Assembly (NCBI GenBank): GCA_001443375.1
Contig: LDXM01000007.1
Location: forward strand, 1-64,000
Source of the DNA: Chloroflexi bacterium CSP1-4
Lineage (GTDB): Bacteria > Chloroflexota > Limnocylindria > Limnocylindrales > CSP1-4
DNA: 64,000 nucleotides
Direction: 5' to 3'
Position 1 is the stretch's first letter. Every line of letters begins with the position of its first letter. The translations under genes and the position numbers were made by a program. Shown here piece after piece: positions 1 through 64,000 of this stretch. The notes beneath the pieces were generated by a model. It did no database searches. It was not told where the DNA came from and saw only the letters and a list, made by a program, of their open reading frames with translations.

Positions 1-143
1 ACTAATGCCTCTTGCCGTCGGTGCTGGGACCGAGTGATGCTGATAGGTTGCGCGGGGAGCCAGGACACACGGTCCGGATCCGAGCCGCCGGGACCGCGTC
101 GAGCCACTGGCGAGACCGACCGCGCCCAGGTGGAGGATGCGTC

Positions 144-500
144 ATGACCAACTTCGGTCTGTTCGTGGGGTTCGGCGCCCCGGTCGATGGTCGCGAGACC
201 CAGGCCGCACGCGTGTTCGGCGAAGCCATGGAGTACTACGCTCGCCTCCAACAGCAGGGCGACATCGAGAGCTTCGAGGGCGCGCTGCTGGAGGCCCACG
301 GCGGGGACCTGAACGGCTTCATGTTGCTGCGTGGCGACCCGGTCAAGCTGGGCATGGTGCGGGCCTCGGAAGATTGGGTCCGCCTCGTCGCTCGGGCGGA
401 GTTCGTCGCGCGTGGCGTCGGGGTCGTGTCGGCGGTCCTCGACGAGGAGGCGCAGCGCTTGGTTTCCGCCAACGAGGCCATGACGGCCGACCTGCGCTGA
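144..500 (+). CDS. Conserved hypothetical protein, 118 aa
   Basis: Not recognised. The 118-residue product is soluble with no signal peptide or membrane segment. It looks like a compact alpha/beta domain: a glycine-rich start (FGLFVGFGAPVDGRE), helices rich in Glu and Ala, and a region (GGDLNGFMLLRG) reminiscent of small ferredoxin-fold YCII-like proteins, although no diagnostic residue is visible. I chose ATG 144 because a GGAGG box lies 7 nt upstream. The longer frame opening at 12 has no ribosome-binding site and an arginine-rich N-terminus unlike the rest of the protein. It stands alone, about 110 bp before the tRNA-Leu promoter. That it is a gene is fairly sure; its role is unknown. Confidence 0.65.
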   Translation: MTNFGLFVGFGAPVDGRETQAARVFGEAMEYYARLQQQGDIESFEGALLEAHGGDLNGFMLLRGDPVKLGMVRASEDWVRLVARAEFVARGVGVVSAVLDEEAQRLVSANEAMTADLR

Positions 501-611
501 GCAAGCGGCAGCAGAGCGGCGACGGGGGCCTCTCGGTAGCAAGCGGCGCACGAGCCCGGTCAGCGACCCCGAAGGGGCACGACACCGGGGCCCCCGCCCG
601 ATCGACCGCGC

Positions 612-617
612 TAGACT
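612..617 (+). promoter_or_regulatory. -10 box of tRNA-Leu
   Basis: TAGACT lies 7 nt before the first base of tRNA-Leu, so transcription would begin at or next to the mature 5' end. The same hexamer precedes the CpaE-like gene on the other strand. No clear -35 box is visible. Confidence 0.55.
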
Positions 618-624
618 CGGCGGG

Positions 625-708
625 GCCGAAGTGGCGGAAGTGGCAGACGCGGCGGACTTAAACTCCGCTGCCCGCAAGGGCGTCAGGGTTCGAATCCCTG
701 CTTCGGCA
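625..708 (+). tRNA. tRNA-Leu (anticodon TAA)
   Basis: A complete class II cloverleaf. The acceptor stem GCCGAAG pairs with CTTCGGC at 701-707, with A708 as discriminator. The anticodon arm GCGGA-CTTAAAC-TCCGC gives anticodon TAA (659-661), reading UUA. There is a long variable arm (CCCGCAAGGG) typical of tRNA-Leu and a standard T arm (CAGGGTTCGAATCCCTG). The 3' CCA is not encoded, unlike in the tRNA-Gly at 44201. Confidence 0.95.
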
Positions 709-767
709 CTACAGGTCGCCTGGCCTGGCGTCGGGACTCCCGCTCGGCGTCCGGGGCGGTAGCGCCG

Positions 768-1361
768 CTATCCCCGGCGGCTGGATCCGATGACGTGGTG
801 GGCGCGGCAGCGGGCCTCGTACTTCTCGTCGTCCAGGCCTCCCACCACGATGAGCGGGTCGTCGCGCCCGGCCGGCCGGCCGCCGACGAGGCGCTGCGTG
901 CGCGTCGCCTCCGCGCCGCAGACGGTGCAGATGGCGGTCAGCTTGGTGACCTCGTCGGCCAGGGCCAGCAGCTGGGGCAGCGGCCCGAAGGGACGTCCGA
1001 GGAAATCCTGGTCGAGGCCGGAGAGGATGACCATGCGACCCTCCGCTGCGAGCAGCTCGGCGATCTCCACGATGCCCTGGTCGAAGAACTGCGCCTCGTC
1101 GATGGCCACCACGGACGAGCGCTCTCGCGAGACGAGGGCGGGGATGTCGGCCGAGCTGGCCACGGCCCGCGCTCGGAAGGCGACGCCTGAGCGCGACTCG
1201 ACGACCTCCGGCGACGTGCGGTCGTCGATCGTGGGACGCACCAGGATCACTCGCCGGCCGGCGATCTCGGCGCGCCGCAGGAGGCGCAGCAGCTCGTCCG
1301 TCTTGCCGCTGAACATGCAGCCGGCGATGACATGGATCCAGCCGCTCGGCATCGGCGTCAT
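768..1361 (-). CDS. tdk: Thymidine kinase (TK1-type)
   Basis: Phosphorylates thymidine to dTMP with ATP in cytosolic nucleotide salvage. The 197-aa protein has the P-loop GCMFSGKT near residue 14, the catalytic-acid segment DEAQFFD, a CxxC zinc pair (CTVC), and the C-terminal lasso GGLDDEKYEARC that holds the nucleoside. The second zinc pair is CRAH rather than the usual CRxC, so it is a Cys-His pair. The start at 1361 (MTPMPSGW) was chosen over the ORF-track start at 1613 because homology begins just after it and the extension is frame-shadow sequence; an alternative ATG lies three codons on. It follows the CpaE-like gene with a 31-nt gap and may be co-transcribed with it. Confidence 0.93.
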   Translation of the reverse strand: MTPMPSGWIHVIAGCMFSGKTDELLRLLRRAEIAGRRVILVRPTIDDRTSPEVVESRSGVAFRARAVASSADIPALVSRERSSVVAIDEAQFFDQGIVEIAELLAAEGRMVILSGLDQDFLGRPFGPLPQLLALADEVTKLTAICTVCGAEATRTQRLVGGRPAGRDDPLIVVGGLDDEKYEARCRAHHVIGSSRRG

Positions 1362-1392
1362 GCGCCCAGCCGCGCCATCGCCGCGGCAACGG

Positions 1393-2616
1393 TCACCCGC
1401 GTTTGAGGATTCCGCCCAGCCGGCCGCGACCGTGCGCGGCGTCCCCGGCGGCGGACTCGACGGCCGGCTCGCCGCCGACGATGGTCGCCAGCCGGTGCAG
1501 ACGCTCGGCAGGTCCACTGCGCGGCGCGCCGCGAACGACCGGGATGCCCTCGTTGACCGCCTTGAGGTAGACGACCGGGTCGTACGGGATCTCCAGCGAG
1601 ATGCGCGCCGCAAGGGTGTTCTCGATGTCGCGCACCTTGAGCATCTCGCGGGCGAAGAGGTGGTTGACCACGAAGCTCGTCTTCGAGCCGGTCGCGACGG
1701 AATCGCTGAGGGTCTCGAGCAGCGAATGGAGCGCCTTCAGGGCGCCGATCTCGGGGTAGACCGTGAAGATGACCGCGTCGGCGAGCTCGAAGAGGGTCAG
1801 GCTGCGCTCGTCGAGCGTCGAGCCGCCGTCCACGACGACGATCTCGAAGGCGCGCCGCGCACTCTCGATCATGGCGGCCACCTGGGTCGCCCCCACCAGC
1901 TGGGCCTGGTCGGGTCGCTGGGGGGCGCAGAGGACCGCGAGACCCGCCTCGTGCCGCTGCATGTACGTGCGCATGAGTTCCGGCTCGCTGAACGCCTGCT
2001 CGTCACGCGCCAGGTCGCCGATCGTCTGGCTCGGGCGCAGATTCAGGTGTGTGGCGACCTGGCCCCACTGGAGGTCGAGGTCGATCAAGGCGACCCGGTC
2101 AGGCCGGCGCTCGGCCAGCGCGACGGCGGTGTTGACCGCCAGCGTCGTCGTGCCGACGCCGCCCTTCGGGCTGAAGAAGACGACCACGCGCCGTGACGTC
2201 GGGCCGGCGGCACCGGGCACGACCGCAGGTGCCAGGTCCCTCGAGCGGTGGAAGCGCAGGAGCAGAGCTTCGACCCTGGCCTCGAGCTCTCGCGCGTCGA
2301 AGGGCTTGACCATGACGTCGTCGGCGCCCGCCTCGAGGAAACGCACCCGCTCCTCGACGTCCTCGGTCTGGGCGACGCACAGCACGGGCACCGCGGCGAG
2401 CGCGGGCGTGCCGCGGATCTCCCCGCAGATCTCGACCGGCGTGCGTCCCCCACGCACGGCGTCGATGATCACCAGGACGTGGTCGCCGGCGCGCCGGAAG
2501 ACCTCCTCGGGATCCTCCGTGAGGTTCACTTGATAGCCGACGCGGCCGAGCACGGAGCGGACGATCTCGGCTGTCGCGGGGTCCTGTTCGAGCAGCAGGA
2601 TGGCGCTCGAGGGCAC
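1393..2616 (-). CDS. CpaE/TadZ-like protein: receiver domain plus MinD-type ATPase
   Basis: A 407-aa fusion. Residues about 5-120 form a CheY-like receiver with an acceptor-like aspartate (IIDAV) and the conserved lysine (VKPFD). Residues about 145-380 form a ParA/MinD ATPase with the deviant Walker A FSPKGGVGTTT and a Walker B-like VVVDGG. This architecture is typical of CpaE/TadZ, which positions Flp-type pilus machinery at the pole. No other tad or cpa gene is in the window, so the partner is unknown. The start is GTG 2616, preceded by GAGGT at suitable spacing. It is divergent from rpsF, and a TAGACT box upstream on this strand is the likely promoter. The C-terminus ends in a basic glycine-rich tail. 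Confidence 0.85.
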   Translation of the reverse strand: MPSSAILLLEQDPATAEIVRSVLGRVGYQVNLTEDPEEVFRRAGDHVLVIIDAVRGGRTPVEICGEIRGTPALAAVPVLCVAQTEDVEERVRFLEAGADDVMVKPFDARELEARVEALLLRFHRSRDLAPAVVPGAAGPTSRRVVVFFSPKGGVGTTTLAVNTAVALAERRPDRVALIDLDLQWGQVATHLNLRPSQTIGDLARDEQAFSEPELMRTYMQRHEAGLAVLCAPQRPDQAQLVGATQVAAMIESARRAFEIVVVDGGSTLDERSLTLFELADAVIFTVYPEIGALKALHSLLETLSDSVATGSKTSFVVNHLFAREMLKVRDIENTLAARISLEIPYDPVVYLKAVNEGIPVVRGAPRSGPAERLHRLATIVGGEPAVESAAGDAAHGRGRLGGILKRG

Positions 2617-2656
2617 GTTCTACCTCGCCTGTGGCAGTCGGGATCGGGTGCGCGCC

Positions 2657-2662
2657 AGTCTA
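2657..2662 (-). promoter_or_regulatory. -10 box of the CpaE-like gene
   Basis: On the minus strand TAGACT lies about 40 nt before the GTG start of the CpaE-like gene. It is back to back with the rpsF promoter box at 2678, only 15 nt away, so the two genes share a compact divergent promoter region. Confidence 0.45.
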
Positions 2663-2677
2663 GCAGAGGGCCCGTGC

Positions 2678-2683
2678 TACACT
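2678..2683 (+). promoter_or_regulatory. -10 box of rpsF-ssb-rpsR
   Basis: TACACT is the only AT-rich hexamer upstream of rpsF. Initiation about 7 nt downstream would give a leader of roughly 85-90 nt, long enough to contain the hairpin at 2708-2745. The same hexamer precedes ffh. Confidence 0.5.
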
Positions 2684-2707
2684 GCGCGCCAGTTCCTTTC
2701 AGCCCCG

Positions 2708-2745
2708 CCGGCCTCGGAGCACGTCGTGTTCCGCCACCGAGCCGG
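2708..2745 (+). promoter_or_regulatory. Candidate S6:S18-binding leader RNA of rpsF
   Basis: The rpsF leader folds into a nine-pair stem with one bulged C: CCGG-C-CTCGG (2708-2717) pairs with CCGAGCCGG (2737-2745). It encloses a short hairpin (GCAC-GTC-GTGT) and, on the 3' side, an unpaired TCCGCCA containing CCG at 2731-2733. A stem, a 3' CCG bulge and a small hairpin is the published layout of the S6:S18-binding motif, by which the S6-S18 complex represses its own operon through mimicry of its 16S rRNA site. rpsF and rpsR are both immediately downstream. The fold was drawn by eye and no covariation was tested. Confidence 0.5.
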
Positions 2746-2777
2746 GCATACCCATGGGAAGGAGGGCCACGGCCCCG

Positions 2778-3209
2778 ATGCGCCGCTATGAACTCATGCT
2801 CGTCCTGAAGCCGGACCTCGCAGATGACCGCATCCAGGCCACCGTCGACCGGGCCACGCGGTCGATCAGCGGATCCGGCGGCCAGATCGTCAAGGTCAGC
2901 CCCTGGGGACGCCGGCGCCTCGCCTACGCCATCGGCCAGTTCCGCGAGGGTTCCTATCACATCGTCGTGTTCGACGCGCCTCCGGAGGCCATCGTCGAGC
3001 TCGAGCGCGGGCTCCACATCACCGAGGAGGTCATGCGCCATCTCGTCGTCCACGTCGAGCGTCCCACCTCGTCGCGCCGTGCCGCGGCGACGACGACGGA
3101 CCTCGAGGATGCCGAGGTCGCGCCACCCCCCGAGGACGAGGAGCTCGAGGAGGCCGTCGAGATGATCGACGAGTCCGAGACCGAAGCCGCACCCGCCGCC
3201 ATCGACTAG
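2778..3209 (+). CDS. rpsF: 30S ribosomal protein S6
   Basis: S6 binds the central domain of 16S rRNA as a heterodimer with S18. The sequence opens with the family pattern MRRYELMLVLKP and continues with GRRRLAYAI and a helix ending HLVVHVERP. The core is about 100 residues. This copy has 143 aa because of a C-terminal tail of some 45 residues, mostly Glu, Asp and Ala. ATG 2778 was chosen because S6 homology begins there; an AAGGAGGG box sits about 12 nt upstream. The in-frame ATG at 2754 would put the ribosome-binding site inside the gene. It leads the rpsF-ssb-rpsR unit, with 30 nt to ssb. Confidence 0.95.
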   Translation: MRRYELMLVLKPDLADDRIQATVDRATRSISGSGGQIVKVSPWGRRRLAYAIGQFREGSYHIVVFDAPPEAIVELERGLHITEEVMRHLVVHVERPTSSRRAAATTTDLEDAEVAPPPEDEELEEAVEMIDESETEAAPAAID

Positions 3210-3239
3210 GGTCGCCAGCGGCGACCAGGAGACACGGCC

Positions 3240-3701
3240 ATGTCGCTCAACAAGTGCATGATCATCGGCAATCTCGGGCGCGACCCGGAGATGCGCTACA
3301 CGCCGTCGGGTACGGCGGTCACCCAGTTCAGCGTGGCCGTCAACCGCAACACGCGCGATGAAGCCGGCGAGTGGAAGAAGGAGACGGAGTGGTTCCGTGT
3401 CGTCCTCTTCCGGGAGCAGGCCGAGCGCGCCGCGGAGTGGCTGCGCAAGGGCGCCAAGGTCTACGTCGAAGGGCGCATCCAGACGCGGCAGTACGAGAAG
3501 GACGGCCAAACGCACTATATGACCGAACTGGTCGCCGAGCGTTTCGCCAACCTCGATCCGCGCCAGCGTGACGAGGAAGGCGGGGACGAGGCTCGCGCGG
3601 CGCGTCCCGTGGCCGCCGCACCCGCCGCCTCCGGCGCTGCCACGCGCCCAGCCGCCCCAGCCCCCGGCGGCGACGAATTCGACGACCCCATCCCCTTCTG
3701 A
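3240..3701 (+). CDS. ssb: Single-stranded DNA-binding protein
   Basis: Binds single-stranded DNA in replication, recombination and repair, usually as a homotetramer. The 153-aa protein has an OB-fold from residue 1 to about 110 (start MSLNKCMIIGNLGRDPEMRY, then FSVAVNR and a WFRVVLF segment). A disordered Ala/Pro-rich linker follows, and the terminal acidic peptide DEFDDPIPF is the docking tip for partners such as RecG, PriA and RecO. Both recG and priA are elsewhere in this window. An AGGAGA box is appropriately spaced before ATG 3240. It lies between rpsF and rpsR, its conserved position. Confidence 0.97.
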   Translation: MSLNKCMIIGNLGRDPEMRYTPSGTAVTQFSVAVNRNTRDEAGEWKKETEWFRVVLFREQAERAAEWLRKGAKVYVEGRIQTRQYEKDGQTHYMTELVAERFANLDPRQRDEEGGDEARAARPVAAAPAASGAATRPAAPAPGGDEFDDPIPF

Positions 3702-3722
3702 TCCGAGACGAGGACGACCCGT

Positions 3723-3992
3723 ATGCCGCCCGTTACCCGAGCCAAGAAGCGCGACGAGTACTACCGCGACCGGCGCCGCCGGAAGGTGTGCTCGTTCTGC
3801 GCCGACAAGACGGACCAGATCGATTACAAGGAGGTCAACCGCCTCCGCCGCTACCTGTCCGAGCGCGCGAAGATCGAGCCGCGCCGCAAGACGGGCACCT
3901 GCGCCCAGCACCAGCGCCAACTGTCGGTGGCGCTCAAGCGCGCCCGCATCGTCGCTCTGCTGCCGTACGCGCCGCAGCACCTGCGCCCCTGA
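3723..3992 (+). CDS. rpsR: 30S ribosomal protein S18 (zinc-ligand form)
   Basis: S18 pairs with S6 on the 30S platform. The 89-aa protein has the core motif [19 protein letters not shown] followed by [22 protein letters not shown]. Cysteines in CSFC plus the Cys-His of TCAQH match the zinc-ligand version of S18; many bacteria carry a cysteine-free copy instead. It is the last gene of the rpsF-ssb-rpsR unit. The usual rplI does not follow; a transporter pair takes its place. Confidence 0.96.
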
Positions 3993-4034
3993 CGGGACGG
4001 CGGTCGGCGACGACCACGGGTTGACGGCCGCGCC

Positions 4035-4877
4035 GTGGCGGTGACCCTGCTGCTCGCCGCCGGCGGCCTGGGCGCGGGCGTCTTCGGGGCGCTGCTCGGC
4101 CTCGGGGGCGGCATCCTCATCGTGCCCCTCCTGACCCTCGCCTTCGGGCTGCCCTTCCGCGAGGCCGTGGCGATCAGCCTGCTGGCGGTCATCACGACCT
4201 CGTCGGCCAGCGCCGCCGTCTATCTCGAGCGCGGCGTCGCCAACCTTCGCCTGGGCATGACGCTCGAGCTGCTCACCGCCACCGGGGCGCTGGCCGGGGG
4301 CCTCCTCGCCTTCATCCTCGACGAGCGGCTCCTGGCCGGCATCTTCGCGGCCATGCTGGTGTACGTCGCGGTCTCGATGGCCCGGCGGCGGGAGGCCGGC
4401 ATCGACGAGCGACCCCCGGACCTCGTGGTGGATCCGACGGCGGATGCGTCGCCGCCGGCGAACGGATTCGCGGCCACGCTCGGCGGACCCGGCTACGCCA
4501 TCCGTCGGCTGCCCCTGGGCCTCGCGCTGAGCGCGTTCGCCGGGCTCCAGTCGGCGCTGCTCGGCGTCGGCGGGGGCATCGTCAAGGTGCCCGCCATGCA
4601 CCTGGCCATGGGCGTACCGCTGCGCGTCGCGACCGCCACGAGCAACCTGACCATCGGCGTCACGGCGTCGGCCAGCGCGGTGCTCTACCTGCTGCGCGAC
4701 GCGCTGGATCCGTACGTCGCAGGTCCGGTCGTGGTCGGGGTCTTCGTCGGCGCCACGGCCGCTGCGCGCATCGCCCACCGCGTGCCTCTGCGCGTGCTGC
4801 GCCTGCTGTTCATGGTCGTCCTCGTCTACGTCGCCGTCCAGATGGCCGGCCGCGCGCTCGGCGTGGTGCTGGGCTGA
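4035..4877 (+). CDS. TSUP (TauE/SafE) family membrane transporter
   Basis: A 280-aa integral membrane protein with about eight hydrophobic segments. It has two homologous halves, each opening with a glycine-rich motif: LGLGGGILIVPLL in the first and LGVGGGIVKVPAM in the second. This is the signature of the TauE/SafE family, which exports sulfite, sulfoacetate or related organosulfur anions. The substrate cannot be read from sequence. GTG 4035 is the first start before the first membrane helix. Its stop overlaps the next start (TGATG), and a DUF1634 protein follows, a common genomic partner of TSUP transporters. Confidence 0.85.
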   Translation: MAVTLLLAAGGLGAGVFGALLGLGGGILIVPLLTLAFGLPFREAVAISLLAVITTSSASAAVYLERGVANLRLGMTLELLTATGALAGGLLAFILDERLLAGIFAAMLVYVAVSMARRREAGIDERPPDLVVDPTADASPPANGFAATLGGPGYAIRRLPLGLALSAFAGLQSALLGVGGGIVKVPAMHLAMGVPLRVATATSNLTIGVTASASAVLYLLRDALDPYVAGPVVVGVFVGATAAARIAHRVPLRVLRLLFMVVLVYVAVQMAGRALGVVLG

Positions 4878-5248
4878 TGGGCCGCGCGGTGGGGGTGGTG
4901 CGCGATCCCGTGGCCGGCGCCGTGGCCCGTCTCCTGATGGCCGGCGCGATCGCCTCGGTCGTGCTCGTGGCGGCGGGCGTCGTGCTGATGCTCGCAGCTG
5001 GACTGCGGCCCACGGCGGACTCAGGGCCGGGCCCGGATCCGGCCTCGATCGTGGCCGACGTCGTCGGGCTCCGCCCGGCGGGCCTGCTCTGGGCCGGCCT
5101 GCTGCTCACGGTCGCCCTGCCCACGGCCCGCGTCGCGCTTGCCCTGGCGGGTTTCCTCCGCCTGGGCGACCGCCGGGCGTCGGCCGTCGCGGCGGGAGTC
5201 CTGGGCGTTCTGGCGCTCGCCTTCGCCGTCGCACTGGCCACGAGCTAG
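4877..5248 (+). CDS. DUF1634 family membrane protein
   Basis: A 123-aa protein with three predicted membrane segments, at about residues 18-42, 68-92 and 103-121. Its size, layout and position directly after a TauE/SafE transporter match DUF1634 proteins, which are inferred to be accessory subunits of such transporters; no activity is established. The ATG overlaps the upstream stop by one base, so the pair is translationally coupled. Confidence 0.7.
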   Translation: MGRAVGVVRDPVAGAVARLLMAGAIASVVLVAAGVVLMLAAGLRPTADSGPGPDPASIVADVVGLRPAGLLWAGLLLTVALPTARVALALAGFLRLGDRRASAVAAGVLGVLALAFAVALATS

Positions 5249-5253
5249 GCGCC

Positions 5254-6309
5254 ATGGAGACCGCCCTCGTCCTCGTCGTCGCTTTCGCGGTCATCCTCCT
5301 CGGCGCGGAACTGTTCACCAACGGCATCGAGTGGGTGGGTCACAAGCTCGACCTGGCCGAGGGCGCGGTGGGCAGCGTGCTGGCGGCCGTCGGCACGGCC
5401 CTCCCCGAGACGATGATCCCGCTGGTGGCCATCCTCCTCGGCAGCGCCGTCGCGGCCGATGAGGTGGCTCTGGGCGCGATCCTCGGCGCGCCGTTCATGC
5501 TGGCCACCCTGGCCATGTTCGTGACCGGCCTGGCCGTGATCGCCTACCGCGACAGGCGCGCGACCGGCACCACCCTTGCCATCGACGCAGGGATCGTGGG
5601 CAAGGACGTGCGCTTCTTCGGCGTCGCCTACGCCATCGCCATCGGCGCCGCGTTCGCGCCCCTGGAGCTGTGGTTCGTCCGGCCGGCCGTGGCCGTGCTG
5701 CTCGTCGCCCTCTACGCGCTCTACGTCCGCGCCCATTTCGCCGCCGAAACCGCGGCCGGCGAGGCCGATGACCTGGCCCCGCTGCGCTTCCACCGTCTCG
5801 ACCGGGGTGGCCGCCGCGCCGACCCCGTCGTTCCCCGGCTGCGCATCGTGGGCCTCCAGGTCCTGGCTGCCCTCGCCTGCATCGTCGGCGGCGCGGTCGT
5901 CTTCGTGGACGCGGTCACGAGCCTCTCGCTGGGCCTCGGCATCGGGGCCGCCGTGCTCGCCCTGGTCATCGCCCCGGTGGCCACGGAGCTGCCCGAGAAG
6001 TTCAACAGCGTGCTCTGGGTGCGCCAGGGCAAGGACACCCTGGCGATGGGCAACATCACCGGGGCGATGGTCTTCCAGGCCTGTCTGCCCACCGTCGTGG
6101 CGCTCCTCTTCGCGCCCGAGCAGTGGGTGATCGGGCCCGGCTCGTATCTCGTCTTCTTGTCGGCCGGCATCGCCTTCGCCGCGACCGCGGCCGTGTTCCT
6201 GCCCATGACCCGCCGGGCGCGCCTGACCGCGCGCGGCCTGCTCGTCGGCGGCATCTTCTACGCCGCCTACCTCATCGCCGTCCTGGTCGCCGTGGGGGCT
6301 GTTGGCTGA
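5254..6309 (+). CDS. Sodium/calcium exchanger family membrane protein
   Basis: A 351-aa integral membrane protein of the Ca2+:cation antiporter superfamily. It has about ten helices in two inverted halves. The first alpha repeat carries GSVLAAVGTALPETMIP and the second carries APVATELPEKFNSVLW; the acidic residue after TALP or TELP is the ion ligand. A linker of charged residues (about 165-195) separates the halves. It would exchange Ca2+ or another cation for Na+ or H+; the exact ions are unknown. It starts 5 nt after DUF1634 and probably shares a transcript with the TSUP pair. Its last codons overlap the region containing the next promoter. Confidence 0.85.
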   Translation: METALVLVVAFAVILLGAELFTNGIEWVGHKLDLAEGAVGSVLAAVGTALPETMIPLVAILLGSAVAADEVALGAILGAPFMLATLAMFVTGLAVIAYRDRRATGTTLAIDAGIVGKDVRFFGVAYAIAIGAAFAPLELWFVRPAVAVLLVALYALYVRAHFAAETAAGEADDLAPLRFHRLDRGGRRADPVVPRLRIVGLQVLAALACIVGGAVVFVDAVTSLSLGLGIGAAVLALVIAPVATELPEKFNSVLWVRQGKDTLAMGNITGAMVFQACLPTVVALLFAPEQWVIGPGSYLVFLSAGIAFAATAAVFLPMTRRARLTARGLLVGGIFYAAYLIAVLVAVGAVG

Positions 6310-6312
6310 CGC

Positions 6313-6318
6313 TATACT
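6313..6318 (+). promoter_or_regulatory. -10 box giving a leaderless ilvE transcript
   Basis: TATACT is followed by exactly 7 nt and then ATG 6326, with no Shine-Dalgarno sequence. Initiation at the usual distance would place +1 at the A of the start codon. The same hexamer and spacing precede def at 17126. Confidence 0.6.
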
Positions 6319-6325
6319 CGCGGCC

Positions 6326-7294
6326 ATGTTGACCGAGAAGCCCGCACCCTCCGATGCCAGCGGTGCCCTGCCCCAGCAGCGCCAGGTCCAGTGCTTCTTC
6401 CAGGGTGGCTTCGTGCCGCTGCGCGAGGCGAAGATCGGGGTCATGACCCACGCCTTCATGTACGGCACGGCCTGCTTCGAGGGCGTGCGGGCCTACTGGA
6501 ACGCCGACCAGGGCCAGCTCTTCCTGCTCAAAGGGCTGGAGCACTACCGGCGGCTGCGCAACTCGGCTCGCGTCCTGTTCATGGACCTGCCGCGACCGCC
6601 GGAAGAGCTGGTGGACCTCACCGTCGAGCTGTTGCGGCGCAACGATCTCCGTGAGGACACGTACATCCGACCCTCGGTCTACAAGTCCAGCGAGGCCATC
6701 GGGGTGCGCCTGCACGACCTGGCGCACGATTTCATGATCGTCTGCCTGCCCTTCGGCGACTACATCGACACGACGGCCGGCATCAGCACGATGACCACCT
6801 CGTGGCGGCGCAACGCGGACACGGCCATCCCGGCCCGCTCGAAGATCACCGGCGGCTACGTCAACAGCGCCTTCGCCAAGACCGATGCCAACCTCAACGG
6901 CCACGACGAGGCCATCGTGCTGACCGCCGACGGCCACGCCTCCGAGGGCAGCGCGGAGAACCTGTTCATGGTGCGCGACGGCGCCCTCGTCACGCCGCCC
7001 GCCACCGACGACATCCTCGAGGGCATCACGCGAGCGGCGATCATGCAACTGGCGCGCCGTGAGCTGGGGCTGGAGACGGTCGTGCGCTCCATCGACCGCA
7101 GCGAGCTGTACGTCGCCGAGGAGGTCTTCCTGTGCGGCACGGGCGCCCAGGTGTCGCCGGTCACGAAGATCGACCACCGGCCCGTCGGGGACGGACGCAT
7201 CGGCCCGGTCGCGGGGCGCATCAAGGACGTCTACTTCGACGCCGTGCGCGGCCGGCTGCCGGCCTACGCCGACTGGCTGACGCCCGTCTACTAG
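6326..7294 (+). CDS. ilvE: Branched-chain amino acid aminotransferase
   Basis: A PLP-dependent fold-type IV transaminase that interconverts Leu, Ile and Val with their 2-oxoacids using glutamate/2-oxoglutarate. The 322-aa protein has the family segments TACFEGVRAYW, the PLP lysine in ARSKITGGYVNSAFAK, the EGSAENLF loop that contacts PLP, and FLCGTGAQVSPVTKID. Related families (D-amino acid transaminase, aminodeoxychorismate lyase) are shorter and lack the CGTGAQ form, so ilvE is the best call. ATG 6326 was chosen over the track's TTG at 6302 because it lies 7 nt after a TATACT box and has no competing ribosome-binding site. It is convergent with the LCP gene. Confidence 0.93.
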   Translation: MLTEKPAPSDASGALPQQRQVQCFFQGGFVPLREAKIGVMTHAFMYGTACFEGVRAYWNADQGQLFLLKGLEHYRRLRNSARVLFMDLPRPPEELVDLTVELLRRNDLREDTYIRPSVYKSSEAIGVRLHDLAHDFMIVCLPFGDYIDTTAGISTMTTSWRRNADTAIPARSKITGGYVNSAFAKTDANLNGHDEAIVLTADGHASEGSAENLFMVRDGALVTPPATDDILEGITRAAIMQLARRELGLETVVRSIDRSELYVAEEVFLCGTGAQVSPVTKIDHRPVGDGRIGPVAGRIKDVYFDAVRGRLPAYADWLTPVY

Positions 7295-7324
7295 GGGCCA
7301 CGGCCCGGGGGCTGCGGCGCCGGT

Positions 7325-9109
7325 TCAGTCGGGAACGGCGAGGATGGGGGTGGCGGCACCGGTGATGACGACGATGTCCGCCTTGACCGCCGGATCGACT
7401 TTCAGCGCCACGGTCACGCCCAGGGTCTGCTCCAGGACCCCGATGGTCTCAGGCAGGCGTGCCTCGGCGCCGTTGTAGACCGTCACGAGCGTCTGCGCGT
7501 AGGTCAGCCGATCGGCCCGCCCGCCGTTCGCGGTGGGCACGGTCGCCCCGATGCCCAGGTAGCCCAGGTAGTCGGCCGTGGCCGCCGCCTGGCCCGCCTT
7601 GCCGGATCCGTTGAGGACCCACACGACGGCTCCTTCCTCGCCGATCTTCGTCCGGCTCGCCTCGAGGGCACGATCGGTCTTGAAGGCGTTGCGCACGGCT
7701 CGGCGGATGACGTCCACCTTCGGTGTCAGCGAGTAGCAGGAGAGGCACTCGACCTGGTAGTAGGGGGGCGTGAAGACCAGCGACCGGATGCGCGAGGCGT
7801 CCACCGACCGGGCGAGGGTGATGAGCTGCGGGAACAGCTCCGGCGGGACGTCCGTGTGGACGGCCTGCTTCAGCGCCGCCACGAGCGCCTCCAGGCGGCC
7901 CGGCTGGAGCAGGCTCGCCGGATCCACCTGCTGGCGCAGCGAGACGATCACGCGCTGCTGGCGCTGCGCCCGATCGAAGTCGGAGCTCTTGTGGCGCGCC
8001 CGTGCGTAGGCCAGGGCCTGCTCGCCGTCCATGCGGCTGAAGCCGGGCGGGATGTACAGGTTGTAAGCCCGGGACTCCTCGATCGGGTAGTGGTCGTCCG
8101 AGACCGGCATCTGGACGTCGATGGTCAGGCCGCCGAGCGTGTCGACGACCTTCTTGAAGCCGTCGAAGTCCACCTCGACGTAGAACTGCACGTCGAGCTG
8201 GTAGAGCTCCCCGAGGGCACCCTTGAGGGCGAGGTAGCCGCGCTGCCGATCGTTGCCCGGGAAGAGGCTCGGCAAGCCCTTCGCCCGCGTCCAGAGGCCG
8301 TTGATCTTGTCCGGGTAGACGCCGCCGCGGTAGTAGCTGGCGGCGCGCCACGCGCGCGGCAGCGGCACACCGGTCGTGTCGCGCGGCAGGCTCAGCATGG
8401 CCACCTGCTTGGTGACCGGGTCGATGCTGGCCACGATCAGCGTGTCCGTGTTGAAGGTGGCCTCTTCCGGCCGTCGGTCGGCGCCGATGAAGAGGATGTT
8501 CAGGCGCTCGGTGCCGGTCCAGGGGGTGCCGGTCACGGCCGCCGTGGGCTCGGTGCCGGGGGATGCGTCGGTGGATCCCGTGGGCGCGCTGGCGCCGCCG
8601 CTCGGTGCGTCGGTTGGCTCGTTCCCACCGCCGTCGCTGATGCCGGTGACGAGGTCGTAGGCGATGAGGTCGTAGCGGGCGGCCGCCACGTGGCCCAGCG
8701 AGGTGACCAGCAGGACCGCCACGAGCCCGGCGATGGCGAGCGGGTGGCTGTGCACGCGAGGGCGTCCGAGGCGCGTCGTGCCGGCCTCCGCGAATGACCG
8801 CGCCGCGTCCGCGACCCGGAAGGCGTCGACGACGGCGATCACGCGGTAGAGGAGGAGGATGATGTCCAGGCCGAGGACGACGAGGAGGGTCGTCGGGCTC
8901 GACAGCGCCGCGATCAGCGAGAGCCGGCTGGCCGGATTGGCCAGCAAGCCGGCCAGCAGTGCCAGCACGAGCACCAGCGGCGCGGCGAAAGCGAGCCCGC
9001 GCGCGTAGAGGCCGACGTAGGCCTGGCCGAGGCCCGGGAAGAGGAAGGAGAGGAAGGCGGCCGCGAAGGGCGAGCGGTGCCGGCCCTCGTCGCGGGGGCG
9101 CGTCTGCAT
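7325..9109 (-). CDS. LytR-CpsA-Psr (LCP) family protein with LytR_C domain
   Basis: LCP proteins attach wall polymers or glycans to the cell envelope from lipid-linked precursors at the outer membrane face. The 594-aa protein starts with a multi-helix membrane region (about 20-150) that includes a small FPGLGQAYVG motif. A Ser/Thr/Pro/Gly-rich linker follows, then an LCP catalytic domain (about 208-375) with LNILFIGADRR, SLPRDT and the arginine-rich YARARHKSSDFDRAQRQQ. A C-terminal LytR_C domain (about 505-590) opens VVWVLNGSGKAG. ATG 9109 lies 8 nt after a TATCAT box; the track's GTG at 9130 would lie upstream of that box. It is divergent from the IleRS-like gene and convergent with ilvE. 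Confidence 0.9.
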   Translation of the reverse strand: MQTRPRDEGRHRSPFAAAFLSFLFPGLGQAYVGLYARGLAFAAPLVLVLALLAGLLANPASRLSLIAALSSPTTLLVVLGLDIILLLYRVIAVVDAFRVADAARSFAEAGTTRLGRPRVHSHPLAIAGLVAVLLVTSLGHVAAARYDLIAYDLVTGISDGGGNEPTDAPSGGASAPTGSTDASPGTEPTAAVTGTPWTGTERLNILFIGADRRPEEATFNTDTLIVASIDPVTKQVAMLSLPRDTTGVPLPRAWRAASYYRGGVYPDKINGLWTRAKGLPSLFPGNDRQRGYLALKGALGELYQLDVQFYVEVDFDGFKKVVDTLGGLTIDVQMPVSDDHYPIEESRAYNLYIPPGFSRMDGEQALAYARARHKSSDFDRAQRQQRVIVSLRQQVDPASLLQPGRLEALVAALKQAVHTDVPPELFPQLITLARSVDASRIRSLVFTPPYYQVECLSCYSLTPKVDVIRRAVRNAFKTDRALEASRTKIGEEGAVVWVLNGSGKAGQAAATADYLGYLGIGATVPTANGGRADRLTYAQTLVTVYNGAEARLPETIGVLEQTLGVTVALKVDPAVKADIVVITGAATPILAVPD

Positions 9110-9117
9110 CGGGCGGC

Positions 9118-9123
9118 ATGATA
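9118..9123 (-). promoter_or_regulatory. -10 box giving a leaderless LCP transcript
   Basis: On the minus strand TATCAT is followed by 8 nt (GCCGCCCG) and the LCP ATG, with no ribosome-binding site between. It is divergent from the box at 9194. Confidence 0.5.
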
Positions 9124-9193
9124 CCCGCACGCGACGCGCGGTGCCGCCGGGGGCACCGCGAACGCCCTCGCCATTCGGGCGCGGTGCTTCGGC

Positions 9194-9199
9194 TATCCT
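9194..9199 (+). promoter_or_regulatory. -10 box giving a leaderless IleRS-like transcript
   Basis: TATCCT is followed by 8 nt (TGCCCTCC) and ATG 9208; there is no Shine-Dalgarno sequence. It forms a divergent pair with the LCP box about 70 nt away. Confidence 0.5.
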
Positions 9200-9207
9200 T
9201 GCCCTCC

Positions 9208-12200
9208 ATGCCCTCGGAGAGCCCGTACCGTCCCGTTCCCAGCCTGCCCGACTTCCCCGCCCAGGAACACGACATCCTGGGGCTGTGGCGGGAGCGGCAG
9301 ACGTTCGCGCGACTGCGCACGCAGAACGCCGACGGGCCGACCTGGTCCTTCCTCGACGGCCCCATCACGGCCAACAATCCGATGGGCGTCCACCACGCCT
9401 GGGGCCGCGCCTACAAGGACCTCTACCAGCGCTTCCGGGCCATGCTCGGGCACGATCAGCGCTGGCAGAACGGCTTCGACTGCCAGGGCCTGTGGGTCGA
9501 GGTCAACGTCGAGCGTGACCTCGGCTTCACGAGCAAGCGCGACATCGAGGCCTACGGCATCGCCGAGTTCGTCAGCCTCTGCAAGCAGCGGGTCCTGACC
9601 TACGCGGCACGCCAGACGGAGCAGTCGATCCGCCTCGGCCTCTGGATGGACTGGAACGACCCGGACGAGCTGCGGCGCCTGCGCGACCTGCTGGCCGCCG
9701 ACCCCGGTCGGGTCATCACCGTGGAGGGTCCGCAGGGACCCGTCACCGACACCGTCGAGATGATCGTCGGCCGCCTGGGCATGCCCGAGCTGGGCGGCTC
9801 GTACTTCACCTTCAGCAACGAGAACAACGACCTCATCTGGGGCTTCCTGGCCGCCTGCCACGAGCGGGGCTGGCTCTACAAGGGCCACGACACGATGCCC
9901 TGGTGCGCGCGCTGCGGCACCGGGCTGAGCCAGACGGAGATGAACGAGGGCTACCAGGATCGCGAGGACCCCGGGCTGACCATCCGGCTGCCGCTCGTGG
10001 ACCGCCCCGGGGAGGCCCTCCTCGTCTGGACCACGACGCCCTGGACACTCACCTCCAACGTCGCCGCCGCCGTGGGCGAGGAGCTCACCTACGTCCGCGT
10101 CCGCCAGGGCCGGGACGTCTTCTGGCTGGGCAAGGGGACCCTCAGGCAGGCCCTCGAGAGTCGCTTCGAGGTGCTCGAGGAGCGGCCCGGCCGAGAGCTT
10201 GTGGGCTGGCGCTACGCGGGGCCGTTCGACGAGATGCCCGCCGTGCGCCGCGCCTTCGCCGCGTGGCGCGGCGCGGACGGCGAGACGCCCTACGTTCATC
10301 GCATCGTGGCCTGGGACGAGGTCGGCGAGGACGAGGGGACGGGCATCGTCCACGTCGCGCCGGGCTGCGGCGCGGAGGACTTCCAGCTCGGCAGGCGGCT
10401 GGGGCTGCCGGTCGTCGCGCCGCTCGACGAGTCGGGCATCTTCGTGGAGGGCTTCGACGGCCTCAGCGGGCGCGACGTGCGCGACGTCAACGAGCCGATC
10501 GTGGAGCGCCTGCGGCACCACGGCCGCTTCTACCGCCTGGAGACCATCACGCACCGCTACCCGCACTGCTGGCGCTGCGGCACGCCACTCGTCTTCCGCC
10601 TCGTGGACGAGTGGTTCATCAGCATGGGCGAGGTCTACGACCAGCCGCGCGAGACGCTCACCGCCGAGCAGGTGGACCGAAGCCTGCGCTACCAGATCAT
10701 GGAGGTCGTGGATCAGATCCGCTGGATCCCCGGCTTCGGCTACGAGCGCGAGCTCGACTGGCTCCTCAACATGCACGACTGGATGATCAGCAAGAAGCGC
10801 TACTGGGGGCTGGCGCTGCCCATCTACGACTGCGGCTCGTGCGGCACGATCTCGGTCATCGGAGGGCGCGAGGAGCTCGGCCGCCGGGCCGTGGAGGGCT
10901 GGGGGGCGTTCCAGGGGCACACGCCCCACCGGCCGCACGTCGATGCCGTGCGCATCGCCTGCTCCGGTTGCGGCGCGCCCGTCGAGCGCATCAAGGACGT
11001 CGGCAATCCCTGGCTCGACGCGGGCATCGTGCCCTTCAGCACGCTCCACCAGCGCGAAGACCCCGCGTACTGGGCGCGCTGGTTCCCGGCCGACTTCATC
11101 ACCGAGAGCTTCCCCGGCCAGTTCCGCAACTGGTTCTACTCGATGCTGGCGATGAGCACGGTGCTGCGCCGTGAGGCGCCCTTCCGGACGATCTTCGGGT
11201 ACGCCCTCGTCTACGGCGAAGACGGCCGGCCGATGCACAAGAGCTGGGGCAACGCCATCGAGTTCGACGAGGCGGCAGACCGGATGGGCGTGGACGTCAT
11301 GCGCTGGATGTTCGCCCGCGCGCGGCCGGAGGAGAACATCCTCTTCGGCTGGCACGCGGCCGATGAATCGCGGCGCGAGCTGCTGGTGCTGTGGAACGTC
11401 TACAGCTTCTTCGTCTCCTACGCCCGACTGGCCGGTTGGTCGCCGCGCACGCCGGCCCCCCCGGTCGACCAGCGGCGGCTCACCGACCGCTGGATCCTCT
11501 CCCGGGTGGCCCACGCGGCGGCCGGCGTGGAGGAGCGCCTGCGTGACTACGACGCGGCCGGCGCGACGCGTCTGCTGGGCGCGCTGGTCGACGACCTCTC
11601 GACGTGGTACCTGCGCCTGGGCCGCAAGCGGTTCTCGCGCTCGGACGACGTGCGAGATCAGTCCGCGGCCTTCGCCACCCTGCACGCGGCCCTGCTGGCC
11701 ACGGCCCGGCTGCTGGCGCCCATCCTGCCCTTCCTGACCGAGGCGATGTACGACAACCTCGCGGCAGGGGTCGAGGGCGCGCCGGACAGCGTGCACCTCA
11801 CGCGCTGGCCCACGGCCGAGCTGGCCGCATATCGGGACGGCCGGCTCGAGGAGTTCATGGCCCTGGCCCGCCGCGCCGTGGACCTGGCCCGCACGCTGCG
11901 CGGCGGTGCGGGCCTGCGCGTGCGGCAGCCCATCGCGCGCGCCTGGCTGGCGCTGCCGGGCGGCCGCGACGCCCTCCCCGGGGAGCTGCTCCGGCTCATC
12001 GCCGACGAGGTGAACGTCAAGGAGTTGATCCTGCTCGACGACGAGTCCGCGCTCGTCGAGCGCCGCGTGAAGCCGCTGCTGCCTCGCATCGGGCAGCGCC
12101 TCGGTCGGGCCATCCCGGCGGTCATGGCGGCGGCGCGAGCAGGTGAGGTCGAGTACCTGTCCGGCGGCCGGGTGCGGCTGGCCGGTGTGGAGCTCTCGCC

Positions 12201-12564
12201 CGACGAGGTCGAGATCCAGGCCACGCCGCGACCCGGCACAGCGGTGGCGCACGACGAGGGGCTCGTGGTGGTCATCGACACGGAACTCTCCGATGCGCTG
12301 CGCGCCGAGGGCGACGCGCGTGAGCTGCAGCGCGCCGTCCAGGAGCTGCGCAAGTCCGCCGAGCTGGCGCTGGACGATCGGATCCGCCTCTGGCTCGACA
12401 TGTCGGACGGCACAGGGGCCGTGCTCGAACCCCATCTCGAGTCGTTGGCCGCGGAAACCCTGGCGGTGGAGGTGCTGCGCGGACCGGCGCCGGCCGCGGC
12501 CGCGTCGGCGGACGTCGAGCTGGCCGGCGGCCGGGTCCGCGTGGCGCTCGTGCCGGCGTCGTGA
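9208..12564 (+). CDS. ileS: Isoleucyl-tRNA synthetase-like class I tRNA ligase
   Basis: A 1118-aa class I synthetase of the Ile/Val/Leu group, expected to charge tRNA-Ile in the cytosol. It has the entry motif DGPITANNPMG, a CP1 editing domain with WTTTPWTLTSN and the editing-site segment HVAPGCGAEDF, and several Cys pairs (CARCG, CWRCG, CGSCG, CSGCG). The catalytic domain and anticodon-binding helical domain (about 745-930) follow in the usual order. Both class I signatures are altered: HIGH aligns with GVHH, and KMSKS with PMHKS (RPMHKSWGN). It may be a divergent housekeeping enzyme or a paralogue. ATG 9208 is the leaderless start; the ORF-track start at 8959 lies inside the LCP gene. lspA overlaps its end by 4 nt. 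Confidence 0.8.
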   Translation: MPSESPYRPVPSLPDFPAQEHDILGLWRERQTFARLRTQNADGPTWSFLDGPITANNPMGVHHAWGRAYKDLYQRFRAMLGHDQRWQNGFDCQGLWVEVNVERDLGFTSKRDIEAYGIAEFVSLCKQRVLTYAARQTEQSIRLGLWMDWNDPDELRRLRDLLAADPGRVITVEGPQGPVTDTVEMIVGRLGMPELGGSYFTFSNENNDLIWGFLAACHERGWLYKGHDTMPWCARCGTGLSQTEMNEGYQDREDPGLTIRLPLVDRPGEALLVWTTTPWTLTSNVAAAVGEELTYVRVRQGRDVFWLGKGTLRQALESRFEVLEERPGRELVGWRYAGPFDEMPAVRRAFAAWRGADGETPYVHRIVAWDEVGEDEGTGIVHVAPGCGAEDFQLGRRLGLPVVAPLDESGIFVEGFDGLSGRDVRDVNEPIVERLRHHGRFYRLETITHRYPHCWRCGTPLVFRLVDEWFISMGEVYDQPRETLTAEQVDRSLRYQIMEVVDQIRWIPGFGYERELDWLLNMHDWMISKKRYWGLALPIYDCGSCGTISVIGGREELGRRAVEGWGAFQGHTPHRPHVDAVRIACSGCGAPVERIKDVGNPWLDAGIVPFSTLHQREDPAYWARWFPADFITESFPGQFRNWFYSMLAMSTVLRREAPFRTIFGYALVYGEDGRPMHKSWGNAIEFDEAADRMGVDVMRWMFARARPEENILFGWHAADESRRELLVLWNVYSFFVSYARLAGWSPRTPAPPVDQRRLTDRWILSRVAHAAAGVEERLRDYDAAGATRLLGALVDDLSTWYLRLGRKRFSRSDDVRDQSAAFATLHAALLATARLLAPILPFLTEAMYDNLAAGVEGAPDSVHLTRWPTAELAAYRDGRLEEFMALARRAVDLARTLRGGAGLRVRQPIARAWLALPGGRDALPGELLRLIADEVNVKELILLDDESALVERRVKPLLPRIGQRLGRAIPAVMAAARAGEVEYLSGGRVRLAGVELSPDEVEIQATPRPGTAVAHDEGLVVVIDTELSDALRAEGDARELQRAVQELRKSAELALDDRIRLWLDMSDGTGAVLEPHLESLAAETLAVEVLRGPAPAAAASADVELAGGRVRVALVPAS

Positions 12565-13088
12565 GCGTCGCAGGTCGGCGCTTCGGGCTCTTCGCCGGGC
12601 TGGCCGTGGGGGTGGCCGTGGTCGATCAGTTCACCAAGCTCTGGGTGGATGCCGCGTTCCAGCTGGCCTGGACGAGAGCTCCGGCGCCCGGCCTGGCCGA
12701 CCCGACGCCCGTGCTGGGCGACGTCGTGCGCATCGCCAAGTCCTACAACGACGGCGGTCTGTTCGGCCTCTTCGACGCGAGCGCGCCCGTCCTCGCCGCG
12801 GCCAGCCTGGTCGTGATCGGCCTGCTCGTCTACGCCCAGGCACGCAGCGGGGCATCGGCGCCCCTGGTCACGACCGTCGCCCTCGGGCTCCTGCTCGGCG
12901 GGGCCGTGGGCAACCTGGCCGACCGGATCCGGCTGGGCTTCGTGGTCGATTTCGTGGACATGGGCATGGGGGACGTGCGCTGGTTCGCCTTCAATGTCGC
13001 CGACGCCGCCCTCAGCGTGGCCATCCTGGCGCTCCTCCTGACGGCTTTCTGGCCGCGTCGCGCGCCAGCCGGCGGAGGCGACCGCTAG
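12561..13088 (+). CDS. lspA: Lipoprotein signal peptidase (signal peptidase II)
   Basis: A membrane aspartyl protease that cleaves the signal peptide of diacylglyceryl-prolipoproteins. The 175-aa protein has four membrane segments. The two catalytic aspartates lie in GNLADRIRLG and FNVADAAL, as in the family. VVDQFTK near the N-terminus is also typical. The usual NxGAAF motif reads NDGGLFG, a notable change near the active site. The GTG start overlaps the upstream stop by 4 nt (GTGA), so translation is coupled. A probable substrate, the lipoprotein at 44424, is encoded in this window. Confidence 0.9.
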   Translation: MSVAGRRFGLFAGLAVGVAVVDQFTKLWVDAAFQLAWTRAPAPGLADPTPVLGDVVRIAKSYNDGGLFGLFDASAPVLAAASLVVIGLLVYAQARSGASAPLVTTVALGLLLGGAVGNLADRIRLGFVVDFVDMGMGDVRWFAFNVADAALSVAILALLLTAFWPRRAPAGGGDR

Positions 13089-14027
13089 ATGAGCGGGCGG
13101 GTCAGCGTCGCGGTGCCGGAGGGTGCCGGCGGGACCCGCGCCGACCGCTTCGTGGCCGATGCGGCCGGCCTCTCTCGTGCCTACGTCCAACGGCTCATCT
13201 CGGAAGGCCGCCTGACCTGTGCGGGCCGGCTCCTGCGCGCGAACACGATCCTGCACCCGGGCGACGCGCTCGAGCTCGACGTGCCCGAGGTCGTGCCGCT
13301 CGAGTTGCAGGCCGAGGCGATCCCGCTCTCGGTCGTGTACGAGGACGAGGACCTGCTCGTGGTGGACAAGCCCGCCGGGCTCGTCACGCACCCGGCGCCG
13401 GGCCACCCGGGCGGGACACTGGTCAATGCGCTCCTGGCGCGGGAGGGTAGCTTCGGCGGCATCGCCGGAGTGGCGCGACCGGGCATCGTGCATCGCCTCG
13501 ATCGCGACACGAGCGGGCTGATCATGGTCGCCAAGCACGATGCGGCCCAGGCCTACCTGATGGCCCAGCTCAAGGCACGTCGGGTGAAGAAGACGTACCT
13601 CGCGCTGGTCGGCGGCTCGGTCGCCGCTGTGGTCGGGCGGATCGAAGCGCCCATCGGTCGGGACCCGAAGCACCGCACGAAGATGGCCGTCGTGGCCGAC
13701 GGCCGGCCGGCCACGACCGGCTACCGCGTCCGCGAGCGTTTCGCCGCCTGGACGCTCCTCGAACTCGACCTCGTCACCGGCCGGACCCACCAGATCCGCG
13801 TCCACCTGGCCTCGATCGGTCATCCCGTGGCGGGCGACCCCGTCTATGCCACGGGCCTCGTGCGGCGCGGTCCGGAAGGGCTGGGGCGGCTGTTCCTCCA
13901 TGCCTGGCGGCTGGAGCTGGCGGCGCGGTCGGGCGAGCGCCTCATCCGCGTCAGCGCGCCGCTGCCGCCGGAGCTGGAGGGCGTCCTCGACGGGCTGCGC
14001 ACGAGCGACCCGGGGAGGGTGGCATGA
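13089..14027 (+). CDS. rluD: 23S rRNA pseudouridine synthase, RluA/RluD family
   Basis: Converts uridines to pseudouridines in large-subunit rRNA. The 312-aa protein has an N-terminal S4 RNA-binding domain (about 15-80, DRFVADAAGLSRAYVQRLI) and a catalytic domain with VVDKPAGLVTHP, the active-site block HRLDRDTSGL with its catalytic aspartate, and GRTHQIRVHLASIGHPVAGD. The exact target position cannot be read from sequence, so rluD is used in the family sense. It abuts lspA with no gap and overlaps gmk by 4 nt, in the conserved lspA-rluD order. Confidence 0.92.
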   Translation: MSGRVSVAVPEGAGGTRADRFVADAAGLSRAYVQRLISEGRLTCAGRLLRANTILHPGDALELDVPEVVPLELQAEAIPLSVVYEDEDLLVVDKPAGLVTHPAPGHPGGTLVNALLAREGSFGGIAGVARPGIVHRLDRDTSGLIMVAKHDAAQAYLMAQLKARRVKKTYLALVGGSVAAVVGRIEAPIGRDPKHRTKMAVVADGRPATTGYRVRERFAAWTLLELDLVTGRTHQIRVHLASIGHPVAGDPVYATGLVRRGPEGLGRLFLHAWRLELAARSGERLIRVSAPLPPELEGVLDGLRTSDPGRVA

Positions 14028-14668
14028 GCAGCGAGCGCGGGCCGCGGGCGCGCCGCATCGCGCTGGGGGCGCCGGGGGCGATGCTCGTCATCATCAGCGG
14101 GCCCTCCGGCGTCGGGAAGGACACGATCATCGCGGCGCTGCGCCGCCGGTCGCGTGATCCCGACTACCACTACGTGGTGACCTGCACGACCCGCGGTCCC
14201 CGACCCGGGGAGGTGGACGGCGTGAGCTACCACTTCCTCGAAACCGGCGCGTTCACGGCGCTGCGCGACGGTGGCGAGCTCCTCGAGTGGGCGGAGGTGC
14301 ACGGCAACTGGTACGGCACGCCGCGGCGCCAGGTCGTGGACGCGCTGCGGGCGGGCCGCGACGTCATCCTGAAGATCGACGTGCAGGGTGCCCAGGCGGT
14401 GAAGTCGCGCGTGCCCGACGCCCTGCTCGTCTTCCTGGTGCCGCCATCGATGGAGGCGCTCTTCTCACGTCTCCGCTCGCGAGCGACCGAGACCGCGGAC
14501 GAGCTCGAGGTGCGGCAGCGGAACGCGGCCATCGAGCTGGCCCGCCAGGAGGACTACGACCATGTCGTGGTCAACGAGACCGGCCAGGTGGACCGGACGG
14601 CGCGGCGCATCGACGAGATCGTGGCGGCCGAGCGGGCCCGACACCCCAGGCGCCGGATCCGGCTCTAG
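14024..14668 (+). CDS. gmk: Guanylate kinase
   Basis: Phosphorylates GMP to GDP with ATP. The 214-aa protein has the P-loop ISGPSGVGKDT (about 24-34), the GMP-binding TTRGPRPGEVDGVSYHF, ELLEWAEVHGNWYGTP, and the IDVQGAQAV segment. About 20 extra residues precede the P-loop; no better internal start is seen except possibly MLVIISGPSG. The ATG overlaps the rluD stop by 4 nt. The next gene, priA, begins 6 nt after its stop. The rpoZ gene often linked to gmk is absent. Confidence 0.95.
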   Translation: MSSERGPRARRIALGAPGAMLVIISGPSGVGKDTIIAALRRRSRDPDYHYVVTCTTRGPRPGEVDGVSYHFLETGAFTALRDGGELLEWAEVHGNWYGTPRRQVVDALRAGRDVILKIDVQGAQAVKSRVPDALLVFLVPPSMEALFSRLRSRATETADELEVRQRNAAIELARQEDYDHVVVNETGQVDRTARRIDEIVAAERARHPRRRIRL

Positions 14669-14673
14669 CGACG

Positions 14674-17112
14674 ATGGCCGCCGGACGCCTCGTCGAGCTC
14701 GCGGTCGACGTGGCGGGTGCCGCCGGAGGCCGGACCTACACCTACCACGTGCCGGAGCGCCTGGCCGACCTCGTCGTGGGCGAGGCGGTGATGGTGGAGT
14801 TCGGTCGACGGCAGGTGCTGGCCATCGTCGTCGGAGAGGTGGAGGCGTCACCGGCGAACGTGGCCACGAAACCGGTCCTCGAGCGCGTGCGCAGCGACGG
14901 ACCCCTCCTGCCGCCGCTGCAGCTGGCCCTCGCGCGCCACGTCGCGGGACACTACCTCGCTCCCGCCGCGCTCGTCGTCCGCGCCATGCTGCCGCCGGGC
15001 ATGCTGGAACGGCTGGAGCTGGTGAGCGGGTGGATCGGCGCGACGCCGCCCCCCGCGGACGACACCGTGCTGTCTCGGATCGCCGCGTCCGGTCCGGTCG
15101 GCATCGCCGTGCGGGGCCTCGTGGGGGAGGGGAACCGGGCGGCGCTGCTGCGGCGCCTGCACGCCGAGGCGGCCGCCGGACGCATTTCGCTGGAGTGGCA
15201 GCTGCGGCCGCCCGACGTGCGCCGGCGTTACGAGCGACGTGCCCGCCTCACCGACCGCGGCCGGGAGGTGGCCGAATTCCTCGCCGCCGGGGAGCGCCCA
15301 CCCGGACGACCGCTCGGCCACCGGCAGACGGCCCTCCTGACCGAGCTCGCGACGCTCGCGTCGGGGGCCTCGGCAGCCACCGCCGCCCTCGCCGAACGGC
15401 ATGGTGCCGGCGGCCTGGCCGGGCTGGTGCGCCGCGGCGATGTGGAGCTGCACACCGTCGTCGTGGAGCGGCGTCCGCTGGCGGGGCGCGAGCGCGAGGT
15501 GCGGGCCATCCCCGAGACGGCGGATCTCGCGCCCGACCAGGTGGCTGCGGCCGAGGCGATCGTGGCGGCCGTGCGCGGAAGGAGCCCAGAGGCGTTCCTG
15601 CTCGAGGGCGTGACCGCCTCGGGCAAGACGGCCGTGTACGTGACGGCCATCGCGGCCGCGCTCGGGGCGGGACGCGGTGCGCTCGTGCTCGTGCCCGAGA
15701 TCGCCCTCGCGGCGCCCCTGCTCGATCGGTTGCGCACGGAGCTGCATACGGACGTGGCCATCCTGCACAGCGGCCTCGGCGACGGCGAGCGCGCCGACGA
15801 ATGGCAGCGCATCCGGGCCGGTGGAGCAACGGTCGTGGTGGGCACGCGGCTGGCGGTCCTCGCGCCCCTCGCCGACCCGGGTGTCGTGGTCGTCGACGAG
15901 GAGCACGACCCCGGCTACAAGTCCGACCGGACGCCGCGCTACCAGGCCCGCGATCTCGCCCTTGTGCTGGGCCGCCTGGCCGCCGCGCCCGTCGTCCTGG
16001 GCAGCGCCACGCCCGATGTCGCCAGCGTCGGCCGGGCCGAGGCCGGGGAGTTCCGCCGCCTCGCGCTGCCGGAGCGCGTCGCCGGCCGTGCCGCGGCGGT
16101 CGAGGTCGTCGACCTGCGGGCGGAGCTCGCGGCCGGCAATCGATCGCTGCTCTCCCGTCCCTTGGCCGACGCGCTGGGCAGCCTCGACACGGCCGTCGGG
16201 GAGCGCGCCATCCTCGTCCTCAACCGTCGGGGCAGCGCCAGCGTCGTCCTCTGCCGCGATTGCGGATACGTCCAGGTCTGCCCCGAGTGCCGTCGGCCCC
16301 TCGTCTTCCACGCCGTGGGCATGGCCCTGCGCTGCCATCACTGCGGCGCGACCGCGCCGCCTGCATCGCGCTGCCCGGCCTGCGCCTCCCCCCGCATCCG
16401 CTATCTCGGCGGCGGCACCGAGCGCCTCGAGCGCGAGGTCGCCGAGCGCTTCCCCCTTCTGCGGGTGGGCCGGCTCGACCGCGACGTGGTCGAGCGCAAG
16501 GGCGCCGCCGAGCTGGTCGTGGACGCCTTCACCGACGGCGCGATCGACGTGCTGGTGGGCACGAGCCTCGTCACCAAGGGCCTCGACGTGCCGGGCGTGA
16601 CGCTGGTCGGCGTCGTCTCCGCCGACATCGCCCTGAGCCTGCCCGACGAGCGCGCCGCAGAGCGGACGTACCAGCTCCTGCGGCAGGCGATCGGGCGGGC
16701 GGGCCGCGGCGACCGCGCCGGACGCGCCATCGTGCAGACGTACCTGCCGGAGCACCCGGTCATCCGCGCCGTGGCCTCGGGCGATGCGTCGGTCTTCTAC
16801 CGGGAGGAGCTGGCTGCCCGACGTGCCTTCGGCTCTCCGCCCTTCGGTGCGCTGGTGAAGCTCACCGTCGCGCTGGAGGATCGAGCGGCCACCGAGGCCG
16901 AGGGCCGGCGCCTGGCGAGCGCACTCCGCGAGCGCGCCGCGGCCGCCGGGAGCGACACCGTGGTCCTCGGGCCCGCACCGGCCTACATCGCCCGCCGGGC
17001 AGGGCGCTGGCGGTTCCACCTGGTCCTGCGCGGCCGCGATCCGTTGGCCACGCTGGGCGGCGACCCGGGCCCGCCATGGAGCGTGGACGTCGACCCCGAG
17101 AGCCTGCTCTGA
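14674..17112 (+). CDS. priA: Primosomal protein N' (PriA replication-restart helicase)
   Basis: A superfamily 2 DNA helicase that reloads the replisome at stalled forks. The 812-aa protein starts with the 3'-DNA-binding domain (TYTYHVPERLADL). Then come Walker A GVTASGKT (canonical GVTGSGKT), the DEAH-type box DEEHDPGYK, and the GSATPD motif. A zinc region follows with paired cysteines (CRDCGYVQVCPEC, CHHCG, CPAC), then GTSLVTKGLDVPGV and QAIGRAGRGDR. All helicase motifs are present. ATG 14674 was chosen because homology starts there; the track ORF from 14287 is an upstream frame extension through gmk. It ends the lspA-rluD-gmk-priA unit. Confidence 0.95.
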   Translation: MAAGRLVELAVDVAGAAGGRTYTYHVPERLADLVVGEAVMVEFGRRQVLAIVVGEVEASPANVATKPVLERVRSDGPLLPPLQLALARHVAGHYLAPAALVVRAMLPPGMLERLELVSGWIGATPPPADDTVLSRIAASGPVGIAVRGLVGEGNRAALLRRLHAEAAAGRISLEWQLRPPDVRRRYERRARLTDRGREVAEFLAAGERPPGRPLGHRQTALLTELATLASGASAATAALAERHGAGGLAGLVRRGDVELHTVVVERRPLAGREREVRAIPETADLAPDQVAAAEAIVAAVRGRSPEAFLLEGVTASGKTAVYVTAIAAALGAGRGALVLVPEIALAAPLLDRLRTELHTDVAILHSGLGDGERADEWQRIRAGGATVVVGTRLAVLAPLADPGVVVVDEEHDPGYKSDRTPRYQARDLALVLGRLAAAPVVLGSATPDVASVGRAEAGEFRRLALPERVAGRAAAVEVVDLRAELAAGNRSLLSRPLADALGSLDTAVGERAILVLNRRGSASVVLCRDCGYVQVCPECRRPLVFHAVGMALRCHHCGATAPPASRCPACASPRIRYLGGGTERLEREVAERFPLLRVGRLDRDVVERKGAAELVVDAFTDGAIDVLVGTSLVTKGLDVPGVTLVGVVSADIALSLPDERAAERTYQLLRQAIGRAGRGDRAGRAIVQTYLPEHPVIRAVASGDASVFYREELAARRAFGSPPFGALVKLTVALEDRAATEAEGRRLASALRERAAAAGSDTVVLGPAPAYIARRAGRWRFHLVLRGRDPLATLGGDPGPPWSVDVDPESLL

Positions 17113-17125
17113 GCGCGGTTCGCCC

Positions 17126-17131
17126 TATACT
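17126..17131 (+). promoter_or_regulatory. -10 box giving a leaderless def transcript
   Basis: TATACT sits 13 nt after the priA stop and is followed by exactly 7 nt (CCCGGCC) and ATG 17139. It has the same hexamer and spacing as ilvE and no ribosome-binding site. Confidence 0.6.
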
Positions 17132-17138
17132 CCCGGCC

Positions 17139-17657
17139 ATGAGCGTCCGCCCCATCGTCACCCTCGGCGACCCGCGCCTGCGCCTCAAGGGCCAGCCCGT
17201 GGACAGCTTCGGCAAGTACCTCCACGAGCTGCTCGACGACCTGACCGAGACGATGCGCAACGCGCCGGGCGTGGGGCTGGCCGCGCCGCAACTGGGCGAG
17301 GCGCTGCAGGCGTGCGTCGTCGAGATCGAGGATCGGCTTCACGAGCTGGTCAACCCGCGGATCGTCCGCGCCGACGGCGACGATCGCGACCTGGAGGGCT
17401 GCCTCTCGATCCCGGGCTACGTGGCCTACGTGACGCGCCGCGAGAAGGTCTGGGTGGTCGCGCAGAACCGCTTCGGGCGGAAGATCCGGGTGGCCGGCAG
17501 CGGCCTCCTCTCGCGGGCCCTGCAGCACGAGCTGGACCATCTCGAGGGCAAGCTCTACATCGACTACCTGGGCTCCCTCGAGGACCTGATCCCGGTGGCG
17601 CAGGCGCGGGCCGGCGACGACGTGGCGGCCGAGGAGCCCTCGCCGCTGCTCGCGTGA
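17139..17657 (+). CDS. def: Peptide deformylase
   Basis: A metallo-hydrolase that removes the N-formyl group from nascent proteins. The 172-aa protein has all three motifs: GVGLAAPQLG (residues about 45-54), EGCLSIPG, and QHELDHLEG, whose Cys and two His bind the metal and whose Glu is catalytic. A C-terminal tail of about 25 residues is acidic and Ala-rich. It is immediately followed by fmt with a 4-nt overlap, so the enzymes that add and remove the formyl group are coupled. The start is the leaderless ATG; the long track ORF from 14562 is a shadow. Confidence 0.97.
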   Translation: MSVRPIVTLGDPRLRLKGQPVDSFGKYLHELLDDLTETMRNAPGVGLAAPQLGEALQACVVEIEDRLHELVNPRIVRADGDDRDLEGCLSIPGYVAYVTRREKVWVVAQNRFGRKIRVAGSGLLSRALQHELDHLEGKLYIDYLGSLEDLIPVAQARAGDDVAAEEPSPLLA

Positions 17658-18607
17658 CCGTCCGGCGTCGCGCCGTCTTCCTCGGCAGCGGCGCCTTCGC
17701 GGTCCCCGTCCTCGACGCGCTCGCCGTGGCTCCCGAGGTCACGCTGGTCGGGGTGGTCACGGCGCCGCCCCGACGAGCCGGCCGCGGGCACCGGCAGACC
17801 GAATCGCTCGTCAGCGTCGAGGCTGGCCGGCTGGGCCTGCGGACGCTTGCGCCGGAGCGCCTGCGGACGCCCGAGTCCGTCGCGGCGGTGGTCGCCCTTG
17901 CGCCCGAGCTGCTGGTGCTGGCCGACTACGGGCAGTTGGTGCCTCCTACGCTCCTCGACGTGCCCCGACACGGTGCGCTGAACCTCCATCCCTCGCTTCT
18001 GCCGCGGCACCGCGGGGCCGCGCCGATCCCGGCGGCCATCCTCGCCGGCGACATCGAGACCGGCGTCACGCTGATGCGGATGGACGCGGGGCTCGACAGC
18101 GGGCCGATCGTCGCCCAGCGACGGATCCCCTTGAACGGCCGCGAGACGGCCCCGCAGCTGGAGGCGGCGCTCGCCGTCATCGCGGCGGAGCTGCTGGCGA
18201 CCTCGCTGCGCGGCTGGCTCGCCGGGGAGCTGCCAGCGCAGGCGCAGCCCGCCGAGGGAGCCACGCTGACGCGCCCGCTGCGCCGGGAGGACGGGCGCCT
18301 GGATCCGCACCTGCCGGGCGCGGAGCTGGAGCGCCGGGTGCGTGCCCTGCAGCCCTGGCCGGGCACCTTCGCCGAGACCGACGCGGGACGGCTCATCGTG
18401 TGGGCCGCGCAGCCGGTCCCGGGGCCGGCCGCGGAGCCCGGCGCCATCGTCGCGGACGGCGATAGCCTGGCGCTCGGCGTGGCCGACGGCACGCTGCGCC
18501 TGCTGAAGGTCCAGCTCGCCGGTGGCCGGCGCATGAGCGGGGCGGAGCTGCGTCGCGGTCACCCCGACCTTGCCGGAAGCCGCATCCACGTGTCGGCGCT
18601 AGGATGA
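17654..18607 (+). CDS. fmt: Methionyl-tRNA formyltransferase
   Basis: Formylates the initiator Met-tRNA from 10-formyltetrahydrofolate. The 317-aa protein has an N-terminal Rossmann-like domain (VFLGSGAFAVPVLDAL), the catalytic block LNLHPSLLPRHRGAAPIPAAI, GVTLMRMDAGLDSGPI, and a C-terminal barrel domain (GRLDPHLPGAELERRVRAL) that binds the tRNA. The usual folate-pocket SLLP motif is intact. GTG 17654 forms a GTGA overlap with the def stop. Its own stop overlaps the rlmN start. Confidence 0.95.
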   Translation: MTVRRRAVFLGSGAFAVPVLDALAVAPEVTLVGVVTAPPRRAGRGHRQTESLVSVEAGRLGLRTLAPERLRTPESVAAVVALAPELLVLADYGQLVPPTLLDVPRHGALNLHPSLLPRHRGAAPIPAAILAGDIETGVTLMRMDAGLDSGPIVAQRRIPLNGRETAPQLEAALAVIAAELLATSLRGWLAGELPAQAQPAEGATLTRPLRREDGRLDPHLPGAELERRVRALQPWPGTFAETDAGRLIVWAAQPVPGPAAEPGAIVADGDSLALGVADGTLRLLKVQLAGGRRMSGAELRRGHPDLAGSRIHVSALG

Positions 18608-19824
18608 GGCTCCTCATGCCGGCCGACACCCTCTCCTCGATCTCCGCCGGGGCGTTGCTGGCCATGCCGCGAGCGGGCGCCCGCGATACGCGTCCCGGTC
18701 TCGCCGGGATGGACCCGGACGCCCTGGCCGCGTGGATGCTCGAGCGAGGCGAGGCCGCCTACCGCGCCCGCCAGGTGGCCGACTTCCTGTGGGACCGGGG
18801 TGCCGTCTCCTTCGAGCAGATGCGCACGCTGCCCGCCGTTCTCCGAGACGGGCTCGAGGCAGCGTTCCGCGCGGATACGCTCGTGGAGACCACCGTGCTC
18901 CCGGCCGACGCGGGCCTGACCGAGAAGGCCCTCCACCGGCTCGACGACGGCCGCCTGGTGGAGTCCGTGCTGATGCGCTATCCGGCCCGGGACGGGCTGC
19001 GCGAGCGGAACACCGTGTGCATCTCCAGCCAGGCGGGCTGTGCGGTGGGTTGTCCCTTCTGCGCCACGGGCGAGCTGGGCTTCCTGCGTGACCTGGAGAC
19101 GGCCGAGATCGCCGACCAGGTGCGCTTCTGGCGCCGGCGCCTGGCGCCGCTGGGGGACCGCGTCACCAACGTCGTCTTCATGGGCATGGGCGAGCCGCTG
19201 CTCAACGTCGAGCGGGTCCTGGCCGCAGCGGCAGCGCTCAGTGACCGGCGCCGCTTCGGCCTGGGCGCCCGTCACATCACCCTCTCCACCAGCGGCGTCG
19301 TGCCCGGCATCGAGCGTCTCACAGCGCTGCGGCCGCAGTACACGCTGGCCGTCTCGCTGCACGCCGCGCGACCGGGCCTGCGCGACGTCCTCGTGCCGCT
19401 CAACCGACGCTACCCCGTGGGCGAGGTCGTGCGCGCGGCGACAGCCTATGCCGACGCCACCGGCCGGCGGATCAGCTACGAGGTCGTGTTGATCGATGGC
19501 ATCAACGACACGCCCCGCGACGCTGCCGAGATGGCCCGTCTCCTGCGCGGCCGCCTCGCCCACGTGAACCTGATCCCGATGAACCCGGTGGCGCACACGC
19601 CCTGGCGGCCCAGTCCTCCCGAACGGCTGGCCGCGTTCGCGGAGGTCCTGCGCGCGGCCGGCCTGGCCACGACGATTCGGCGCAACCGGGGCCTCGAGAT
19701 CGGCGCCGCGTGCGGTCAGCTGGCGGCCGAGCAGGCGGAGGCACCGACGCCCGCGGCGGTCGGTCGCCGCCGCGAACGCCTGGAGCGCGAGAGCGCGGCC
19801 GCACTCGCCGGAGGCGGCGCCTGA
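18604..19824 (+). CDS. rlmN: 23S rRNA/tRNA adenine-C2 methyltransferase (radical SAM)
   Basis: Methylates C2 of A2503 in 23S rRNA and A37 of some tRNAs. The 406-aa protein has an N-terminal helical domain (AYRARQVADFLW), the radical SAM cluster motif CAVGCPFC, VVFMGMGEPLLN, the HITLSTSG strand and the late RRNRGLEIGAACGQL containing the second catalytic cysteine. About 30 residues precede the conserved N-terminus. The start may be ATG 18604, which overlaps the fmt stop, or ATG 18616. Its final TGA overlaps rpe by one base. Confidence 0.94.
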   Translation: MRLLMPADTLSSISAGALLAMPRAGARDTRPGLAGMDPDALAAWMLERGEAAYRARQVADFLWDRGAVSFEQMRTLPAVLRDGLEAAFRADTLVETTVLPADAGLTEKALHRLDDGRLVESVLMRYPARDGLRERNTVCISSQAGCAVGCPFCATGELGFLRDLETAEIADQVRFWRRRLAPLGDRVTNVVFMGMGEPLLNVERVLAAAAALSDRRRFGLGARHITLSTSGVVPGIERLTALRPQYTLAVSLHAARPGLRDVLVPLNRRYPVGEVVRAATAYADATGRRISYEVVLIDGINDTPRDAAEMARLLRGRLAHVNLIPMNPVAHTPWRPSPPERLAAFAEVLRAAGLATTIRRNRGLEIGAACGQLAAEQAEAPTPAAVGRRRERLERESAAALAGGGA

Positions 19825-20747
19825 TGGCCGCGCCGATCATCGCCGCGAGCATCCTGACGGCAGACTTCGGCAACCTCTACCGGGTGGTCCGCAAGCTCGA
19901 GCGGGCGGGCGTGGATCGCATCCACCTCGACGTCATGGACGGGCACTTCGTGCCCAACCTCACCTTCGGACCGGACGTGACGGCCGCCATCCGGCGTCTG
20001 ACGGACCTGCCGCTGGATCTGCACCTGATGATCGCCCAGCCCTCGCTCTTCGTGGACAGCTTCCTGCGCGCCGGCGCGGATTCGATCACCTTCCACGTCG
20101 AGGCGCCGGAGCCGGAGCCGGCGAAGCGCGAGGCGCTCGAAGCGATCCGTGCTGAGCGGCGCAGGGCCGGCCTGGCCATCAGCCCCGGCACTCCGCTGGC
20201 GGCAGTCGAGCCCTATCGCGAGCTGCTCGACATCGTCATGGTCATGACCGTGGTCCCGGGAGCAGGCGGCCAGCGCTTCCTGCGCAACGAGGCCGTGAAG
20301 ATCGCCGAGGCCCGCTCACTTCTGGCCCGCGGCACGGGCCGCGGCGAGGTCCACGTGGACGGCGGTGTGAACCGCGAGACCGCGCTGGCGGCAGGCGGCT
20401 TCGGCGCGGACGTCCTCGTCGTCGGCTCGGCGCTCTTCCAGCGCGGCCACGACACGGCGCGCGAGGTGCAGCTCGTCCGCAGCCTGGTGGAGGAAGGGCG
20501 TCGGCGCGCCGACGACGGCCTCGACGCCGGGACGTCGGGGGAGTGGCGCGTGGTGGCCCAGCTCGGCCGGTCCGAGGCGGAGGAGCTGACGCGGCGGATG
20601 GAGGCGGCCGGCGTGGAGGCGATCCTGGTCCCCTCGTTCGGCAACGGCGAGGTCGGTGGCGGGGAGCGCATGGTGCTGGTGCCGGCGGCCGCCGAGTCTC
20701 GCGCGCGCCGGGCGATGGGCCTCGACGCAAGGGAGGACGAGCCTTGA
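19824..20747 (+). CDS. rpe: Ribulose-phosphate 3-epimerase with C-terminal DUF2007-like domain
   Basis: Interconverts ribulose 5-phosphate and xylulose 5-phosphate in the pentose phosphate pathway. Residues 1-225 are a complete TIM-barrel epimerase: IAASILTADFGNL, HLDVMDGHFVPNLTFGP, DLHLMI, VMTVVPGAGGQRF, and EVHVDGGVNRET, with the metal and catalytic Asp and His residues kept. The family usually ends near 220 aa, but this protein has 307. The extra 75 residues (about 232-307) begin GEWRVVAQLGRSEAEELTRRM, then VEAILVPSF and GERMVLVPAAAESRAR. That resembles the small DUF2007 putative signal-transducing fold; the match is by eye. ATG 19824 overlaps the rlmN stop. Confidence 0.93.
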   Translation: MAAPIIAASILTADFGNLYRVVRKLERAGVDRIHLDVMDGHFVPNLTFGPDVTAAIRRLTDLPLDLHLMIAQPSLFVDSFLRAGADSITFHVEAPEPEPAKREALEAIRAERRRAGLAISPGTPLAAVEPYRELLDIVMVMTVVPGAGGQRFLRNEAVKIAEARSLLARGTGRGEVHVDGGVNRETALAAGGFGADVLVVGSALFQRGHDTAREVQLVRSLVEEGRRRADDGLDAGTSGEWRVVAQLGRSEAEELTRRMEAAGVEAILVPSFGNGEVGGGERMVLVPAAAESRARRAMGLDAREDEP

Positions 20748-20785
20748 GCCCGTCGGCCGGCTCCTGTCAGGCGGCGGTCTGAGCC

Positions 20786-21232
20786 GTGCGCCTGCTGCTG
20801 CAACGGGTCGGGCGCGCAGCGGTCCTCGTCGACGGGGCCACCGTCGGTGAGATCGGCCCTGGCCTCGTCGTCTTCGTGGGCGTGGGGCACGACGACGGGC
20901 CGGCCACGGCCGACGCGTTCGCCGACAAGGTGGCCGACCTGCGCATCTTCCGGGACGCGGACGGCAAGACGAACCGGAGCCTCATCGACGTGGGCGGCGA
21001 GGCCCTCGTCATCAGCCAGTTCACGCTCTACGCCGACACGCGCAAGGGACGCCGGCCGTCGTTCCTCGACGCGGCGCCGCCCGACCTGGGGACCGCACTC
21101 TACGAACGCTTCGCCGACGCCCTGGCCGGCCGTGGCGTGCGCGTGGCCCGGGGCGTCTTCGGCGCGGAGATGATCGTCGAGCTGGCCAATGACGGACCGA
21201 TGACCATCTGGCTCGACTCGGCGGCCACCTGA
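20786..21232 (+). CDS. dtd: D-aminoacyl-tRNA deacylase
   Basis: Hydrolyses D-amino acids, and mischarged glycine or alanine, from tRNA. The 148-aa length is standard. The start MRLLLQRV, the catalytic threonine segment LVISQFTLYAD and the C-terminal NDGPMTIWL, carrying the Gly-cisPro motif, are all present. It begins with GTG 38 nt after rpe and is last in the def-to-dtd run. A strong hairpin follows its stop. Confidence 0.95.
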   Translation: MRLLLQRVGRAAVLVDGATVGEIGPGLVVFVGVGHDDGPATADAFADKVADLRIFRDADGKTNRSLIDVGGEALVISQFTLYADTRKGRRPSFLDAAPPDLGTALYERFADALAGRGVRVARGVFGAEMIVELANDGPMTIWLDSAAT

Positions 21233-21243
21233 GGGACACGGAA

Positions 21244-21298
21244 CGACCCGGGCGGCGCGCCCGGGTCGCTGGCGGGGAGGCCGGCCTTGCTGGCCGGC
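21244..21298. terminator. Tandem hairpins between dtd and convergent rpmB
   Basis: A perfect 10-bp stem (CGACCCGGGC, loop GGCGC, GCCCGGGTCG; 21244-21268) is followed by a 7-bp stem (GCCGGCC, TTGCT, GGCCGGC; 21280-21298). They fill the gap between two converging genes. Neither has a T tract, so if they terminate, intrinsic termination here does not depend on U runs, or they protect 3' ends. Confidence 0.55.
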
Positions 21299-21304
21299 GC
21301 CCGG

Positions 21305-21499
21305 TCAGGCGGTCTTGCGGGCCGTGCGCCGGCAGCGCGTGCAGACGAGCGCGACGACCTGCGTGCCGCCGCGCTCCAGGCGCAGGGGCTGGAGGTTCGG
21401 CTGGTAGCGGCGGTGTGCGCGGACGCGGTTCATGCCGACCGATTGGGCGTTGAAGCCGCCCATCGAGACCTTGCCGCAGAGGGCGCAGGAGCGGGCCAT
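21305..21499 (-). CDS. rpmB: 50S ribosomal protein L28 (zinc-ligand form)
   Basis: A 64-aa large-subunit protein. MARSCALCGKVSMGGFNAQSV gives the L28 start with its CxxC, followed by RRYQPNLQPLRL and a second CxxC in VCTRCRRT. Four cysteines make this the zinc-binding form. It is a lone gene, as rpmB often is, divergent from the Asp23-like gene across a shared promoter and convergent with dtd. A GAGG box precedes the ATG. Confidence 0.95.
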   Translation of the reverse strand: MARSCALCGKVSMGGFNAQSVGMNRVRAHRRYQPNLQPLRLERGGTQVVALVCTRCRRTARKTA

Positions 21500-21557
21500 G
21501 GGACCTCGTTCGTTGGCGGATCGGGGGTGTGGCCCACGCTCGGGCCGGACGGCTGGG

Positions 21558-21564
21558 TACTATA
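21558..21564. promoter_or_regulatory. Shared bidirectional -10 element for rpmB and the Asp23-FakA run
   Basis: GGTACTATAGC reads as TACTAT on the plus strand (21558-21563) and TATAGT on the minus strand (21564-21559), so two -10 boxes overlap almost completely. Leaders would be about 46 nt to the plus gene at 21616, which has AAGGAG, and about 52 nt to rpmB. It is the only AT-rich stretch in the intergenic region. Confidence 0.5.
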
Positions 21565-21615
21565 GCATGCGCCGCACGCCCGGCCGGGCGGAGGGCCAGG
21601 AAGGAGTCGCAGCAG

Positions 21616-22047
21616 GTGGCCGATGAGCCGGTGCCCGGGCGCGGGCTCGTGACGCGTCGGGCCGTGGGCGAGATCGCACGACGGGCGGCCATCGGGTCGT
21701 ACGGCGTGGTCGCCGTGAGTGGCCCGCGTCCGTGGCACACCGCCCTGGCGTGGATCGGCCGCGCGACGCCCGGCGTGCGCGTCAGGCTTGGTCCGCCTCT
21801 GCGGATCGACCTGTATCTGGGCATCGCCCGCGGCGTGCCCGTCGCGGAGGTGGCGCGCAACGTCGACACGGCGGTGCGCTACGCCGTCCGCCAGGCGGTC
21901 GGGCGGGATGTGGACGAGCTGGCCATCCACGTCGACCGGTTAGGCCTGGCCTCCACGCGGCGTCCGGCGGCGGACGAGCCTCCGGTGGCGGCGATGGACG
22001 AGACGACGGCCGAGACGACGGAGACGGTGGAGACGGCGAGGCAGTGA
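21616..22047 (+). CDS. Asp23/Gls24 family envelope-stress protein
   Basis: A 143-aa YloU-like protein. The conserved core runs from VTRRAVGEIARRAA through YGVVAVSG, then RIDLYLGIARGVPVAEVARNVDTAVRYAV. Family members associate with the membrane or envelope, and in Firmicutes the gene sits before the FakA homologue as here. The C-terminal 30 residues are a Thr/Glu-rich disordered tail. GTG 21616 has AAGGAG about 9 nt upstream; the track start at 21529 precedes the promoter and is not used. The next gene overlaps its stop by 4 nt. A shorter paralogue lies at 29568. Confidence 0.85.
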   Translation: MADEPVPGRGLVTRRAVGEIARRAAIGSYGVVAVSGPRPWHTALAWIGRATPGVRVRLGPPLRIDLYLGIARGVPVAEVARNVDTAVRYAVRQAVGRDVDELAIHVDRLGLASTRRPAADEPPVAAMDETTAETTETVETARQ

Positions 22048-23747
22048 GCCGGCGGTCCTGTGACGGGGGCGCCCTCCTCGACGGCTTTCGTGCCGCGGTC
22101 GCCCACTTCGCGTTGCACGAGGACGAGATCAACGCCCTCAACGTCTTCCCCGTGCCCGACGGCGACACCGGCTCGAACATGCTGGCCACCCTGCGGGCCG
22201 CGGTCGAGGAGGCGGGCGCGCTCTCGGGCGAGGAGCGACATGTGGCGCGCGTGGCCGAGGCCATCTCCTTCGGTGCCCTGATGGGCGCCCGGGGGAACTC
22301 GGGCGTCATCCTCTCGCAGATCTTCCGCGGCATGGCGGCCAGCCTGGAGGGCAAGCGCCGCTTCAACGGCCTCGACCTCGCACACGCCCTCGACCGCGGG
22401 CGCGAAACCGCCTACAAGGCTGTGGCGAAGCCGGTCGAGGGCACGATCCTCACCGTCATCCGCGAGTCCTCGGCGGCCGCGGTGATGGCCGCCGAGCGCC
22501 AGCCCGACATCGAGTCGGTGCTCACCGAGACGGTCGAGAGCGCGGAGCGCTCGGTCGCCCGGACGCCCTCGCTGTTGCCCATCCTGCGCGAGGCGGGCGT
22601 GGTGGACTCCGGCGGCGAGGGGCTGTACCGGCTCTTCCAGGGCGCTCTGCTGCACCTCGTCGGAGTCACCGCGGGGGTCCCCGCGGAGGCCGCCGCCGCC
22701 CCCCGGCGATCGACGCTCGTGGCGCATGCCGATCAAGGCTTCGGCTACGAGACGATGTTCCTCCTGTCCGCCGCCGGCCGATCACTCGACCTCGACACCA
22801 TCCGCGACCACCTCGAGGGGATCGGCGAATCGGTGCTCGTGGCCGGCGACGGCCGGGCCCTCAAGGTCCACGTGCACAACGAGCGGCCGGACCTGGTCAT
22901 CGCCTATGGCCTGTCCCTGGGGACGCTCTCGCGCATCAGCGTGGAGAACCTCGACGACCAGGCCCGTGACCTGCGAGAGGCACGGGCCGGCGACTTCGCC
23001 GGCGCGAAGGTCGAGGTCGTAGGTCCGGTCGAGCCGCTGGCCGCCGTGGCTGCGGCGGCCGGCACGTCGGCACCGGATGCCCACGCTCCCGCCCTCTCGG
23101 TCGTCGCGGTCGCCGCCGGCGAGGGGATCGTGCGGGTGTTGGAGTCGTTCGGCGTGCAGGGTATCGTGCACGGCGGCCAGGCCGCCAACCCGTCCACCGG
23201 GGAGATGCTGCGGGCGATCCGCGAAGCGCCCGGCCGGGAAGTCATCGTGCTGCCCAACAACCCGAACGTGAAGCTCGCCGCCCAGCAGGCTGCCGCGCTG
23301 GCCCCGGAGAAGCGCGTCGTCGTGGTGCCCACGCGCAACGGCGCCGAGGGTGTCGCGGCCCTGCTGGCCATGGATCCCACGAAGGACGCCGCGGACAACG
23401 CCGGCCCGATGCTCGAGGCTGCGCGCGCGGTGCAGACGCTCCAGGTGACCGAGGCCGTGCGCAACGCGCGCGTCAGCGGGCGCAAGGTGAAGCGTGGGCA
23501 GACCATGGCCCTCGACCCCGATGACGGCCTGCTGGCCGTCGGCGGCGACCGGCAGCAGACGGTGCTGGCGGGGGTCGCCGCGCTCCAGCCGGGCTTCGAG
23601 CTGGTGACGATCTACTATGGCGAAGGCACCGACCTCGCCGAGGCGGAGGCCCTGAGCCGGGCACTGACGGCGGCCCACGGCGGGATCGAGGTCGAGCTGG
23701 TCCACGGCGGCCAGCCGCACTACCCCTATCTCATCGCCGCGGAGTGA
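22044..23747 (+). CDS. DAK phosphatase / FakA-like fatty acid kinase
   Basis: A 567-aa YloV/FakA-type protein. The N-terminal DhaL domain (about 1-205) has the nucleotide/Mg motif FPVPDGDTGSNML, GARGNSGVILSQ and the segment DSGGEGLY. The rest (about 230-567) is the FakA-type middle and C-terminal region with GYETMFLL and VHVHNERPDLVI. FakA phosphorylates fatty acids delivered by a FakB (DegV) protein; no degV gene is in the window. The GTG start overlaps the Asp23 stop. The order Asp23-FakA-recG matches B. subtilis yloU-yloV-recG. Confidence 0.88.
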   Translation: MSRRSCDGGALLDGFRAAVAHFALHEDEINALNVFPVPDGDTGSNMLATLRAAVEEAGALSGEERHVARVAEAISFGALMGARGNSGVILSQIFRGMAASLEGKRRFNGLDLAHALDRGRETAYKAVAKPVEGTILTVIRESSAAAVMAAERQPDIESVLTETVESAERSVARTPSLLPILREAGVVDSGGEGLYRLFQGALLHLVGVTAGVPAEAAAAPRRSTLVAHADQGFGYETMFLLSAAGRSLDLDTIRDHLEGIGESVLVAGDGRALKVHVHNERPDLVIAYGLSLGTLSRISVENLDDQARDLREARAGDFAGAKVEVVGPVEPLAAVAAAAGTSAPDAHAPALSVVAVAAGEGIVRVLESFGVQGIVHGGQAANPSTGEMLRAIREAPGREVIVLPNNPNVKLAAQQAAALAPEKRVVVVPTRNGAEGVAALLAMDPTKDAADNAGPMLEAARAVQTLQVTEAVRNARVSGRKVKRGQTMALDPDDGLLAVGGDRQQTVLAGVAALQPGFELVTIYYGEGTDLAEAEALSRALTAAHGGIEVELVHGGQPHYPYLIAAE

Positions 23748-23751
23748 GGGC

Positions 23752-26047
<2,296 letters not shown>

Positions 26048-26055
<8 letters not shown>

Positions 26056-26638
26056 CGCCGGACGGGTCATCGCCGGCAGCGCGCGGGGCCTGCGCCTCCT
26101 GGCGCCGGGGGAGGGGACGCGGCCCCTCGCCGACCGCGTGAAACAGACGCTCTTCGCCGTGCTCGAGGCCGGCTCGCTCGGGCCGTGGCCGGTGGCGTTC
26201 CTCGACCTGTTCGCGGGCAGCGGCGCGGGCGGCATCGAGGCGCTCAGCCGGGGTGCGCCGAGGGCCACGTTCGTGGAGCGGGACCAGGACGCCGCGCGGG
26301 TGATCGCCGCCAACCTCGAGCGGACCCGGTTGGGCGGCCAGGCCACCGTGCTGCGAGCGGACGTGCTGCGGATCCTGGGCGGTGCGCCCGAGGGCACCGG
26401 GGCGCCCTTCGGCGCCGTGCTGCTGGATCCGCCCTATGACAGCGCTACACTCGTGGCGGCGCTGCAGCGGCTCGCCGAGCCGGGCGCCGGTTGGCTGGCG
26501 AGGAAGGCCGTCGTGGTCGCCAAGCACTTCTGGCGCGAGATCCCGCCGTCGAGCATCGGCCGCCTGAGGCAGGTGCGCCAGCGGCGCTTCGGCGAGACGA
26601 CCCTGACCTTCTATGCCCTCGAGGAGCTCCCGGCATGA
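26048..26638 (+). CDS. rsmD: 16S rRNA (guanine-N2)-methyltransferase RsmD
   Basis: Methylates G966 of 16S rRNA from S-adenosylmethionine. The 196-aa protein begins RVIAGSARGLRL, has DRVKQTLFAVL, the SAM-binding FLDLFAGSGAGGIEAL and the catalytic LLDPPYD. ATG 26048 overlaps the end of recG; the long track ORF from 25916 is an artefact of frame extension. Its TGA overlaps the coaD ATG, and rsmD-coaD is a very common pair. Confidence 0.94.
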
Positions 26639-27132
26639 CCACCGCCCTCTACCCCGGCTCCTTCGATCCGGTGACGTACGGCCATCTCGACGTCATCGGC
26701 CGGGCGGCGGGCGTTTTCGAGCGGGTCGTGGTGGCGCTCCTGGCCAACCCCAGGAAGGCGCCGCTGCTGGATGCCGGGGAGCGCCTGGCCACGCTGCGCG
26801 AGGCGATCGACGAGACCCTCGGAGAGGCCGCCCGGGGCATCGAGGTGGCCACCTTCGAGGGTCTCACGGTGGAGGCTGCCCGGCGCTGCGGGGCGCACTT
26901 CATCGTGCGCGGCCTGCGTGCCGTGAGCGACTTCGAATCGGAGATGCAGATAGCGCATACGAACCGCAAGCTGGCGCCCGAAGTGGATACGATCTTCTTC
27001 ATGACCGCGCTCGAGCATGCCTATCTCAGCTCGACGCTGGTGAAGGAGATCGCCGCCTTCGGCGGCGACGTGCGGGGCATGGTGCCTCCGGCCGTCATGC
27101 GGCGCTTGGGGCCGCGCGCGCCGGTGGGCTAG
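26635..27132 (+). CDS. coaD: Pantetheine-phosphate adenylyltransferase
   Basis: Transfers AMP from ATP to 4'-phosphopantetheine, the penultimate step of coenzyme A synthesis. The 165-aa protein has ALYPGSFDPVTYGHLDVIGRA with the nucleotidyl-transferase TxGH motif, VRGLRAVSDFESEMQIAHTNR, and the C-terminal YLSSTLVKEIAAFGGDV. The ATG overlaps the rsmD stop by 4 nt. The stop overlaps a candidate -10 box for the next gene. Confidence 0.96.
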   Translation: MTTALYPGSFDPVTYGHLDVIGRAAGVFERVVVALLANPRKAPLLDAGERLATLREAIDETLGEAARGIEVATFEGLTVEAARRCGAHFIVRGLRAVSDFESEMQIAHTNRKLAPEVDTIFFMTALEHAYLSSTLVKEIAAFGGDVRGMVPPAVMRRLGPRAPVG

Positions 27133-27135
27133 AAT
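27130..27135 (+). promoter_or_regulatory. Candidate -10 box downstream of coaD
   Basis: TAGAAT overlaps the coaD stop. Initiation about 7 nt downstream would give a 25-nt leader containing AGGAGG (27153-27158) and then the ATC codon at 27167 discussed for the next gene. Confidence 0.4.
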
Positions 27136-27166
27136 GTCGCGTCAGCCCTAAGAGGAGGACCTCCCG

Positions 27167-27691
27167 ATCGACATCATCTTCCTCGTCGAGCAGCTCGAGC
27201 GACGGGTCGCCGAGGGGCGCAAGCTGCCCCTCTCGAACAACGTCGTGATCGATCAGGCGACCGCACTCGACCTCATCGACCAGCTGCGCGTTTCCGTGCC
27301 CGAGGAGGTCCGTCAGGCGAAGCGGATCAGCCAGGAGGCGGAGCGCATCCTGGAGAAGGCCCAGGAAGAGGCGGACCGCATCGTGGCGCGAGCCCAGGAG
27401 CAGGCGGCGTTCCTCATCGAGGAGCGGGAGCTGCTGCGCGCCGCCGAGCAACGCAGCCAGGAGATCGTGAACGAGGCGCACGCCCAGGCGGATGAGATCC
27501 GGCGCGGGGCGGACGAATACGCGGCGAGCGTCCTGGTCAAGCTCGAGGGCGAGGTCGTGAAGCTCCTGCAGGGCATCCGCCGCGGGATCGCCATGCTCGA
27601 CGAGCGGCATCCCGTGGACACCCGCGCAGCCCTCGGGTCGCTCGGGGACGGGGACGAGGCCGGGGCGGCCCCGTCGCATGCTCAGCTATAA
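27167..27691 (+). CDS. DivIVA/AtpF-like coiled-coil protein with probable AUC start
   Basis: A 174-aa coiled-coil protein, counted from the proposed start. It has a short conserved head (DIIFLVEQLERRV, GRKLPLSNNVVIDQ), LDLIDQLRVSVPEEVRQAK, and then a long Glu/Ala/Gln-rich helix (about residues 50-145) resembling the ATP synthase b-subunit or DivIVA. The role is unknown. Genes of this type sit beside coaD or yceD in Chloroflexota, from memory of the group. The first ATG, GTG or TTG in frame is GTG 27245, which would remove 26 residues of the conserved head. An AGGAGG box lies 8 nt before ATC 27167, and a TAA at 27149 rules out an earlier start. Either AUC initiates or an ATG has been miscalled. 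Confidence 0.75.
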   Translation: MDIIFLVEQLERRVAEGRKLPLSNNVVIDQATALDLIDQLRVSVPEEVRQAKRISQEAERILEKAQEEADRIVARAQEQAAFLIEERELLRAAEQRSQEIVNEAHAQADEIRRGADEYAASVLVKLEGEVVKLLQGIRRGIAMLDERHPVDTRAALGSLGDGDEAGAAPSHAQL

Positions 27692-28217
27692 CGTCGCGGG
27701 CTTGCTGCGCTCGACGCCCGGCACCGCTCGACGCTACGAAGTCCACGCCGCGACCCTGGAGATCGCCGACGACCTGCGGCTGGCTGCGCCCATCGAGGGC
27801 GAGGTGCGGCTGGCGAGCACGGGCCGCAGCATCCTCGCCACGGCCGAGCTGACGACCGCGCTCGACGAGCGCTGCAGCCGCTGCCTGGCGCCGGTCGCGA
27901 CGCCCGTCCACGTGTCGCTCCAGGAGGAGGCGCTGCCGTCCATCGATATCGACACGGGGCTGCCGGTCGACACGGCGGCGGAGCCCGATGCGCTGCGACT
28001 CGACGACCACCACGAGCTCGACCTGCAGGAATCCGTCCGCGAGGCCATCTCGCTGGCCGAGCCGATCGTCCCGCTCTGCCGACCTGATTGCCGCGGGCTC
28101 TGCCCGCGCTGCGGGACCGACCTCAACGACGACCCGGATCACGATCACGGTGACATGCCGCTCGATCCGCGCCTGGCCGGGCTCGCCGCGTGGCGGGCAC
28201 CGGACGCGGGCCACTGA
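27678..28217 (+). CDS. yceD: YceD/DUF177 family protein
   Basis: A 179-aa DUF177 protein. Members act in 23S rRNA or 50S accumulation and are almost always next to rpmF, as here. Visible features are a first CxxC pair (RCSRCL), an acidic central region, and a C-terminal C-x3-C-x3-CPRCG cluster (LCRPDCRGLCPRCG) that suggests metal binding, followed by a His/Asp-rich stretch. The ATG overlaps the coiled-coil gene by 14 nt. L32 begins 33 nt downstream. Confidence 0.88.
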   Translation: MLSYNVAGLLRSTPGTARRYEVHAATLEIADDLRLAAPIEGEVRLASTGRSILATAELTTALDERCSRCLAPVATPVHVSLQEEALPSIDIDTGLPVDTAAEPDALRLDDHHELDLQESVREAISLAEPIVPLCRPDCRGLCPRCGTDLNDDPDHDHGDMPLDPRLAGLAAWRAPDAGH

Positions 28218-28250
28218 CCACCTCTCACCAAGGACGAAGGAGAACTACCG

Positions 28251-28454
28251 ATGGGTGTCCCCAAGCGGCGCGTGTCGCATGCCCGGCAGGGCGACCGGCG
28301 CTCCCACCACGCGCTGGTGATGCCGGACCTCGAGCCGTGTCCCCACTGCCGCGAGATGAAGCAGGTCCACTTCGCCTGCCCCAGCTGCGGCTGGTACGGC
28401 GGCAAGGAGACGGTCCGCATCAAGCCGCGCGGCGGCGACACGAGCGCCCCCTAG
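28251..28454 (+). CDS. rpmF: 50S ribosomal protein L32
   Basis: A 67-aa protein starting MGVPKRRVSHARQGDRRSHH, with the L32 zinc ribbon formed by CPHC and CPSC. An AAGGAG box lies 9 nt upstream of the ATG. It is located between yceD and plsX, the standard bacterial order that links ribosome and membrane-lipid synthesis. Confidence 0.95.
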   Translation: MGVPKRRVSHARQGDRRSHHALVMPDLEPCPHCREMKQVHFACPSCGWYGGKETVRIKPRGGDTSAP

Positions 28455-28473
28455 GCAGCCCCGAGACGTCCCC

Positions 28474-29571
28474 GTGGACGTCGACACCGTCCGCGTCCGC
28501 TTCGAGCCGAGCGCCGCCGCGCGCACGCGCGTTGCCGTCGACGCCATGGGCGGCGACCACGCACCGGAGGAGGTCGTGGCCGGCGCCCTGGGATGGGCGC
28601 GCGACCACCCCGACACCGACCTCCTGCTGGTCGGCGACGAGCCACGCCTGCGGCCGTACATCGACGGCAGGCTGCCCGCGAACGTGGAGATCATCCAGGC
28701 CTCCGAGTCGGTGGCCATGGACGAGCATCCGGCGGCGGCGGTGCGCCGCAAGCGCGATGCCAGCATCAACGTCTGCATGCGCCTCGTCCGCGAGGGCCGC
28801 GCCGACGCCGTCGTCTCGGCCGGGCACACGGGTGCGGGCGTGGCCGCCGCCATCCTCGGGCTCGGCCGCCTGCCGGGCGTCGACCGGCCCGCGCTGGCCG
28901 TACAGATGGTCACCGAGAAGGGACCCTTCGTGCTCCTCGACATCGGCGCCACGACCGACTCGAGCGGGCACAACCTGGCCCAGTACGCGCGCATGGGCGC
29001 CATCTACGCCGAGCAGGTGCTGGGCGTGGCCGACCCGTCCGTGGCGCTCCTCTCCATCGGCGAGGAGGGCGGCAAGGGTGAGCAGCGGGTCCAGGATGCG
29101 ACCGAACTGATCGCCGCGAGCGACCTGCGCTTCGTGGGCAACGTGGAGGGCAAAGACCTCACGTCCCACCTCGCCGACGTCGTCGTCTGCGACGCGACGG
29201 TGGGCAACGTGACGATCAAGTTCTTCGAGGGCCTGTCGGGCTTCATCTTCGCCCTGCTGCGGGAGGAGTTCCGCCGCCCGCCCTGGGGTCCGCTGGGCTT
29301 CGCCTTCATGAAGTCGGGCATCGCGCGCATCCGGGACCGCTTCGACTACGAGCGCCTGGGGGGCGCCCCGCTGCTGGGGGTCCGCGGGACGGTCCTCATC
29401 ACCCACGGGCACGCCAAGCGCCGGATGATCGGCTATGCCGTGGAGGTCACCGCCGTGGCCGCGCGGGCCCGCATCCCGGAGCGGATCGAGGCCGCGCTCC
29501 GCCGCGACGAGGCTGCCCTCGACGCCGCCGGCGCGACGGCCCCCATGGACGAGCCGGGCGGCGGCGCATGA
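28474..29571 (+). CDS. plsX: Phosphate acyltransferase PlsX
   Basis: Makes acyl-phosphate from acyl-ACP for phospholipid synthesis. The 365-aa protein has VAVDAMGGDHAPEEVV (about 24-39), the SAGHTGAGVAAA loop, ASESVAMDEHP, FVLLDIGAT and NVEGKDLTSHLADVVVCDATVGN. GTG 28474 gives about 20 residues before the conserved start; the conserved region could also begin at a later codon. acpP, its acyl-carrier partner, lies two genes downstream. The TGA overlaps the next ATG. Confidence 0.95.
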   Translation: MDVDTVRVRFEPSAAARTRVAVDAMGGDHAPEEVVAGALGWARDHPDTDLLLVGDEPRLRPYIDGRLPANVEIIQASESVAMDEHPAAAVRRKRDASINVCMRLVREGRADAVVSAGHTGAGVAAAILGLGRLPGVDRPALAVQMVTEKGPFVLLDIGATTDSSGHNLAQYARMGAIYAEQVLGVADPSVALLSIGEEGGKGEQRVQDATELIAASDLRFVGNVEGKDLTSHLADVVVCDATVGNVTIKFFEGLSGFIFALLREEFRRPPWGPLGFAFMKSGIARIRDRFDYERLGGAPLLGVRGTVLITHGHAKRRMIGYAVEVTAVAARARIPERIEAALRRDEAALDAAGATAPMDEPGGGA

Positions 29572-29900
29572 GCGCGTCCCTGCGCGACGGGATCGATGAG
29601 CTGACCGTGCGCCGCCGGGTCATCGCCGCCATCGCCGCGGCCGCCGCGGCGGCCGTGCCCGGCGTCGATCGCGTTGGTCGCGGCGGGCCCCGGGCGCTGG
29701 CGTGGCTGGCCGGCACGCCGGTCTCCGCTCGCGTGATCGAGGATCGGGTGCACGTCCGGCTGTGGCTCATCGCGCGCCAGGGCGAACCCCTGGCCGAGCT
29801 GAGCGCCCGGGCAAGGACGACCATCGGTCGTGCCATGGAGCAGCAGCTGGGACTCCGGCTGGGGGACGTGACCGTCCTCGTCGACGGCGTCGGCGGCTGA
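29568..29900 (+). CDS. Short Asp23/Gls24-like protein
   Basis: A 110-aa protein similar in pattern to the Asp23 family: a helix rich in Ala (RRRVIAAIAAAAAAAVPGV) followed by a beta strand VHVRLWLIARQGEPLAELSARARTTIGRAM and a final strand VTVLVDG. This echoes the paralogue at 21616 but lacks the C-terminal tail. The function is unknown. The ATG overlaps the plsX stop by 4 nt, and nusB starts 4 nt after it, so it belongs to the lipid/RNA-processing run. Confidence 0.65.
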   Translation: MSASLRDGIDELTVRRRVIAAIAAAAAAAVPGVDRVGRGGPRALAWLAGTPVSARVIEDRVHVRLWLIARQGEPLAELSARARTTIGRAMEQQLGLRLGDVTVLVDGVGG

Positions 29901-29904
29901 GGTC

Positions 29905-30402
29905 GTGCCGAACGCCCGTTCGAGTCGTCGGGATCACGGCGCGGAGCGCGAGGGGCGCCGGCTGGCCCTGACAGCCATCTTCGAGGCCGACTTCGGGCAG
30001 CGCACGGCGGCCACCGCCCTCGAGCGCGAACTGGCCGACGGATCCTTGCCCGATCGCACGGCGGTGCTGGCGCGAGCGATCGTGGACGGCGTCGTGCGGC
30101 ACCGCGACGCGATCGACGACCGGATCGAGCGCGCGGCGCCCGTCTACCCGGTGGTCGGCCTCGCGCGGATCGATCGCGCACTGTTGCGTTCGGCCCTCGG
30201 GGAGCTGCTACACTGCCCGGCGACGCCGGCCCGGGTCGCCATTTCCGAGTGGGTCGAGCTGGCCCGGACGTACAGCGGGGAGCCTGCGCGACGGCTCCTG
30301 AACGGGGTCCTCGGCCGGATCGCGACCGAGGTGGCGGAGTCCGGACGGGAGCCTGGATCCAACGAGCATCGAGCGGCCCGGCGCCGCGACAGGAGGGAGT
30401 GA
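29905..30402 (+). CDS. nusB: Transcription antitermination factor NusB
   Basis: NusB with NusE (S10) binds boxA RNA in rRNA antitermination. The 165-aa protein has an all-helical NusB core: RRLALTAIFEADFG, IVDGVVRHRDAIDDRIE, LARIDRALLRSALGELL and ISEWVELARTYSGEPARRLLNGVLGRI. Short basic and disordered tails flank the core. It starts with GTG 4 nt after the Asp23-like gene and ends 3 nt before acpP. Confidence 0.93.
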   Translation: MPNARSSRRDHGAEREGRRLALTAIFEADFGQRTAATALERELADGSLPDRTAVLARAIVDGVVRHRDAIDDRIERAAPVYPVVGLARIDRALLRSALGELLHCPATPARVAISEWVELARTYSGEPARRLLNGVLGRIATEVAESGREPGSNEHRAARRRDRRE

Positions 30403-30405
30403 CCG

Positions 30406-30645
30406 GTGGCTTCGACCTACGAGCGGCTGAAGAAGATCGTCGTCGAGCAGCTCGGCGTGGACGAGGAGGATGTCAAGCCCGAAGCCTCGTTCGTCGACGA
30501 CCTGAACGCCGACTCGCTCGACCTCGTGGAGCTCATCATGAGCCTCGAGGAAGAGTTCGGGACCGAGATCTCCGACGAGGATGCGGAGAAGATCCGGACC
30601 GTCCAGGACGCGGCCGACTACATCGACGAGCACGGCTCCCAGTAG
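30406..30645 (+). CDS. acpP: Acyl carrier protein
   Basis: Carries growing fatty acyl chains on a 4'-phosphopantetheine arm. The 79-aa acidic protein has the attachment serine in [14 protein letters not shown], with the DSL motif. A GGAGG box precedes the GTG start. Its last 65 nt overlap the rnc frame, an unusually long overlap. The acpP-rnc-smc-ftsY order is typical. Confidence 0.96.
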
Positions 30646-31360
30646 CGAGCCGGGCGCCGCGCCCCAGGCGGCGGCGCGGCTCGCGGCGCGACTCGCACTC
30701 CCGGTTCGGGATCTCGCCCTGCTGGGCGAGGCGCTCGTCCACTCCAGCTACCCCAACGAGCATCCCGAGCTGCCCGCCATCTCGAACGAGCGGCTGGAGT
30801 TCCTGGGGGACTCCGTGATCTCCATCGTCGTCAGCGAGGCGCTCTTCCGCCACCATCCGGGCGAGGACGAAGGGCGTCTGACCGCCCGCCGGTCGGCCAT
30901 CGTCTCCACGGAGGGCCTCGCCGCCCTGGCGCGACGGGTGGAGTTGGGCGACTACCTCCTGCTCGGCCAGGGCGCCGACCGAGCCAACGAACGCGAGAGG
31001 CCATCGGTCCTCGCGGCGGCCTTCGAATCCGTCGTCGGCGCCATCTACCTCGACCTTGGTCTCGAGGCCGTCCGGGCCTGGATCTCCGACGTCGCGGCCT
31101 CCGAGCTCGAGGCCCGCCAACCCGCGTCCAGCCTCGTGTCGCCCAAGAGCCGCCTCCAGGAGGTGGGCTACGCGCGTGTCGGTGCGGCCCCGACGTACCG
31201 GATCGTGAGCGCGGTGGGCCCGGATCACGAGAAGCACTACATCGTCGAGGCGATCATCGAGGGCGAGGTCGTGGGTCGCGGCGAGGGGCGTAACCGGCGC
31301 GAGGCCGAGACCGCCGCCGCCGCGGCCGCCCTGCGCTCGCTGGACGGCAGGCGCGCATGA
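30581..31360 (+). CDS. rnc: Ribonuclease III
   Basis: A double-strand-specific endoribonuclease for rRNA and mRNA processing. The 259-aa protein has the signature [13 protein letters not shown], the second catalytic acidic segment [13 protein letters not shown], and a dsRNA-binding domain (about 175-255, [11 protein letters not shown] to [10 protein letters not shown]). The only in-frame ATG, GTG or TTG before the catalytic domain is ATG 30581, 65 nt inside acpP, so the first 21 codons lie in acpP. Those residues ([14 protein letters not shown]) are basic and low complexity. A non-canonical start nearer the acpP stop is possible. The stop overlaps smc by 4 nt. Confidence 0.92.
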
Positions 31361-34300
31361 TCCGGGGGGCGCGACTCCGCGCACTCCGGGTGGTCGGTTT
31401 CAAGTCGTTCGCCGAGAAGACCGTGCTGGAGTTCGGGCCGGGCATCAGCGCGGTGGTCGGGCCCAACGGCAGCGGCAAGAGCAACCTCGCCGACGCCCTG
31501 CGCTGGGCGCTGGGGGAGCAGGGTCGATCGCTGCGCACGCGCAAGTCGGAGGATGTCATCTTCGCCGGCTCGGCGAAGCGCCACGCCATCGGCATGGCCG
31601 ACGTGTCCCTCGTCATCGACAACGGCGACCGCCTGCTGCCCATCGAGTACGCCGAGGTGGACCTCGGCCGGCGGCTCTACCGGTCGGGCGAGAACGAGTA
31701 CCTCATGAACCGGCAGAAGGTGCGGCTGCGGGACCTCATCGACCTGCTCGATGCCGCGAACCTCGCCGACAACGCGTTCCTCTTCATCGGCCAGGGCATG
31801 GTGGACCAGGCGCTCTCATTGCGACCCGAGGAGCGCCGGCCGCTCTTCGAGGAGGCGGCGGGCGTGCGTCGCCACGAGCGCCGGCGGCGGCAGGCGGAAG
31901 AGCGGCTGGTGGAGGCGGAGGCGAACCTCGCGCGGGTCCGCGACATCATCGGCGAGCTGCGGCCGCAGGTGCGGCGGCTGGCCGCCCAGGCCGAGCAGCA
32001 GGCTGCTCGACGCGACGCTGCCGCCGAACTCGCCGAGGGCCTCGTCGCGGCCGCCCGCGCCCGCTTCACGACGGCGGGACGTGACGCCGCGAACGCCCGT
32101 GCCGCCCTCCTTTCGGCGCGGCGTGAAGCGGACGAAGGCCTGCGCACCCTGACGGCGGCAGAGGAGGGCGCCGCGAGCATCGCCGGCGCGCTCGCCGAGC
32201 GTGACGAGATCGCGCGCTCCGCCCGTGCCGCCCTGGATGCGATCCGACTGCGGGTGACCGAGCTTCGCCTGGCCGCAGCACAGGCGCAAGGAGAGATCGC
32301 TGCCGCCGAGCGCGAGCGGGCTCGCCTCGCGGCGGAGGGGGCGGCGCTGGACGCCCGCATCGCCGATGGCCGCCGCACACTGGCCCTGCCCCTGCCCGAG
32401 AAGGACCGGGGGGCCGAGGCGGCCCTGGCGACGATCGACGGCGAGCTGGCCGCGGCGGGGGCGGAGCTTGCCCGAGCCGGGGAGACGCGCGCCGTCGCGT
32501 CCGAGCGCGGGGTGTCCCTGCGGCGGATCCAGGCCGCGCGCAGCGCCGAGGCCGAGGTGCTGCGACGTCGCGCGACCGAGGCTGCCCACCGTGCCGACGA
32601 GACGCGGCGGGCGCGCGATGTGGCCGAGGCGGCGGCTGGCGCGGCTTCGGATCACCTTCGGAATGTGACGGAGGGCCTTGCGGCCGCCCGGGCGGCCGAG
32701 GCGGTGGCCGTGCGGGCCGCGGATGACGCGCGGGCCGCCGCCGAGGCCGCCGAGTCGCTGCGCTTCGGCCGGGCTTCCCGCGCCGGAGTGCTCGACGAGC
32801 GCCTGGAGGCCGGCCGGGCGCGGCTGGCTACGCTGGCGGCGCTGCTCGCCGAACGCGAGAGGGGCGGCATCGGCGCGGCGGCACGGCGGCGCGGCGGGCG
32901 GCGCGTGGCCGAGGGGCTCGACGTCGAGGCGTCCCTGCGCACCGCGGTCGAGGCGGCGCTGGGCGAGACGATCCGGGCGGCGGCCGTGCCCCAGTCGGCT
33001 GTCCTCCCGCTGCGCGGGGAACGTGGGCAGCTGGTCCTCGCCGACGCCCAGGGGGTCGTGACCGCCGGTCGTGAGCTGGCGCGAGCCCTGGAGGCTGTGC
33101 GGGCGGCGAACGGCGGACCCCTGGTGGATGCCATCCGCCGCGATCCCGAAGGTCACGTCTCGCGGTTGCTGGCGACCGTCCTCTGGGTGCCCGAGCTTGA
33201 CGACGCGCTCGCGCTGCGGGCCGTGCTGCCGGCCGGCTGGCGGGTCGTGACGGCGGCGGGCGAGGTCGTGAGCGCGGATGGCGTGGTGACGCTGGGCCGG
33301 CCCGACCCGATCCTGGAGCGACGCGCGGAGCATGATCGCCTGGCCCGGGAGCTCGACGGCCTGGCTGCCGAAGCCGCGGACGCGGCGGCCGCGCTGGCGG
33401 CTGCGACGCGTGAGGCCGCCGTCGCACGCCAGGGCGCGGCCGCGGCGAGTGGCGCCCTCGACCACGCTCGTCAGGGACGCCTGCGAGCGGAGGAGGAGGA
33501 GCGCGTCGCGTCCCGCACCGCTGAGCAGGCCGGCCGGGAGCTGGCGTGGGAGGCTGCGCAGCTCGAGCGGCTTGCCAGCGAGGCGGAGCGGGCTGCCACG
33601 GCCGCCCGGGAGGCGGTCGCACCTGCCGGCGCAGCGCCGGACGGGAGACTCGACGAAGGCGCCGACGATGCCTCGCTGGCCGCGTGGCGGGCGCGGGTGG
33701 AGGAGCTCCGGGCGCGTCGGCGGAGCGCCGCGGTCGCGGCCGAGGTGGCCTCCGGGGCGGGTCGGGCGGCGGAGGATCGGCGTCGGCGCGCCGAGGTGGC
33801 GCTGGGCATCGACGAGGAGCGCCTGGCGGCCGTCGACGCCGCGACGGTCGGATACGCCGAGGCGGCCGATGTCGCCCGTCGGGCGCTCTCCGGCACGTCC
33901 GCCGAGCTGGCCGCCGCGCGCGACGCGGACGCGGCCGCAGCGGATGCGCTGGCGGCGCTCGAGGCCGCTGAGACCGACGAGCGGCGGCGCCTCGTGGCGC
34001 TCGAAGCGGAGGCGGCCGTCGCCCGCGAGCGGCTGCGTCGGGCGGAGGAGCGCGCCCGCGCCGCCGAGGTGACCGAGATGGAGGCGCGCCTGGGCCTCGA
34101 TGCCGTGCGCGAATCGTTCCTCGTGGAGCTGGCCGGCCTGGGCAGCGTCGGCCTGGCGGCCCTGCGCAGCGCCGCGGGCGAGGTGGTGGCCGCCGCGGAG
34201 CACGTCGACCCCGATGACGACGCCTTCGCAGCCGAGCTCGAGGCCGCGCTCGAGGCGGCCATCCTGGCCTGGACGGCCGCGGGTCCGACGGGTGCGACCG

Positions 34301-34986
34301 CGACCGCCGTGGCGCCGCCGAGCCCGGGCCGCCAGACGGCCCTGCGCCGCCGTTACCACGAGCTGGGCGCCAGCAACCCGTTCGCGGCCGAGGAGCATGC
34401 GGCGGTGCGCGATCGACTGGCCGACCTGGAAACGCAGCAGGACGACCTGCTGGCGGCCATCAGCGGCACGCGTCAGCTCATCGCCGAACTCACCCAGCGC
34501 ATCGCGGAGCAGTTCCAGGCCACGTTCGTGGCCCTCGAGGGCGCCTTCGCGCGGCGCTTCGCGCAGCTCTTCGACGGCGGCGAGGCGAGCCTGCTGCTGA
34601 CCGAGCCGGAGGCGCTCACGCAGACCGGCGTGGAGATCATGGCGCGGCCGCCGGGCAAGAAGCGCCAGGCCCTGGCGATGCTCTCGGGCGGCGAGCGTGC
34701 CTTGACGGCGGTGGCGCTCCTCTTCGCTATCCTCGAGGTGCGGCCGGTGCCCTTCTGCGTCCTCGACGAGGTGGACGCCGCACTGGACGAGGCCAACGTC
34801 ACCCGCTTCGCGACGGCGCTGCGGGAGCTGGCCGCCGGCACGCAGTTCATCGTCATCACGCACAACCGCGGCACGATCGAGTCGGCCGATGCGCTCTACG
34901 GCGTGACCATCGGCGACGACGCGGTGAGTCGCGTCATCTCGCTCCGCCTCGACGAGGCGAACGAGCTCGTCGCCGCCGCGGGCTGA
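31357..34986 (+). CDS. smc: Chromosome segregation protein SMC
   Basis: The core ATPase of condensin. The 1209-aa protein has Walker [10 protein letters not shown] (about 35-43), a first coiled coil (about 165-505), a hinge near 520-670, a second coiled coil (about 675-1010), and the C-terminal head with signature [17 protein letters not shown] (about 1109) and Walker [16 protein letters not shown]. The coils are exceptionally rich in Ala, Arg and Glu, a consequence of the base composition. The ATG overlaps rnc. ScpA and ScpB are not in this window. Confidence 0.96.
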
Positions 34987-34991
34987 GCGCC

Positions 34992-35891
34992 ATGTCGTCG
35001 GAGCCCAGCCTCGCGCAGGGCGTCGAGAAGAGCCGGCGCGGCTTCATCGCGCGCCTGCACGCCGTCCTCGGCGGCGGCCTGGACGGGGCGGCCTGGGAGG
35101 CGGTCGAAGAGACGCTCATCGCGGCCGACCTGGGGGCGCGACTCGCGGCGGAGGTCGTGGCAGCGGCGCGTCGGGGGACGCACGCGGCCGACCCGGAGGC
35201 CGCCGTGCGCATCGAGCTGGGCGCGTTGCTCGCAGGCCGCCCGGCGGCCGATTGGGCGCCGTCGCGTCCCGACCCGGCCGCTCCCGCCGTGATCCTCGTC
35301 GTGGGCGTCAACGGCACCGGCAAGACGACGACCATCGCCAAGCTCGCGGCTCGCTTCGGCGCGCAGGGCCAGCAGGTCCTGCTGGCTGCCGCCGACACGT
35401 TCCGAGCCGCCGCCATCGAGCAGCTCGGCGTCTGGGCCGGGCGCCTTGGCGTCCCCGTCGTGGCCCACGCGGCCGGTGCCGACCCTTCGGCGGTCGTCTA
35501 CGACGCCCTCGACGCCGGCGTGGCCCGCGGCATGGACCTCGTCATCGTCGATACGGCGGGGCGCCTCCACACGAAGAGCAACCTGATGGAGGAGCTGGCC
35601 AAGATCCGCCGCACGATCGACAAGCGGCTGCCCGGCGCGGAGCCCGCCGTCCTCTTCGTGCTCGATGCGACGACCGGGCAGAACGGCCTGGCCCAGGCGC
35701 GCGCCTTCCACGAGTCGGCCGGCCTGACCGGCATCGTGCTCGCCAAGCTCGATTCGACGTCGCGCGGGGGCATCGTCTTCGCCATCGAGCGTTCACTCGG
35801 CGTGCCCGTCCTCTTCGTGGGCGTGGGCGAGCGTGTCGGCGACCTGCTGCCCTTCGATCCGGACGCCTTCGTGGCGGCGCTGTTCGCCTAG
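34992..35891 (+). CDS. ftsY: Signal recognition particle receptor FtsY
   Basis: The membrane-associated GTPase that receives the SRP-ribosome complex. The 299-aa protein has an N domain (residues 1-85) and a G domain with [15 protein letters not shown], the insertion-box segment [30 protein letters not shown], and [11 protein letters not shown]. It lacks the long acidic A domain of the E. coli protein, so membrane targeting would rely on the N-terminal helix. It starts 5 nt after smc. Its partner ffh follows after a promoter. Confidence 0.95.
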
Positions 35892-35897
35892 CGGCGC

Positions 35898-35903
35898 TAC
35901 ACT
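35898..35903 (+). promoter_or_regulatory. -10 box upstream of ffh
   Basis: TACACT lies 6 nt after the ftsY stop; it is identical to the rpsF box. The leader to ATG 36010 would be about 100 nt. No convincing hairpin or ribosome-binding site was found in it. Confidence 0.45.
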
Positions 35904-36009
35904 GCTTGGTGGCCGCACTTCGCGGTCTCGACCCCCGGTGTCGCCAGAACCCGCGCGCCGCCCGGTCCCACCCGACCGGCCCATCCGAGCAGGAGCCCAC
36001 CCGCACCCG

Positions 36010-37332
36010 ATGTTCGACGCCCTCTCCGACCGCCTGCGCGACGTCCTCGGTCGCCTGACCGGCCGCGGCCGCGTGACGGAGGCCGACGTGGACGCCGCGA
36101 TGCGCGAGGTGCGCCTCGCGCTCCTCGAGGCCGACGTCAACTTCCGCGTCGTCAAGGACTTCGTGGCCCGGGTGCGCGAGCGTGCGGTGGGGGCGGAGGT
36201 GCTGCAGACCCTCAACGCCGGCCAGCAGGTGATCAAGATCGTGCACGAGGAGCTGACCGCGCTGCTCGGCGCAGGCGACCGGGCCTTTCGCCTCGCGGGG
36301 TCGCCCGCCGTGATCGCCCTGGTCGGCCTCCAGGGCTCGGGCAAGACGACCTCGGCTGCCAAGCTCGCGCGCCACCTCGTGCGCCAGGGACGCCGGCCGC
36401 TCCTCGTCGCCGCGGATCCGTACCGGCCGGCGGCCGTGGAGCAGCTCGTCGCTCTCGGCCGGAGCCTGGACCTGCCGGTCCACCGCGCCGGGCCGGACAC
36501 GACGGTCATCGAGATCGCGCGTGGCGGGCTGGCCGAGGCGCGCCGAGGCGGCCGCGACACGGTCATCCTCGACACGGCCGGCCGCCTCACGCTGGACGAG
36601 GCGCTGATGGCCGAGATCCGCGACCTCGCCGCCGTGGTCGAGCCATGCGAGACGCTGCTCGTCGTGGACGCCATGGCCGGGCAGGAATCGGTCGCGGTCG
36701 CCGAGGCGTTCCGCCACGCCGTCCCGCTGACCGGCCTCATCCTCACCAAGATCGACGGCGACGCACGCGGCGGTGCGGCCCTCTCGATCAGCGCGGTGAC
36801 CGGGCTGGCCGTGAAGTTCCTCGGCACCGGCGAGAAGACCGACGCGCTCGAGGTCTTCCACCCTGACCGCCTGGCCGGGCGGATCTTGGGCATGGGCGAC
36901 GTGCTCTCGCTCGTCGAGCGTGCCCAGGAGAACTTCGACGCCAAGGAGCAGGCGAATCTCGCCGAGAAGCTGCGCAAGAACACCTTCACGCTGGACGACT
37001 TCCTCGACCAGATGCAGCAGCTCAAGAAGATGGGGCCGGTCGGCCAGCTGCTGGAGATGATCCCGGGTATGGGCGGTATGGCCCGCGAGGCGCAGGGTGC
37101 GGTGGACCGCGGCGAGCTCAGGCGCGTCGAGGCCATCATCCGCTCCATGACCCCCGGCGAGCGCCGCGACCCCTCGGTCCTCAACGCGTCGCGACGGCGG
37201 CGGGTGGCCACCGGGTCCGGCACGACGCTGCCGGACGTCAATCGGCTGGTGAAGCAGTTCGGGGAGATGCAGAAGCTCATGAAGCAGCTCGGCTCGGCGG
37301 GTCGCCGCGGCCGGCTGCCCCTGGCGCGCTGA
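36010..37332 (+). CDS. ffh: Signal recognition particle protein Ffh (SRP54)
   Basis: The GTPase of the signal recognition particle; it binds 4.5S RNA and signal peptides. The 440-aa protein has the N domain start MFDALSDRLRDVLGRL, G domain motifs GLQGSGKTTSAAKLA, DTAGRLTLDEALM and LTKIDGDARGGAAL, and an M domain (about 300-440) with the methionine-rich stretches typical of signal-peptide binding (MGGMARE, MQKLMKQLG) and RVATGSGT for RNA contact. ATG 36010 is chosen by homology; the track ORF from 35833 overlaps ftsY in another frame. Confidence 0.96.
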   Translation: MFDALSDRLRDVLGRLTGRGRVTEADVDAAMREVRLALLEADVNFRVVKDFVARVRERAVGAEVLQTLNAGQQVIKIVHEELTALLGAGDRAFRLAGSPAVIALVGLQGSGKTTSAAKLARHLVRQGRRPLLVAADPYRPAAVEQLVALGRSLDLPVHRAGPDTTVIEIARGGLAEARRGGRDTVILDTAGRLTLDEALMAEIRDLAAVVEPCETLLVVDAMAGQESVAVAEAFRHAVPLTGLILTKIDGDARGGAALSISAVTGLAVKFLGTGEKTDALEVFHPDRLAGRILGMGDVLSLVERAQENFDAKEQANLAEKLRKNTFTLDDFLDQMQQLKKMGPVGQLLEMIPGMGGMAREAQGAVDRGELRRVEAIIRSMTPGERRDPSVLNASRRRRVATGSGTTLPDVNRLVKQFGEMQKLMKQLGSAGRRGRLPLAR

Positions 37333-37343
37333 GAGGGGATCCG

Positions 37344-39092
37344 ATGACCGACGAGACCACCGAACTCGAGACGGTGTCCATGCCGAGTGAGGCGGCGCCC
37401 GTGGCGCCGGCGGCACCAGCGGCACCCGCCCCGCAAGGTCGCCGCCGCTGGTACGCCGCGATCGGGGTGGCCGCGCTGGCCATCGTCGCCATCGTCGCCG
37501 TCGCCATCCTCGCCGGCCGCGGCGGCATCGTGGCCGGGGCACCGGACTACCTGCCCGCGACGACCGTCGCCTACGCCGACGTACGGCTCGACATGCCCGG
37601 CGACCAGCGGGACCAGCTGGCGCAGCTGCTGAGCCGCTTCCCCGGCTTCGCCGACCAGGCGGCCTTCGAGTCGAAGCTCGACGACACCTTCGACCGGCTG
37701 CTGAGCCAGGTCGGCGACGGCGGCTACACGTACACCGGCGACGTCAAGCCATGGTTCAGTGGCCAGGTCGCGCTGGCGATCACGAGCCTGCCCCGATTCG
37801 ACATGAGCAACCCGTCGATCCCGGCGCTCGGCCTGATCGGCGTGAAGGACGCGACGACGGCCCGCACGAGCATCGAGGGCATCCTGGACAAGGCCAGGGC
37901 CCAGAACGCGCGGGTCAGCGAGGAGGCGTTCGAGGGCGCCACCCTGTGGACCATCGAGGATCCCTCCGCACGGACGCCGGAGCTCGGCCGGGCAGTGGTG
38001 GCGCTGACGGCCGACATGATCGTCGTCGGCCAGGACCCCGCCGCCGTGCGCGCCAGTGTGACCCTCGGCGCGAAGGGCGGCGACACGCTCGCCCGCTCAT
38101 CGGCCTTCCAGGAGGCGCTCAAGCCGCTTGCGGAGGCTCGCTTGGGCACGTTCTACGTCGACGGGGCGGCCCTGAAGGCGACGCTGTCGGCGGCCGTCGT
38201 CGGTGCCGCGACGGGCATACCGGGCCTGGACACCGCGCTGGCCGCCTTCCCCGAGCGGATCGTCGGCGCGCTGCGGGTCGAGGACGGCAAGGTGCTGGCC
38301 GAGGTTCGCTCGACGCTCCCCGACTCCGCCGAGGTACCGGCAGACCACGCCTCCGACCTCGCCGGTCGCGTCCCGGCCACGAGTCTCGTTTACGTCGAGG
38401 TGCACGACGTGGGCCAGGCGATCGAGGGCTTCGTCACGCAGCTGAAGTCGATGCCGGGGATCGGCGACCTCACGGAACAGCTCACGCCCGTCGAGGGCAT
38501 CCTGGGCACATCCCTGGAGTCGTTCCTCGACTGGGTCGGCGACGTCGCCATCGTGGTCGGCGTGGAGGGGGACCAGCCGCACGGGGCGCTCGTCGCGCAG
38601 GTGAGGGACACCGCGGTAGCCGGACAGCGACTCGGTCAGCTCGGCGCCCTGATCCAGCTCGCGGCGCTGGACGGCAGCGCCGGCATCCAGGTCACGACCA
38701 GCACGCACGCGGGCGCGACGATCACCGAGCTCCGCATCGACCAGGTGCCGGGGCTCGCCGTCGCCTGGGCCCTGAAGGGCGACACCTTCGTCATCGGCGT
38801 GGGGGAGGGGAGCGTCGAGGCCGTCCTCGACGTGACCGAAGCCACGTCGCTGGGCGCCGACGCGCGCTACCGGGATGCGCTGGCCGCGGGCGGGGCGGCG
38901 ACCAACTCCGGGATCCTCTACATCGACCTGGCGGCCACCCGCACCGCGAGCGAGGCCTTCATCCCCGCCGCCGAGCGCGCACGCTACGACCAGGAGGCCA
39001 GGCCCTGGCTCGAGCCTCTCGATCGCCTCATCGCGGTCTACTTCCAGGACGGCCGTGATGCCGTCGCTCGGACCACCCTCATCACGCAATGA
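37344..39092 (+). CDS. DUF3352 family membrane-anchored protein
   Basis: A 582-aa protein with a Pro/Ala-rich cytoplasmic tail (1-36), one membrane segment (about 37-60) and a large extracellular region. It is consistent with DUF3352: a repeated pattern of [25 protein letters not shown] and [11 protein letters not shown] in the first half, and [10 protein letters not shown] and YIDLAA in the second. The function is unknown. It is placed between ffh and rpsP, where these two ribosomal/SRP genes are often adjacent. A start 12 nt after ffh, with GAGGGG upstream, supports co-transcription. Confidence 0.75.
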
Positions 39093-39154
39093 CGGCTGAC
39101 CGCCGGCGTGGGACCGGCGGCGGCGAACGATCCCCAAGGAGGGAAGCAGACACC

Positions 39155-39409
39155 GTGGCAGTCCGCATCCGACTCACGCGCGTCGGCGCGACGAAGCAGC
39201 CCAGCTACCGGGTCGTCGTCGCCGACGGCCGCAACGCCCGCGACGGTCGCTCGCTCGACACGATCGGCCACTACAACCCGCGCACGGACCCCGTGGACGT
39301 CCGGATCGACGCCGAGAAGGCGACGAAGTGGCTGAGCCAGGGTGCCCAGCCGTCCGACACGGTCGCGCGCCTCTTCCGCCAGGCCGGCATCCTGCCGGAC
39401 GCGAAGTAG
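39155..39409 (+). CDS. rpsP: 30S ribosomal protein S16
   Basis: An 84-aa S16: [24 protein letters not shown] and the later [15 protein letters not shown] and [18 protein letters not shown] are all canonical. GTG 39155 was chosen because an AAGGAGGGA box lies about 10 nt upstream and homology starts there; the track start at 39089 adds a non-homologous 22 residues. It opens the rpsP-khpA-rimM-trmD unit. Confidence 0.97.
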
Positions 39410-39419
39410 GCGGCGCGTC

Positions 39420-39653
39420 ATGGCTGCCGCAGACCTCGTCGCCTATGTGGCGAAGAACCTCGTCGACGACCCCGACAGCGTGGTGGTCGAAGTCCACGCC
39501 GAGCCCGACGGCACGGTCATCGAGCTGCACGTCGCCGAGGGCGACATGGGCAAGGTGATCGGCCGCAACGGCAGCGTGGCCAAGGCGCTGCGCACGCTGC
39601 TCAAGGTGATGTCGGCCCGCGAGGGGGAGTCGATCTCGCTCGACATCACCTGA
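39420..39653 (+). CDS. khpA: KH-domain RNA-binding protein KhpA
   Basis: A 77-aa single KH domain. [19 protein letters not shown] and the [18 protein letters not shown] segment hold the GxxG loop (GRNG). KhpA proteins bind RNA broadly and, with KhpB, influence cell elongation in some Gram-positives. Its place between rpsP and rimM is strongly conserved. The start lies 10 nt after rpsP and it ends 5 nt before rimM. Confidence 0.93.
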
Positions 39654-39658
39654 GCCCG

Positions 39659-40240
39659 ATGGCTCGCAGCACCGTCGCCGAGCGGCTCGTGGTCGGCCTC
39701 GTCCGCGGCGTCCACGGGTTGGCCGGCGCCGTCCGCGTGGAGGTCCTCAGCGACGAGCCCGAGCGCTTCGCGCCGGGCAGCGTCCTCCAGCGCGAGAACG
39801 ACGGTGCGCCCCTCACGATCGCCTGGCGGCAGGCCGACGGACCGGGGCTCCTGGTGCGCTTCCGGGAGATCACCTCGCGGGAGGGAGCGGAGGCGCTGCG
39901 GGGTGCCTATCTCGTCGCGGAAGCCGCGGCCACGACGCTCCCCGAGGGCGCCGTCTGGTGGCACGAGCTGGTCGGCGCCCAGGTGACGACGACGGCCGGC
40001 GAGGCGCTGGGCACGGTCGTCGACCTCTTTCGCTCGGGCGGCGGAGAGGTGCTGGTCGTCGAGGGCGGCGCCCGGGGCGAGGTCCTCGTCCCGCTCGTGT
40101 CGGGCATCGTGGTGGAGTTCACGCCGCACGAGGGCCGCGTGCTCGTCGACGGCGATGCTCTGGGCCTGGAGGCGATGGTGCCGCGCCGGCCCCGCGGTCG
40201 GCGCTCGTCGAAGGCGGGCAGGACGACGGGGACGGGCTGA
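39659..40240 (+). CDS. rimM: 16S rRNA processing protein RimM
   Basis: An assembly factor for the 30S head that binds S19. The 193-aa protein has an N-terminal RimM domain ([27 protein letters not shown]) and a C-terminal PRC-barrel ([25 protein letters not shown], ending [13 protein letters not shown]). A basic tail follows. The stop overlaps the trmD start by one base. Confidence 0.94.
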
Positions 40241-40932
40241 TGCTCGAGATCGACGTCGTCACGCTCTTCCCGGCGCTCTTCCCCGGCCCCCTGTCCGAGT
40301 CGATCCCGGGTCGCGCCATCGCCGCGGGCCTCGCCCGCGTCACCGCGCACGACCTGCGCGAGTGGGGTATCGGGCGCCACCGCAGCGTCGACGACTACCC
40401 GTACGGCGGCGGCGCCGGGATGGTCCTGCGGCCGGAGCCGATCGCCGGCGCCCTCGAGCGGCTTCGGCGCCCCGGTTCGACCGTCATCCTGCTCGACCCC
40501 GGCGGGGAGCTGCTGCGCCAGGCCCGTGCCCGGGACCTCGCGGAGCGCTCGCACGTCGTCCTCGTGTGCCCCCGCTACGAGGGCGTGGACGAGCGCGTGC
40601 GCTCGATGGTGGACCTCGAGCTGTCCATCGGCGACTACGTCCTCTCCGGCGGCGAGATCCCCGCCCTCGTCGTCATCGACGCCGTGCTGCGCCTGCTGCC
40701 GGGCGCCATCGACGAAGCCTCCACGGCCGAGGAGTCCTTCGCCGAGGGGCTGCTCGAATACCCCCAGTACACGCGCCCGCCGGAGTTCGCCGGCCAGCGC
40801 GTCCCCGACGTCCTGCTCAGCGGCCACCACGGCGAGGTCGCCCGCTGGCGACGTGAGCGGGCGCTGGAGCGGACGCGGCGGGTCCGTCCGGACCTACTCC
40901 CGGGGGACGGCGAGCCGCCGCCCGGGGACTGA
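40240..40932 (+). CDS. trmD: tRNA (guanine-N1)-methyltransferase TrmD
   Basis: Methylates G37 of tRNAs to prevent frameshifting. The 230-aa protein has a SPOUT knot with [54 protein letters not shown] and [17 protein letters not shown] 40240 overlaps the rimM TGA; the track ORF from 39958 runs through rimM in another frame. It ends before a TATACT promoter that starts a new transcript for rplS. Confidence 0.96.
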
Positions 40933-40950
40933 CGGTCCGGGACCCCGTGC

Positions 40951-40956
40951 TATACT
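40951..40956 (+). promoter_or_regulatory. Promoter of rplS
   Basis: TATACT with a CTGACG hexamer 16 nt upstream (40929-40934), the best -35/-10 pair found in the window. The leader to GTG 41030 would be about 66 nt. Confidence 0.55.
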
Positions 40957-41029
40957 TCCGCGCCGAGCCGCGGTGCCGCGCCCGCCGGCCACCCATCCCG
41001 AGCCATGACCCGCCAGTGAGTAGCGCCCT

Positions 41030-41377
41030 GTGAACGTTCTGGACGAGATCACCGCGGACCAGATCCGCACCGACCTGCCCGAGCTCGCCTCCGGCGACAC
41101 CGTGCGCGTCTCGGCCAAGGTCGTCGAGGGCAACCGCGAGCGCATCCAGGTCTTCGAAGGCACCGTCATGCGCCTGCGCGGGGGCGGCATCACTCGCTCG
41201 ATCACCGTGCGCGCGCTGCGCTCCGGCGTCGGCGTCGAGCGCACTTTCAAGGTCAACTCGCCGCGCATCGAGAAGATCGAGGTCGTGCGCCACGGCGTGG
41301 CCCGCCGAGCCCAGCTCTACTTCCTGCGCAAGCGCGTCGGCAAGGCCGCCTCCCTCCGCGAGCGCCGGCCCAGCTGA
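41030..41377 (+). CDS. rplS: 50S ribosomal protein L19
   Basis: A 115-aa protein with [53 protein letters not shown] and [12 protein letters not shown], all canonical for L19, which sits at the 30S-50S interface. GTG 41030 is used. It lies between trmD and rnhB in the normal order, but with its own promoter. Confidence 0.96.
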
Positions 41378-41393
41378 CCCCCGCGGCGGCGGG

Positions 41394-41399
41394 TACGAT
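41394..41399 (+). promoter_or_regulatory. -10 box before the rnhB upstream ORF
   Basis: TACGAT is followed by 7 nt (GACCCGC) and ATG 41407, the leaderless geometry seen at ilvE and def. It would start an mRNA at the upstream ORF rather than at rnhB. Confidence 0.45.
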
Positions 41400-41406
41400 G
41401 ACCCGC

Positions 41407-41442
41407 ATGCCGCGCCCGACTCGCCCCTCCCTGGTGCCATGA
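41407..41442 (+). CDS. 11-codon leader ORF overlapping rnhB
   Basis: ATG 41407 opens an 11-codon frame, MPRPTRPSLVP, whose TGA (41440-41442) overlaps the rnhB start as ATGA. rnhB has no Shine-Dalgarno sequence of its own, so ribosomes finishing this peptide could reinitiate at rnhB. The peptide has no recognisable function. It is supported only by promoter spacing and the exact overlap. Confidence 0.4.
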   Translation: MPRPTRPSLVP

Positions 41443-42182
41443 TCGTCCCGCGGCTGCGCCCGGAGCGTGCGCTCTGGCAGGCCGGCGTCGTGCGCGTCGC
41501 GGGCGTCGACGAGGTCGGCGTGGCGCCCACCTGCGGACCCGTCGTCGCGGCGGCCGTGATCATGCCCGTGAACTGCCGGCGCATCGCCGGCGTGCGCGAC
41601 TCGAAGACGCTCTCGGCCGCTCAGCGCGAGCGCCTGGACCCGATCATCCGCCGCCGGGCCCTGGCCGTCGGCGTGGGCGCGGCGTCGGTGGTCGAGATCG
41701 ACCGCCTCAACATCTACCACGCCACGCACCTCGCCATGCGGCGGGCGATCGCCCGTCTTGGCGGGCACGACCACGTGCTGGTGGATGGCAACCGCATCGT
41801 CGGCTTCCAGGAGCACGTGGGCCCCTATACCTCGATCGTGGACGGCGACGCGAGCTGCTACTCGATCGCCTGCGCCTCGATCGTGGCCAAGGTCGTGCGT
41901 GACCGGCTCATGCGGCGGCTGGCCGCCCGGTACCCCGGCTATGGCTGGGAGCACAACGCGGGCTATGCCACGGCCGACCATCGCGAGGCCCTCCAGCGCC
42001 TCGGCCCGACGCCCTTCCACCGCCGCAGCTTCGCCCCCGTCCAGGTGGCGCTGAACGGCCTCCAGATGGACCTGCCGCTGGGGGTCGAGGCCGTCGTGGA
42101 TCTCGAGGCGGAGTTCGCCACCGAGCTGGCCGAGCTGATCGAGGAGGCGCGCCTGGCCCCCACGTCGAGCGACGCCGGTTAG
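41439..42182 (+). CDS. rnhB: Ribonuclease HII-like protein lacking the GRG motif
   Basis: Expected to cleave RNA in RNA-DNA hybrids and at misincorporated ribonucleotides. The 247-aa protein has all four catalytic carboxylates in place: Asp and Glu of GVDEVG, Asp in VLVDGNRI and Asp in AKVVRDRLM. RDSKTLSAAQRERL, SIACASIVAKV and NAGYATADHREAL are also family-like. The usual DEAGRGP reads DEVGVAP, so the Gly-Arg-Gly that recognises the ribonucleotide junction is absent. A C-terminal extension (about 200-247) ends in a Glu-rich helix. Activity on single ribonucleotides may be altered. It starts at ATG 41439 and shares its stop region with the convergent MBL gene. Confidence 0.85.
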   Translation: MIVPRLRPERALWQAGVVRVAGVDEVGVAPTCGPVVAAAVIMPVNCRRIAGVRDSKTLSAAQRERLDPIIRRRALAVGVGAASVVEIDRLNIYHATHLAMRRAIARLGGHDHVLVDGNRIVGFQEHVGPYTSIVDGDASCYSIACASIVAKVVRDRLMRRLAARYPGYGWEHNAGYATADHREALQRLGPTPFHRRSFAPVQVALNGLQMDLPLGVEAVVDLEAEFATELAELIEEARLAPTSSDAG

Positions 42183-43009
42183 CGGATCCGCTCCAGCCGC
42201 TCCCCGGGCAGCGCGGCCCGGACGATGACGTCGGGCGCGCTCACGGCGGCGTAGGCGGCGAACTCGTGCGGGGGGTTGACGAGGCGCTGCCGCAGGACGC
42301 GCCCCGCGCCGCGCAGCCAGTACGTCCCCCAGTGGATCGGCACGGCCGTGCGCGGGCGGAGGAGGCGCAGCGCTTCGGCGGCCCGATACGGGTCCAGGTG
42401 GCCGGGCCCGAGTCGCGGGCCCCAGCCCCAGATCGGCAGCAGCGCCACGTCCAGCTCGCCCAGGTCGGCCATGCCCGGGAAGAGGTCCGTGTCGCCGGCG
42501 AAGTAGACGCGCCGGAGCGCGTCCTCGAGCAGGTAGCCGAGGCTGGCCGTGGTGGGGCCGAAGGGCGGGCGGAAACCTCCGTGGAGGGCCGGAGTGGCCG
42601 TCACGCGCAGGTCGCCCAGGGCCACCGAGTCTCCGGCGTCGAGCTCGTGCACGCGCCCGAACCCCCGTCGGGCGAGGAGGGGACCGGCGCCGCGCGGGAC
42701 GACGATCTCCGGCGTTCCGGCCAGGCGGCGCAACGAGGGCAGGTCGAGGTGGTCCCAGTGGAGGTGCGACACGAGGACGACATCGATGCCCGCGTACAGA
42801 TCGGCGTGCAGCGGCGTGGTCTGCCGCTCGAGGAAGGCGAGATGCGGCCGCAGTACCGGGTCGGTCAGCACGCGCAGGCCCCCGATCTCGACCACGACCG
42901 TGGCGTGGCCGAGGAAATCGATGCCGGTCGAGTCCTCCACGGCCCCATGGTAGGCCGGAACCGCCGGTGCGACCGGCGCCTGAGTGCCAAGAATCTCGAA
43001 TCTTTCCAT
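42179..43009 (-). CDS. Metallo-beta-lactamase fold hydrolase (UlaG/NAPE-PLD-like)
   Basis: A 276-aa metal-dependent hydrolase. The signature HLHWDHLDLPSL carries the metal-binding HxHxDH. TDPVLRPHL after GHATVVVEIGG is the usual second strand pair; then come FAGDTDLF with the bridging aspartate, and PIHWGTY with the last histidine. The overall layout resembles UlaG (L-ascorbate-6-phosphate lactonase) and NAPE-PLD-type phosphodiesterases; the substrate is unknown. ATG 43009 is preceded by GGGAG on this strand. It converges on rnhB with a 4-nt overlap of stop codons and is divergent from the coiled-coil gene at 43106. Confidence 0.85.
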   Translation of the reverse strand: MERFEILGTQAPVAPAVPAYHGAVEDSTGIDFLGHATVVVEIGGLRVLTDPVLRPHLAFLERQTTPLHADLYAGIDVVLVSHLHWDHLDLPSLRRLAGTPEIVVPRGAGPLLARRGFGRVHELDAGDSVALGDLRVTATPALHGGFRPPFGPTTASLGYLLEDALRRVYFAGDTDLFPGMADLGELDVALLPIWGWGPRLGPGHLDPYRAAEALRLLRPRTAVPIHWGTYWLRGAGRVLRQRLVNPPHEFAAYAAVSAPDVIVRAALPGERLERIR

Positions 43010-43045
43010 TGCTCCCTGTCAGCACCCGCATTACCATCTATCACC

Positions 43046-43062
43046 CGTCGGGTCGCCCGACG
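43046..43062. repeat. Perfect 7-bp inverted repeat in a divergent intergenic region
   Basis: CGTCGGG-TCG-CCCGACG lies between the MBL gene and the coiled-coil gene. It follows a TATCAC box (43039-43044), so it could be an operator or a 5' hairpin of the plus-strand transcript. A second, weaker copy of the arm (ACGTCGG) occurs at 43071. Confidence 0.35.
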
Positions 43063-43105
43063 TAACCGGGACGTCGGCATCGGCGGGGACAACGAGGGTC
43101 CTGAC

Positions 43106-44113
43106 ATGTCGGAGCATCGGCCAGAGTTCGGTTCCGAACAGCCCAACGTCGAGTCCGAGGCGACCGGTACGTCGACCGCGAACGGCGCCAATCCCGAGGA
43201 CGCCGTCGGCGTGCCCGACGGATCTGCCGAAGAGCCGGTGGCCACCCACGGCGAACCGGCTGACGAGTCGCCGATGGCGGCCGAGCTCACTGGCGAGACC
43301 TCCGTCTCGGGCGCCGCCGACGACGCCACGGCCACGCCCGCCGAGCCGGCGTACGCCGACGAGCGGTCCGTGTTCCTGGCCGAGCTCGTTCGCGCGATGC
43401 AGACGACCGCCGGCCTCGAGCGCGTCAGGATCGGCGAGGACACCGGGCGGCGTCGCCAGGCCCACATCGACCGGGTCCGGGCTCGGCAGGCGTCCGAGGC
43501 AGACCGCATGCGCGAGCTCGCCGGCGAGGACTTGAAGACGATCAAGGCATGGGCCGACGCCGAGACGAAGCGCATCCAGCTCGAGCGCGAGCGGCGTGCG
43601 AAGGCGCTCCAAGAGGATCTCAACCTGAGCCTGGCGGAGCACGGCTCGAAGATCGATCGAGAGATCGAAGGCGTCGAGACGGCGATCGCGACGTATCGAG
43701 CCGACGTCGACGCCTTCTTCGAGGGTCTCGATCGCGAGACGGACCTGATCCTGATCGCCCAGCAGGCGAGCAGGCGCCCGGTCTTCCCGACATTGGAGTC
43801 GGTCGCCGAGACCGTCGCCGCCGGCGCGGCTGAGCCCGCCGTGGTCGGCGTCATGGGTCCGCAGGCAGCGGCCGAGCCTGTCGAGTCGTGGGCGGCTCCG
43901 CCCGAGACGAGCCCCGAGCCCGCATCGGCTGGAGCATCCGAGTTCGTCGATCAGAGCGGCGAGGCCCCTGAACCGGCCGAGCCGGTGGCCGCGGCGACCG
44001 GCTCGAGTCACGGCAGCGCCGGCTCACTCCTCGAGTCGGTGCCCGTCCCGCGACCCACGAGCTGGTTCCGGCGGGACGCGAACGGTGAAGACCGGTCGAA
44101 GCGCGAGGGCTAG
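43106..44113 (+). CDS. Acidic coiled-coil protein of unknown function
   Basis: Not recognised. 335 aa in three parts: an acidic disordered region (1-90) rich in Glu, Ala, Thr and Pro; a predicted helix/coiled coil (about 90-225) rich in Arg, Glu, Lys and Gln (AHIDRVRARQASEADRMREL, RIQLERERRAKALQEDLNL); and a second disordered Ala/Glu/Pro tail with a final basic stretch (WFRRDANGEDRSKREG). There is no membrane segment. This is a possible scaffold or structural protein. ATG 43106 is preceded by GAGGG. The track ORF from 42266 includes antisense of the MBL gene and is not used. A tRNA-Gly follows 87 nt downstream. Confidence 0.7.
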   Translation: MSEHRPEFGSEQPNVESEATGTSTANGANPEDAVGVPDGSAEEPVATHGEPADESPMAAELTGETSVSGAADDATATPAEPAYADERSVFLAELVRAMQTTAGLERVRIGEDTGRRRQAHIDRVRARQASEADRMRELAGEDLKTIKAWADAETKRIQLERERRAKALQEDLNLSLAEHGSKIDREIEGVETAIATYRADVDAFFEGLDRETDLILIAQQASRRPVFPTLESVAETVAAGAAEPAVVGVMGPQAAAEPVESWAAPPETSPEPASAGASEFVDQSGEAPEPAEPVAAATGSSHGSAGSLLESVPVPRPTSWFRRDANGEDRSKREG

Positions 44114-44184
44114 GACAGAATCTCGGGCATCAGGGGAGTCCAGGACCTTTCGGAGCGCAAGAGGCGGCCGGCCGCTTCGTGGGA

Positions 44185-44190
44185 TACGAT
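44185..44190 (+). promoter_or_regulatory. -10 box of tRNA-Gly
   Basis: TACGAT lies 10 nt before the tRNA-Gly 5' end, allowing a 3-4 nt leader to be trimmed by RNase P. It is the same hexamer as the box before the rnhB upstream ORF. Confidence 0.45.
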
Positions 44191-44200
44191 TCGCCCGCGG

Positions 44201-44276
44201 GCGGGAGTAGCTCAGTCGGTAGAGCGTCAGCCTTCCAAGCTGAATGTCGCGGGTTCGAGACCCGTCTCCCGCTCCA
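44201..44276 (+). tRNA. tRNA-Gly (anticodon TCC)
   Basis: A complete cloverleaf: acceptor GCGGGAG pairs with CTCCCGC, the D arm is AGCTCAGTCGGTAGAGC, and the anticodon arm TCAGC-CTTCCAA-GCTGA gives TCC for GGA codons. The T arm is CGGGTTCGAGACCCG. The discriminator is T44273 and the CCA end is encoded (44274-44276). Confidence 0.95.
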
Positions 44277-44423
44277 TCTCCCTTTGTGGGTGCTCAGAGC
44301 GCCACCTACCGTCGTGGTCGTCGGACGGCCTTTCGTCCCTTGCTCAACCATCGGCACGGGCGGTGACTCCCGGTCAGTGGAATGGACCGGCCGTCGACTG
44401 CGACCGTCCGTGAGGAGGTGGCG

Positions 44424-46232
44424 ATGGGTACCCCGGGTCGGCCATTGTGGGACCTGTGGGTCGTCGTCGTTGCGTTCATCGTTCTCACGGTGTCGGCCGG
44501 GTGCCGGGGCGACCTGGCCACGACCGCGCCTGCGCCCACCCCTGTCCGCAGCGACGCCGCCCTCACGCCGAGCCCGACGGCCGCTGAGACGACAGGTCCG
44601 GCGTCCACCACTTCTCCTCTCTCCTCACGCCCGCTCGTGTGGTTCGCGCCGCTGGGGCCACGGGCCGACCACATGGGATTCGGCGGGTCGGTCGACTACT
44701 ACGACCTCTTCAAGCCGGGCGCAGCGTGGCCGATCGCGGCGAGCCGGGTCGACGTGTTCATGGTCTATGCCACGTGGGTCGACTACTACTCGACCGACGC
44801 CGAGCTTCGCCAGGTCGTCGAGGGCGTCGCCGCCCGGGGGCTCGTGCTCGGCCTGGAGATCGGCGGGCTGACGCCGTCGGACGCATGCGGGAGCAACGTC
44901 GAGGGCTTCGATGCCTCGCTCGACCCGATCCGCCGGATCCAGGCCGCCGGCGGGAGCGTCGGCGTCGTGCAATTCGACGAGGTCTACGCCGGCGGGCACG
45001 TGTACGACGGTCCGAACGCGTGTCGCTGGCCGGTCGAGCGCGTCGCCTCGGGCGTGGCGGACTTCGTCCGGACGCTGCGGACCGTCACTCCCGACGTGAT
45101 GGTTGGCGACGTCGAGCCCATGTGGGCCAACGTCTCCGCATCCGACCTCGGCGCCTGGATGGACGCCTACCGCGAAGCCGCTGGCGAGCCGTTCGACTTC
45201 TTCCACCTCGACGCCGACTGGGGCCTGGCGGACTGGCCCGAGCGGGCGCTCGCCGCCACGAAGGAGGCCCAGGCCCGTGGCATTCCCGTCGGCCTGATCT
45301 ACAACGGCGGGGATGCGGGCTCCGACAAGGCCTGGAACGACGCCGCGTTCGAGCGGATCGAGACCTACGAAGGCCGACTGGGCGGTCGACCCGATCAGAT
45401 CGTCTTCCAATCGTGGATGGACCACCCGGACCGCGTGCTGCCCGAGTCGGACCCGACGACGTTCACGGGCCTCCTCTCCGCGTACTTTGGCGTCCGAAGC
45501 GCGATCAGCGTCGGTACGGTCCGAACCCCGGACGCAGGTCGGCTCGAGGTCGATGGGAGCCTCCTGGATACGGATGGCGCGCCCGTCCCGAACGCGACGG
45601 TGACGCTGACCGCGACACCGCTCGACGGGTCGTACTCGGAGCTGCGGCTCGACGGCCGCGTGCCTGCCGAAGCCACGAGCGCGGTCGTCGCGTTGCGCGT
45701 CAACGAGGAGGGGGCGGGGCCCGGGCCCGCGGACCTGACCCTCTACGAGGTCCGCTACTCGGAGGGAGGCGCGAAGACGAACCGGGTCCCGAACCCGCGA
45801 TTCGGCCACGGCCTGGACCTCTGGGGGGCAGGGGGCAGCGGAGTCGTCCGGACCCGGCCGAGCGACCGCGGGAGCGGATGGATGCTCCGGGTGGAGGCGA
45901 CGCCGTCTCAGTCAGTCGGGATCAACTCGGGCGAGTTCGGCGTGACTGCGGGCGCCGAGTACCGATTCGCTGTGGCGGCGCGGATCCCGGTCGACTCGAT
46001 CGGGAGCGCCTACCTCGCCGTGATCTTCCTCCACGGCACGGAGGTCGCCCGATACAGGATCCACCTCGCGCCGCTGGCGGTCTCGCTCGGCCACGCTGCG
46101 ACCGATCCGTCCGGCGGCTTCCGGATCGCGGCCGCCGATCTCGAGCCGGGGGGCTACCGACTGCGTCTCGAGTACGCTGGCGATGCCTCGCACTGGCCGG
46201 CGCACGCCGAGCAGGAGATCACCGTGAAATAG
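44424..46232 (+). CDS. Lipoprotein with TIM-barrel glycosidase-like domain and beta domains
   Basis: A 602-aa secreted lipoprotein. It has a signal peptide with lipobox VSAGC (cysteine near residue 28), then a Thr/Pro/Ser-rich linker. A glycosidase-like barrel follows (about 70-360: DVFMVYATWVDYYSTDAELR, VLGLEIGGL, VGVVQFDEVYAGG, FHLDADWGLADWPERAL, GLIYNGGDAG). The last part (about 370-602) holds an Ig-like insert (GRLEVDGSLLDTDGAPVPNATVTLTATP) and carbohydrate-binding-like strands. Asp and Glu residues such as FDEV and DVEPMW are candidate catalytic acids, unproven. ATG 44424 follows GAGGAGG. Probable substrate of LspA (12561). Confidence 0.7.
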   Translation: MGTPGRPLWDLWVVVVAFIVLTVSAGCRGDLATTAPAPTPVRSDAALTPSPTAAETTGPASTTSPLSSRPLVWFAPLGPRADHMGFGGSVDYYDLFKPGAAWPIAASRVDVFMVYATWVDYYSTDAELRQVVEGVAARGLVLGLEIGGLTPSDACGSNVEGFDASLDPIRRIQAAGGSVGVVQFDEVYAGGHVYDGPNACRWPVERVASGVADFVRTLRTVTPDVMVGDVEPMWANVSASDLGAWMDAYREAAGEPFDFFHLDADWGLADWPERALAATKEAQARGIPVGLIYNGGDAGSDKAWNDAAFERIETYEGRLGGRPDQIVFQSWMDHPDRVLPESDPTTFTGLLSAYFGVRSAISVGTVRTPDAGRLEVDGSLLDTDGAPVPNATVTLTATPLDGSYSELRLDGRVPAEATSAVVALRVNEEGAGPGPADLTLYEVRYSEGGAKTNRVPNPRFGHGLDLWGAGGSGVVRTRPSDRGSGWMLRVEATPSQSVGINSGEFGVTAGAEYRFAVAARIPVDSIGSAYLAVIFLHGTEVARYRIHLAPLAVSLGHAATDPSGGFRIAAADLEPGGYRLRLEYAGDASHWPAHAEQEITVK

Positions 46233-46266
46233 CGCCGGGGCGCCGAAGGACCGCGAGTTCCTTCGT

Positions 46267-49200
46267 CTACCCCGCGGCGGCCCCGGTCTGCTTCCCGGCG
46301 AGGGTTGCCCGGACCGCGTCCGCCTCGGCGTCGATCCCCAGCTCCTCGAAGAGCGCCAGCGACCGGCGTAACTTCTCGTCGCCCTCCGCCCCGCGCGCGC
46401 TCGCGCGCAGCGTCTCGCCCCAGCCGCGCAGGATCCGGGCAAGGTCGGGTCGGGCCCCGAACTCCTCGACGATGGCGGCGCTGGCCTGGAAGTCGGCGAG
46501 CGCCGCCTCCCCGTCGCCGTGCTTGGATGCCGCCTCGGCGCGCTTCCAGAGGATGCCGGCCTCGCCGTAGCGATTGCCGATGGAACGCGCCGTGGCGAGC
46601 GAGTCCTCCCAGTCGCCTCCGGACGCTGCGACCTCGCCGAGTGCGGCCGACGTGGAACCGAGCCAGGCCTGGAGGGTCGGACGCCAGACCTTTCTATCGA
46701 CGACGAGGGCGATCTCCTGGCCCCGCTGGAAGGCTCGGCTGGCCTCATCGAAGCGACCCTGCCGATGGTAGACATCGCCCAGCACCCAGGAGCTCGCGAC
46801 GACGCATCCCGCGGCGCCCGTCTCCTCGGCGCGGGCCACGCAGGCCTGGGCAAGGGGGACCGCCTCATCGAGCTGTCCGCGCGCGGCGCGAACCCAGGAC
46901 TGGGCGATCTGGGCATCGAGCTGGGCGATCACGTCGCCGCTCGCCGCCAGCTCGGTCGCGTTACGCGATGCCACCTCGGCCTTGTCGAACTCACCGAGGT
47001 TGGCGTAGCCGATGGCGAGGGAACCCCGCGCGAACGCGGCCCCGATGAAGTCCTGGCGCTGTTCCAGGAGCGGCACCGCTTCCTCGAGGGCCATGACGCC
47101 GTCGCGGATGGGGCCGGTGAAGACCTGGGTGAGCCCGATGAGGGCGAGCGGCAGGGCGCGCAGCGAGGGATCGTGCAGGGCCTCCCCGATCTCGGCGACG
47201 CGGTCGAGCGAGCGCTTCACCACGGGGTCCGAGGCCTGCTCGCCGTGCTGCAAGCGCGCCAGGGCCAGGCCAAGGTGCAGCGGGGCGATCAGGTCGAGAT
47301 CGCCCAGGCGCTCGGCGGCGGGGAGGATGGCCTCGAGGTCGGCGACGACATCCTCCGTCGGCCGGAAGGTCCAGCCAGCTTTGTATCGGCCGAGTTCGGT
47401 CTCGATCCGCCGGCGCAGGAGGCGCTCCTCCTCGGCATCATCGGCCGGCGGAAGGAGCTTCGCCGCCCGATCGAATGCCGAGTACGCCTCGGTGATGGCG
47501 TTGCGCTCCAGGGCGAATCGGCCGGCCGCCGCGAGGTACTCGAGCGCTTTCTCGGTGTCGCCGACCTGCTCGAAGTGCATCGCCAGGACGCCGGCCAGCT
47601 CGCTCCGCCGATCCGGGTAGAGGACTTCGAGGGCTTCGCCGACCAGGCGATGGAGCTGCCGGCGCTCCTGCTTGAGGAGCGACTCGTAGGCGGCGTCCTG
47701 CACGAGCCAGTGACGGAAGAGGTACTCCAGCTCGGGCCGGGAGGCGGCAAGCTCGATGAGCCCCTTCGCCTCGAGCGTGTCGAGCTGCGCTTCGATGGCC
47801 ATCGTCGATCCTATGCGCTCGTCTGGCCCAGGACGCGTTCGAGAACCCGAACGGGGAACTGGCGGCCGATCACCGAGGCGACCCGCAGGCTCCGTTTGGC
47901 CGCGTCGGGCAGCTGGTCGATCCGGGCGAGGAGGAGCCCGTGCAGCGTCTCGGGGATCTCGACCGACTCCACTTCGCCGGTCGCGATCCAGCGATCCGCG
48001 CGACGCTCGATCGCGCCATGCTCGATGAGCATCCGGATGACCTCCTCCACGAAGAACGGGTTCCCCTCGGCGCGGGCGAGGATCAGGTCGCGCACGCGAC
48101 CTGGCAGGGACTCGATCTCAAGCAGGTTGGACACCAGGTCCCGACTCTCGGTCGCCGACAGGGGCTCCAGGCGGATCTCGGTCAGGGCGGCGCCGAACAG
48201 CTCGCGCGCCGCGGCCATGAGCTTCCAGCCGGCCGAGTCGGTCTCGGCGCGGAGGGAGGCGATGAGAAAGACGGGGAGCTGGGCGGCCAGCGGCAGCAGC
48301 TGGCGCATGAGGTCGACCGACGAGGGATCGGCCCAGTGCACGTCCTCGCAGACCAGGACCACCGGTCCCCGCGCGGACAGGGCACGAAGCAGGCGGTGGA
48401 TCGAGGCGATGTAGCGGATCTGCATCGTCTCGGGGTCGATCATGGCCTGCGCGACTTCCTCGGGATGGAGGGGCAGGCCCAGGAGATGCGCGAGGACGGG
48501 CGCCGTGTCGGCGGCTTCGTCCCCGAGGAGTTCCGAGAGCTGGCGGTCGAGCGTGGCGCGCGCCTCGGCTTCGGAGGGCCGAAGGGGAGTCGGAGGGTGA
48601 ACCGAACGAGGTCGAGGAGGAGGTGGTAGGGCAGGTTCCGGCCGTAGGAGACGCAGCGACCCTCGATCCACGTCGGGCCGACGTCGCCGTCAGGGACCGC
48701 CGCGGGTCCATCGGCTGCCCCGGGGCCGGTGGCAAACCGTTGGAATTCGGCCAGGAGGCGGCTCTTCCCGATGCCCGGCTCGCCGACCAGGAAGGCGACC
48801 CGGCCGCGCCCCACCGCCACGACACCGTAGAGCGAGCGCAGCGTCTCGAGCTGGCTCTCCCGCCCGACCATCGGGCTTGCCAGGCCGGCCCGCTCGAGGC
48901 CGCGCCGACGCTCCGGGACGGCCTTCGGCGCCAGGACCCGGTAGGCGTGGACGGGCTCCGTCTTGCCCTTCACGACGATCTCACCGAGATCCTCGACGTC
49001 GAACGCGTCGGCCACGAAGCGATGGGTGGCCGCCGTTATCAGGACGGTCCCCGGCTCGGCGGCCGCCTGCATCCGCGCCGCGACGTTCACGGCGTCACCG
49101 AGGGCGGTGTACTCGTAGCGGAGGTCCGATCCGACGTTGCCGACCACGACCGGTCCGCTGTTGATCCCGGCCCGGATCCGGAAATCGAGGCCCTGCGTGG

Positions 49201-49672
49201 CCCGCAGCTGCCGTGAGAACTCGTCCGTCGCGGCGATCATGTCGAGCGCCGCGTGCACGGCCCGGTCCGGGTCATCCTCGTGGGCGATCGGGGCACCGAA
49301 GAAGGCGAGCATCGCGTCGCCCTGGAGCTGGGCGATCGTGCCCTCGTAGCGGAAGACAGCCTTCGACATCTCCTCGAAGGCTTCGTTCATCATCGCGGTC
49401 CAGTCCTCGGGATCCATGCGCTCCGCGAGTGCCGTCGAACCGACGACGTCGGCGAAGAGCGCGGTCACCGGCTTGCGCTCGCCGGTCAGCTTGGCCGCGC
49501 GCATCTTCTCGATGAGCGGCGACGGTGCCGCGGCGGACAAGCGGGCCTGGCGCGCCTCGTCCGTCTCGGTCGGCTGGGCAAGGGCCAATCCGCAGCTCGC
49601 GCAGAAGCGGGCGTCGCCGGGGACCGGGGCCTCACAGCGGGGACAGGATGGTTGCGGGGACGCGATCATCAT
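46267..49672 (-). pseudogene. Class III cyclase-AAA-TPR regulator broken by two -1 frameshifts
   Basis: Three consecutive minus-strand frames (49672-48440, 48671-47811, 47802-46267) read as one protein. The N-terminal part has a zinc ribbon (CPRCEAPVPGDARFCASCG), a class III adenylate/guanylate cyclase domain with both metal aspartates (FADVVGST, LQGDAML) and the NVAARM motif, and an AAA ATPase with GEPGIGKS. The middle has the second ATPase half (LVCEDVHWADPSS). The C-terminal part is TPR-like repeats. Adding one base in the G run at 48576-48578 (giving LPFGPSEAEARATL) and one at 47825-47826 (giving VLGPDERIG) restores an unbroken 1135-codon frame, close to the 1159-aa paralogue next door. 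The lesions could be real decay or assembly error in short homopolymers. Confidence 0.8.
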
Positions 49673-49782
49673 CCGGGCGACATCATAGCGCCGATGTGCC
49701 GGATCACCTGCAGGGTTTCCCTCGCCCGACGGCGCCCGTTCCGCTACCCTCAGCCGTCTACCGTCGTGTGGGAGCGGCCCAG

Positions 49783-52700
49783 GTGATCTGCTCGAGCTGC
49801 GGGACCGAGAACGAGGCCGGCGGGAAGTTCTGCAACGAGTGCGGTGGCTCGACGCAGGCAGGCTGTCCTTCGTGCGGGGTGACGAACAAGCCCGGCGCGA
49901 AGTTCTGTGGCGGATGCGGCGCCGCGCTCCAGCCAGGCTTCACTGCCTCCGCCGTTCGTGCTGCCCCGCCCGCCCCTGCTCTTGCTCCCGTAGCCGAGCG
50001 GCGCCTCGTGTCGGTCCTCTTCGCGGATCTCGTGGGCTTCACACCGTTCGCGGAGGAGCGCGACGCGGAGGACGTCCGCGACACTCTCACCCGCTACTTC
50101 GAGCTGTCCAGCGACGTGATCACCCGCTACGGCGGCACGGTCGAGAAGTTCATCGGTGATGCGGTCATGGCGGTCTGGGGCGCTCCGGTGGCCCGAGAGG
50201 ACGACGCCGAGCGGGCGGTGAGGGCCGGGCTTGAGCTTGTCGACGCGGTCAAGTCGCTCGGCCCGACGATCCAGGCAAGAGCCGGGGTCCTGACCGGCGA
50301 GGCCGCCGTGACCCTGGGGGCCACGAATCAGGGGATGGTCGCGGGGGATCTCGTCAACACCGCGGCGCGGCTGCAGAGCGTCGCTCCGCCCGGTGCCGTC
50401 CTGGTCGGCGAGACGACCCAGCGGGCCGCCAGCAAGGCGATCGCCTTCGAGGAGGTCGGTGAGCAGCTCCTCAAGGGAAAGACCACCCCCGTTCCTGCCT
50501 GGCGCGCCCTCCGAGTCGTCGCCGAGCGCGGCGGCCGGAACCGTGCCGAGACGCTCGAGGCGCCATTCGTCGGCCGCGACGACGAGCTGCGCCTGCTCAA
50601 GGACCTCTTCCATGCCACCGCCCGTGAGCGCCGCACGCGGCTCGTCTCGATCGTCGGCCAAGCGGGGCTCGGCAAGTCGCGACTCGCATGGGAGCTCGAG
50701 AAGTACCTCGACGGGTTGGCCGACGAGGTCGCCCGGCACCATGGGCGTTCCCCGGCGTATGGCGAGGGGATCACCTTCTGGGCACTGGCCGAGATGGTCC
50801 GCGGGCGGGCCGGCATCGCCGAGAGCGATGACGATAGGACGAGCCGCGAGAAGCTCGCGACGGCCCTCGCCGGAGATGTGCCCGACGAGGCCGACCGCGG
50901 CTGGGTCGCTCCACGACTGGGCGCCCTGCTGGGGATCGAGGAGGCGCCGACCGGGGAGCGCGCGGAGCTCTTCGCCGCCTGGCGCATGTTGTTTGAACAG
51001 GTCGCTGCCCGCGGTCCCGCGGTGCTCATCTTCGAGGATCTGCAGTGGGCCGATGCGGGGCTTCTCGACTTCATCGAGTCGATGCTGGAATGGTCACGGG
51101 CGCACCCCATCCTGATCGTCACGCTGGCGCGCCCGGAGCTGCTCGACCGTCGGCCCACGTGGGGGGCGGGGCAACGCAGCTTCACGTCGCTCCACCTCGA
51201 ACCACTCACCGGAGCGGCGATGGCGCAGCTGCTCACCGGCCTTGCCCCTGGGTTGCCGGACACCCTCGTGCAGCGCATCGTCGCGCGCGCGGAGGGCGTC
51301 CCCCTCTACGCGGTCGAGACCGTGCGCATGCTGCTCGACGACGCCAAGCTCGTCGCCGCCGATGGCGGGTACCGACTTGTCGGCGAGGTCGAGCGCCTGG
51401 CCGTCCCCGAGACGCTCCACGCGCTGATCGCGGCGCGCCTGGATGGCCTCGACACGGCAGACCGCCGACTCGTGCAGGATGCCGCGGTCCTCGGCCAGAC
51501 CTTCACGCTCGATGGGTTGGCGATCCTGAGTGGCGAACCGGCGGAGGGTCTCGAGCCGCGCCTGCAGGCGCTCGTGCGCAAGGAACTCTTCGTTCTGAAC
51601 TCCGATCCCCGATCGCCGGAGCGGGGCCAGTACGGCTTCGTGCAAAGTCTGATCCGGGAGGTCGCATACGCGGCCCTCGCCCGGAAGGAACGCCTCGCCC
51701 GGCACCTGGCCACGGCGCGCTATTTCGAGGCATTCGGACAGGACGAGCTGGCGGGGATGATCGCCAGCCACTACCTCGCCGCGAGCGAGGCCAGCCCCAG
51801 GGGGCCGGAAGCCGAGGCCTTGGCGGCCAGGGCGCGCGTCGCCCTGCGGGATGCGGCCGAGCGCGCGACCGCCCTTCACTCGCACGACCAAGCGCTTGGC
51901 TATCTCGAGCAGGCACTCCGGACGACGAACGATCCAGCCGAGCGCGCCGCGTTGGAGGAACGGGCGGCCGAGGCTGCGCAAGCGGCCGGCAAGTACGAGA
52001 TCGCCGAACGCTACCTGAACGAGGTGATCGCATGGCACCGGCAGCAGGGCGACCGCATCGCGGCCGCCCGCGCCACCGCCAGGCTGGGGACGACTCTCAT
52101 CGAGCTGCTGCGCCTGGAGCCGGCGATCGCCGCCCTGGAGGGCGCGCTGTCCGACCTCTCCGCGCTGGAGTCCGACCCCGACGTCGCGTCCTTCAGCGCT
52201 CAGCTCGCACGGGCCTACGTCGACCACGACGACACGGGCCCCGCGCTCGCATGGGCAGACCGGGCGATCGCCGCCGCCGAGCGTCTCGACCAGGTCCCGG
52301 TGATCACCGATGCCCTGATCACTCGCGGCTCGGCCGCCTGGTCACAGGGCCGTCCTCGCGAGAGTCGAGCGCTGTTCAGCGGGGCGCTCGCCCTGGCCGA
52401 GCGGCATGAGCTGGTCGCATCCGAACTTCGGGCTCGCAGCTGGCTTGCCGACCTCGAGTCTCTCGATGACCCGACTGTCGCGCAAGAGCTCCGTAAGGCC
52501 GGCCTGGAACTCGCCCGCAGGACGGGCGACCGCGAATCGGTGAGCGTATTCACGTTCGACATGATCTGGGAGACCTACCAGTCCGGTGACTGGGACGGCG
52601 TGCTCGCCACGATCGACGCCCTCGAGGAGGGCGAGCTCGTCTTCCACCAGCAAGAGCATCTCAACGACCTGCTCGCGCTGATCGCCGCCTACCGGGGCGA

Positions 52701-53262
52701 CACGGCAACCGCTCAGGAACGGCTCGTCATGGGTAAGGCACACCTCGCCGGCGTCACGCATCCCACGCACGTGGCCAACTACCGCGCCGTGGTTGCCGAG
52801 GTGGCGCTGGCCGAGGGCCGCTTCGAGGAAGCCTATGCGGAGGCCACGGCCGCGGCCGTGGCGAGTCCCCGTCTGGCACACGCCGCCTCCCGCCTTGGGG
52901 CCCGGGCCGCGGCCTGGCTGGGCGACGGCGAACACGTCCGAGAGGCGCTGGATCGTATGGTCGCAGCCGACCGACGCGGCCGATGGTTCGATGCCGGACG
53001 GCGAACCGTCCGGGCGGCCCTCGCGTCGCTCACCGGTGAGCGCGAGGCGGCGATCGCGGGGTACCTCGATGGGGCCGCTCTCTGGCGCGACGCGGGCTGG
53101 GCCGTGGAGCTGGGGCTCTGCCAGCTGGACTTCACGAGGCTGATCGGGCCAGGCGAACCGACCGCACGGGCAGCGGCAGACGAGGCCCGCGAGATCTTCA
53201 CCCGGCTCGGTGCCGCACCGCTGCTCGCCCGCCTGGACGCGGCGCTGGGACGCGCGCCGTAG
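49783..53262 (+). CDS. Class III nucleotide cyclase-AAA ATPase-TPR regulatory protein
   Basis: An intact 1159-aa multidomain protein. It has double zinc ribbons (CSSCGTENEAGGKFCNECG, CPSCGVTNKPGAKFCGGCG), then a class III cyclase domain (about 80-250) with FADLVGFT, IGDAVMAV and NTAARL, which keeps both metal aspartates and the Asn-Arg pair. An AAA domain follows (about 265-610, GQAGLGKSR, FEDLQWADAG), then a long alpha-helical TPR-like region (about 690-1159). A cAMP or cGMP product cannot be distinguished. GTG 49783 is chosen because homologues begin at the zinc ribbon and GGAG lies upstream; an alternative GTG is at 49768. It is divergent from its broken paralogue across 110 nt. Confidence 0.85.
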   Translation: MICSSCGTENEAGGKFCNECGGSTQAGCPSCGVTNKPGAKFCGGCGAALQPGFTASAVRAAPPAPALAPVAERRLVSVLFADLVGFTPFAEERDAEDVRDTLTRYFELSSDVITRYGGTVEKFIGDAVMAVWGAPVAREDDAERAVRAGLELVDAVKSLGPTIQARAGVLTGEAAVTLGATNQGMVAGDLVNTAARLQSVAPPGAVLVGETTQRAASKAIAFEEVGEQLLKGKTTPVPAWRALRVVAERGGRNRAETLEAPFVGRDDELRLLKDLFHATARERRTRLVSIVGQAGLGKSRLAWELEKYLDGLADEVARHHGRSPAYGEGITFWALAEMVRGRAGIAESDDDRTSREKLATALAGDVPDEADRGWVAPRLGALLGIEEAPTGERAELFAAWRMLFEQVAARGPAVLIFEDLQWADAGLLDFIESMLEWSRAHPILIVTLARPELLDRRPTWGAGQRSFTSLHLEPLTGAAMAQLLTGLAPGLPDTLVQRIVARAEGVPLYAVETVRMLLDDAKLVAADGGYRLVGEVERLAVPETLHALIAARLDGLDTADRRLVQDAAVLGQTFTLDGLAILSGEPAEGLEPRLQALVRKELFVLNSDPRSPERGQYGFVQSLIREVAYAALARKERLARHLATARYFEAFGQDELAGMIASHYLAASEASPRGPEAEALAARARVALRDAAERATALHSHDQALGYLEQALRTTNDPAERAALEERAAEAAQAAGKYEIAERYLNEVIAWHRQQGDRIAAARATARLGTTLIELLRLEPAIAALEGALSDLSALESDPDVASFSAQLARAYVDHDDTGPALAWADRAIAAAERLDQVPVITDALITRGSAAWSQGRPRESRALFSGALALAERHELVASELRARSWLADLESLDDPTVAQELRKAGLELARRTGDRESVSVFTFDMIWETYQSGDWDGVLATIDALEEGELVFHQQEHLNDLLALIAAYRGDTATAQERLVMGKAHLAGVTHPTHVANYRAVVAEVALAEGRFEEAYAEATAAAVASPRLAHAASRLGARAAAWLGDGEHVREALDRMVAADRRGRWFDAGRRTVRAALASLTGEREAAIAGYLDGAALWRDAGWAVELGLCQLDFTRLIGPGEPTARAAADEAREIFTRLGAAPLLARLDAALGRAP

Positions 53263-53354
53263 AAGCCAGATCGCGTCTGGGCAGCCGAAACTCCCAGGGC
53301 GCGGACCCCGAGCAGAGCGGGTGATCCCTCACCGGGGCGCTCGCTTTCGCCGAC

Positions 53355-53360
53355 TATACT
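53355..53360 (+). promoter_or_regulatory. -10 box of the acoX-lplA-dehydrogenase cluster
   Basis: TATACT in an otherwise GC-rich gap after the cyclase gene. Initiation would give a leader of about 54 nt to ATG 53421. It is probably the promoter for the whole five-gene cluster. The rest of the gap (53263-53354) shows only weak inverted repeats. Confidence 0.5.
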
Positions 53361-53420
53361 GAGACGTCCCCTCCTGCCAGGCGGGCAGGGTGCACTCCGG
53401 GCCTGGCTCCAGGTCGTGCC

Positions 53421-54485
53421 ATGGCGAGTGTCGGTCTCATCGTCAATCCGAGCGCCTCGCGGGACGTGCGGCGGCTGACGTCGCTTGCTCGCACGATCGA
53501 CGTGCATGAGCGCGCGAACGCCGTCGCGCGGGTGCTCTGCGGGCTGGCGGGCGGCGGCGTCGAGCTCGTGTGGTACATGCCCGATCCGACCCACGTCGTG
53601 GAGCGGGCGTGTGAGGCGCTCGCCGCGACGCCGGCTGCCGGGGCTGCCGCCGGGCTCCGTCTTCGCCCGATCGTACTGGGTGGCGACGGGTACGCGTCGG
53701 ACGCGGCCGGCACCCGGGCCGCGTCCATGGCGCTGGGCGAGGCGGGCGTCGCCTGCCTCGTGACCTTCGGCGGCGATGGCACGAACCGTGCTGTCGCCTC
53801 GGGCTGGCCGGAGGGGGTGCTCCTGCCGCTTGCCGGGGGCACGAACAACGCGTTCGCCACCCCCCTGGATCCGACGGCGGCCGGGCTTGCCGCCGCGCTC
53901 TACGCGGCCGATCCCGCGCGGCACGATCGCCACGTCGTGCGCCGGCCGCGCCTCGAGTTGCGGCTCGACGGCGCTGCGCCGACGATCGCCCTCGTCGACG
54001 TCGCGGTGGTGCGCGGCGGCTGGGTCGGGGCACACGCGATCTGGGACCCCGGGCTGCTCGTCGAGGCGGTGGTCGCGCGCAGCGACCCGTCGCTCACGGG
54101 CCTGGCCGGTGTGGCGGGCGTCGTCCGGCCGCTCGACGGGCAGGCGGTGGAGGCCATCCACCTCCGGTTCGGTCCGCTCGGCCGGCGCGTCCTCGTGCCT
54201 CTCGGGCCCGGTCAGCTCGTTCCCATCGAGGTCCACGACGTGCGGGTGCTCCGGCCCGGCGAGCGGATCGTCTTGGCTGGCCAAGACGGCGCCGCGCCCG
54301 GGCAGGTCACCCTGGCGTTCGACGGCGAACGGGAGATCACGCTCACACCCGGCTCCGTCGCCGAGGTGCGGCTCCACGCGAATGGTCCGCGTGTGCTGGA
54401 TGCCGCCGGGTTGCTCCGAGCGGCGGCGGCCGACGGGCTCCTGGTCGCACCGGGCGTACCCGACCGGTGGGGAGCGGAACGATGA
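53421..54485 (+). CDS. acoX: AcoX-like ATP-NAD kinase family protein
   Basis: A 354-aa protein of the NAD kinase/diacylglycerol kinase fold. VGLIVNPSASRDVRRL opens it. VTFGGDGTNRAVASG is the GGDGT nucleotide-binding motif, and PLAGGTNNAFA is the family GTxN segment. In acetoin dehydrogenase operons this family is called AcoX; its biochemical activity is not established. The C-terminal half has repeated beta strands as in the family. Its position before lplA and the E1/E2 genes supports the assignment. The stop overlaps the lplA start as ATGA. Confidence 0.75.
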   Translation: MASVGLIVNPSASRDVRRLTSLARTIDVHERANAVARVLCGLAGGGVELVWYMPDPTHVVERACEALAATPAAGAAAGLRLRPIVLGGDGYASDAAGTRAASMALGEAGVACLVTFGGDGTNRAVASGWPEGVLLPLAGGTNNAFATPLDPTAAGLAAALYAADPARHDRHVVRRPRLELRLDGAAPTIALVDVAVVRGGWVGAHAIWDPGLLVEAVVARSDPSLTGLAGVAGVVRPLDGQAVEAIHLRFGPLGRRVLVPLGPGQLVPIEVHDVRVLRPGERIVLAGQDGAAPGQVTLAFDGEREITLTPGSVAEVRLHANGPRVLDAAGLLRAAAADGLLVAPGVPDRWGAER

Positions 54486-55276
54486 CGGCCGCATCCGCTG
54501 ACGGGACGTGGCGCGTCCTCGCCGACGACGGCGGGCGCGATGCCCTGCGCAACCTGGCGCTCGACGAGGCCCTCGGCCGGACGGCGGGACCGGTCCCGAC
54601 GGTCCGCCTCTGGCGGAACGGTCCCTGCGTCGTCCTCGGCAGGTTCCAGGTCACCGCTGCCGAGGTCGACGCGCGCGCCTGCCGGGAGCTCGGCGTGCCG
54701 GTGTATCGGCGCTTCACCGGCGGTGGGGCCGTGTACCAGGACCCGGGCAACCTCAACGTCACCATCGTGGTCCGCCGGGACGACCCGCATCTCGCGGGCC
54801 GGATCGAGTCGTCCAGGCTGCCCGACCTCTACCGACTCGTGCTCGAGCCACTCGCCGCGGCCGCCCGGTCGCTCGGCCCGGCGGCCGTGGCGGCCGAGCG
54901 GGACCTGATGGTCGGCCGAACGAAGCTCGGCGGCGTCGCCGCCTGGATCGGCCGCGAGGCCCTGCTCGTCCACGGGACGCTCCTCGTCGACGCCGACCTG
55001 GCGACGCTCGAGTCGGTCCTCGCCGGGCCGGGGGCTCCAGGCGACCCGCGCTGGGAACGCACGCGCAGCAGGCGGTCGCCGGTCACCTCGCTTGCTCGCG
55101 AGGCCGGCGCGACCGGGAGGTCGGGCCTCGATCCGGCCACCGTGGACGCGGCCGTCGTTGCCGCGGTGACCCATGGGGCCGGGCGAGCTGGCTCAGTCAC
55201 GGAAGACGAAGCGGCCAGTACCGCCCGGCTCATGCAGGTGCGGTACGCCCAGCCGGGCTGGCACGAGCACGGGTGA
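54482..55276 (+). CDS. lplA: Lipoate-protein ligase A family protein
   Basis: Attaches lipoate or octanoate to carrier domains. The 264-aa protein has RLWRNGPCVVLGRFQ, the conserved RRFTGGGAVYQDPGNLN, DLMVGRTKLGGVAAWIGR with the catalytic lysine of the family, and LVHGTLLVDADL. These are characteristic of the LplA/LipB-like fold. Its expected client is the E2 lipoyl domain at 57436, or the GcvH-like protein at 62840. ATG 54482 overlaps the AcoX stop; the GTG at 54467 is an alternative without support. LplA-like octanoyltransferases (LipM) share these motifs and cannot be excluded. Confidence 0.85.
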   Translation: MTAASADGTWRVLADDGGRDALRNLALDEALGRTAGPVPTVRLWRNGPCVVLGRFQVTAAEVDARACRELGVPVYRRFTGGGAVYQDPGNLNVTIVVRRDDPHLAGRIESSRLPDLYRLVLEPLAAAARSLGPAAVAAERDLMVGRTKLGGVAAWIGREALLVHGTLLVDADLATLESVLAGPGAPGDPRWERTRSRRSPVTSLAREAGATGRSGLDPATVDAAVVAAVTHGAGRAGSVTEDEAASTARLMQVRYAQPGWHEHG

Positions 55277-55344
55277 AGGGAGGCGATGCAGAGCGGAGAA
55301 CCTCACGGTCCCCAACGGTTTCAGGCATGGAGGAGATACCACCG

Positions 55345-56328
55345 ATGCCCAGCGACGAGACACTTCGCGAGATGCACCACCAGATGGTTCGCATCCGCCT
55401 CTTCGAGGAGACCATCCAGAAGATCTACTTCGAGGGCAAGACGCCCGCGTTCGACATCGCCGCCGGGCCGGTGCCCGGCGAGATGCACCTCGCGGCGGGC
55501 CAGGAGCCCGTCGCGGCCGGGGTCTGCGCCCATCTCCGCCCGACCGACGCCGTGACGGCCACCCACCGCCCGCATCACGTCGCGCTGGCGCACGGCATGG
55601 ACATGAAGAAGCTGGCCGCCGAGATCTTCGGCAAGGACACCGGCCTGGGTCATGGCAAGGGCGGCCACATGCACCTGTTCGATCCGGCGACGAACTTCGG
55701 CTGCAGCGGGATCATCGCGGAGGGCATGCCCACCGCCGTCGGCCACGCGCTCGCCTTCAAGAAGCAGGGCCGCGACGACGTCGCGGTGTCGTTCTTCGGC
55801 GAGGGGGCCGCCAATCAGGGCGCGTTCCACGAGTCGCTCAACCTCGCCGCGCTGTGGACGCTGCCGGTCGTCTTCGTCTGCGAGGACAACGCGTGGGCGA
55901 TCAGCGTGCCGAAGGAGAAGGCCACCGCGATCGCCAACAACAGCGATCGCGCCGCGGCATACGGGATCCCGGGCGTGCTCGTCCCGGACAACGACCCCGT
56001 CGCGATCTACGAGGCCGCCGGCGAGGCGGTGGCTCGGGCTCGGCGTGGCGCCGGCCCCTCGCTCATCGAGATCAAGACCGATCGCCTGCTCGGCCACTTC
56101 GAGGGCGACCCGCAGGCCTACCGGACGAAGGAGGAGCTGGCCCTGCTCAAGGAGCGCGATGCGCTCCGGGCGTTCGAGCGCCGGCTCATCGACGCCGGCT
56201 CGCTGACTGCGGCCGACGCCGAGGCGACCTGGACACGCTGCCGGACGGAGGTCGACGGAGCGATCGAGTTCGCCCGGACGAGCCCGTACCCGGAGCCCGC
56301 GGCCGCCCTCCAGCACGTCTTCGCCTGA
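55345..56328 (+). CDS. 2-oxoacid/acetoin dehydrogenase E1 component, alpha subunit
   Basis: The thiamine-diphosphate-binding alpha subunit of a pyruvate- or acetoin-type dehydrogenase. The 327-aa protein has MVRIRLFEETIQKIYFEGK, HRPHHVALAHGMD, GHGKGGHMHLF, and the TPP motif region FFGEGAANQGAFHESLNLAALW with its GEG-x-AN pattern, then LVFVCEDN-like VVFVCEDNAWAISV. The family includes pyruvate, acetoin and branched-chain enzymes; AcoX next to it favours acetoin. ATG 55345 has GGAGGAG 10-15 nt upstream; ATG 55327 would put that box inside the gene. It precedes the beta subunit by 17 nt. Confidence 0.88.
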   Translation: MPSDETLREMHHQMVRIRLFEETIQKIYFEGKTPAFDIAAGPVPGEMHLAAGQEPVAAGVCAHLRPTDAVTATHRPHHVALAHGMDMKKLAAEIFGKDTGLGHGKGGHMHLFDPATNFGCSGIIAEGMPTAVGHALAFKKQGRDDVAVSFFGEGAANQGAFHESLNLAALWTLPVVFVCEDNAWAISVPKEKATAIANNSDRAAAYGIPGVLVPDNDPVAIYEAAGEAVARARRGAGPSLIEIKTDRLLGHFEGDPQAYRTKEELALLKERDALRAFERRLIDAGSLTAADAEATWTRCRTEVDGAIEFARTSPYPEPAAALQHVFA

Positions 56329-56345
56329 TCGAAGGGAGCCCACCG

Positions 56346-57362
56346 ATGGCAGTCGAAACCCAGCGCCTGCTTACGACATCGAAGGCCATCTCCGAGGCGA
56401 TCGCCCAGGAGATGGAGCGGGACCCACGGGTCTTCGTCATGGGCGAGGATATCGGGGTCTACGGCGGCATCTTCGGGGCGACCGAGGGGCTGCTTGCGAA
56501 GTTCGGACCCGAGCGCGTGATGGACACGCCGATCTCGGAGACGGCGTTCATCGGGGCGGCGGTCGGCGCCGCGGTCTCGGGCATGCGGCCGATCGCCGAG
56601 CTGATGTTCGTTGACTTCTTTGGCGTCTGCATGGACCAGATCTACAACCACATGGCGAAGATCCATTACGAGTCCGGCGGGAACGTGAAGGTGCCCGTCG
56701 TCATCACCACCGCCATCGGCGGCGGCTACGGCGACGCCGCTCAGCACTCGCAGACGCTCTACGGGATGTTCGCCCACCTGCCCGGGATGAAGATCGTCGT
56801 GCCCTCCACGCCCTACGACGCGAAGGGCCTGATGATCTCGGCCATCCGGGACGACAATCCGGTCATCTACATGTTCCACAAGGGGGTCATGGGGCTCGGC
56901 TGGATGACGCCGAACCCGCGCGCGACGGGGCCCGTGCCCGAGGAGCCGTACACGATCCCGATCGGCAAGGCGGATGTGAAGCGCGAGGGTCGCGACGTCA
57001 CGGTCGTCACGCTCTCGCTCATGGTCCACCGGGCGCTCGATGCGGCCGAGGACCTGGCCAAGGAGGGCATCGAAGCGGAGGTCCTCGACCTGCGCACGGT
57101 GATCCCGCTCGACCGCGAAGCGATCGTCGAGTCCGTGAAGAAGACGCACCGCCTCCTCGTGGTCGACGAGGACTACCGGAGCTTCGGCCTGTCCGGCGAG
57201 GTCATCACGACGGCGATCGAGGGAGCGTTCGATCATCTCGACGCGCCGCCGGCCCGGCTCGCCTACCCGGACGTCCCGATCCCGTACAGCCGTCCGCTCG
57301 AGCAGTTCTGCCTGCCCGATCGGGGCAAGATCGCGGCGGCCGTGCGCCAGCTCATGAGCTGA
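56346..57362 (+). CDS. 2-oxoacid/acetoin dehydrogenase E1 component, beta subunit
   Basis: A 338-aa transketolase-like subunit that completes the E1 active site. TSKAISEAIAQEMERDPRVFVMGEDIG opens it, with the catalytic-site segment DTPISETAFIGAAVGAAVSGMRP, FMVDF-type ELMFVDFFGVCMDQIYN, and DLRTVIPLDREAIVESVKKT in the C-terminal domain. An AAGGGAG box precedes the ATG. It is coupled with the alpha subunit and followed by a strong hairpin before the E2 gene. Confidence 0.9.
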   Translation: MAVETQRLLTTSKAISEAIAQEMERDPRVFVMGEDIGVYGGIFGATEGLLAKFGPERVMDTPISETAFIGAAVGAAVSGMRPIAELMFVDFFGVCMDQIYNHMAKIHYESGGNVKVPVVITTAIGGGYGDAAQHSQTLYGMFAHLPGMKIVVPSTPYDAKGLMISAIRDDNPVIYMFHKGVMGLGWMTPNPRATGPVPEEPYTIPIGKADVKREGRDVTVVTLSLMVHRALDAAEDLAKEGIEAEVLDLRTVIPLDREAIVESVKKTHRLLVVDEDYRSFGLSGEVITTAIEGAFDHLDAPPARLAYPDVPIPYSRPLEQFCLPDRGKIAAAVRQLMS

Positions 57363-57373
57363 CGACCGGCCAA

Positions 57374-57405
57374 GGGGCGCCGGGCGGTCAGCCGCCCGGC
57401 GCCCC
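57374..57405 (+). terminator. 14-bp perfect hairpin between E1-beta and E2
   Basis: GGGGCGCCGGGCGG-TCAG-CCGCCCGGCGCCCC has two perfect 14-nt arms and a 4-nt loop. There is no T run. It lies 12 nt after the E1-beta stop and 30 nt before the E2 start. It may partly terminate, or set a processing point that lowers E2 output relative to E1. Confidence 0.6.
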
Positions 57406-57435
57406 TCGCGTCAACACTCGCGAAGGAGGAGCGTC

Positions 57436-58536
57436 ATGCGCCACGAGATCGTGATGCCGCGCCTGTCGGACACGGTCGAGGAGGGCGTCCTCGTGACCTG
57501 GTTCGTGGAACCCGGTGCGACGGTCCGGGAGGGCGATCTCGTAGCCGAGGTCCAGGTCGAGAAGGTGGCCGCGGAGGTCCGTGCCCCGGCTACCGGGCGG
57601 ATCGGCAGCCTGCTCGCGGAGCCGGGCGGCGTCGTCGTGCAGGGCGCGGTCATCGCCGTCCTCGAACCCGAGGGATCGGTCGCCGCGCCGGTCGGGGGCC
57701 TCGGCGCACTCGCCTCACCTGCGGCCAGACGGCTCGCCGCCGAGCTGGGCCTCGACCTTGCCGCCGTGCCGGGGAGTGGACCGGGAGGGCGGATCGTCGA
57801 GGCGGACGTGCGCGCGGCAGCGGACGCCCGTGGCGCCGGCGCGCCCGCCCCATCCACCGAAGGCCGGCTCGAACCCCTCTCACCGATGCGCCGCGCGATC
57901 GCCGAGCGACTGCGGGCGGGGTTCGCCGCCACGGCGCAGCTCACCCTCACCAGTGAGGCCGACGTCACCGTCCTGGCCGGTCGGCTGACCGATTGGTCGG
58001 TGGCCTGGGGCCGGCGTGCCTCGTACAGCGAGGCGATCGTCCGGGCGTCCGCGCTCGCCCTGCGCGACCACCCGCGGCTGGCTGCCCGCTGGACCGGCGT
58101 GGGCATCGTCCACCCGGAGCGCATCGATGTCGGCATCGCGGTGGCCCTCGACGACGGGCTCATCGTGCCGGTCGTCCGGGACGCCGATGGCAAGGGTCTG
58201 GCCACGCTCGGGGCGGAGATCGCCGAGCTGGCCGAGCGGGCCAGGCGCGGCCAGCTCACCCCGGCCGAGACCGAAGGCGGCTGTTTCTCGGTGACGAACC
58301 TCGGGGCCTACCGCATCGACGCCTTCACGCCGCTCCTCAACCCGCCGCAGACGGCCATCCTCGGCGTCGGGCGCGCCAGAGCGCGCCCGGCCGTCGTCGA
58401 CGGCGCGGTCGTCGTGCGGACGCTCCTCGTCCTGAGCCTCACCTTCGACCACCAGGTCGTCGACGGGGCGCCCGCGGCGGCCTTCCTCGACGCCGTCGTG
58501 GAGCTCCTCGAGGATCCCGATCGGCTCGAAGGCTAG
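57436..58536 (+). CDS. 2-oxoacid/acetoin dehydrogenase E2 (dihydrolipoamide acyltransferase)
   Basis: A 366-aa acyltransferase. The lipoyl domain (1-78) has the attachment lysine in VQVEKVAAEVRAP. A peripheral subunit-binding domain follows (about 90-125, ASPAARRLAAELGLDLAAVPGSG), then a catalytic domain with FDHQVVDGAPAAAFL, which holds the HxxxDG active-site motif. It has one lipoyl domain. The LplA at 54482 would lipoylate it. It has AAGGAGGAG before the ATG. No E3 dihydrolipoamide dehydrogenase gene is in the window. It converges with the hydroxylase small-subunit gene with a 4-nt overlap of stops. Confidence 0.9.
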   Translation: MRHEIVMPRLSDTVEEGVLVTWFVEPGATVREGDLVAEVQVEKVAAEVRAPATGRIGSLLAEPGGVVVQGAVIAVLEPEGSVAAPVGGLGALASPAARRLAAELGLDLAAVPGSGPGGRIVEADVRAAADARGAGAPAPSTEGRLEPLSPMRRAIAERLRAGFAATAQLTLTSEADVTVLAGRLTDWSVAWGRRASYSEAIVRASALALRDHPRLAARWTGVGIVHPERIDVGIAVALDDGLIVPVVRDADGKGLATLGAEIAELAERARRGQLTPAETEGGCFSVTNLGAYRIDAFTPLLNPPQTAILGVGRARARPAVVDGAVVVRTLLVLSLTFDHQVVDGAPAAAFLDAVVELLEDPDRLEG

Positions 58537-59015
58537 CCGGGGGTGGGTCGAGCCATCTCCTGCGCCGCCTGGGCGACCGCGCTGACGATCTTCTGGTAGC
58601 CGGTGCAGCGACACAGGTTGCCGGCCAGCGCCGCACGGATCTCGCCCTCGCTCGGGCTCGGGTTCGCGGCCAGCAGCGCCGTGGCCGACATGAGCATGCC
58701 CGGCGTGCAGAAGCCGCACTGGACGCCACCCTCCTCCAGGAAGGCGCGCTGCAGAGCACTCGGCTGGTTATCGCGGACGAGGCCTTCCACCGTCGAGATG
58801 CGCCGGCCCGCGGCCTGGAGGGCCAGGTAGGAGCAGGAGTTCACAGGCCGGCCGTCGAGCAGGACCATGCACGCGCCACATTCCGAGTCGTCGCAGCCCT
58901 CCTTGGTGCCGGTCAGGCCGAGGTCGGTGCGCAGGGCGTCGAGCAGTGAGTGCCCCGGGTCGACGACGAGTTCGTACGGGACGTCGTTGACGGTGAGCGT
59001 CAGCGGGTACCTCAT
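58533..59015 (-). CDS. Molybdenum hydroxylase small subunit (2Fe-2S)
   Basis: A 160-aa xanthine oxidase-family iron-sulfur subunit. The plant-type [2Fe-2S] cluster motif is EGCDDSECGACMVLLDG-x-C (CDDSECGAC-x-C pattern). The second cluster is CGFCTPGM-x-LCRCTGY. It passes electrons from the molybdenum site to FAD. ATG 59015 overlaps the medium-subunit stop. The track ORF from 59549 is an N-terminal frame extension. Confidence 0.93.
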   Translation of the reverse strand: MRYPLTLTVNDVPYELVVDPGHSLLDALRTDLGLTGTKEGCDDSECGACMVLLDGRPVNSCSYLALQAAGRRISTVEGLVRDNQPSALQRAFLEEGGVQCGFCTPGMLMSATALLAANPSPSEGEIRAALAGNLCRCTGYQKIVSAVAQAAQEMARPTPG

Positions 59016-59905
59016 GCGGCCTCCTCCTCGGCTCTCTTCAGGGCAGCCTCGATGGCCCGGCGAACGATGACCGGCACCATCGCCGTCCGGTAGCGGGCGG
59101 TCGCCCGGACGTCGTCGATCGGGCGGGCGGCAGCGGCGGCCCGCGCTGCAGCGGCGGCCACGCGCTCGGTGGTGGGTAGCTGGCCGCGCAGGGCCGTTTC
59201 TGCGTCGGCGGCGCGCACGACCGTGGGCGCGACCGCGGTCAGCGCGATCCGCGCTTCCGTGCATCGACCGTCGGCGTCGAGTGCGACGAGGACGGCGGCA
59301 CCGACGACCGCGATCTCCATCGAGGCGCGGTAGTCGAGGCGGAGGTAGGCCGAGCCCACGCGGCCGGCCGGCTGCGGCGGCACGGTCACGCCGGTGAGCA
59401 GCTCGCCGGGCGCCAGCGCCGTCCGCGCCGGACCGAGCAGGAAGTCGGCGAGCGGCAGGCCTCGGGTCCCGCTCGCCGAGCGCAGCTCGACCGAGGCGTC
59501 GTAGACGAGGAGCGGCGCCCCGCTCTCCATGGCCGGGGACGCGTTGCACAGGTTGCCGCCCAGGGTGCCGACGTGGCGCGTGGCGGGCGAACCGACCAGC
59601 GCGGCGGCATCGGCGAGGGCGGTCCAGCGGCGCCGGACGAGATCCGACCGTTCGAGGTCCGCATGGGTCACGAGCGCCCCGAGGGCCAGCCCGCCGAACG
59701 GCGAGCCTTCGATCGTGGCCAGCTCGCTCAAGCGGTGGATGGCCACGAGCGCGGTCGGCAACTGGCGCCGGCCGCCGCGAGCGGCGACGACGAGGTCCGT
59801 GCCCCCGGCCACTACCCCTGCGTCGTTCCCCAGCTCGGCGAGCAGCGCGATGGCCTCGTCCAACGACGCCGGTGCGTGATAGGTGCGGCCCACGGCGACG
59901 GCCAC
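59012..59905 (-). CDS. Molybdenum hydroxylase medium subunit (FAD-binding)
   Basis: A 297-aa FAD-binding subunit of the CoxM/XdhB type. FAD motifs VVAGGTDLVV (about 32-41) and RHVGTLGGNLCNASPAMES are clear. The C-terminal domain starts near 185. It takes electrons from the iron-sulfur subunit. The GTG start abuts the large-subunit TGA, and its stop overlaps the small-subunit start, so all three are translationally coupled in the order large-medium-small. Confidence 0.92.
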   Translation of the reverse strand: MAVAVGRTYHAPASLDEAIALLAELGNDAGVVAGGTDLVVAARGGRRQLPTALVAIHRLSELATIEGSPFGGLALGALVTHADLERSDLVRRRWTALADAAALVGSPATRHVGTLGGNLCNASPAMESGAPLLVYDASVELRSASGTRGLPLADFLLGPARTALAPGELLTGVTVPPQPAGRVGSAYLRLDYRASMEIAVVGAAVLVALDADGRCTEARIALTAVAPTVVRAADAETALRGQLPTTERVAAAAARAAAAARPIDDVRATARYRTAMVPVIVRRAIEAALKRAEEEAA

Positions 59906-62185
59906 TCAGGCGTCCTCGCCGGCGAGTGCGGCCCAGACCCGGACCGGGGTCATGGGCAGGTGCCGGACCCGGACCCCGGTCGCAGCCGCGATGGCATTGG
60001 CCACCGCCGCCGCGGTGGGCACCACCGGTGGCTCGCCGACGCCCTTCGAGCCATACGGCCCGCCATCGGCCGCGGGCGCATCCACGAACGCGATCTTCAT
60101 AGCCGGCACGTCGGCCGCCGTCTGGAGCTTGTAGTCGAGGAGGTGCGGGTTCGCCTGGTTGCCGTCGCGGAACACGGTGCCCTCGCTGAGCGCGATGCCG
60201 AGGCCGTGGACGATGCCGCCCTCGACCTGGCCTTCGACGCCGATCGGGTTGAGGACCCGCCCGAACTCATGGCCGGCGGCCACCTCCAGCACGCGCACGA
60301 CGCCGGTCTCGCGGTCGACCCGGACGCGAGCGGCGTGGGCGAAGAAGGCCGGGGCGGCGAAGGCCGGGAACGCGACCCGCCCGGCGCACGACCCGCCGAG
60401 GCTGTCGGGCATCTTCGGTGCGGGCGGGTTGCCCTGGCCGGTGATCAGCTCGCCGTCGTCCTGGGCACGCCTGGCCAGCGCCGCGATCACGACCGACCGA
60501 CCGGGCGCGTCCTTCGCGCGCACCACGCCCTCCACCAGCTCGAGGTCGAGCGGATTCGCCTCCAGCTCGTCCGCCGCCATGCGCAGCAGCCGGTCGCGGA
60601 TCTGCGCCGACGCGGCCAGGACCGCGCGGCCCACGTTGAACGTGGTCTGGCTGCCCGAGCTGCCCGAGTCGAAGGCGCCCGCGTCGGTGTCCTGGTAGAC
60701 GAGCGAGATGCGTTCGGGCGCGAGGCCCAGCTCCTCGGCGGCGAGAAGCGCGAGGCCCATGACGCTGCCCGAGCCGTTCTCCTGGGCGCCGGTGACGACC
60801 GTTGCCGAGCCATCGGCGTTGAGCTTGATGTAGCAGCCCGCAGGGCCGGGTGCGCTGAACCACCAGCCGACGGCCAGGCCCATCCCGTCGCCGGGCGGCA
60901 GCGGCCGGCCCCAGCCGATGAGGCGGGCGGCCTCGAGCAGGCTCTCCCGTGCGCCGATCTTCTCGAAGCGTTGGCCGGTGGGGCCCTCGTCGCCCTCTGC
61001 GACGATGTTGCGGAGGCGGAACTCGAGCTTGTCGAGGCCAAGCCGCTCGGCGATGGCATCCACGTGCTGCTCGAGTGCCCAGCAGACCTGCGGGCCCGAA
61101 GGTGCCCGGGTGGAGCCGGCCGGTGTCCGGTTCGAGTAGACGGTGCGTCCCTCGACGAGCATGTTCGGGTGGCGATAGGGCCCGGCGGCCATCATCGTGG
61201 CGATCTCGGTGATGACCGGGCCGTGGGTCGCATAGGCGCCGGTGTCGAGGATGAGGCTCGCCTCGTGCGCGACGATCGTGCCGTCACGCCGCACGCCGGT
61301 GCGGAACGTGGCGATGATGCCGTGGCGGGCCATGTCGGTGGCGGTGAACTCCTGGCGCCGGTCGAACACGAGGCGCACCGGCCGCCGCGCGGCGCGGGCC
61401 AGGGCCGCCACATGAGCTTCGAAATGGAACTCGCACTTCCCGCCGAAGCCGCCGCCGAGGTGGGGGACGACGACGCGGACTGCGCTCTCGGGCAGCTCGA
61501 GCGTCCTGGTCAACCCGTTGCGCGCCGGGAACGGCGTCTGCGTCGTGCTCCACACGGTGACCCGGTCACCCTCCCACTGGGCGAGGACCGCGTGGGGCTC
61601 GATGGGGACGGGATGCGACATGTCGGCGACGTAGCGGCCCTCGACGATCTCGTCGGCTGCGGCGAAGCCGGCCTCGATGTCGCCCTTGACGATGTTCACA
61701 AAGCCGCAGTCGTTGCCGTCGCGGACGATCCCGTCGTTGGCGCTGTAGTCCTGCCAGTCCTCGTGGACGAGCGGCGCGCCGGGCGCCAGGGCGGCCTCGG
61801 GATCGAGGACCGGGGGCAGCGCCTCGAGTTCGACCTCGATGAGCCGGCAGGCCCGGTCGGCCAACTCGGGCGTCAGGGCCGCCACGGCAGCCAGGATCTC
61901 GCCTTCGAAGCGCACGACTTCGTGGGCGAACAGCGTCCGGTCCTCGACCGCCGCGCCGAAGCGGACGAAGGGGACGTCGTCCTGCGTGAGGACGGCCAGG
62001 ACGCCCGGCAGGGCGCGCGCCGCGGACACGTCGAGGCGCCGGATCCGGGCCCGCGGGACGCCGGCGTGGAGGAAGGCGGCATGGAGCATCCCGGGCAGCA
62101 CCAGGTCGGCCGCGTAGCGCGCCTGACCGGTCACCTTGGGGAGGCCGTCCGCCCGGACGAACCGCCGTCCCAACACCCGACTCAT
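59906..62185 (-). CDS. Molybdenum hydroxylase large (catalytic) subunit
   Basis: A 759-aa subunit of the xanthine dehydrogenase/CO dehydrogenase family that binds molybdopterin cytosine dinucleotide. SRVLGRRFVRADGLPKVTGQARYAAD is the family opening. GGGFGGKCEFHFE and GSKGVGEPPVVPTAAAVANAI are cofactor-binding motifs. The loop equivalent to the CO dehydrogenase AYxCSFR motif reads AGSTRAPSGPQ, so it is neither CoxL form I nor form II; the substrate is open (an N-heterocycle, aldehyde or CoA-linked aromatic is possible). ATG 62185 was chosen by homology; the track's extension to 62641 includes unrelated sequence and the microprotein frame. Confidence 0.9.
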   Translation of the reverse strand: MSRVLGRRFVRADGLPKVTGQARYAADLVLPGMLHAAFLHAGVPRARIRRLDVSAARALPGVLAVLTQDDVPFVRFGAAVEDRTLFAHEVVRFEGEILAAVAALTPELADRACRLIEVELEALPPVLDPEAALAPGAPLVHEDWQDYSANDGIVRDGNDCGFVNIVKGDIEAGFAAADEIVEGRYVADMSHPVPIEPHAVLAQWEGDRVTVWSTTQTPFPARNGLTRTLELPESAVRVVVPHLGGGFGGKCEFHFEAHVAALARAARRPVRLVFDRRQEFTATDMARHGIIATFRTGVRRDGTIVAHEASLILDTGAYATHGPVITEIATMMAAGPYRHPNMLVEGRTVYSNRTPAGSTRAPSGPQVCWALEQHVDAIAERLGLDKLEFRLRNIVAEGDEGPTGQRFEKIGARESLLEAARLIGWGRPLPPGDGMGLAVGWWFSAPGPAGCYIKLNADGSATVVTGAQENGSGSVMGLALLAAEELGLAPERISLVYQDTDAGAFDSGSSGSQTTFNVGRAVLAASAQIRDRLLRMAADELEANPLDLELVEGVVRAKDAPGRSVVIAALARRAQDDGELITGQGNPPAPKMPDSLGGSCAGRVAFPAFAAPAFFAHAARVRVDRETGVVRVLEVAAGHEFGRVLNPIGVEGQVEGGIVHGLGIALSEGTVFRDGNQANPHLLDYKLQTAADVPAMKIAFVDAPAADGGPYGSKGVGEPPVVPTAAAVANAIAAATGVRVRHLPMTPVRVWAALAGEDA

Positions 62186-62234
62186 CGCGGCCTTCTCGTC
62201 GCCCGGCGTGACCGAGCGCCTGATCAGCGGTGCG

Positions 62235-62306
62235 TCAGGTCTTCGGCGTCTTCGGCGCCTTCGGCTTCTTCGGCTTCGGCGGCCGCTTCGGCGTCTTGTC
62301 ACCCAT
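62235..62306 (-). CDS. Lysine/proline-rich microprotein, 23 aa
   Basis: A 23-residue peptide, MGDKTPKRPPKPKKPKAPK..., made of KP/PK repeats; it is very basic. The start ATG 62306 has a strong AGGAGGT box 5 nt upstream, and the stop is 49 nt before the hydroxylase large subunit, so it is probably the first gene of that operon. It may be a nucleic-acid or polyanion-binding peptide, or a leader peptide whose translation controls the operon. The track shows it only as the tail of a longer ORF. Confidence 0.6.
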   Translation of the reverse strand: MGDKTPKRPPKPKKPKAPKTPKT

Positions 62307-62395
62307 CTGGGACCTCCTCGTTCGCGTGAGGGGGGCGCGACCCGCCCGGCATCCGGGTCGGTCGACCAGGCGACACGCGGCACCTGCTCGGCGAC

Positions 62396-62401
62396 ACGAT
62401 A
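62396..62401 (-). promoter_or_regulatory. Candidate -10 box of the microprotein-hydroxylase operon
   Basis: TATCGT on the minus strand about 90 nt before the microprotein start is the only AT-rich hexamer in the region. No -35 is evident. Confidence 0.35.
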
Positions 62402-62480
62402 CCCGAACACGGGTCTCCCGCACCGGTCCTGCGCGCCACTCCCCACCGACGGGATCCGCAGCGAGCACCCCTGGCCGGCC

Positions 62481-62726
62481 GGCTCACCCGGCAGCAGCGG
62501 CGCCATCAAGCAGGCCGTCGCGGCCGGCTTGGGGATCACGGTCATCTCGCACTGGGCGATCGAGAAGGAGCTCCAGCGTGGTCGTCTGGTCGTCCTCGAC
62601 GTCGAGGGCTTTCCGCTCGAGCGACGGTGGTCGCTGGTCAACCTTCGGGCACGCCGCCTCTCACCGGCCGCTCGCCTGTGTCGCTCGTTCCTCGCCGACT
62701 ATGCGGCTGCCCACGGCGCCGGCTGA
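62481..62726 (+). pseudogene. LysR-type regulator remnant (C-terminal fragment)
   Basis: An 81-codon plus-strand frame ending at 62726 matches the end of a LysR effector-binding domain: GAIKQAVAAGLGITVIS, then GRLVVLDVEGFPLERRW and RLSPAARLCRSFLADY. There is no DNA-binding domain upstream; the preceding 170 nt are non-coding in this frame apart from the microprotein region on the other strand. A LysR regulator of the adjacent hydroxylase operon has probably been lost. No start with a ribosome-binding site exists for the fragment. Confidence 0.7.
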
Positions 62727-62839
62727 TCGGCTCCCTCGGCGCAGCGGGCGCTGCTCCGCCGAGCGCAAGGGCCGGACGGCTCTGGCCGCCGGGCCCGGCC
62801 CTCGATAGCGTGACGTGGTGAAGAGGAGGGCTGTCGGGC

Positions 62840-63343
62840 GTGTCAGAAGCGACCATCCGCCAGTGTCACTTCCCGGGCGATCTCGTCTACGACGTGGAGC
62901 GCGACCTGTGGGCGCGGCAGGATGGCGACGGGACGCTGGTGCTGGGGCTCACGGACGTCGGCCAGTCGCGGGCCGGGCACATCCAGGTGGTGAGCTTCTC
63001 TCGCCGCGCGCGGTCGGGGACGGTCGATCGTGGCGACGCGCTCGCGGTCCTGGAGAGCGCGAAGTGGGTGGGACCGGTCACGGGCCCCGTGGCCGGGTTG
63101 GTGGTCGCGCTGAACGAGGTGCTCCTCGTCCGGCCGAAGCTGATCAACCTCGACCCCTACGGCCGCGGCTGGATCGTCCGTCTCCGACCGGCTTCGGGCG
63201 AGGCTCTCGCCTTGGTCGACGGCTGGGTGCGCGGGCAGGAGGCCCTCGAGCGCTACGAGGCCAAGCTGCGGCTGCCGTTCCGCTCGGTGGCCGGGGTGGA
63301 CGAGGACTTCTGGTGCGTCCACTGCAACGAGTGGGACGTATGA
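62840..63343 (+). CDS. GcvH-like lipoyl carrier with C-terminal CxxC tail
   Basis: A 167-aa protein. The core (about 14-115) is that of the glycine cleavage H protein: LVLGLTDVGQSRAGHIQVVSF, then the lipoylation site LESAKWVGPVTGPVAG with Lys75, and NLDPYGRGWIVRLRP. H proteins are about 125-130 aa; here about 50 residues follow, ending DFWCVHCNEWDV with Cys159 and Cys162 six residues from the end. No other glycine cleavage gene is nearby. The stop overlaps the next start (ATGA), and that gene encodes a thioredoxin-fold protein. A role as a lipoyl-dithiol redox carrier is inferred. It starts with GTG, 12 nt after GAGGAGGG. Confidence 0.78.
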   Translation: MSEATIRQCHFPGDLVYDVERDLWARQDGDGTLVLGLTDVGQSRAGHIQVVSFSRRARSGTVDRGDALAVLESAKWVGPVTGPVAGLVVALNEVLLVRPKLINLDPYGRGWIVRLRPASGEALALVDGWVRGQEALERYEAKLRLPFRSVAGVDEDFWCVHCNEWDV

Positions 63344-63600
63344 CCCCTCGGATCGAGCTGTTCACCCACCCCGTCTGCAGCGGCTGTCGCGAGGCGCTGC
63401 TGGCGCTGTCCGAGCTGGAGAGGGCGGGGGAGATCGAGCTGGTGCTCTGGAGCCTCGCCATCCCCTCCGGACGCGCGCGCGGGGCCGAGGCCGGCGTGAC
63501 GAGCGTCCCCACCGTGATCGTCGCCGGGGAGACCCGGGAGCTGGCCACGCGCCAGACGCTGGAGCGCCTGATCGACGAATTGCGCGAGCCCCGGCTCTGA
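63340..63600 (+). CDS. Glutaredoxin/thioredoxin-fold protein (CSGC)
   Basis: An 86-aa thioredoxin-fold protein. IELFTHPVCSGCREALLAL holds the CxxC active site right after the first strand; VTSVPTVIVAG has the cis-proline of the fold; and RQTLERLIDEL is the last helix. This is a complete minimal Grx/Trx. Its ATG overlaps the stop of the GcvH-like gene by 4 nt, so the two are translated together. Confidence 0.85.
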   Translation: MTPRIELFTHPVCSGCREALLALSELERAGEIELVLWSLAIPSGRARGAEAGVTSVPTVIVAGETRELATRQTLERLIDELREPRL

Positions 63601-63602
63601 AC

Positions 63603-63663
63603 CCGGCCTGCGTCAGCGCCGGGCCCTGGCGCCCCTTCAGGTCCGGGGCGGGCCGCAGGCCGG
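63603..63663. terminator. Long-range hairpin between convergent genes
   Basis: CCGGCCTGCG (63603-63612) pairs perfectly with CGCAGGCCGG (63654-63663), enclosing a smaller GCGCC/GGCGC hairpin. It spans the gap between the thioredoxin-fold gene and the convergent membrane-protein gene, the 3' end of which is included. No T tract. Confidence 0.35.
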
Positions 63664-64000
63664 TCGCGACCTCATCCGGTCCGCAAGGATGATCGACCCC
63701 CAGATCACGATGCCGGTGAGGAAGACGCCGATCGTCGCCCCGACGTCGGTCAGGCGCTCCGGCGCGAGCAGGAGGAGCAGGCCCAGGCCGAGCATGAGCA
63801 GGCCGCTCAGCAACTTGAGCCTGCGCATCTCCCGCTCGCTGATGCCGCGGGAGCCCAGCTTCCAGGTGAAGAAGGCGACCACCGCCAGCAGCGGAGCGAC
63901 ATACACGACGTTGTACAGCAGCAGGTACGCGTAGTAGGTCCCGAGGGGGAGGCTCGACAGCGTCAGCACCCGGGTGAAGACGACCGGGAAGCCGCCCGTG
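63637..64000 (-). CDS. Partial membrane protein, probable CcdA/DsbD-like C-terminus
   Basis: The frame is open through the right edge, so the start lies outside the window; the GTG at 63969 is internal. The visible 120 residues start GGFPVVFTRVLTL and contain three membrane segments: LYNVVYVAPLLAVVAFF, LLSGLLMLGLGLLLLL and TIGVFLTGIVIWGSII. A YNxVYVxPLL stretch and closing basic tail resemble the last helices of CcdA/DsbD-type thiol transporters; this is recognition by eye. If right, it would deliver electrons to CxxC proteins, fitting the neighbouring thioredoxin-fold gene. Confidence 0.5.
   Translation of the reverse strand, partial: TGGFPVVFTRVLTLSSLPLGTYYAYLLLYNVVYVAPLLAVVAFFTWKLGSRGISEREMRRLKLLSGLLMLGLGLLLLLAPERLTDVGATIGVFLTGIVIWGSIILADRMRSRPACGPPRT

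Follow-up and report, generated by a model that had tools for sequence, protein, structure and literature searches.

A bacterial RNase HII without the arginine of the GRG motif: a probable junction-cleaving variant with a predicted sliding-clamp tether

RNase HII takes out ribonucleotides that have strayed into DNA. Reviews describe its GR(K)G motif as highly conserved and credit it with the recognition of single ribonucleotides (PMC9719913). The rnhB gene of Chloroflexi bacterium CSP1-4 encodes a protein that lacks the arginine of this motif, raising the question of whether such an enzyme still cleaves at the ribonucleotide-DNA junction or has changed its specificity. The gene lies in the window, the stretch of 64,000 nucleotides of contig LDXM01000007.1 analysed here. 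Its ORF, at positions 41439-42182 of the forward strand, starts with ATG and codes for a 247-long polypeptide (GVDEVGVAPTCGPVV). The product matches the RNase HII family PF01351 (E 9.7e-39, 133.8 bits for a cut-off of 25.8) and scores 228.4 bits against NCBIfam NF000595 (RNase HII; cut-off 167). Profile comparison likewise gives RNase HII as its best-matching family models.

Directly upstream of rnhB is rplS, coding for ribosomal protein L19 (41030-41377, forward strand; PF01245, E 3e-42). This gene is a conserved neighbour, and the rplS-rnhB order is common to relatives with either form of the motif. On the other side, a gene for a metallo-beta-lactamase-fold protein (PF12706; 42182-43009, reverse strand) is convergent with rnhB, the stops of the two genes adjoining; it was not found next to rnhB among the relatives compared. 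The rnhB frame is unbroken, and a search of the 2.59 Mb assembly (completeness about 92%) gave no other match to PF01351. Neither a second rnhB nor an rnhC was found in this genome, which encodes a single RNase HI whose four catalytic residues are all kept.

The original prediction was that DEVGVAP stands in place of DEAGRGP. The replacement is real, although it spares the first glycine: G27 is kept, the arginine has become V28 and the second glycine A29. In an alignment of 254 homologues and PDB chains, G27-V28-A29 (41517-41525, forward strand) takes the place of Gly-Arg-Gly of Thermotoga maritima RNase HII (residues 21-23), and Gly27 is invariant (255/255 sequences). No other Gly-Arg-Gly was found in the same pocket, where all homologues align gap-free. 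The accompanying statement that all four catalytic carboxylates and the other motifs remain holds. D24 and E25 (41508-41513), D116 (41784-41786) and D137 (41847-41849), all on the forward strand, correspond to T. maritima D18, E19, D107 and D124. The DSK motif at residues 54-56 (41598-41606, forward strand) occupies invariant alignment columns, its lysine being found in all 255 sequences. The junction-sensing tyrosine, Y176 (41964-41966, forward strand), sits in the segment NAGYAT aligned with T. maritima Y163 and is present in 254 of the 255 sequences, with one gap. The equivalents of G21, the carboxylates, K47 and R141 are invariant across the 255 homologues, with or without Arg22. K151 and R154 are also present in the window protein, and two further basic residues are lost, K122 of T. 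maritima, which contacts a phosphate, being replaced by D135 and K161 by A174. The K122 equivalent is also missing from many enzymes that contain Arg22, while the loss of K161 is mostly confined to the clade of the window protein, in which several basic contacts are absent together.

The AlphaFold2 model of the protein has a mean pLDDT of 91.8, rising to 98 for residues 21-30 around the altered loop. It superimposes on E. coli RNase HII chain 7uwe_C with a TM score of 0.93 over that chain. Foldseek gives E values of 3.8e-22 to 7uwe_C and of 1.1e-20 to 3o3g_A, and the model also matches the T. maritima RNase H2-substrate complexes.

The role of the arginine is best documented in T. maritima. 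In the substrate complex, the backbone amides of G21, R22 and G23 and the hydroxyl of Y163 contact the 2'-OH (Rychlik et al. 2010, PMC3025331). The R22 side chain follows the minor groove and stabilises E19 if the -1 position lacks a 2'-OH (PMC3025331). The R22A mutant cleaves most substrates unaffected, with slightly lower activity on a single ribonucleotide and reduced cleavage at the 5' DNA-RNA junction (PMC3025331), a drop that arises because R22 keeps E19 positioned. The harmful changes are G21S, at the site of human G37S, and Y163F (PMC3025331). The window protein has kept the equivalents of G21 and Y163 and has lost what the R22A work, read against its sequence, ranked least important. 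We privilege the hypothesis that it is a working housekeeping RNase HII acting at junctions, and consider it probable that this Arg22-less variant, with its predicted clamp tether (see below), acts on single ribonucleotides and binds the clamp. The enzyme would nick 5' of the ribonucleotide at the RNA-DNA junction. The backbone amides of the G27-V28-A29 loop would still face the 2'-OH, and Y176 would read and distort the junction. The arginine side chain in the minor groove would have been given up for a short hydrophobic residue, with no more than a partial loss of efficiency on single ribonucleotides as the price.

The original prediction went further and proposed that specificity may have shifted. 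The replacement it started from is indeed lineage-wide and under constraint, but the shift itself is weakly supported, since backbone amides make the contacts to the 2'-OH and the effect of R22A is small. In its full form, this explanation has isolated ribonucleotides poorly incised and mainly longer RNA stretches or primer junctions cut, RNase HI or nucleotide excision repair compensating for the deficit. The lowered cleavage by R22A, the joint loss of basic contacts in the window clade and the presence of an RNase HI in the genome speak in its favour. These points are weighed against the invariance of the first glycine and the tyrosine, the absence of K122 from many Arg22-containing enzymes as well, and the fact that the protein is the sole RNase HII of its genome, and that relatives of both types encode an RNase HI. 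We regard such a shift as unlikely; at most, a mild quantitative change is predicted. The R22A mutant by itself may nonetheless understate the effect, because the equivalents of K122 and K161 are absent and Gly23 is an alanine in the natural protein. A link between the loss of Arg22 and the absence of RNase HI was rejected, RNase HI being present with either type of enzyme. No biochemistry on a natural Arg22-less RNase HII was found in the literature searched. An Arg22-less chlamydial enzyme considered as an assayed example was set aside, the arginine being kept in 47/47 other Chlamydiota matches.

A decaying gene whose motif drifted because the enzyme had become dispensable is a further account, and a review notes that deletion of E. 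coli rnhB gives no visible phenotype (PMC11253446). We consider it highly improbable here: the catalytic residues do not vary, a genus-rich family keeps V28-A29-P30 on different codons, the rplS neighbourhood is retained and the frame is intact. An assembly error as the source of VAP was also rejected, since the same motif is encoded by different codons in 24 further genomes of the family.

The change of Arg22 is not special to the window gene; Arg22-less enzymes are an ancient variant spread over several phyla. In the class of the window genome, Arg22 is absent in 39 of the 49 relatives read, with V, M or L in its place, and kept in 10. Counts of the motif pattern in 177 genomes of this class are in agreement. 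Other Chloroflexota families (f22, f42, f55 and f56) also lack it. A scan of GTDB contigs with a pattern that selected for hydrophobic residues at the Arg22 site yielded about 47 true RNase HII (V, M, I or L) among the 119 matches listed. Among the matches listed, these true RNase HII come from Myxococcota, Acidobacteriota, Pseudomonadota, Binatota, Armatimonadota, Latescibacterota and other phyla. Draws made without selection for a hydrophobic residue gave very different frequencies according to the phylum: the arginine is absent (V, M, A or T) in 17 of the 29 best-scoring loci of Myxococcota (centre excluded), in 1/29 best-scoring loci of Pseudomonadota and in 0/47 of Chlamydiota. GRG is not treated here as defining RNase HII, the arginine being absent from those 17/29 Myxococcota loci of PF01351. 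The substitute is nearly always hydrophobic, and several Myxococcota enzymes naturally have the alanine of the laboratory mutant at this site (DEVGAGP). The homologue of Myxococcus eversor (L220) reads DEAGMAP. In most genomes checked, the Arg22-less enzyme is the sole PF01351 match.

On a tree built with the trait columns masked, Arg22 switches about 8 times (bootstrap 7-8; 38.8 expected if shuffled), and at least 3 switches are forced by well-supported branches. The AU test does not reject a single clade for all 62 Arg22-less enzymes (p 0.097). A core of 47 of them, a set chosen after the tree was seen, beats the free search when constrained to one clade (p 0.96). Most Arg22-less enzymes may thus form one old lineage. 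Within one family, the same rplS is followed either by a VAP/MGA rnhB or by a separately clustering RGC type (loci L003-L047). Between the two types, identity is about 45-50% for the rnhB products and about 80-90% for those of rplS, suggesting that rnhB was displaced in place. Two residues covary with the motif. Y93 (41715-41717, forward strand) is seen only with the loss of Arg22 (0/75 Arg-type and 48% of the 62 Arg-less representatives), and position 118, two residues past the third carboxylate, is basic (K or R) in 24% of Arg-type and 68% of Arg-less representatives. In the human enzyme, Val143 takes up the equivalent place, near Arg38. A compensatory role of Y93 and of a basic residue 118, suggested by the alignment, is kept as a lead only because just two supported independent contrasts bear on it.

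The carboxyl terminus raises a separate issue, the predicted clamp tether being independent of the Arg22 question. The original prediction noted a Glu-rich C-terminal extension. There are indeed 49 residues after HRRSF, about one quarter of them D or E beyond the first ten, but the sequence and length of this tail vary freely. Tails of relatives range from 13 to 84 amino acids, and conservation is limited to the first 16-17 residues, whose last positions read Q-x-x-[L/M]-x-L. This segment of the window protein closes with QMDLPL (residues 209-214; 42063-42080, forward strand; tail peptide LNGLQMDLPLGVE), at the start of the low-confidence tail. Beta-clamp-binding motifs are defined as Q-phi-x-[L/M]-[F/L] or Q-phi-x-[L/M]-x-[F/L] (PMC11139829). 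QMDLPL fits the second form, Q-phi-x-[L/M]-x-[F/L], with Met at motif position 2 and Pro at position 5. Among the unique tails of the Arg-less part of the class, 25/47 carry the canonical motif, where shuffling gives 1.5 (maximum 7 in 1000), a test that overstates independence because the tails are related. A relaxed motif occurs in 38/47 of these tails, the glutamine falling at one offset in 33. The forms found at the same spot include QLALF, QLGLF, QLSLF, QLDLDL and QISLDL; the Arg-containing family f4 has QLPLDL there. In the Arg-less enzymes of Myxococcota, Q-x-[DE]-[L/M]-F is found near the C-terminus, the relaxed form being present in 9/17 of them and in 0/12 of the Arg type. Some enzymes of Pseudomonadota, Myxococcota and other Chloroflexota carry a C-terminal motif resembling that of clamp binders: QLSLL, QLALGL, QLSLF or QLGLF (L360, L368, L332, L178, L106 and L187).

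Judged by its sequence, QMDLPL is probably a tether to the beta sliding clamp. It, or its equivalent, would hold the enzymes of the class on the clamp as PCNA holds RNase H2. There is only slightly less than an even chance that the motif instead closes the folded core, or has arisen by chance in an acidic tail: a helix whose end is conserved, with G at offset 8 in 94%, immediately precedes it, and the relatives that carry it share ancestry. However, pentameric and hexameric forms alternate at one place, and the confidence of the model falls exactly there, to a pLDDT of about 51 for the block 211-220, the tails having been trimmed in the alignment used for the model. Such a drop is as expected for a short linear motif. 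The motif is also absent from the small-genome sister family f2, whose tails are short (0/9), and Q-x-[DE]-L-F recurs at the C-termini of Myxococcota enzymes. The tether could extend more widely, to Pseudomonadota, Myxococcota and other Chloroflexota. A review of clamp motifs does not mention RNases in its text (PMC11139829), and no report of a clamp motif in RNase HII was found in the literature searched, mostly outside subscription journals. According to a 2024 review, the RNase HII of E. coli, unlike the eukaryotic enzymes, is not clamp-bound and acts coupled to transcription (PMC11253446).

The window protein shares with bacterial RNase HII of the T. maritima and E. coli type (PF01351; PDB 3o3f, 3o3g, 7uwe) the fold, the DEDD carboxylates, DSK, the first glycine and the junction tyrosine. 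It differs by Arg22 to Val, Gly23 to Ala, K122 to Asp, K161 to Ala and the clamp-like tail motif. The T. maritima R22A mutant (PMC3025331) likewise lacks the Arg22 side chain, but through a single laboratory change, whereas the natural protein differs at other sites near the loop as well. RNase HIII, which has GKG, DEDE and no junction tyrosine, has the type 2 RNase H fold in common with the window protein; the latter has GVA, the tyrosine and DEDD, and no N-terminal substrate-binding domain was seen in it.

In archaea and eukaryotes, RNase H2 is held on PCNA by a tether. Should the prediction hold, the window protein would be a clamp-held type 2 RNase H like the RNase HII of Archaeoglobus fulgidus in complex with PCNA (PDB 3p83) and the eukaryotic RNase H2, with a predicted motif of the bacterial beta-clamp kind (QxxLxL or QLxLF) where those enzymes use a PCNA motif. 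It is a tentative but serious proposal, somewhat short of even odds, that bacterial RNase HII enzymes functioning without the GRG arginine form a large natural class, and that in the Chloroflexota class of the window, and probably in Myxococcota, they are carried by the clamp. Ribonucleotide repair in these bacteria would then be linked to replication, in convergence with PCNA-bound RNase H2 and contrary to the transcription-coupled picture drawn from E. coli. The wide set of natural enzymes without the arginine indicates that the essential part of the GR(K)G statement is the first glycine, together with the tyrosine, and not the arginine.

Planctomycetota and similar genomes encode a divergent RNase HII-like protein of 310-345 amino acids with the motif G(V/I/L/M)DEAGLGP(I/N) (L183:566-1516, L192:171-1124, L235:667-1659, L189:2089-3018, L241:5920-6882 and L291:5027-6061). 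It has ADSKK or GDSKK and PTAGY or PTQGY, and matches PF01351 in pieces only (E 1e-13 to 1e-8). No ordinary RNase HII was found in the five of these genomes that were searched (L183, L189, L192, L235 and L241). The AGLGP proteins may represent an undescribed branch of type 2 RNase H without the GRG arginine. Pattern matches in family f9 were dropped as rnhB candidates: they belong to a second gene, within about 1.5 kb, which has GVDEVG followed by a hydrophobic residue and A but does not code for RNase HII (G217:C3:33318, G225:C24:3473 and G373:C28:7731).

Follow-up and report, generated by a model that had tools for sequence, protein, structure and literature searches.

Why should a gene for a GcvH-like lipoyl carrier end in a pair of cysteine codons and run directly into the gene of a small thioredoxin, and which pathway would such a pair serve? 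The question arises at the right-hand end of the window, by which we mean the whole 64,000-nucleotide stretch of Chloroflexi bacterium CSP1-4 that was analyzed (contig LDXM01000007.1, positions 1 to 64,000). There, a sequence-only reading had described a GcvH-like protein (P0001) with a lipoylation site at Lys75 and a C-terminal Cys159-x-x-Cys162, encoded by a gene that overlaps one for an 86-aa thioredoxin-fold protein with a CSGC motif (P0002). All of these features were found as described (Table 1), the overlap being four bases, ATGA. Both are real genes, because they have homologs that are 69% (P0001) and 65% (P0002) identical, with dN/dS values of ∼0.33 and ∼0.43, respectively. The pair stands alone, outside the sHdr (heterodisulfide-reductase-like) cluster, and a promoter and terminator scan of the locus found nothing. 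Beyond that first description, the analysis brought out Cys9, a near-invariant tail and three further GcvH homologs in the same genome.

Table 1. Positions of the lbpA-like gene, its thioredoxin-fold neighbor and their key residues in the window
Feature	Coordinates	Strand	Remarks
lbpA-like gene P0001	62840..63343	+	167 aa, GTG start, lipoyl carrier with CxHC tail
P0001 Cys9 codon, LbpA-type N-terminal cysteine	62864..62866	+	absent in GcvH
P0001 Lys75 codon, predicted lipoylation site in ESAKW	63062..63064	+	
P0001 conserved tail FRSVAGVDEDFWCVHCNEW, residues 147-165, predicted flexible arm	63278..63334	+	conservation; pLDDT < 50 at 148-167
P0001 Cys159-Val-His161-Cys162	63314..63325	+	sequence, conservation
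P0002 partner thioredoxin-fold gene, 86 aa	63340..63600	+	
P0002 Cys13-Ser-Gly-Cys16, active-site-like motif	63376..63387	+	

Residues 17-122 of P0001 match Pfam GCV_H with 87.5 bits, and the AlphaFold2 model of the protein adopts the H-protein fold, with H proteins as the best PDB matches (Foldseek TM about 0.6-0.66 by query). Fold and Pfam match are what would be expected of an ordinary glycine-cleavage H protein or a lipoyl-relay GcvH; however, P0001 falls under both NCBIfam gcvH cut-offs (91 bits vs 117; 60 vs 115.85). The lipoyl carrier LbpA is defined by its lipoyl lysine together with one N-terminal and one C-terminal cysteine, both absent from GcvH, and all LbpAs except some archaeal ones are described as strictly conserving the C-terminal cysteine (Cao et al. 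2018, PMC6067878). In a residue comparison of 112 rows (92 LbpA-type and 20 GcvH), Cys9 and Trp76 (ESxKW; E72-S-A-K75-W in P0001) were present in 92/92 LbpA-type and 0/20 GcvH rows, and the N- and C-terminal cysteines (Cys9 and Cys159/Cys162 in P0001) were missing from all 20 GcvH rows. The lipoylation-site lysine was retained in every LbpA-type row and in 15/15 members of the CxHC-tailed clade described below. A maximum-likelihood tree computed with the tail columns excluded, and in which proteobacterial and archaeal LbpAs were not included, separated LbpA from GcvH at 100/100. Because of the tree, the conserved N-terminal Cys9 and the ES(A/G)KW lipoylation motif, we assign P0001 by sequence to LbpA, which serves as lipoyl carrier in the sHdr pathway of sulfur oxidation.

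The window genome (2.59 Mb, 65 contigs) encodes four GCV_H proteins, namely one within a gcvT-gcvH-gcvPA-gcvPB set on contig C17, a tandem pair on contig C14 and P0001. The C17 protein carries the ordinary ESVKA motif. The tree and this separate gcv set with its own gcvH rule out P0001 as the glycine-cleavage H protein, in keeping with the sequence-only reading, which had placed the locus apart from glycine cleavage; identity as an ordinary or lipoyl-relay GcvH is thus extremely unlikely. Among the 101 genomes searched as relatives, LbpA-strength GcvH-like matches (E below 1e-27) were confined to four (G000, G015, G017, and G053).

Type II sHdr systems hold shdrC1-B1-A-B3 and etfAB in one cluster (Commun Biol 2024, PMC11582611), and group III clusters contain two or three LbpAs, a multiplicity described as unexplained (PMC6067878). 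Contig C30 of the window genome carries tusA, dsrE, hdrC1, hdrB1, hdrA, a B3-like second CCG Fe-S protein gene, sat, aprB, and aprA, and contig C14 begins with etfB, etfA, and a gene for a membrane HdrB/C-like protein with CCG and 4Fe-4S domains, followed by the tandem LbpA pair, a lipoate-protein ligase (lpl) gene and dsrE. The sHdr genes are split over these two contigs by the assembly, and in the relative G017 they are contiguous from hdrA to dsrE. As judged from its genes, the window genome has the type II (group III) sHdr-LbpA content, and P0001 is best read as its third LbpA, one that is coupled to a thioredoxin. An early hint of sulfur oxidation in the first reading has in this way gained substance, from the LbpA signature and tree on one side and from tusA, dsrE, sHdr, EtfAB, aprAB, and sat on the other. 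In type II clusters, we also observed a conserved Cys/His-rich protein of ∼100 aa (CPYC..HAHL..H..CPFC) whose gene immediately precedes the LbpA pair (L006:4846-5457, L119:7793-8152, and L145:2442-2753). In a separate observation, the C-terminal cysteine has been lost from the first LbpAs of Anaerolineae-type tandem pairs (L062, L067, L078, and others; 25 rows), whose tails finish with ..NLNFE.

The C-terminal arm is the most conserved part of P0001, with a tail that is nearly invariant among homologs (FRSVAGVxxDFWCxHCNxW), yet residues 148-167 are predicted to be disordered (AlphaFold2, pLDDT < 50). The CxxC extension had been regarded as unusual, which proved too generous: 87 other LbpA genes encode a CxRC tail, the second LbpA of tandem pairs commonly ends in this way, and a C-terminal CxxC is ruled out as a novelty in itself. 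The hallmark of the clade is instead CxHC, with its invariant His161. CxHC tails define two families. The window-type family (FRSVAGV..DFWC(V/I)HCN.W) comprises seven loci, in the window, in the relative G015 ('Chloroflexi bacterium GWC2_73_18') and in five further genomes including Actinomycetota, and in a survey of 50 genomes it scored 264-289 bits, with every other match at or below 138.5 bits. The operon-type family (C(V/I)HC(E/A)GYE) comprises eight loci inside sHdr operons with the gene order tusA-dsrE-dsrE-lbpA-trx-hdrC1. Tree support is 99/94 for the window-type family alone and moderate for the joint CxHC clade (89/89, and 85/82 without long rows); Cys9, Cys159, His161, and Cys162 are invariant in both subfamilies.

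The proposed coupling to the thioredoxin-fold gene was checked by co-occurrence and holds for all 15 CxHC-clade genes, which have a thioredoxin gene directly downstream (7/7 window-type and 8/8 operon-type); the close clade contains no homolog without the cysteines and the neighbor. Among other LbpA/GcvH genes with enough flank, the arrangement occurs in 1/216, the exception being Sulfobacillus benefaciens (L186:1003-1764), where a CxRC-tailed LbpA is followed by a more distant thioredoxin and adjoined by an HdrB-like gene. When 400 Chloroflexota genomes were searched with a partner-thioredoxin profile, itself built from LbpA-adjacent sequences and scored on the best 13 candidates per genome, matches (E<=1e-7) were found in eight, all within the 29 genomes that have LbpA-type genes, and each lies adjacent to an LbpA-type gene by coordinates. 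None of the surveyed genomes held two strong partner-thioredoxin matches, which fits functional equivalence of the window-type and operon-type families. At one locus (L040) the window-type pair adjoins, and is divergent from, a tusA-dsrE-hdr operon, an arrangement that bridges the stand-alone and operon-embedded pairs. The majority of sHdr genomes examined lack the lbpA-trx pair, and it is therefore not essential to the pathway. In one genome (L185, G113) the operon-type lbpA frame is broken mid-gene by an inversion or misassembly, and the partner thioredoxin still scores well.

A pair that stands by itself, as in the window, could also be a general thiol redox or oxidative-stress defense unit that occurs in sulfur oxidizers by coincidence, and related LbpA and thioredoxin genes do lie beside hemerythrin genes on an Acidithiobacillus plasmid. 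However, all seven genomes with a window-type pair also have tandem-type LbpA genes, and the sister clade sits inside sHdr operons, so that we consider a defense role improbable. The plasmid locus (Acidithiobacillus ferrooxidans NZ_CP040512.1, L191:7203-8435) encodes an LbpA-like protein annotated as glycine cleavage H with the tail CMRCSE, together with a small thioredoxin, hemerythrins, DUF2249 and an HdrD-like protein, and represents a second LbpA and thioredoxin setting.

The model of P0002 shows a thioredoxin fold (pLDDT 94.6) with thioredoxins as the best structural matches; the CxxC starts helix 1 and a cis-Pro-type loop, VP(T/S), is conserved. No cut-off of the curated family models was reached. 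The short thioredoxin fold, the CxxC and the VPT loop are shared with the small thioredoxins of the MJ0307/Thioredoxin_3 type, from which the P0002 group is set apart as a distinct group by its FTHPxCxxC motif and its linkage to LbpA. P0002 would be a putative dedicated partner of the CxHC-tailed LbpA and no part of a membrane relay.

Such a relay, running from the lipoyl group through the tail and the thioredoxin to a CcdA-like membrane transporter, had been the original proposal of the sequence-only reading, on account of the converging gene at the right edge of the window. This gene does encode a membrane protein (462 aa), with an N-terminal CPHC domain and, by eye, paired CcdA-like Cys motifs in its membrane segments, but it reached no Pfam family cut-off. 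It is, moreover, convergent with the pair, went unmatched (E<=1e-40) in 60 relatives, the pair-bearing G015 among them, and did not turn up next to the other pairs that were read; for want of conservation in these relatives it was ruled out as a third partner, and we regard the membrane relay as very improbable. The lplA gene 8 kb away, which the sequence-only reading had noted, lies at 54467 and heads an operon with the pyruvate dehydrogenase E1 alpha, E1 beta, and E2 genes; as a member of that operon it is not favored as the dedicated ligase, and a separate lpl gene, at L006:6333-7442, lies beside the LbpA pair of C14. Elsewhere in the window, positions 58533-62200 (minus strand) encode what looks by sequence motifs like a three-subunit xanthine dehydrogenase/CO dehydrogenase-type molybdenum hydroxylase.

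What, then, might the pair do? The LbpA signature, the CxHC clade, the strict gene pairing and the sulfur-oxidation gene set are all present in the data, and we think that the two genes probably form a unit in type II sHdr sulfur oxidation, made up of a third, CxHC-tailed LbpA and a small thioredoxin of its own. The genes speak for a partnership of LbpA and thioredoxin; the chemistry of the exchange and its direction are inferred. Lys75 would be lipoylated, and the lipoyl group would exchange electrons or sulfane sulfur with TusA, DsrE or sHdr, as proposed for LbpA. Through a disulfide or a persulfide, the flexible CxHC arm could link to the lipoyl thiols or to Cys9, and the thioredoxin may recognize the conserved aromatic CxHC tail and reset it by thiol-disulfide exchange. 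The residue before the second cysteine tunes the redox couple of CxxC motifs, as in protein disulfide isomerase (WCGHC) and DsbA (CPHC), and by this analogy a redox role of the CxHC tail is plausible. We tentatively entertain, at rather less than even chances, the idea that the arm and the thioredoxin form a dedicated redox exit or sulfur-release device that replaces dihydrolipoamide dehydrogenase as the partner of LbpA; as a redox exit, the lipoyl swinging arm would pass its electrons to a further dithiol arm, carried by the peptide chain of the same protein, and from there to the thioredoxin.

We give about the same limited credence to a relay of sulfur rather than electrons, in which the CxHC arm or the lipoyl group would take sulfane sulfur from DsrE or TusA as a persulfide or trisulfide and the thioredoxin would release or rescue the sulfur. 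The operon position between dsrE and hdrC1 fits a sulfur-transfer step, and LbpA has been considered a sulfur carrier, its C-terminal cysteine being likened to that of SoxY (Cao et al. 2018, PMC6067878), although the CxHC spacing and the CxxC thioredoxin resemble dithiol-disulfide exchange more than a single-cysteine carrier. Invariance of Cys9, Cys159, His161, and Cys162 in both subfamilies could alternatively reflect a structural or regulatory metal site devoid of redox activity. The strict pairing with a CxxC thioredoxin speaks for thiol exchange instead, and the arm is predicted to be disordered (in a model that cannot include metals), which makes a metal site quite improbable.

LbpA has been proposed to act as a carrier of the sulfur substrate or as an electron carrier reoxidized by dihydrolipoamide dehydrogenase (PMC6067878). 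Its reoxidation or unloading in sHdr has thus been a proposal so far, for which the paired clade names a concrete candidate partner, with the CxHC tail as a candidate contact site for the thioredoxin that is open to thiol trapping. Our literature search retrieved no paper that treats LbpA and a thioredoxin as partners or describes a clade of LbpAs with CxHC tails; a single figure legend on Sulfobacillus lists both genes. The analysis also draws attention to a set of genes for sulfur oxidation in a Chloroflexota lineage of which little is known, and cautions that LbpA-type genes are prone to mislabeling as glycine-cleavage H protein.

Among known systems, GcvH resembles P0001 in its fold and lipoylation-site lysine and differs in its ESVKA motif, in lacking Cys9 and the tail cysteines and in its linkage to gcvT and gcvP. 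The hdr clusters of Sulfobacillus, in which genes labeled 'thdx' and 'gcsh' are drawn (Justice et al. 2014, PMC4378227, Fig. 4 legend), are like the CxHC loci in listing a thioredoxin and a GcvH-like gene; they differ in that the legend does not analyze the pairing, and in the single Sulfobacillus pair that we read the LbpA ends in CxRC and the thioredoxin is more distant. In Thermomicrobium roseum, three lbpA genes belong to a cluster of 19 genes that is induced about 45-fold in persistence (PMC6776052). Like the operon-type loci, this is a Chloroflexota sHdr-Etf-TusA-DsrE cluster with three LbpAs, but no thioredoxin is named in the text of that paper. The closest counterpart is the LbpA of group III/type II sHdr systems, with which P0001 shares the GcvH-like fold, the lysine and the extra N- and C-terminal cysteines, and the window genome shares TusA, DsrE, sHdr, EtfAB, and Lpl. 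Unlike this counterpart, P0001 carries CxHC in place of a single C-terminal cysteine and has a tail of ∼20 additional conserved residues; its gene is obligately followed by that of the thioredoxin and, in the window, lies away from the cluster.
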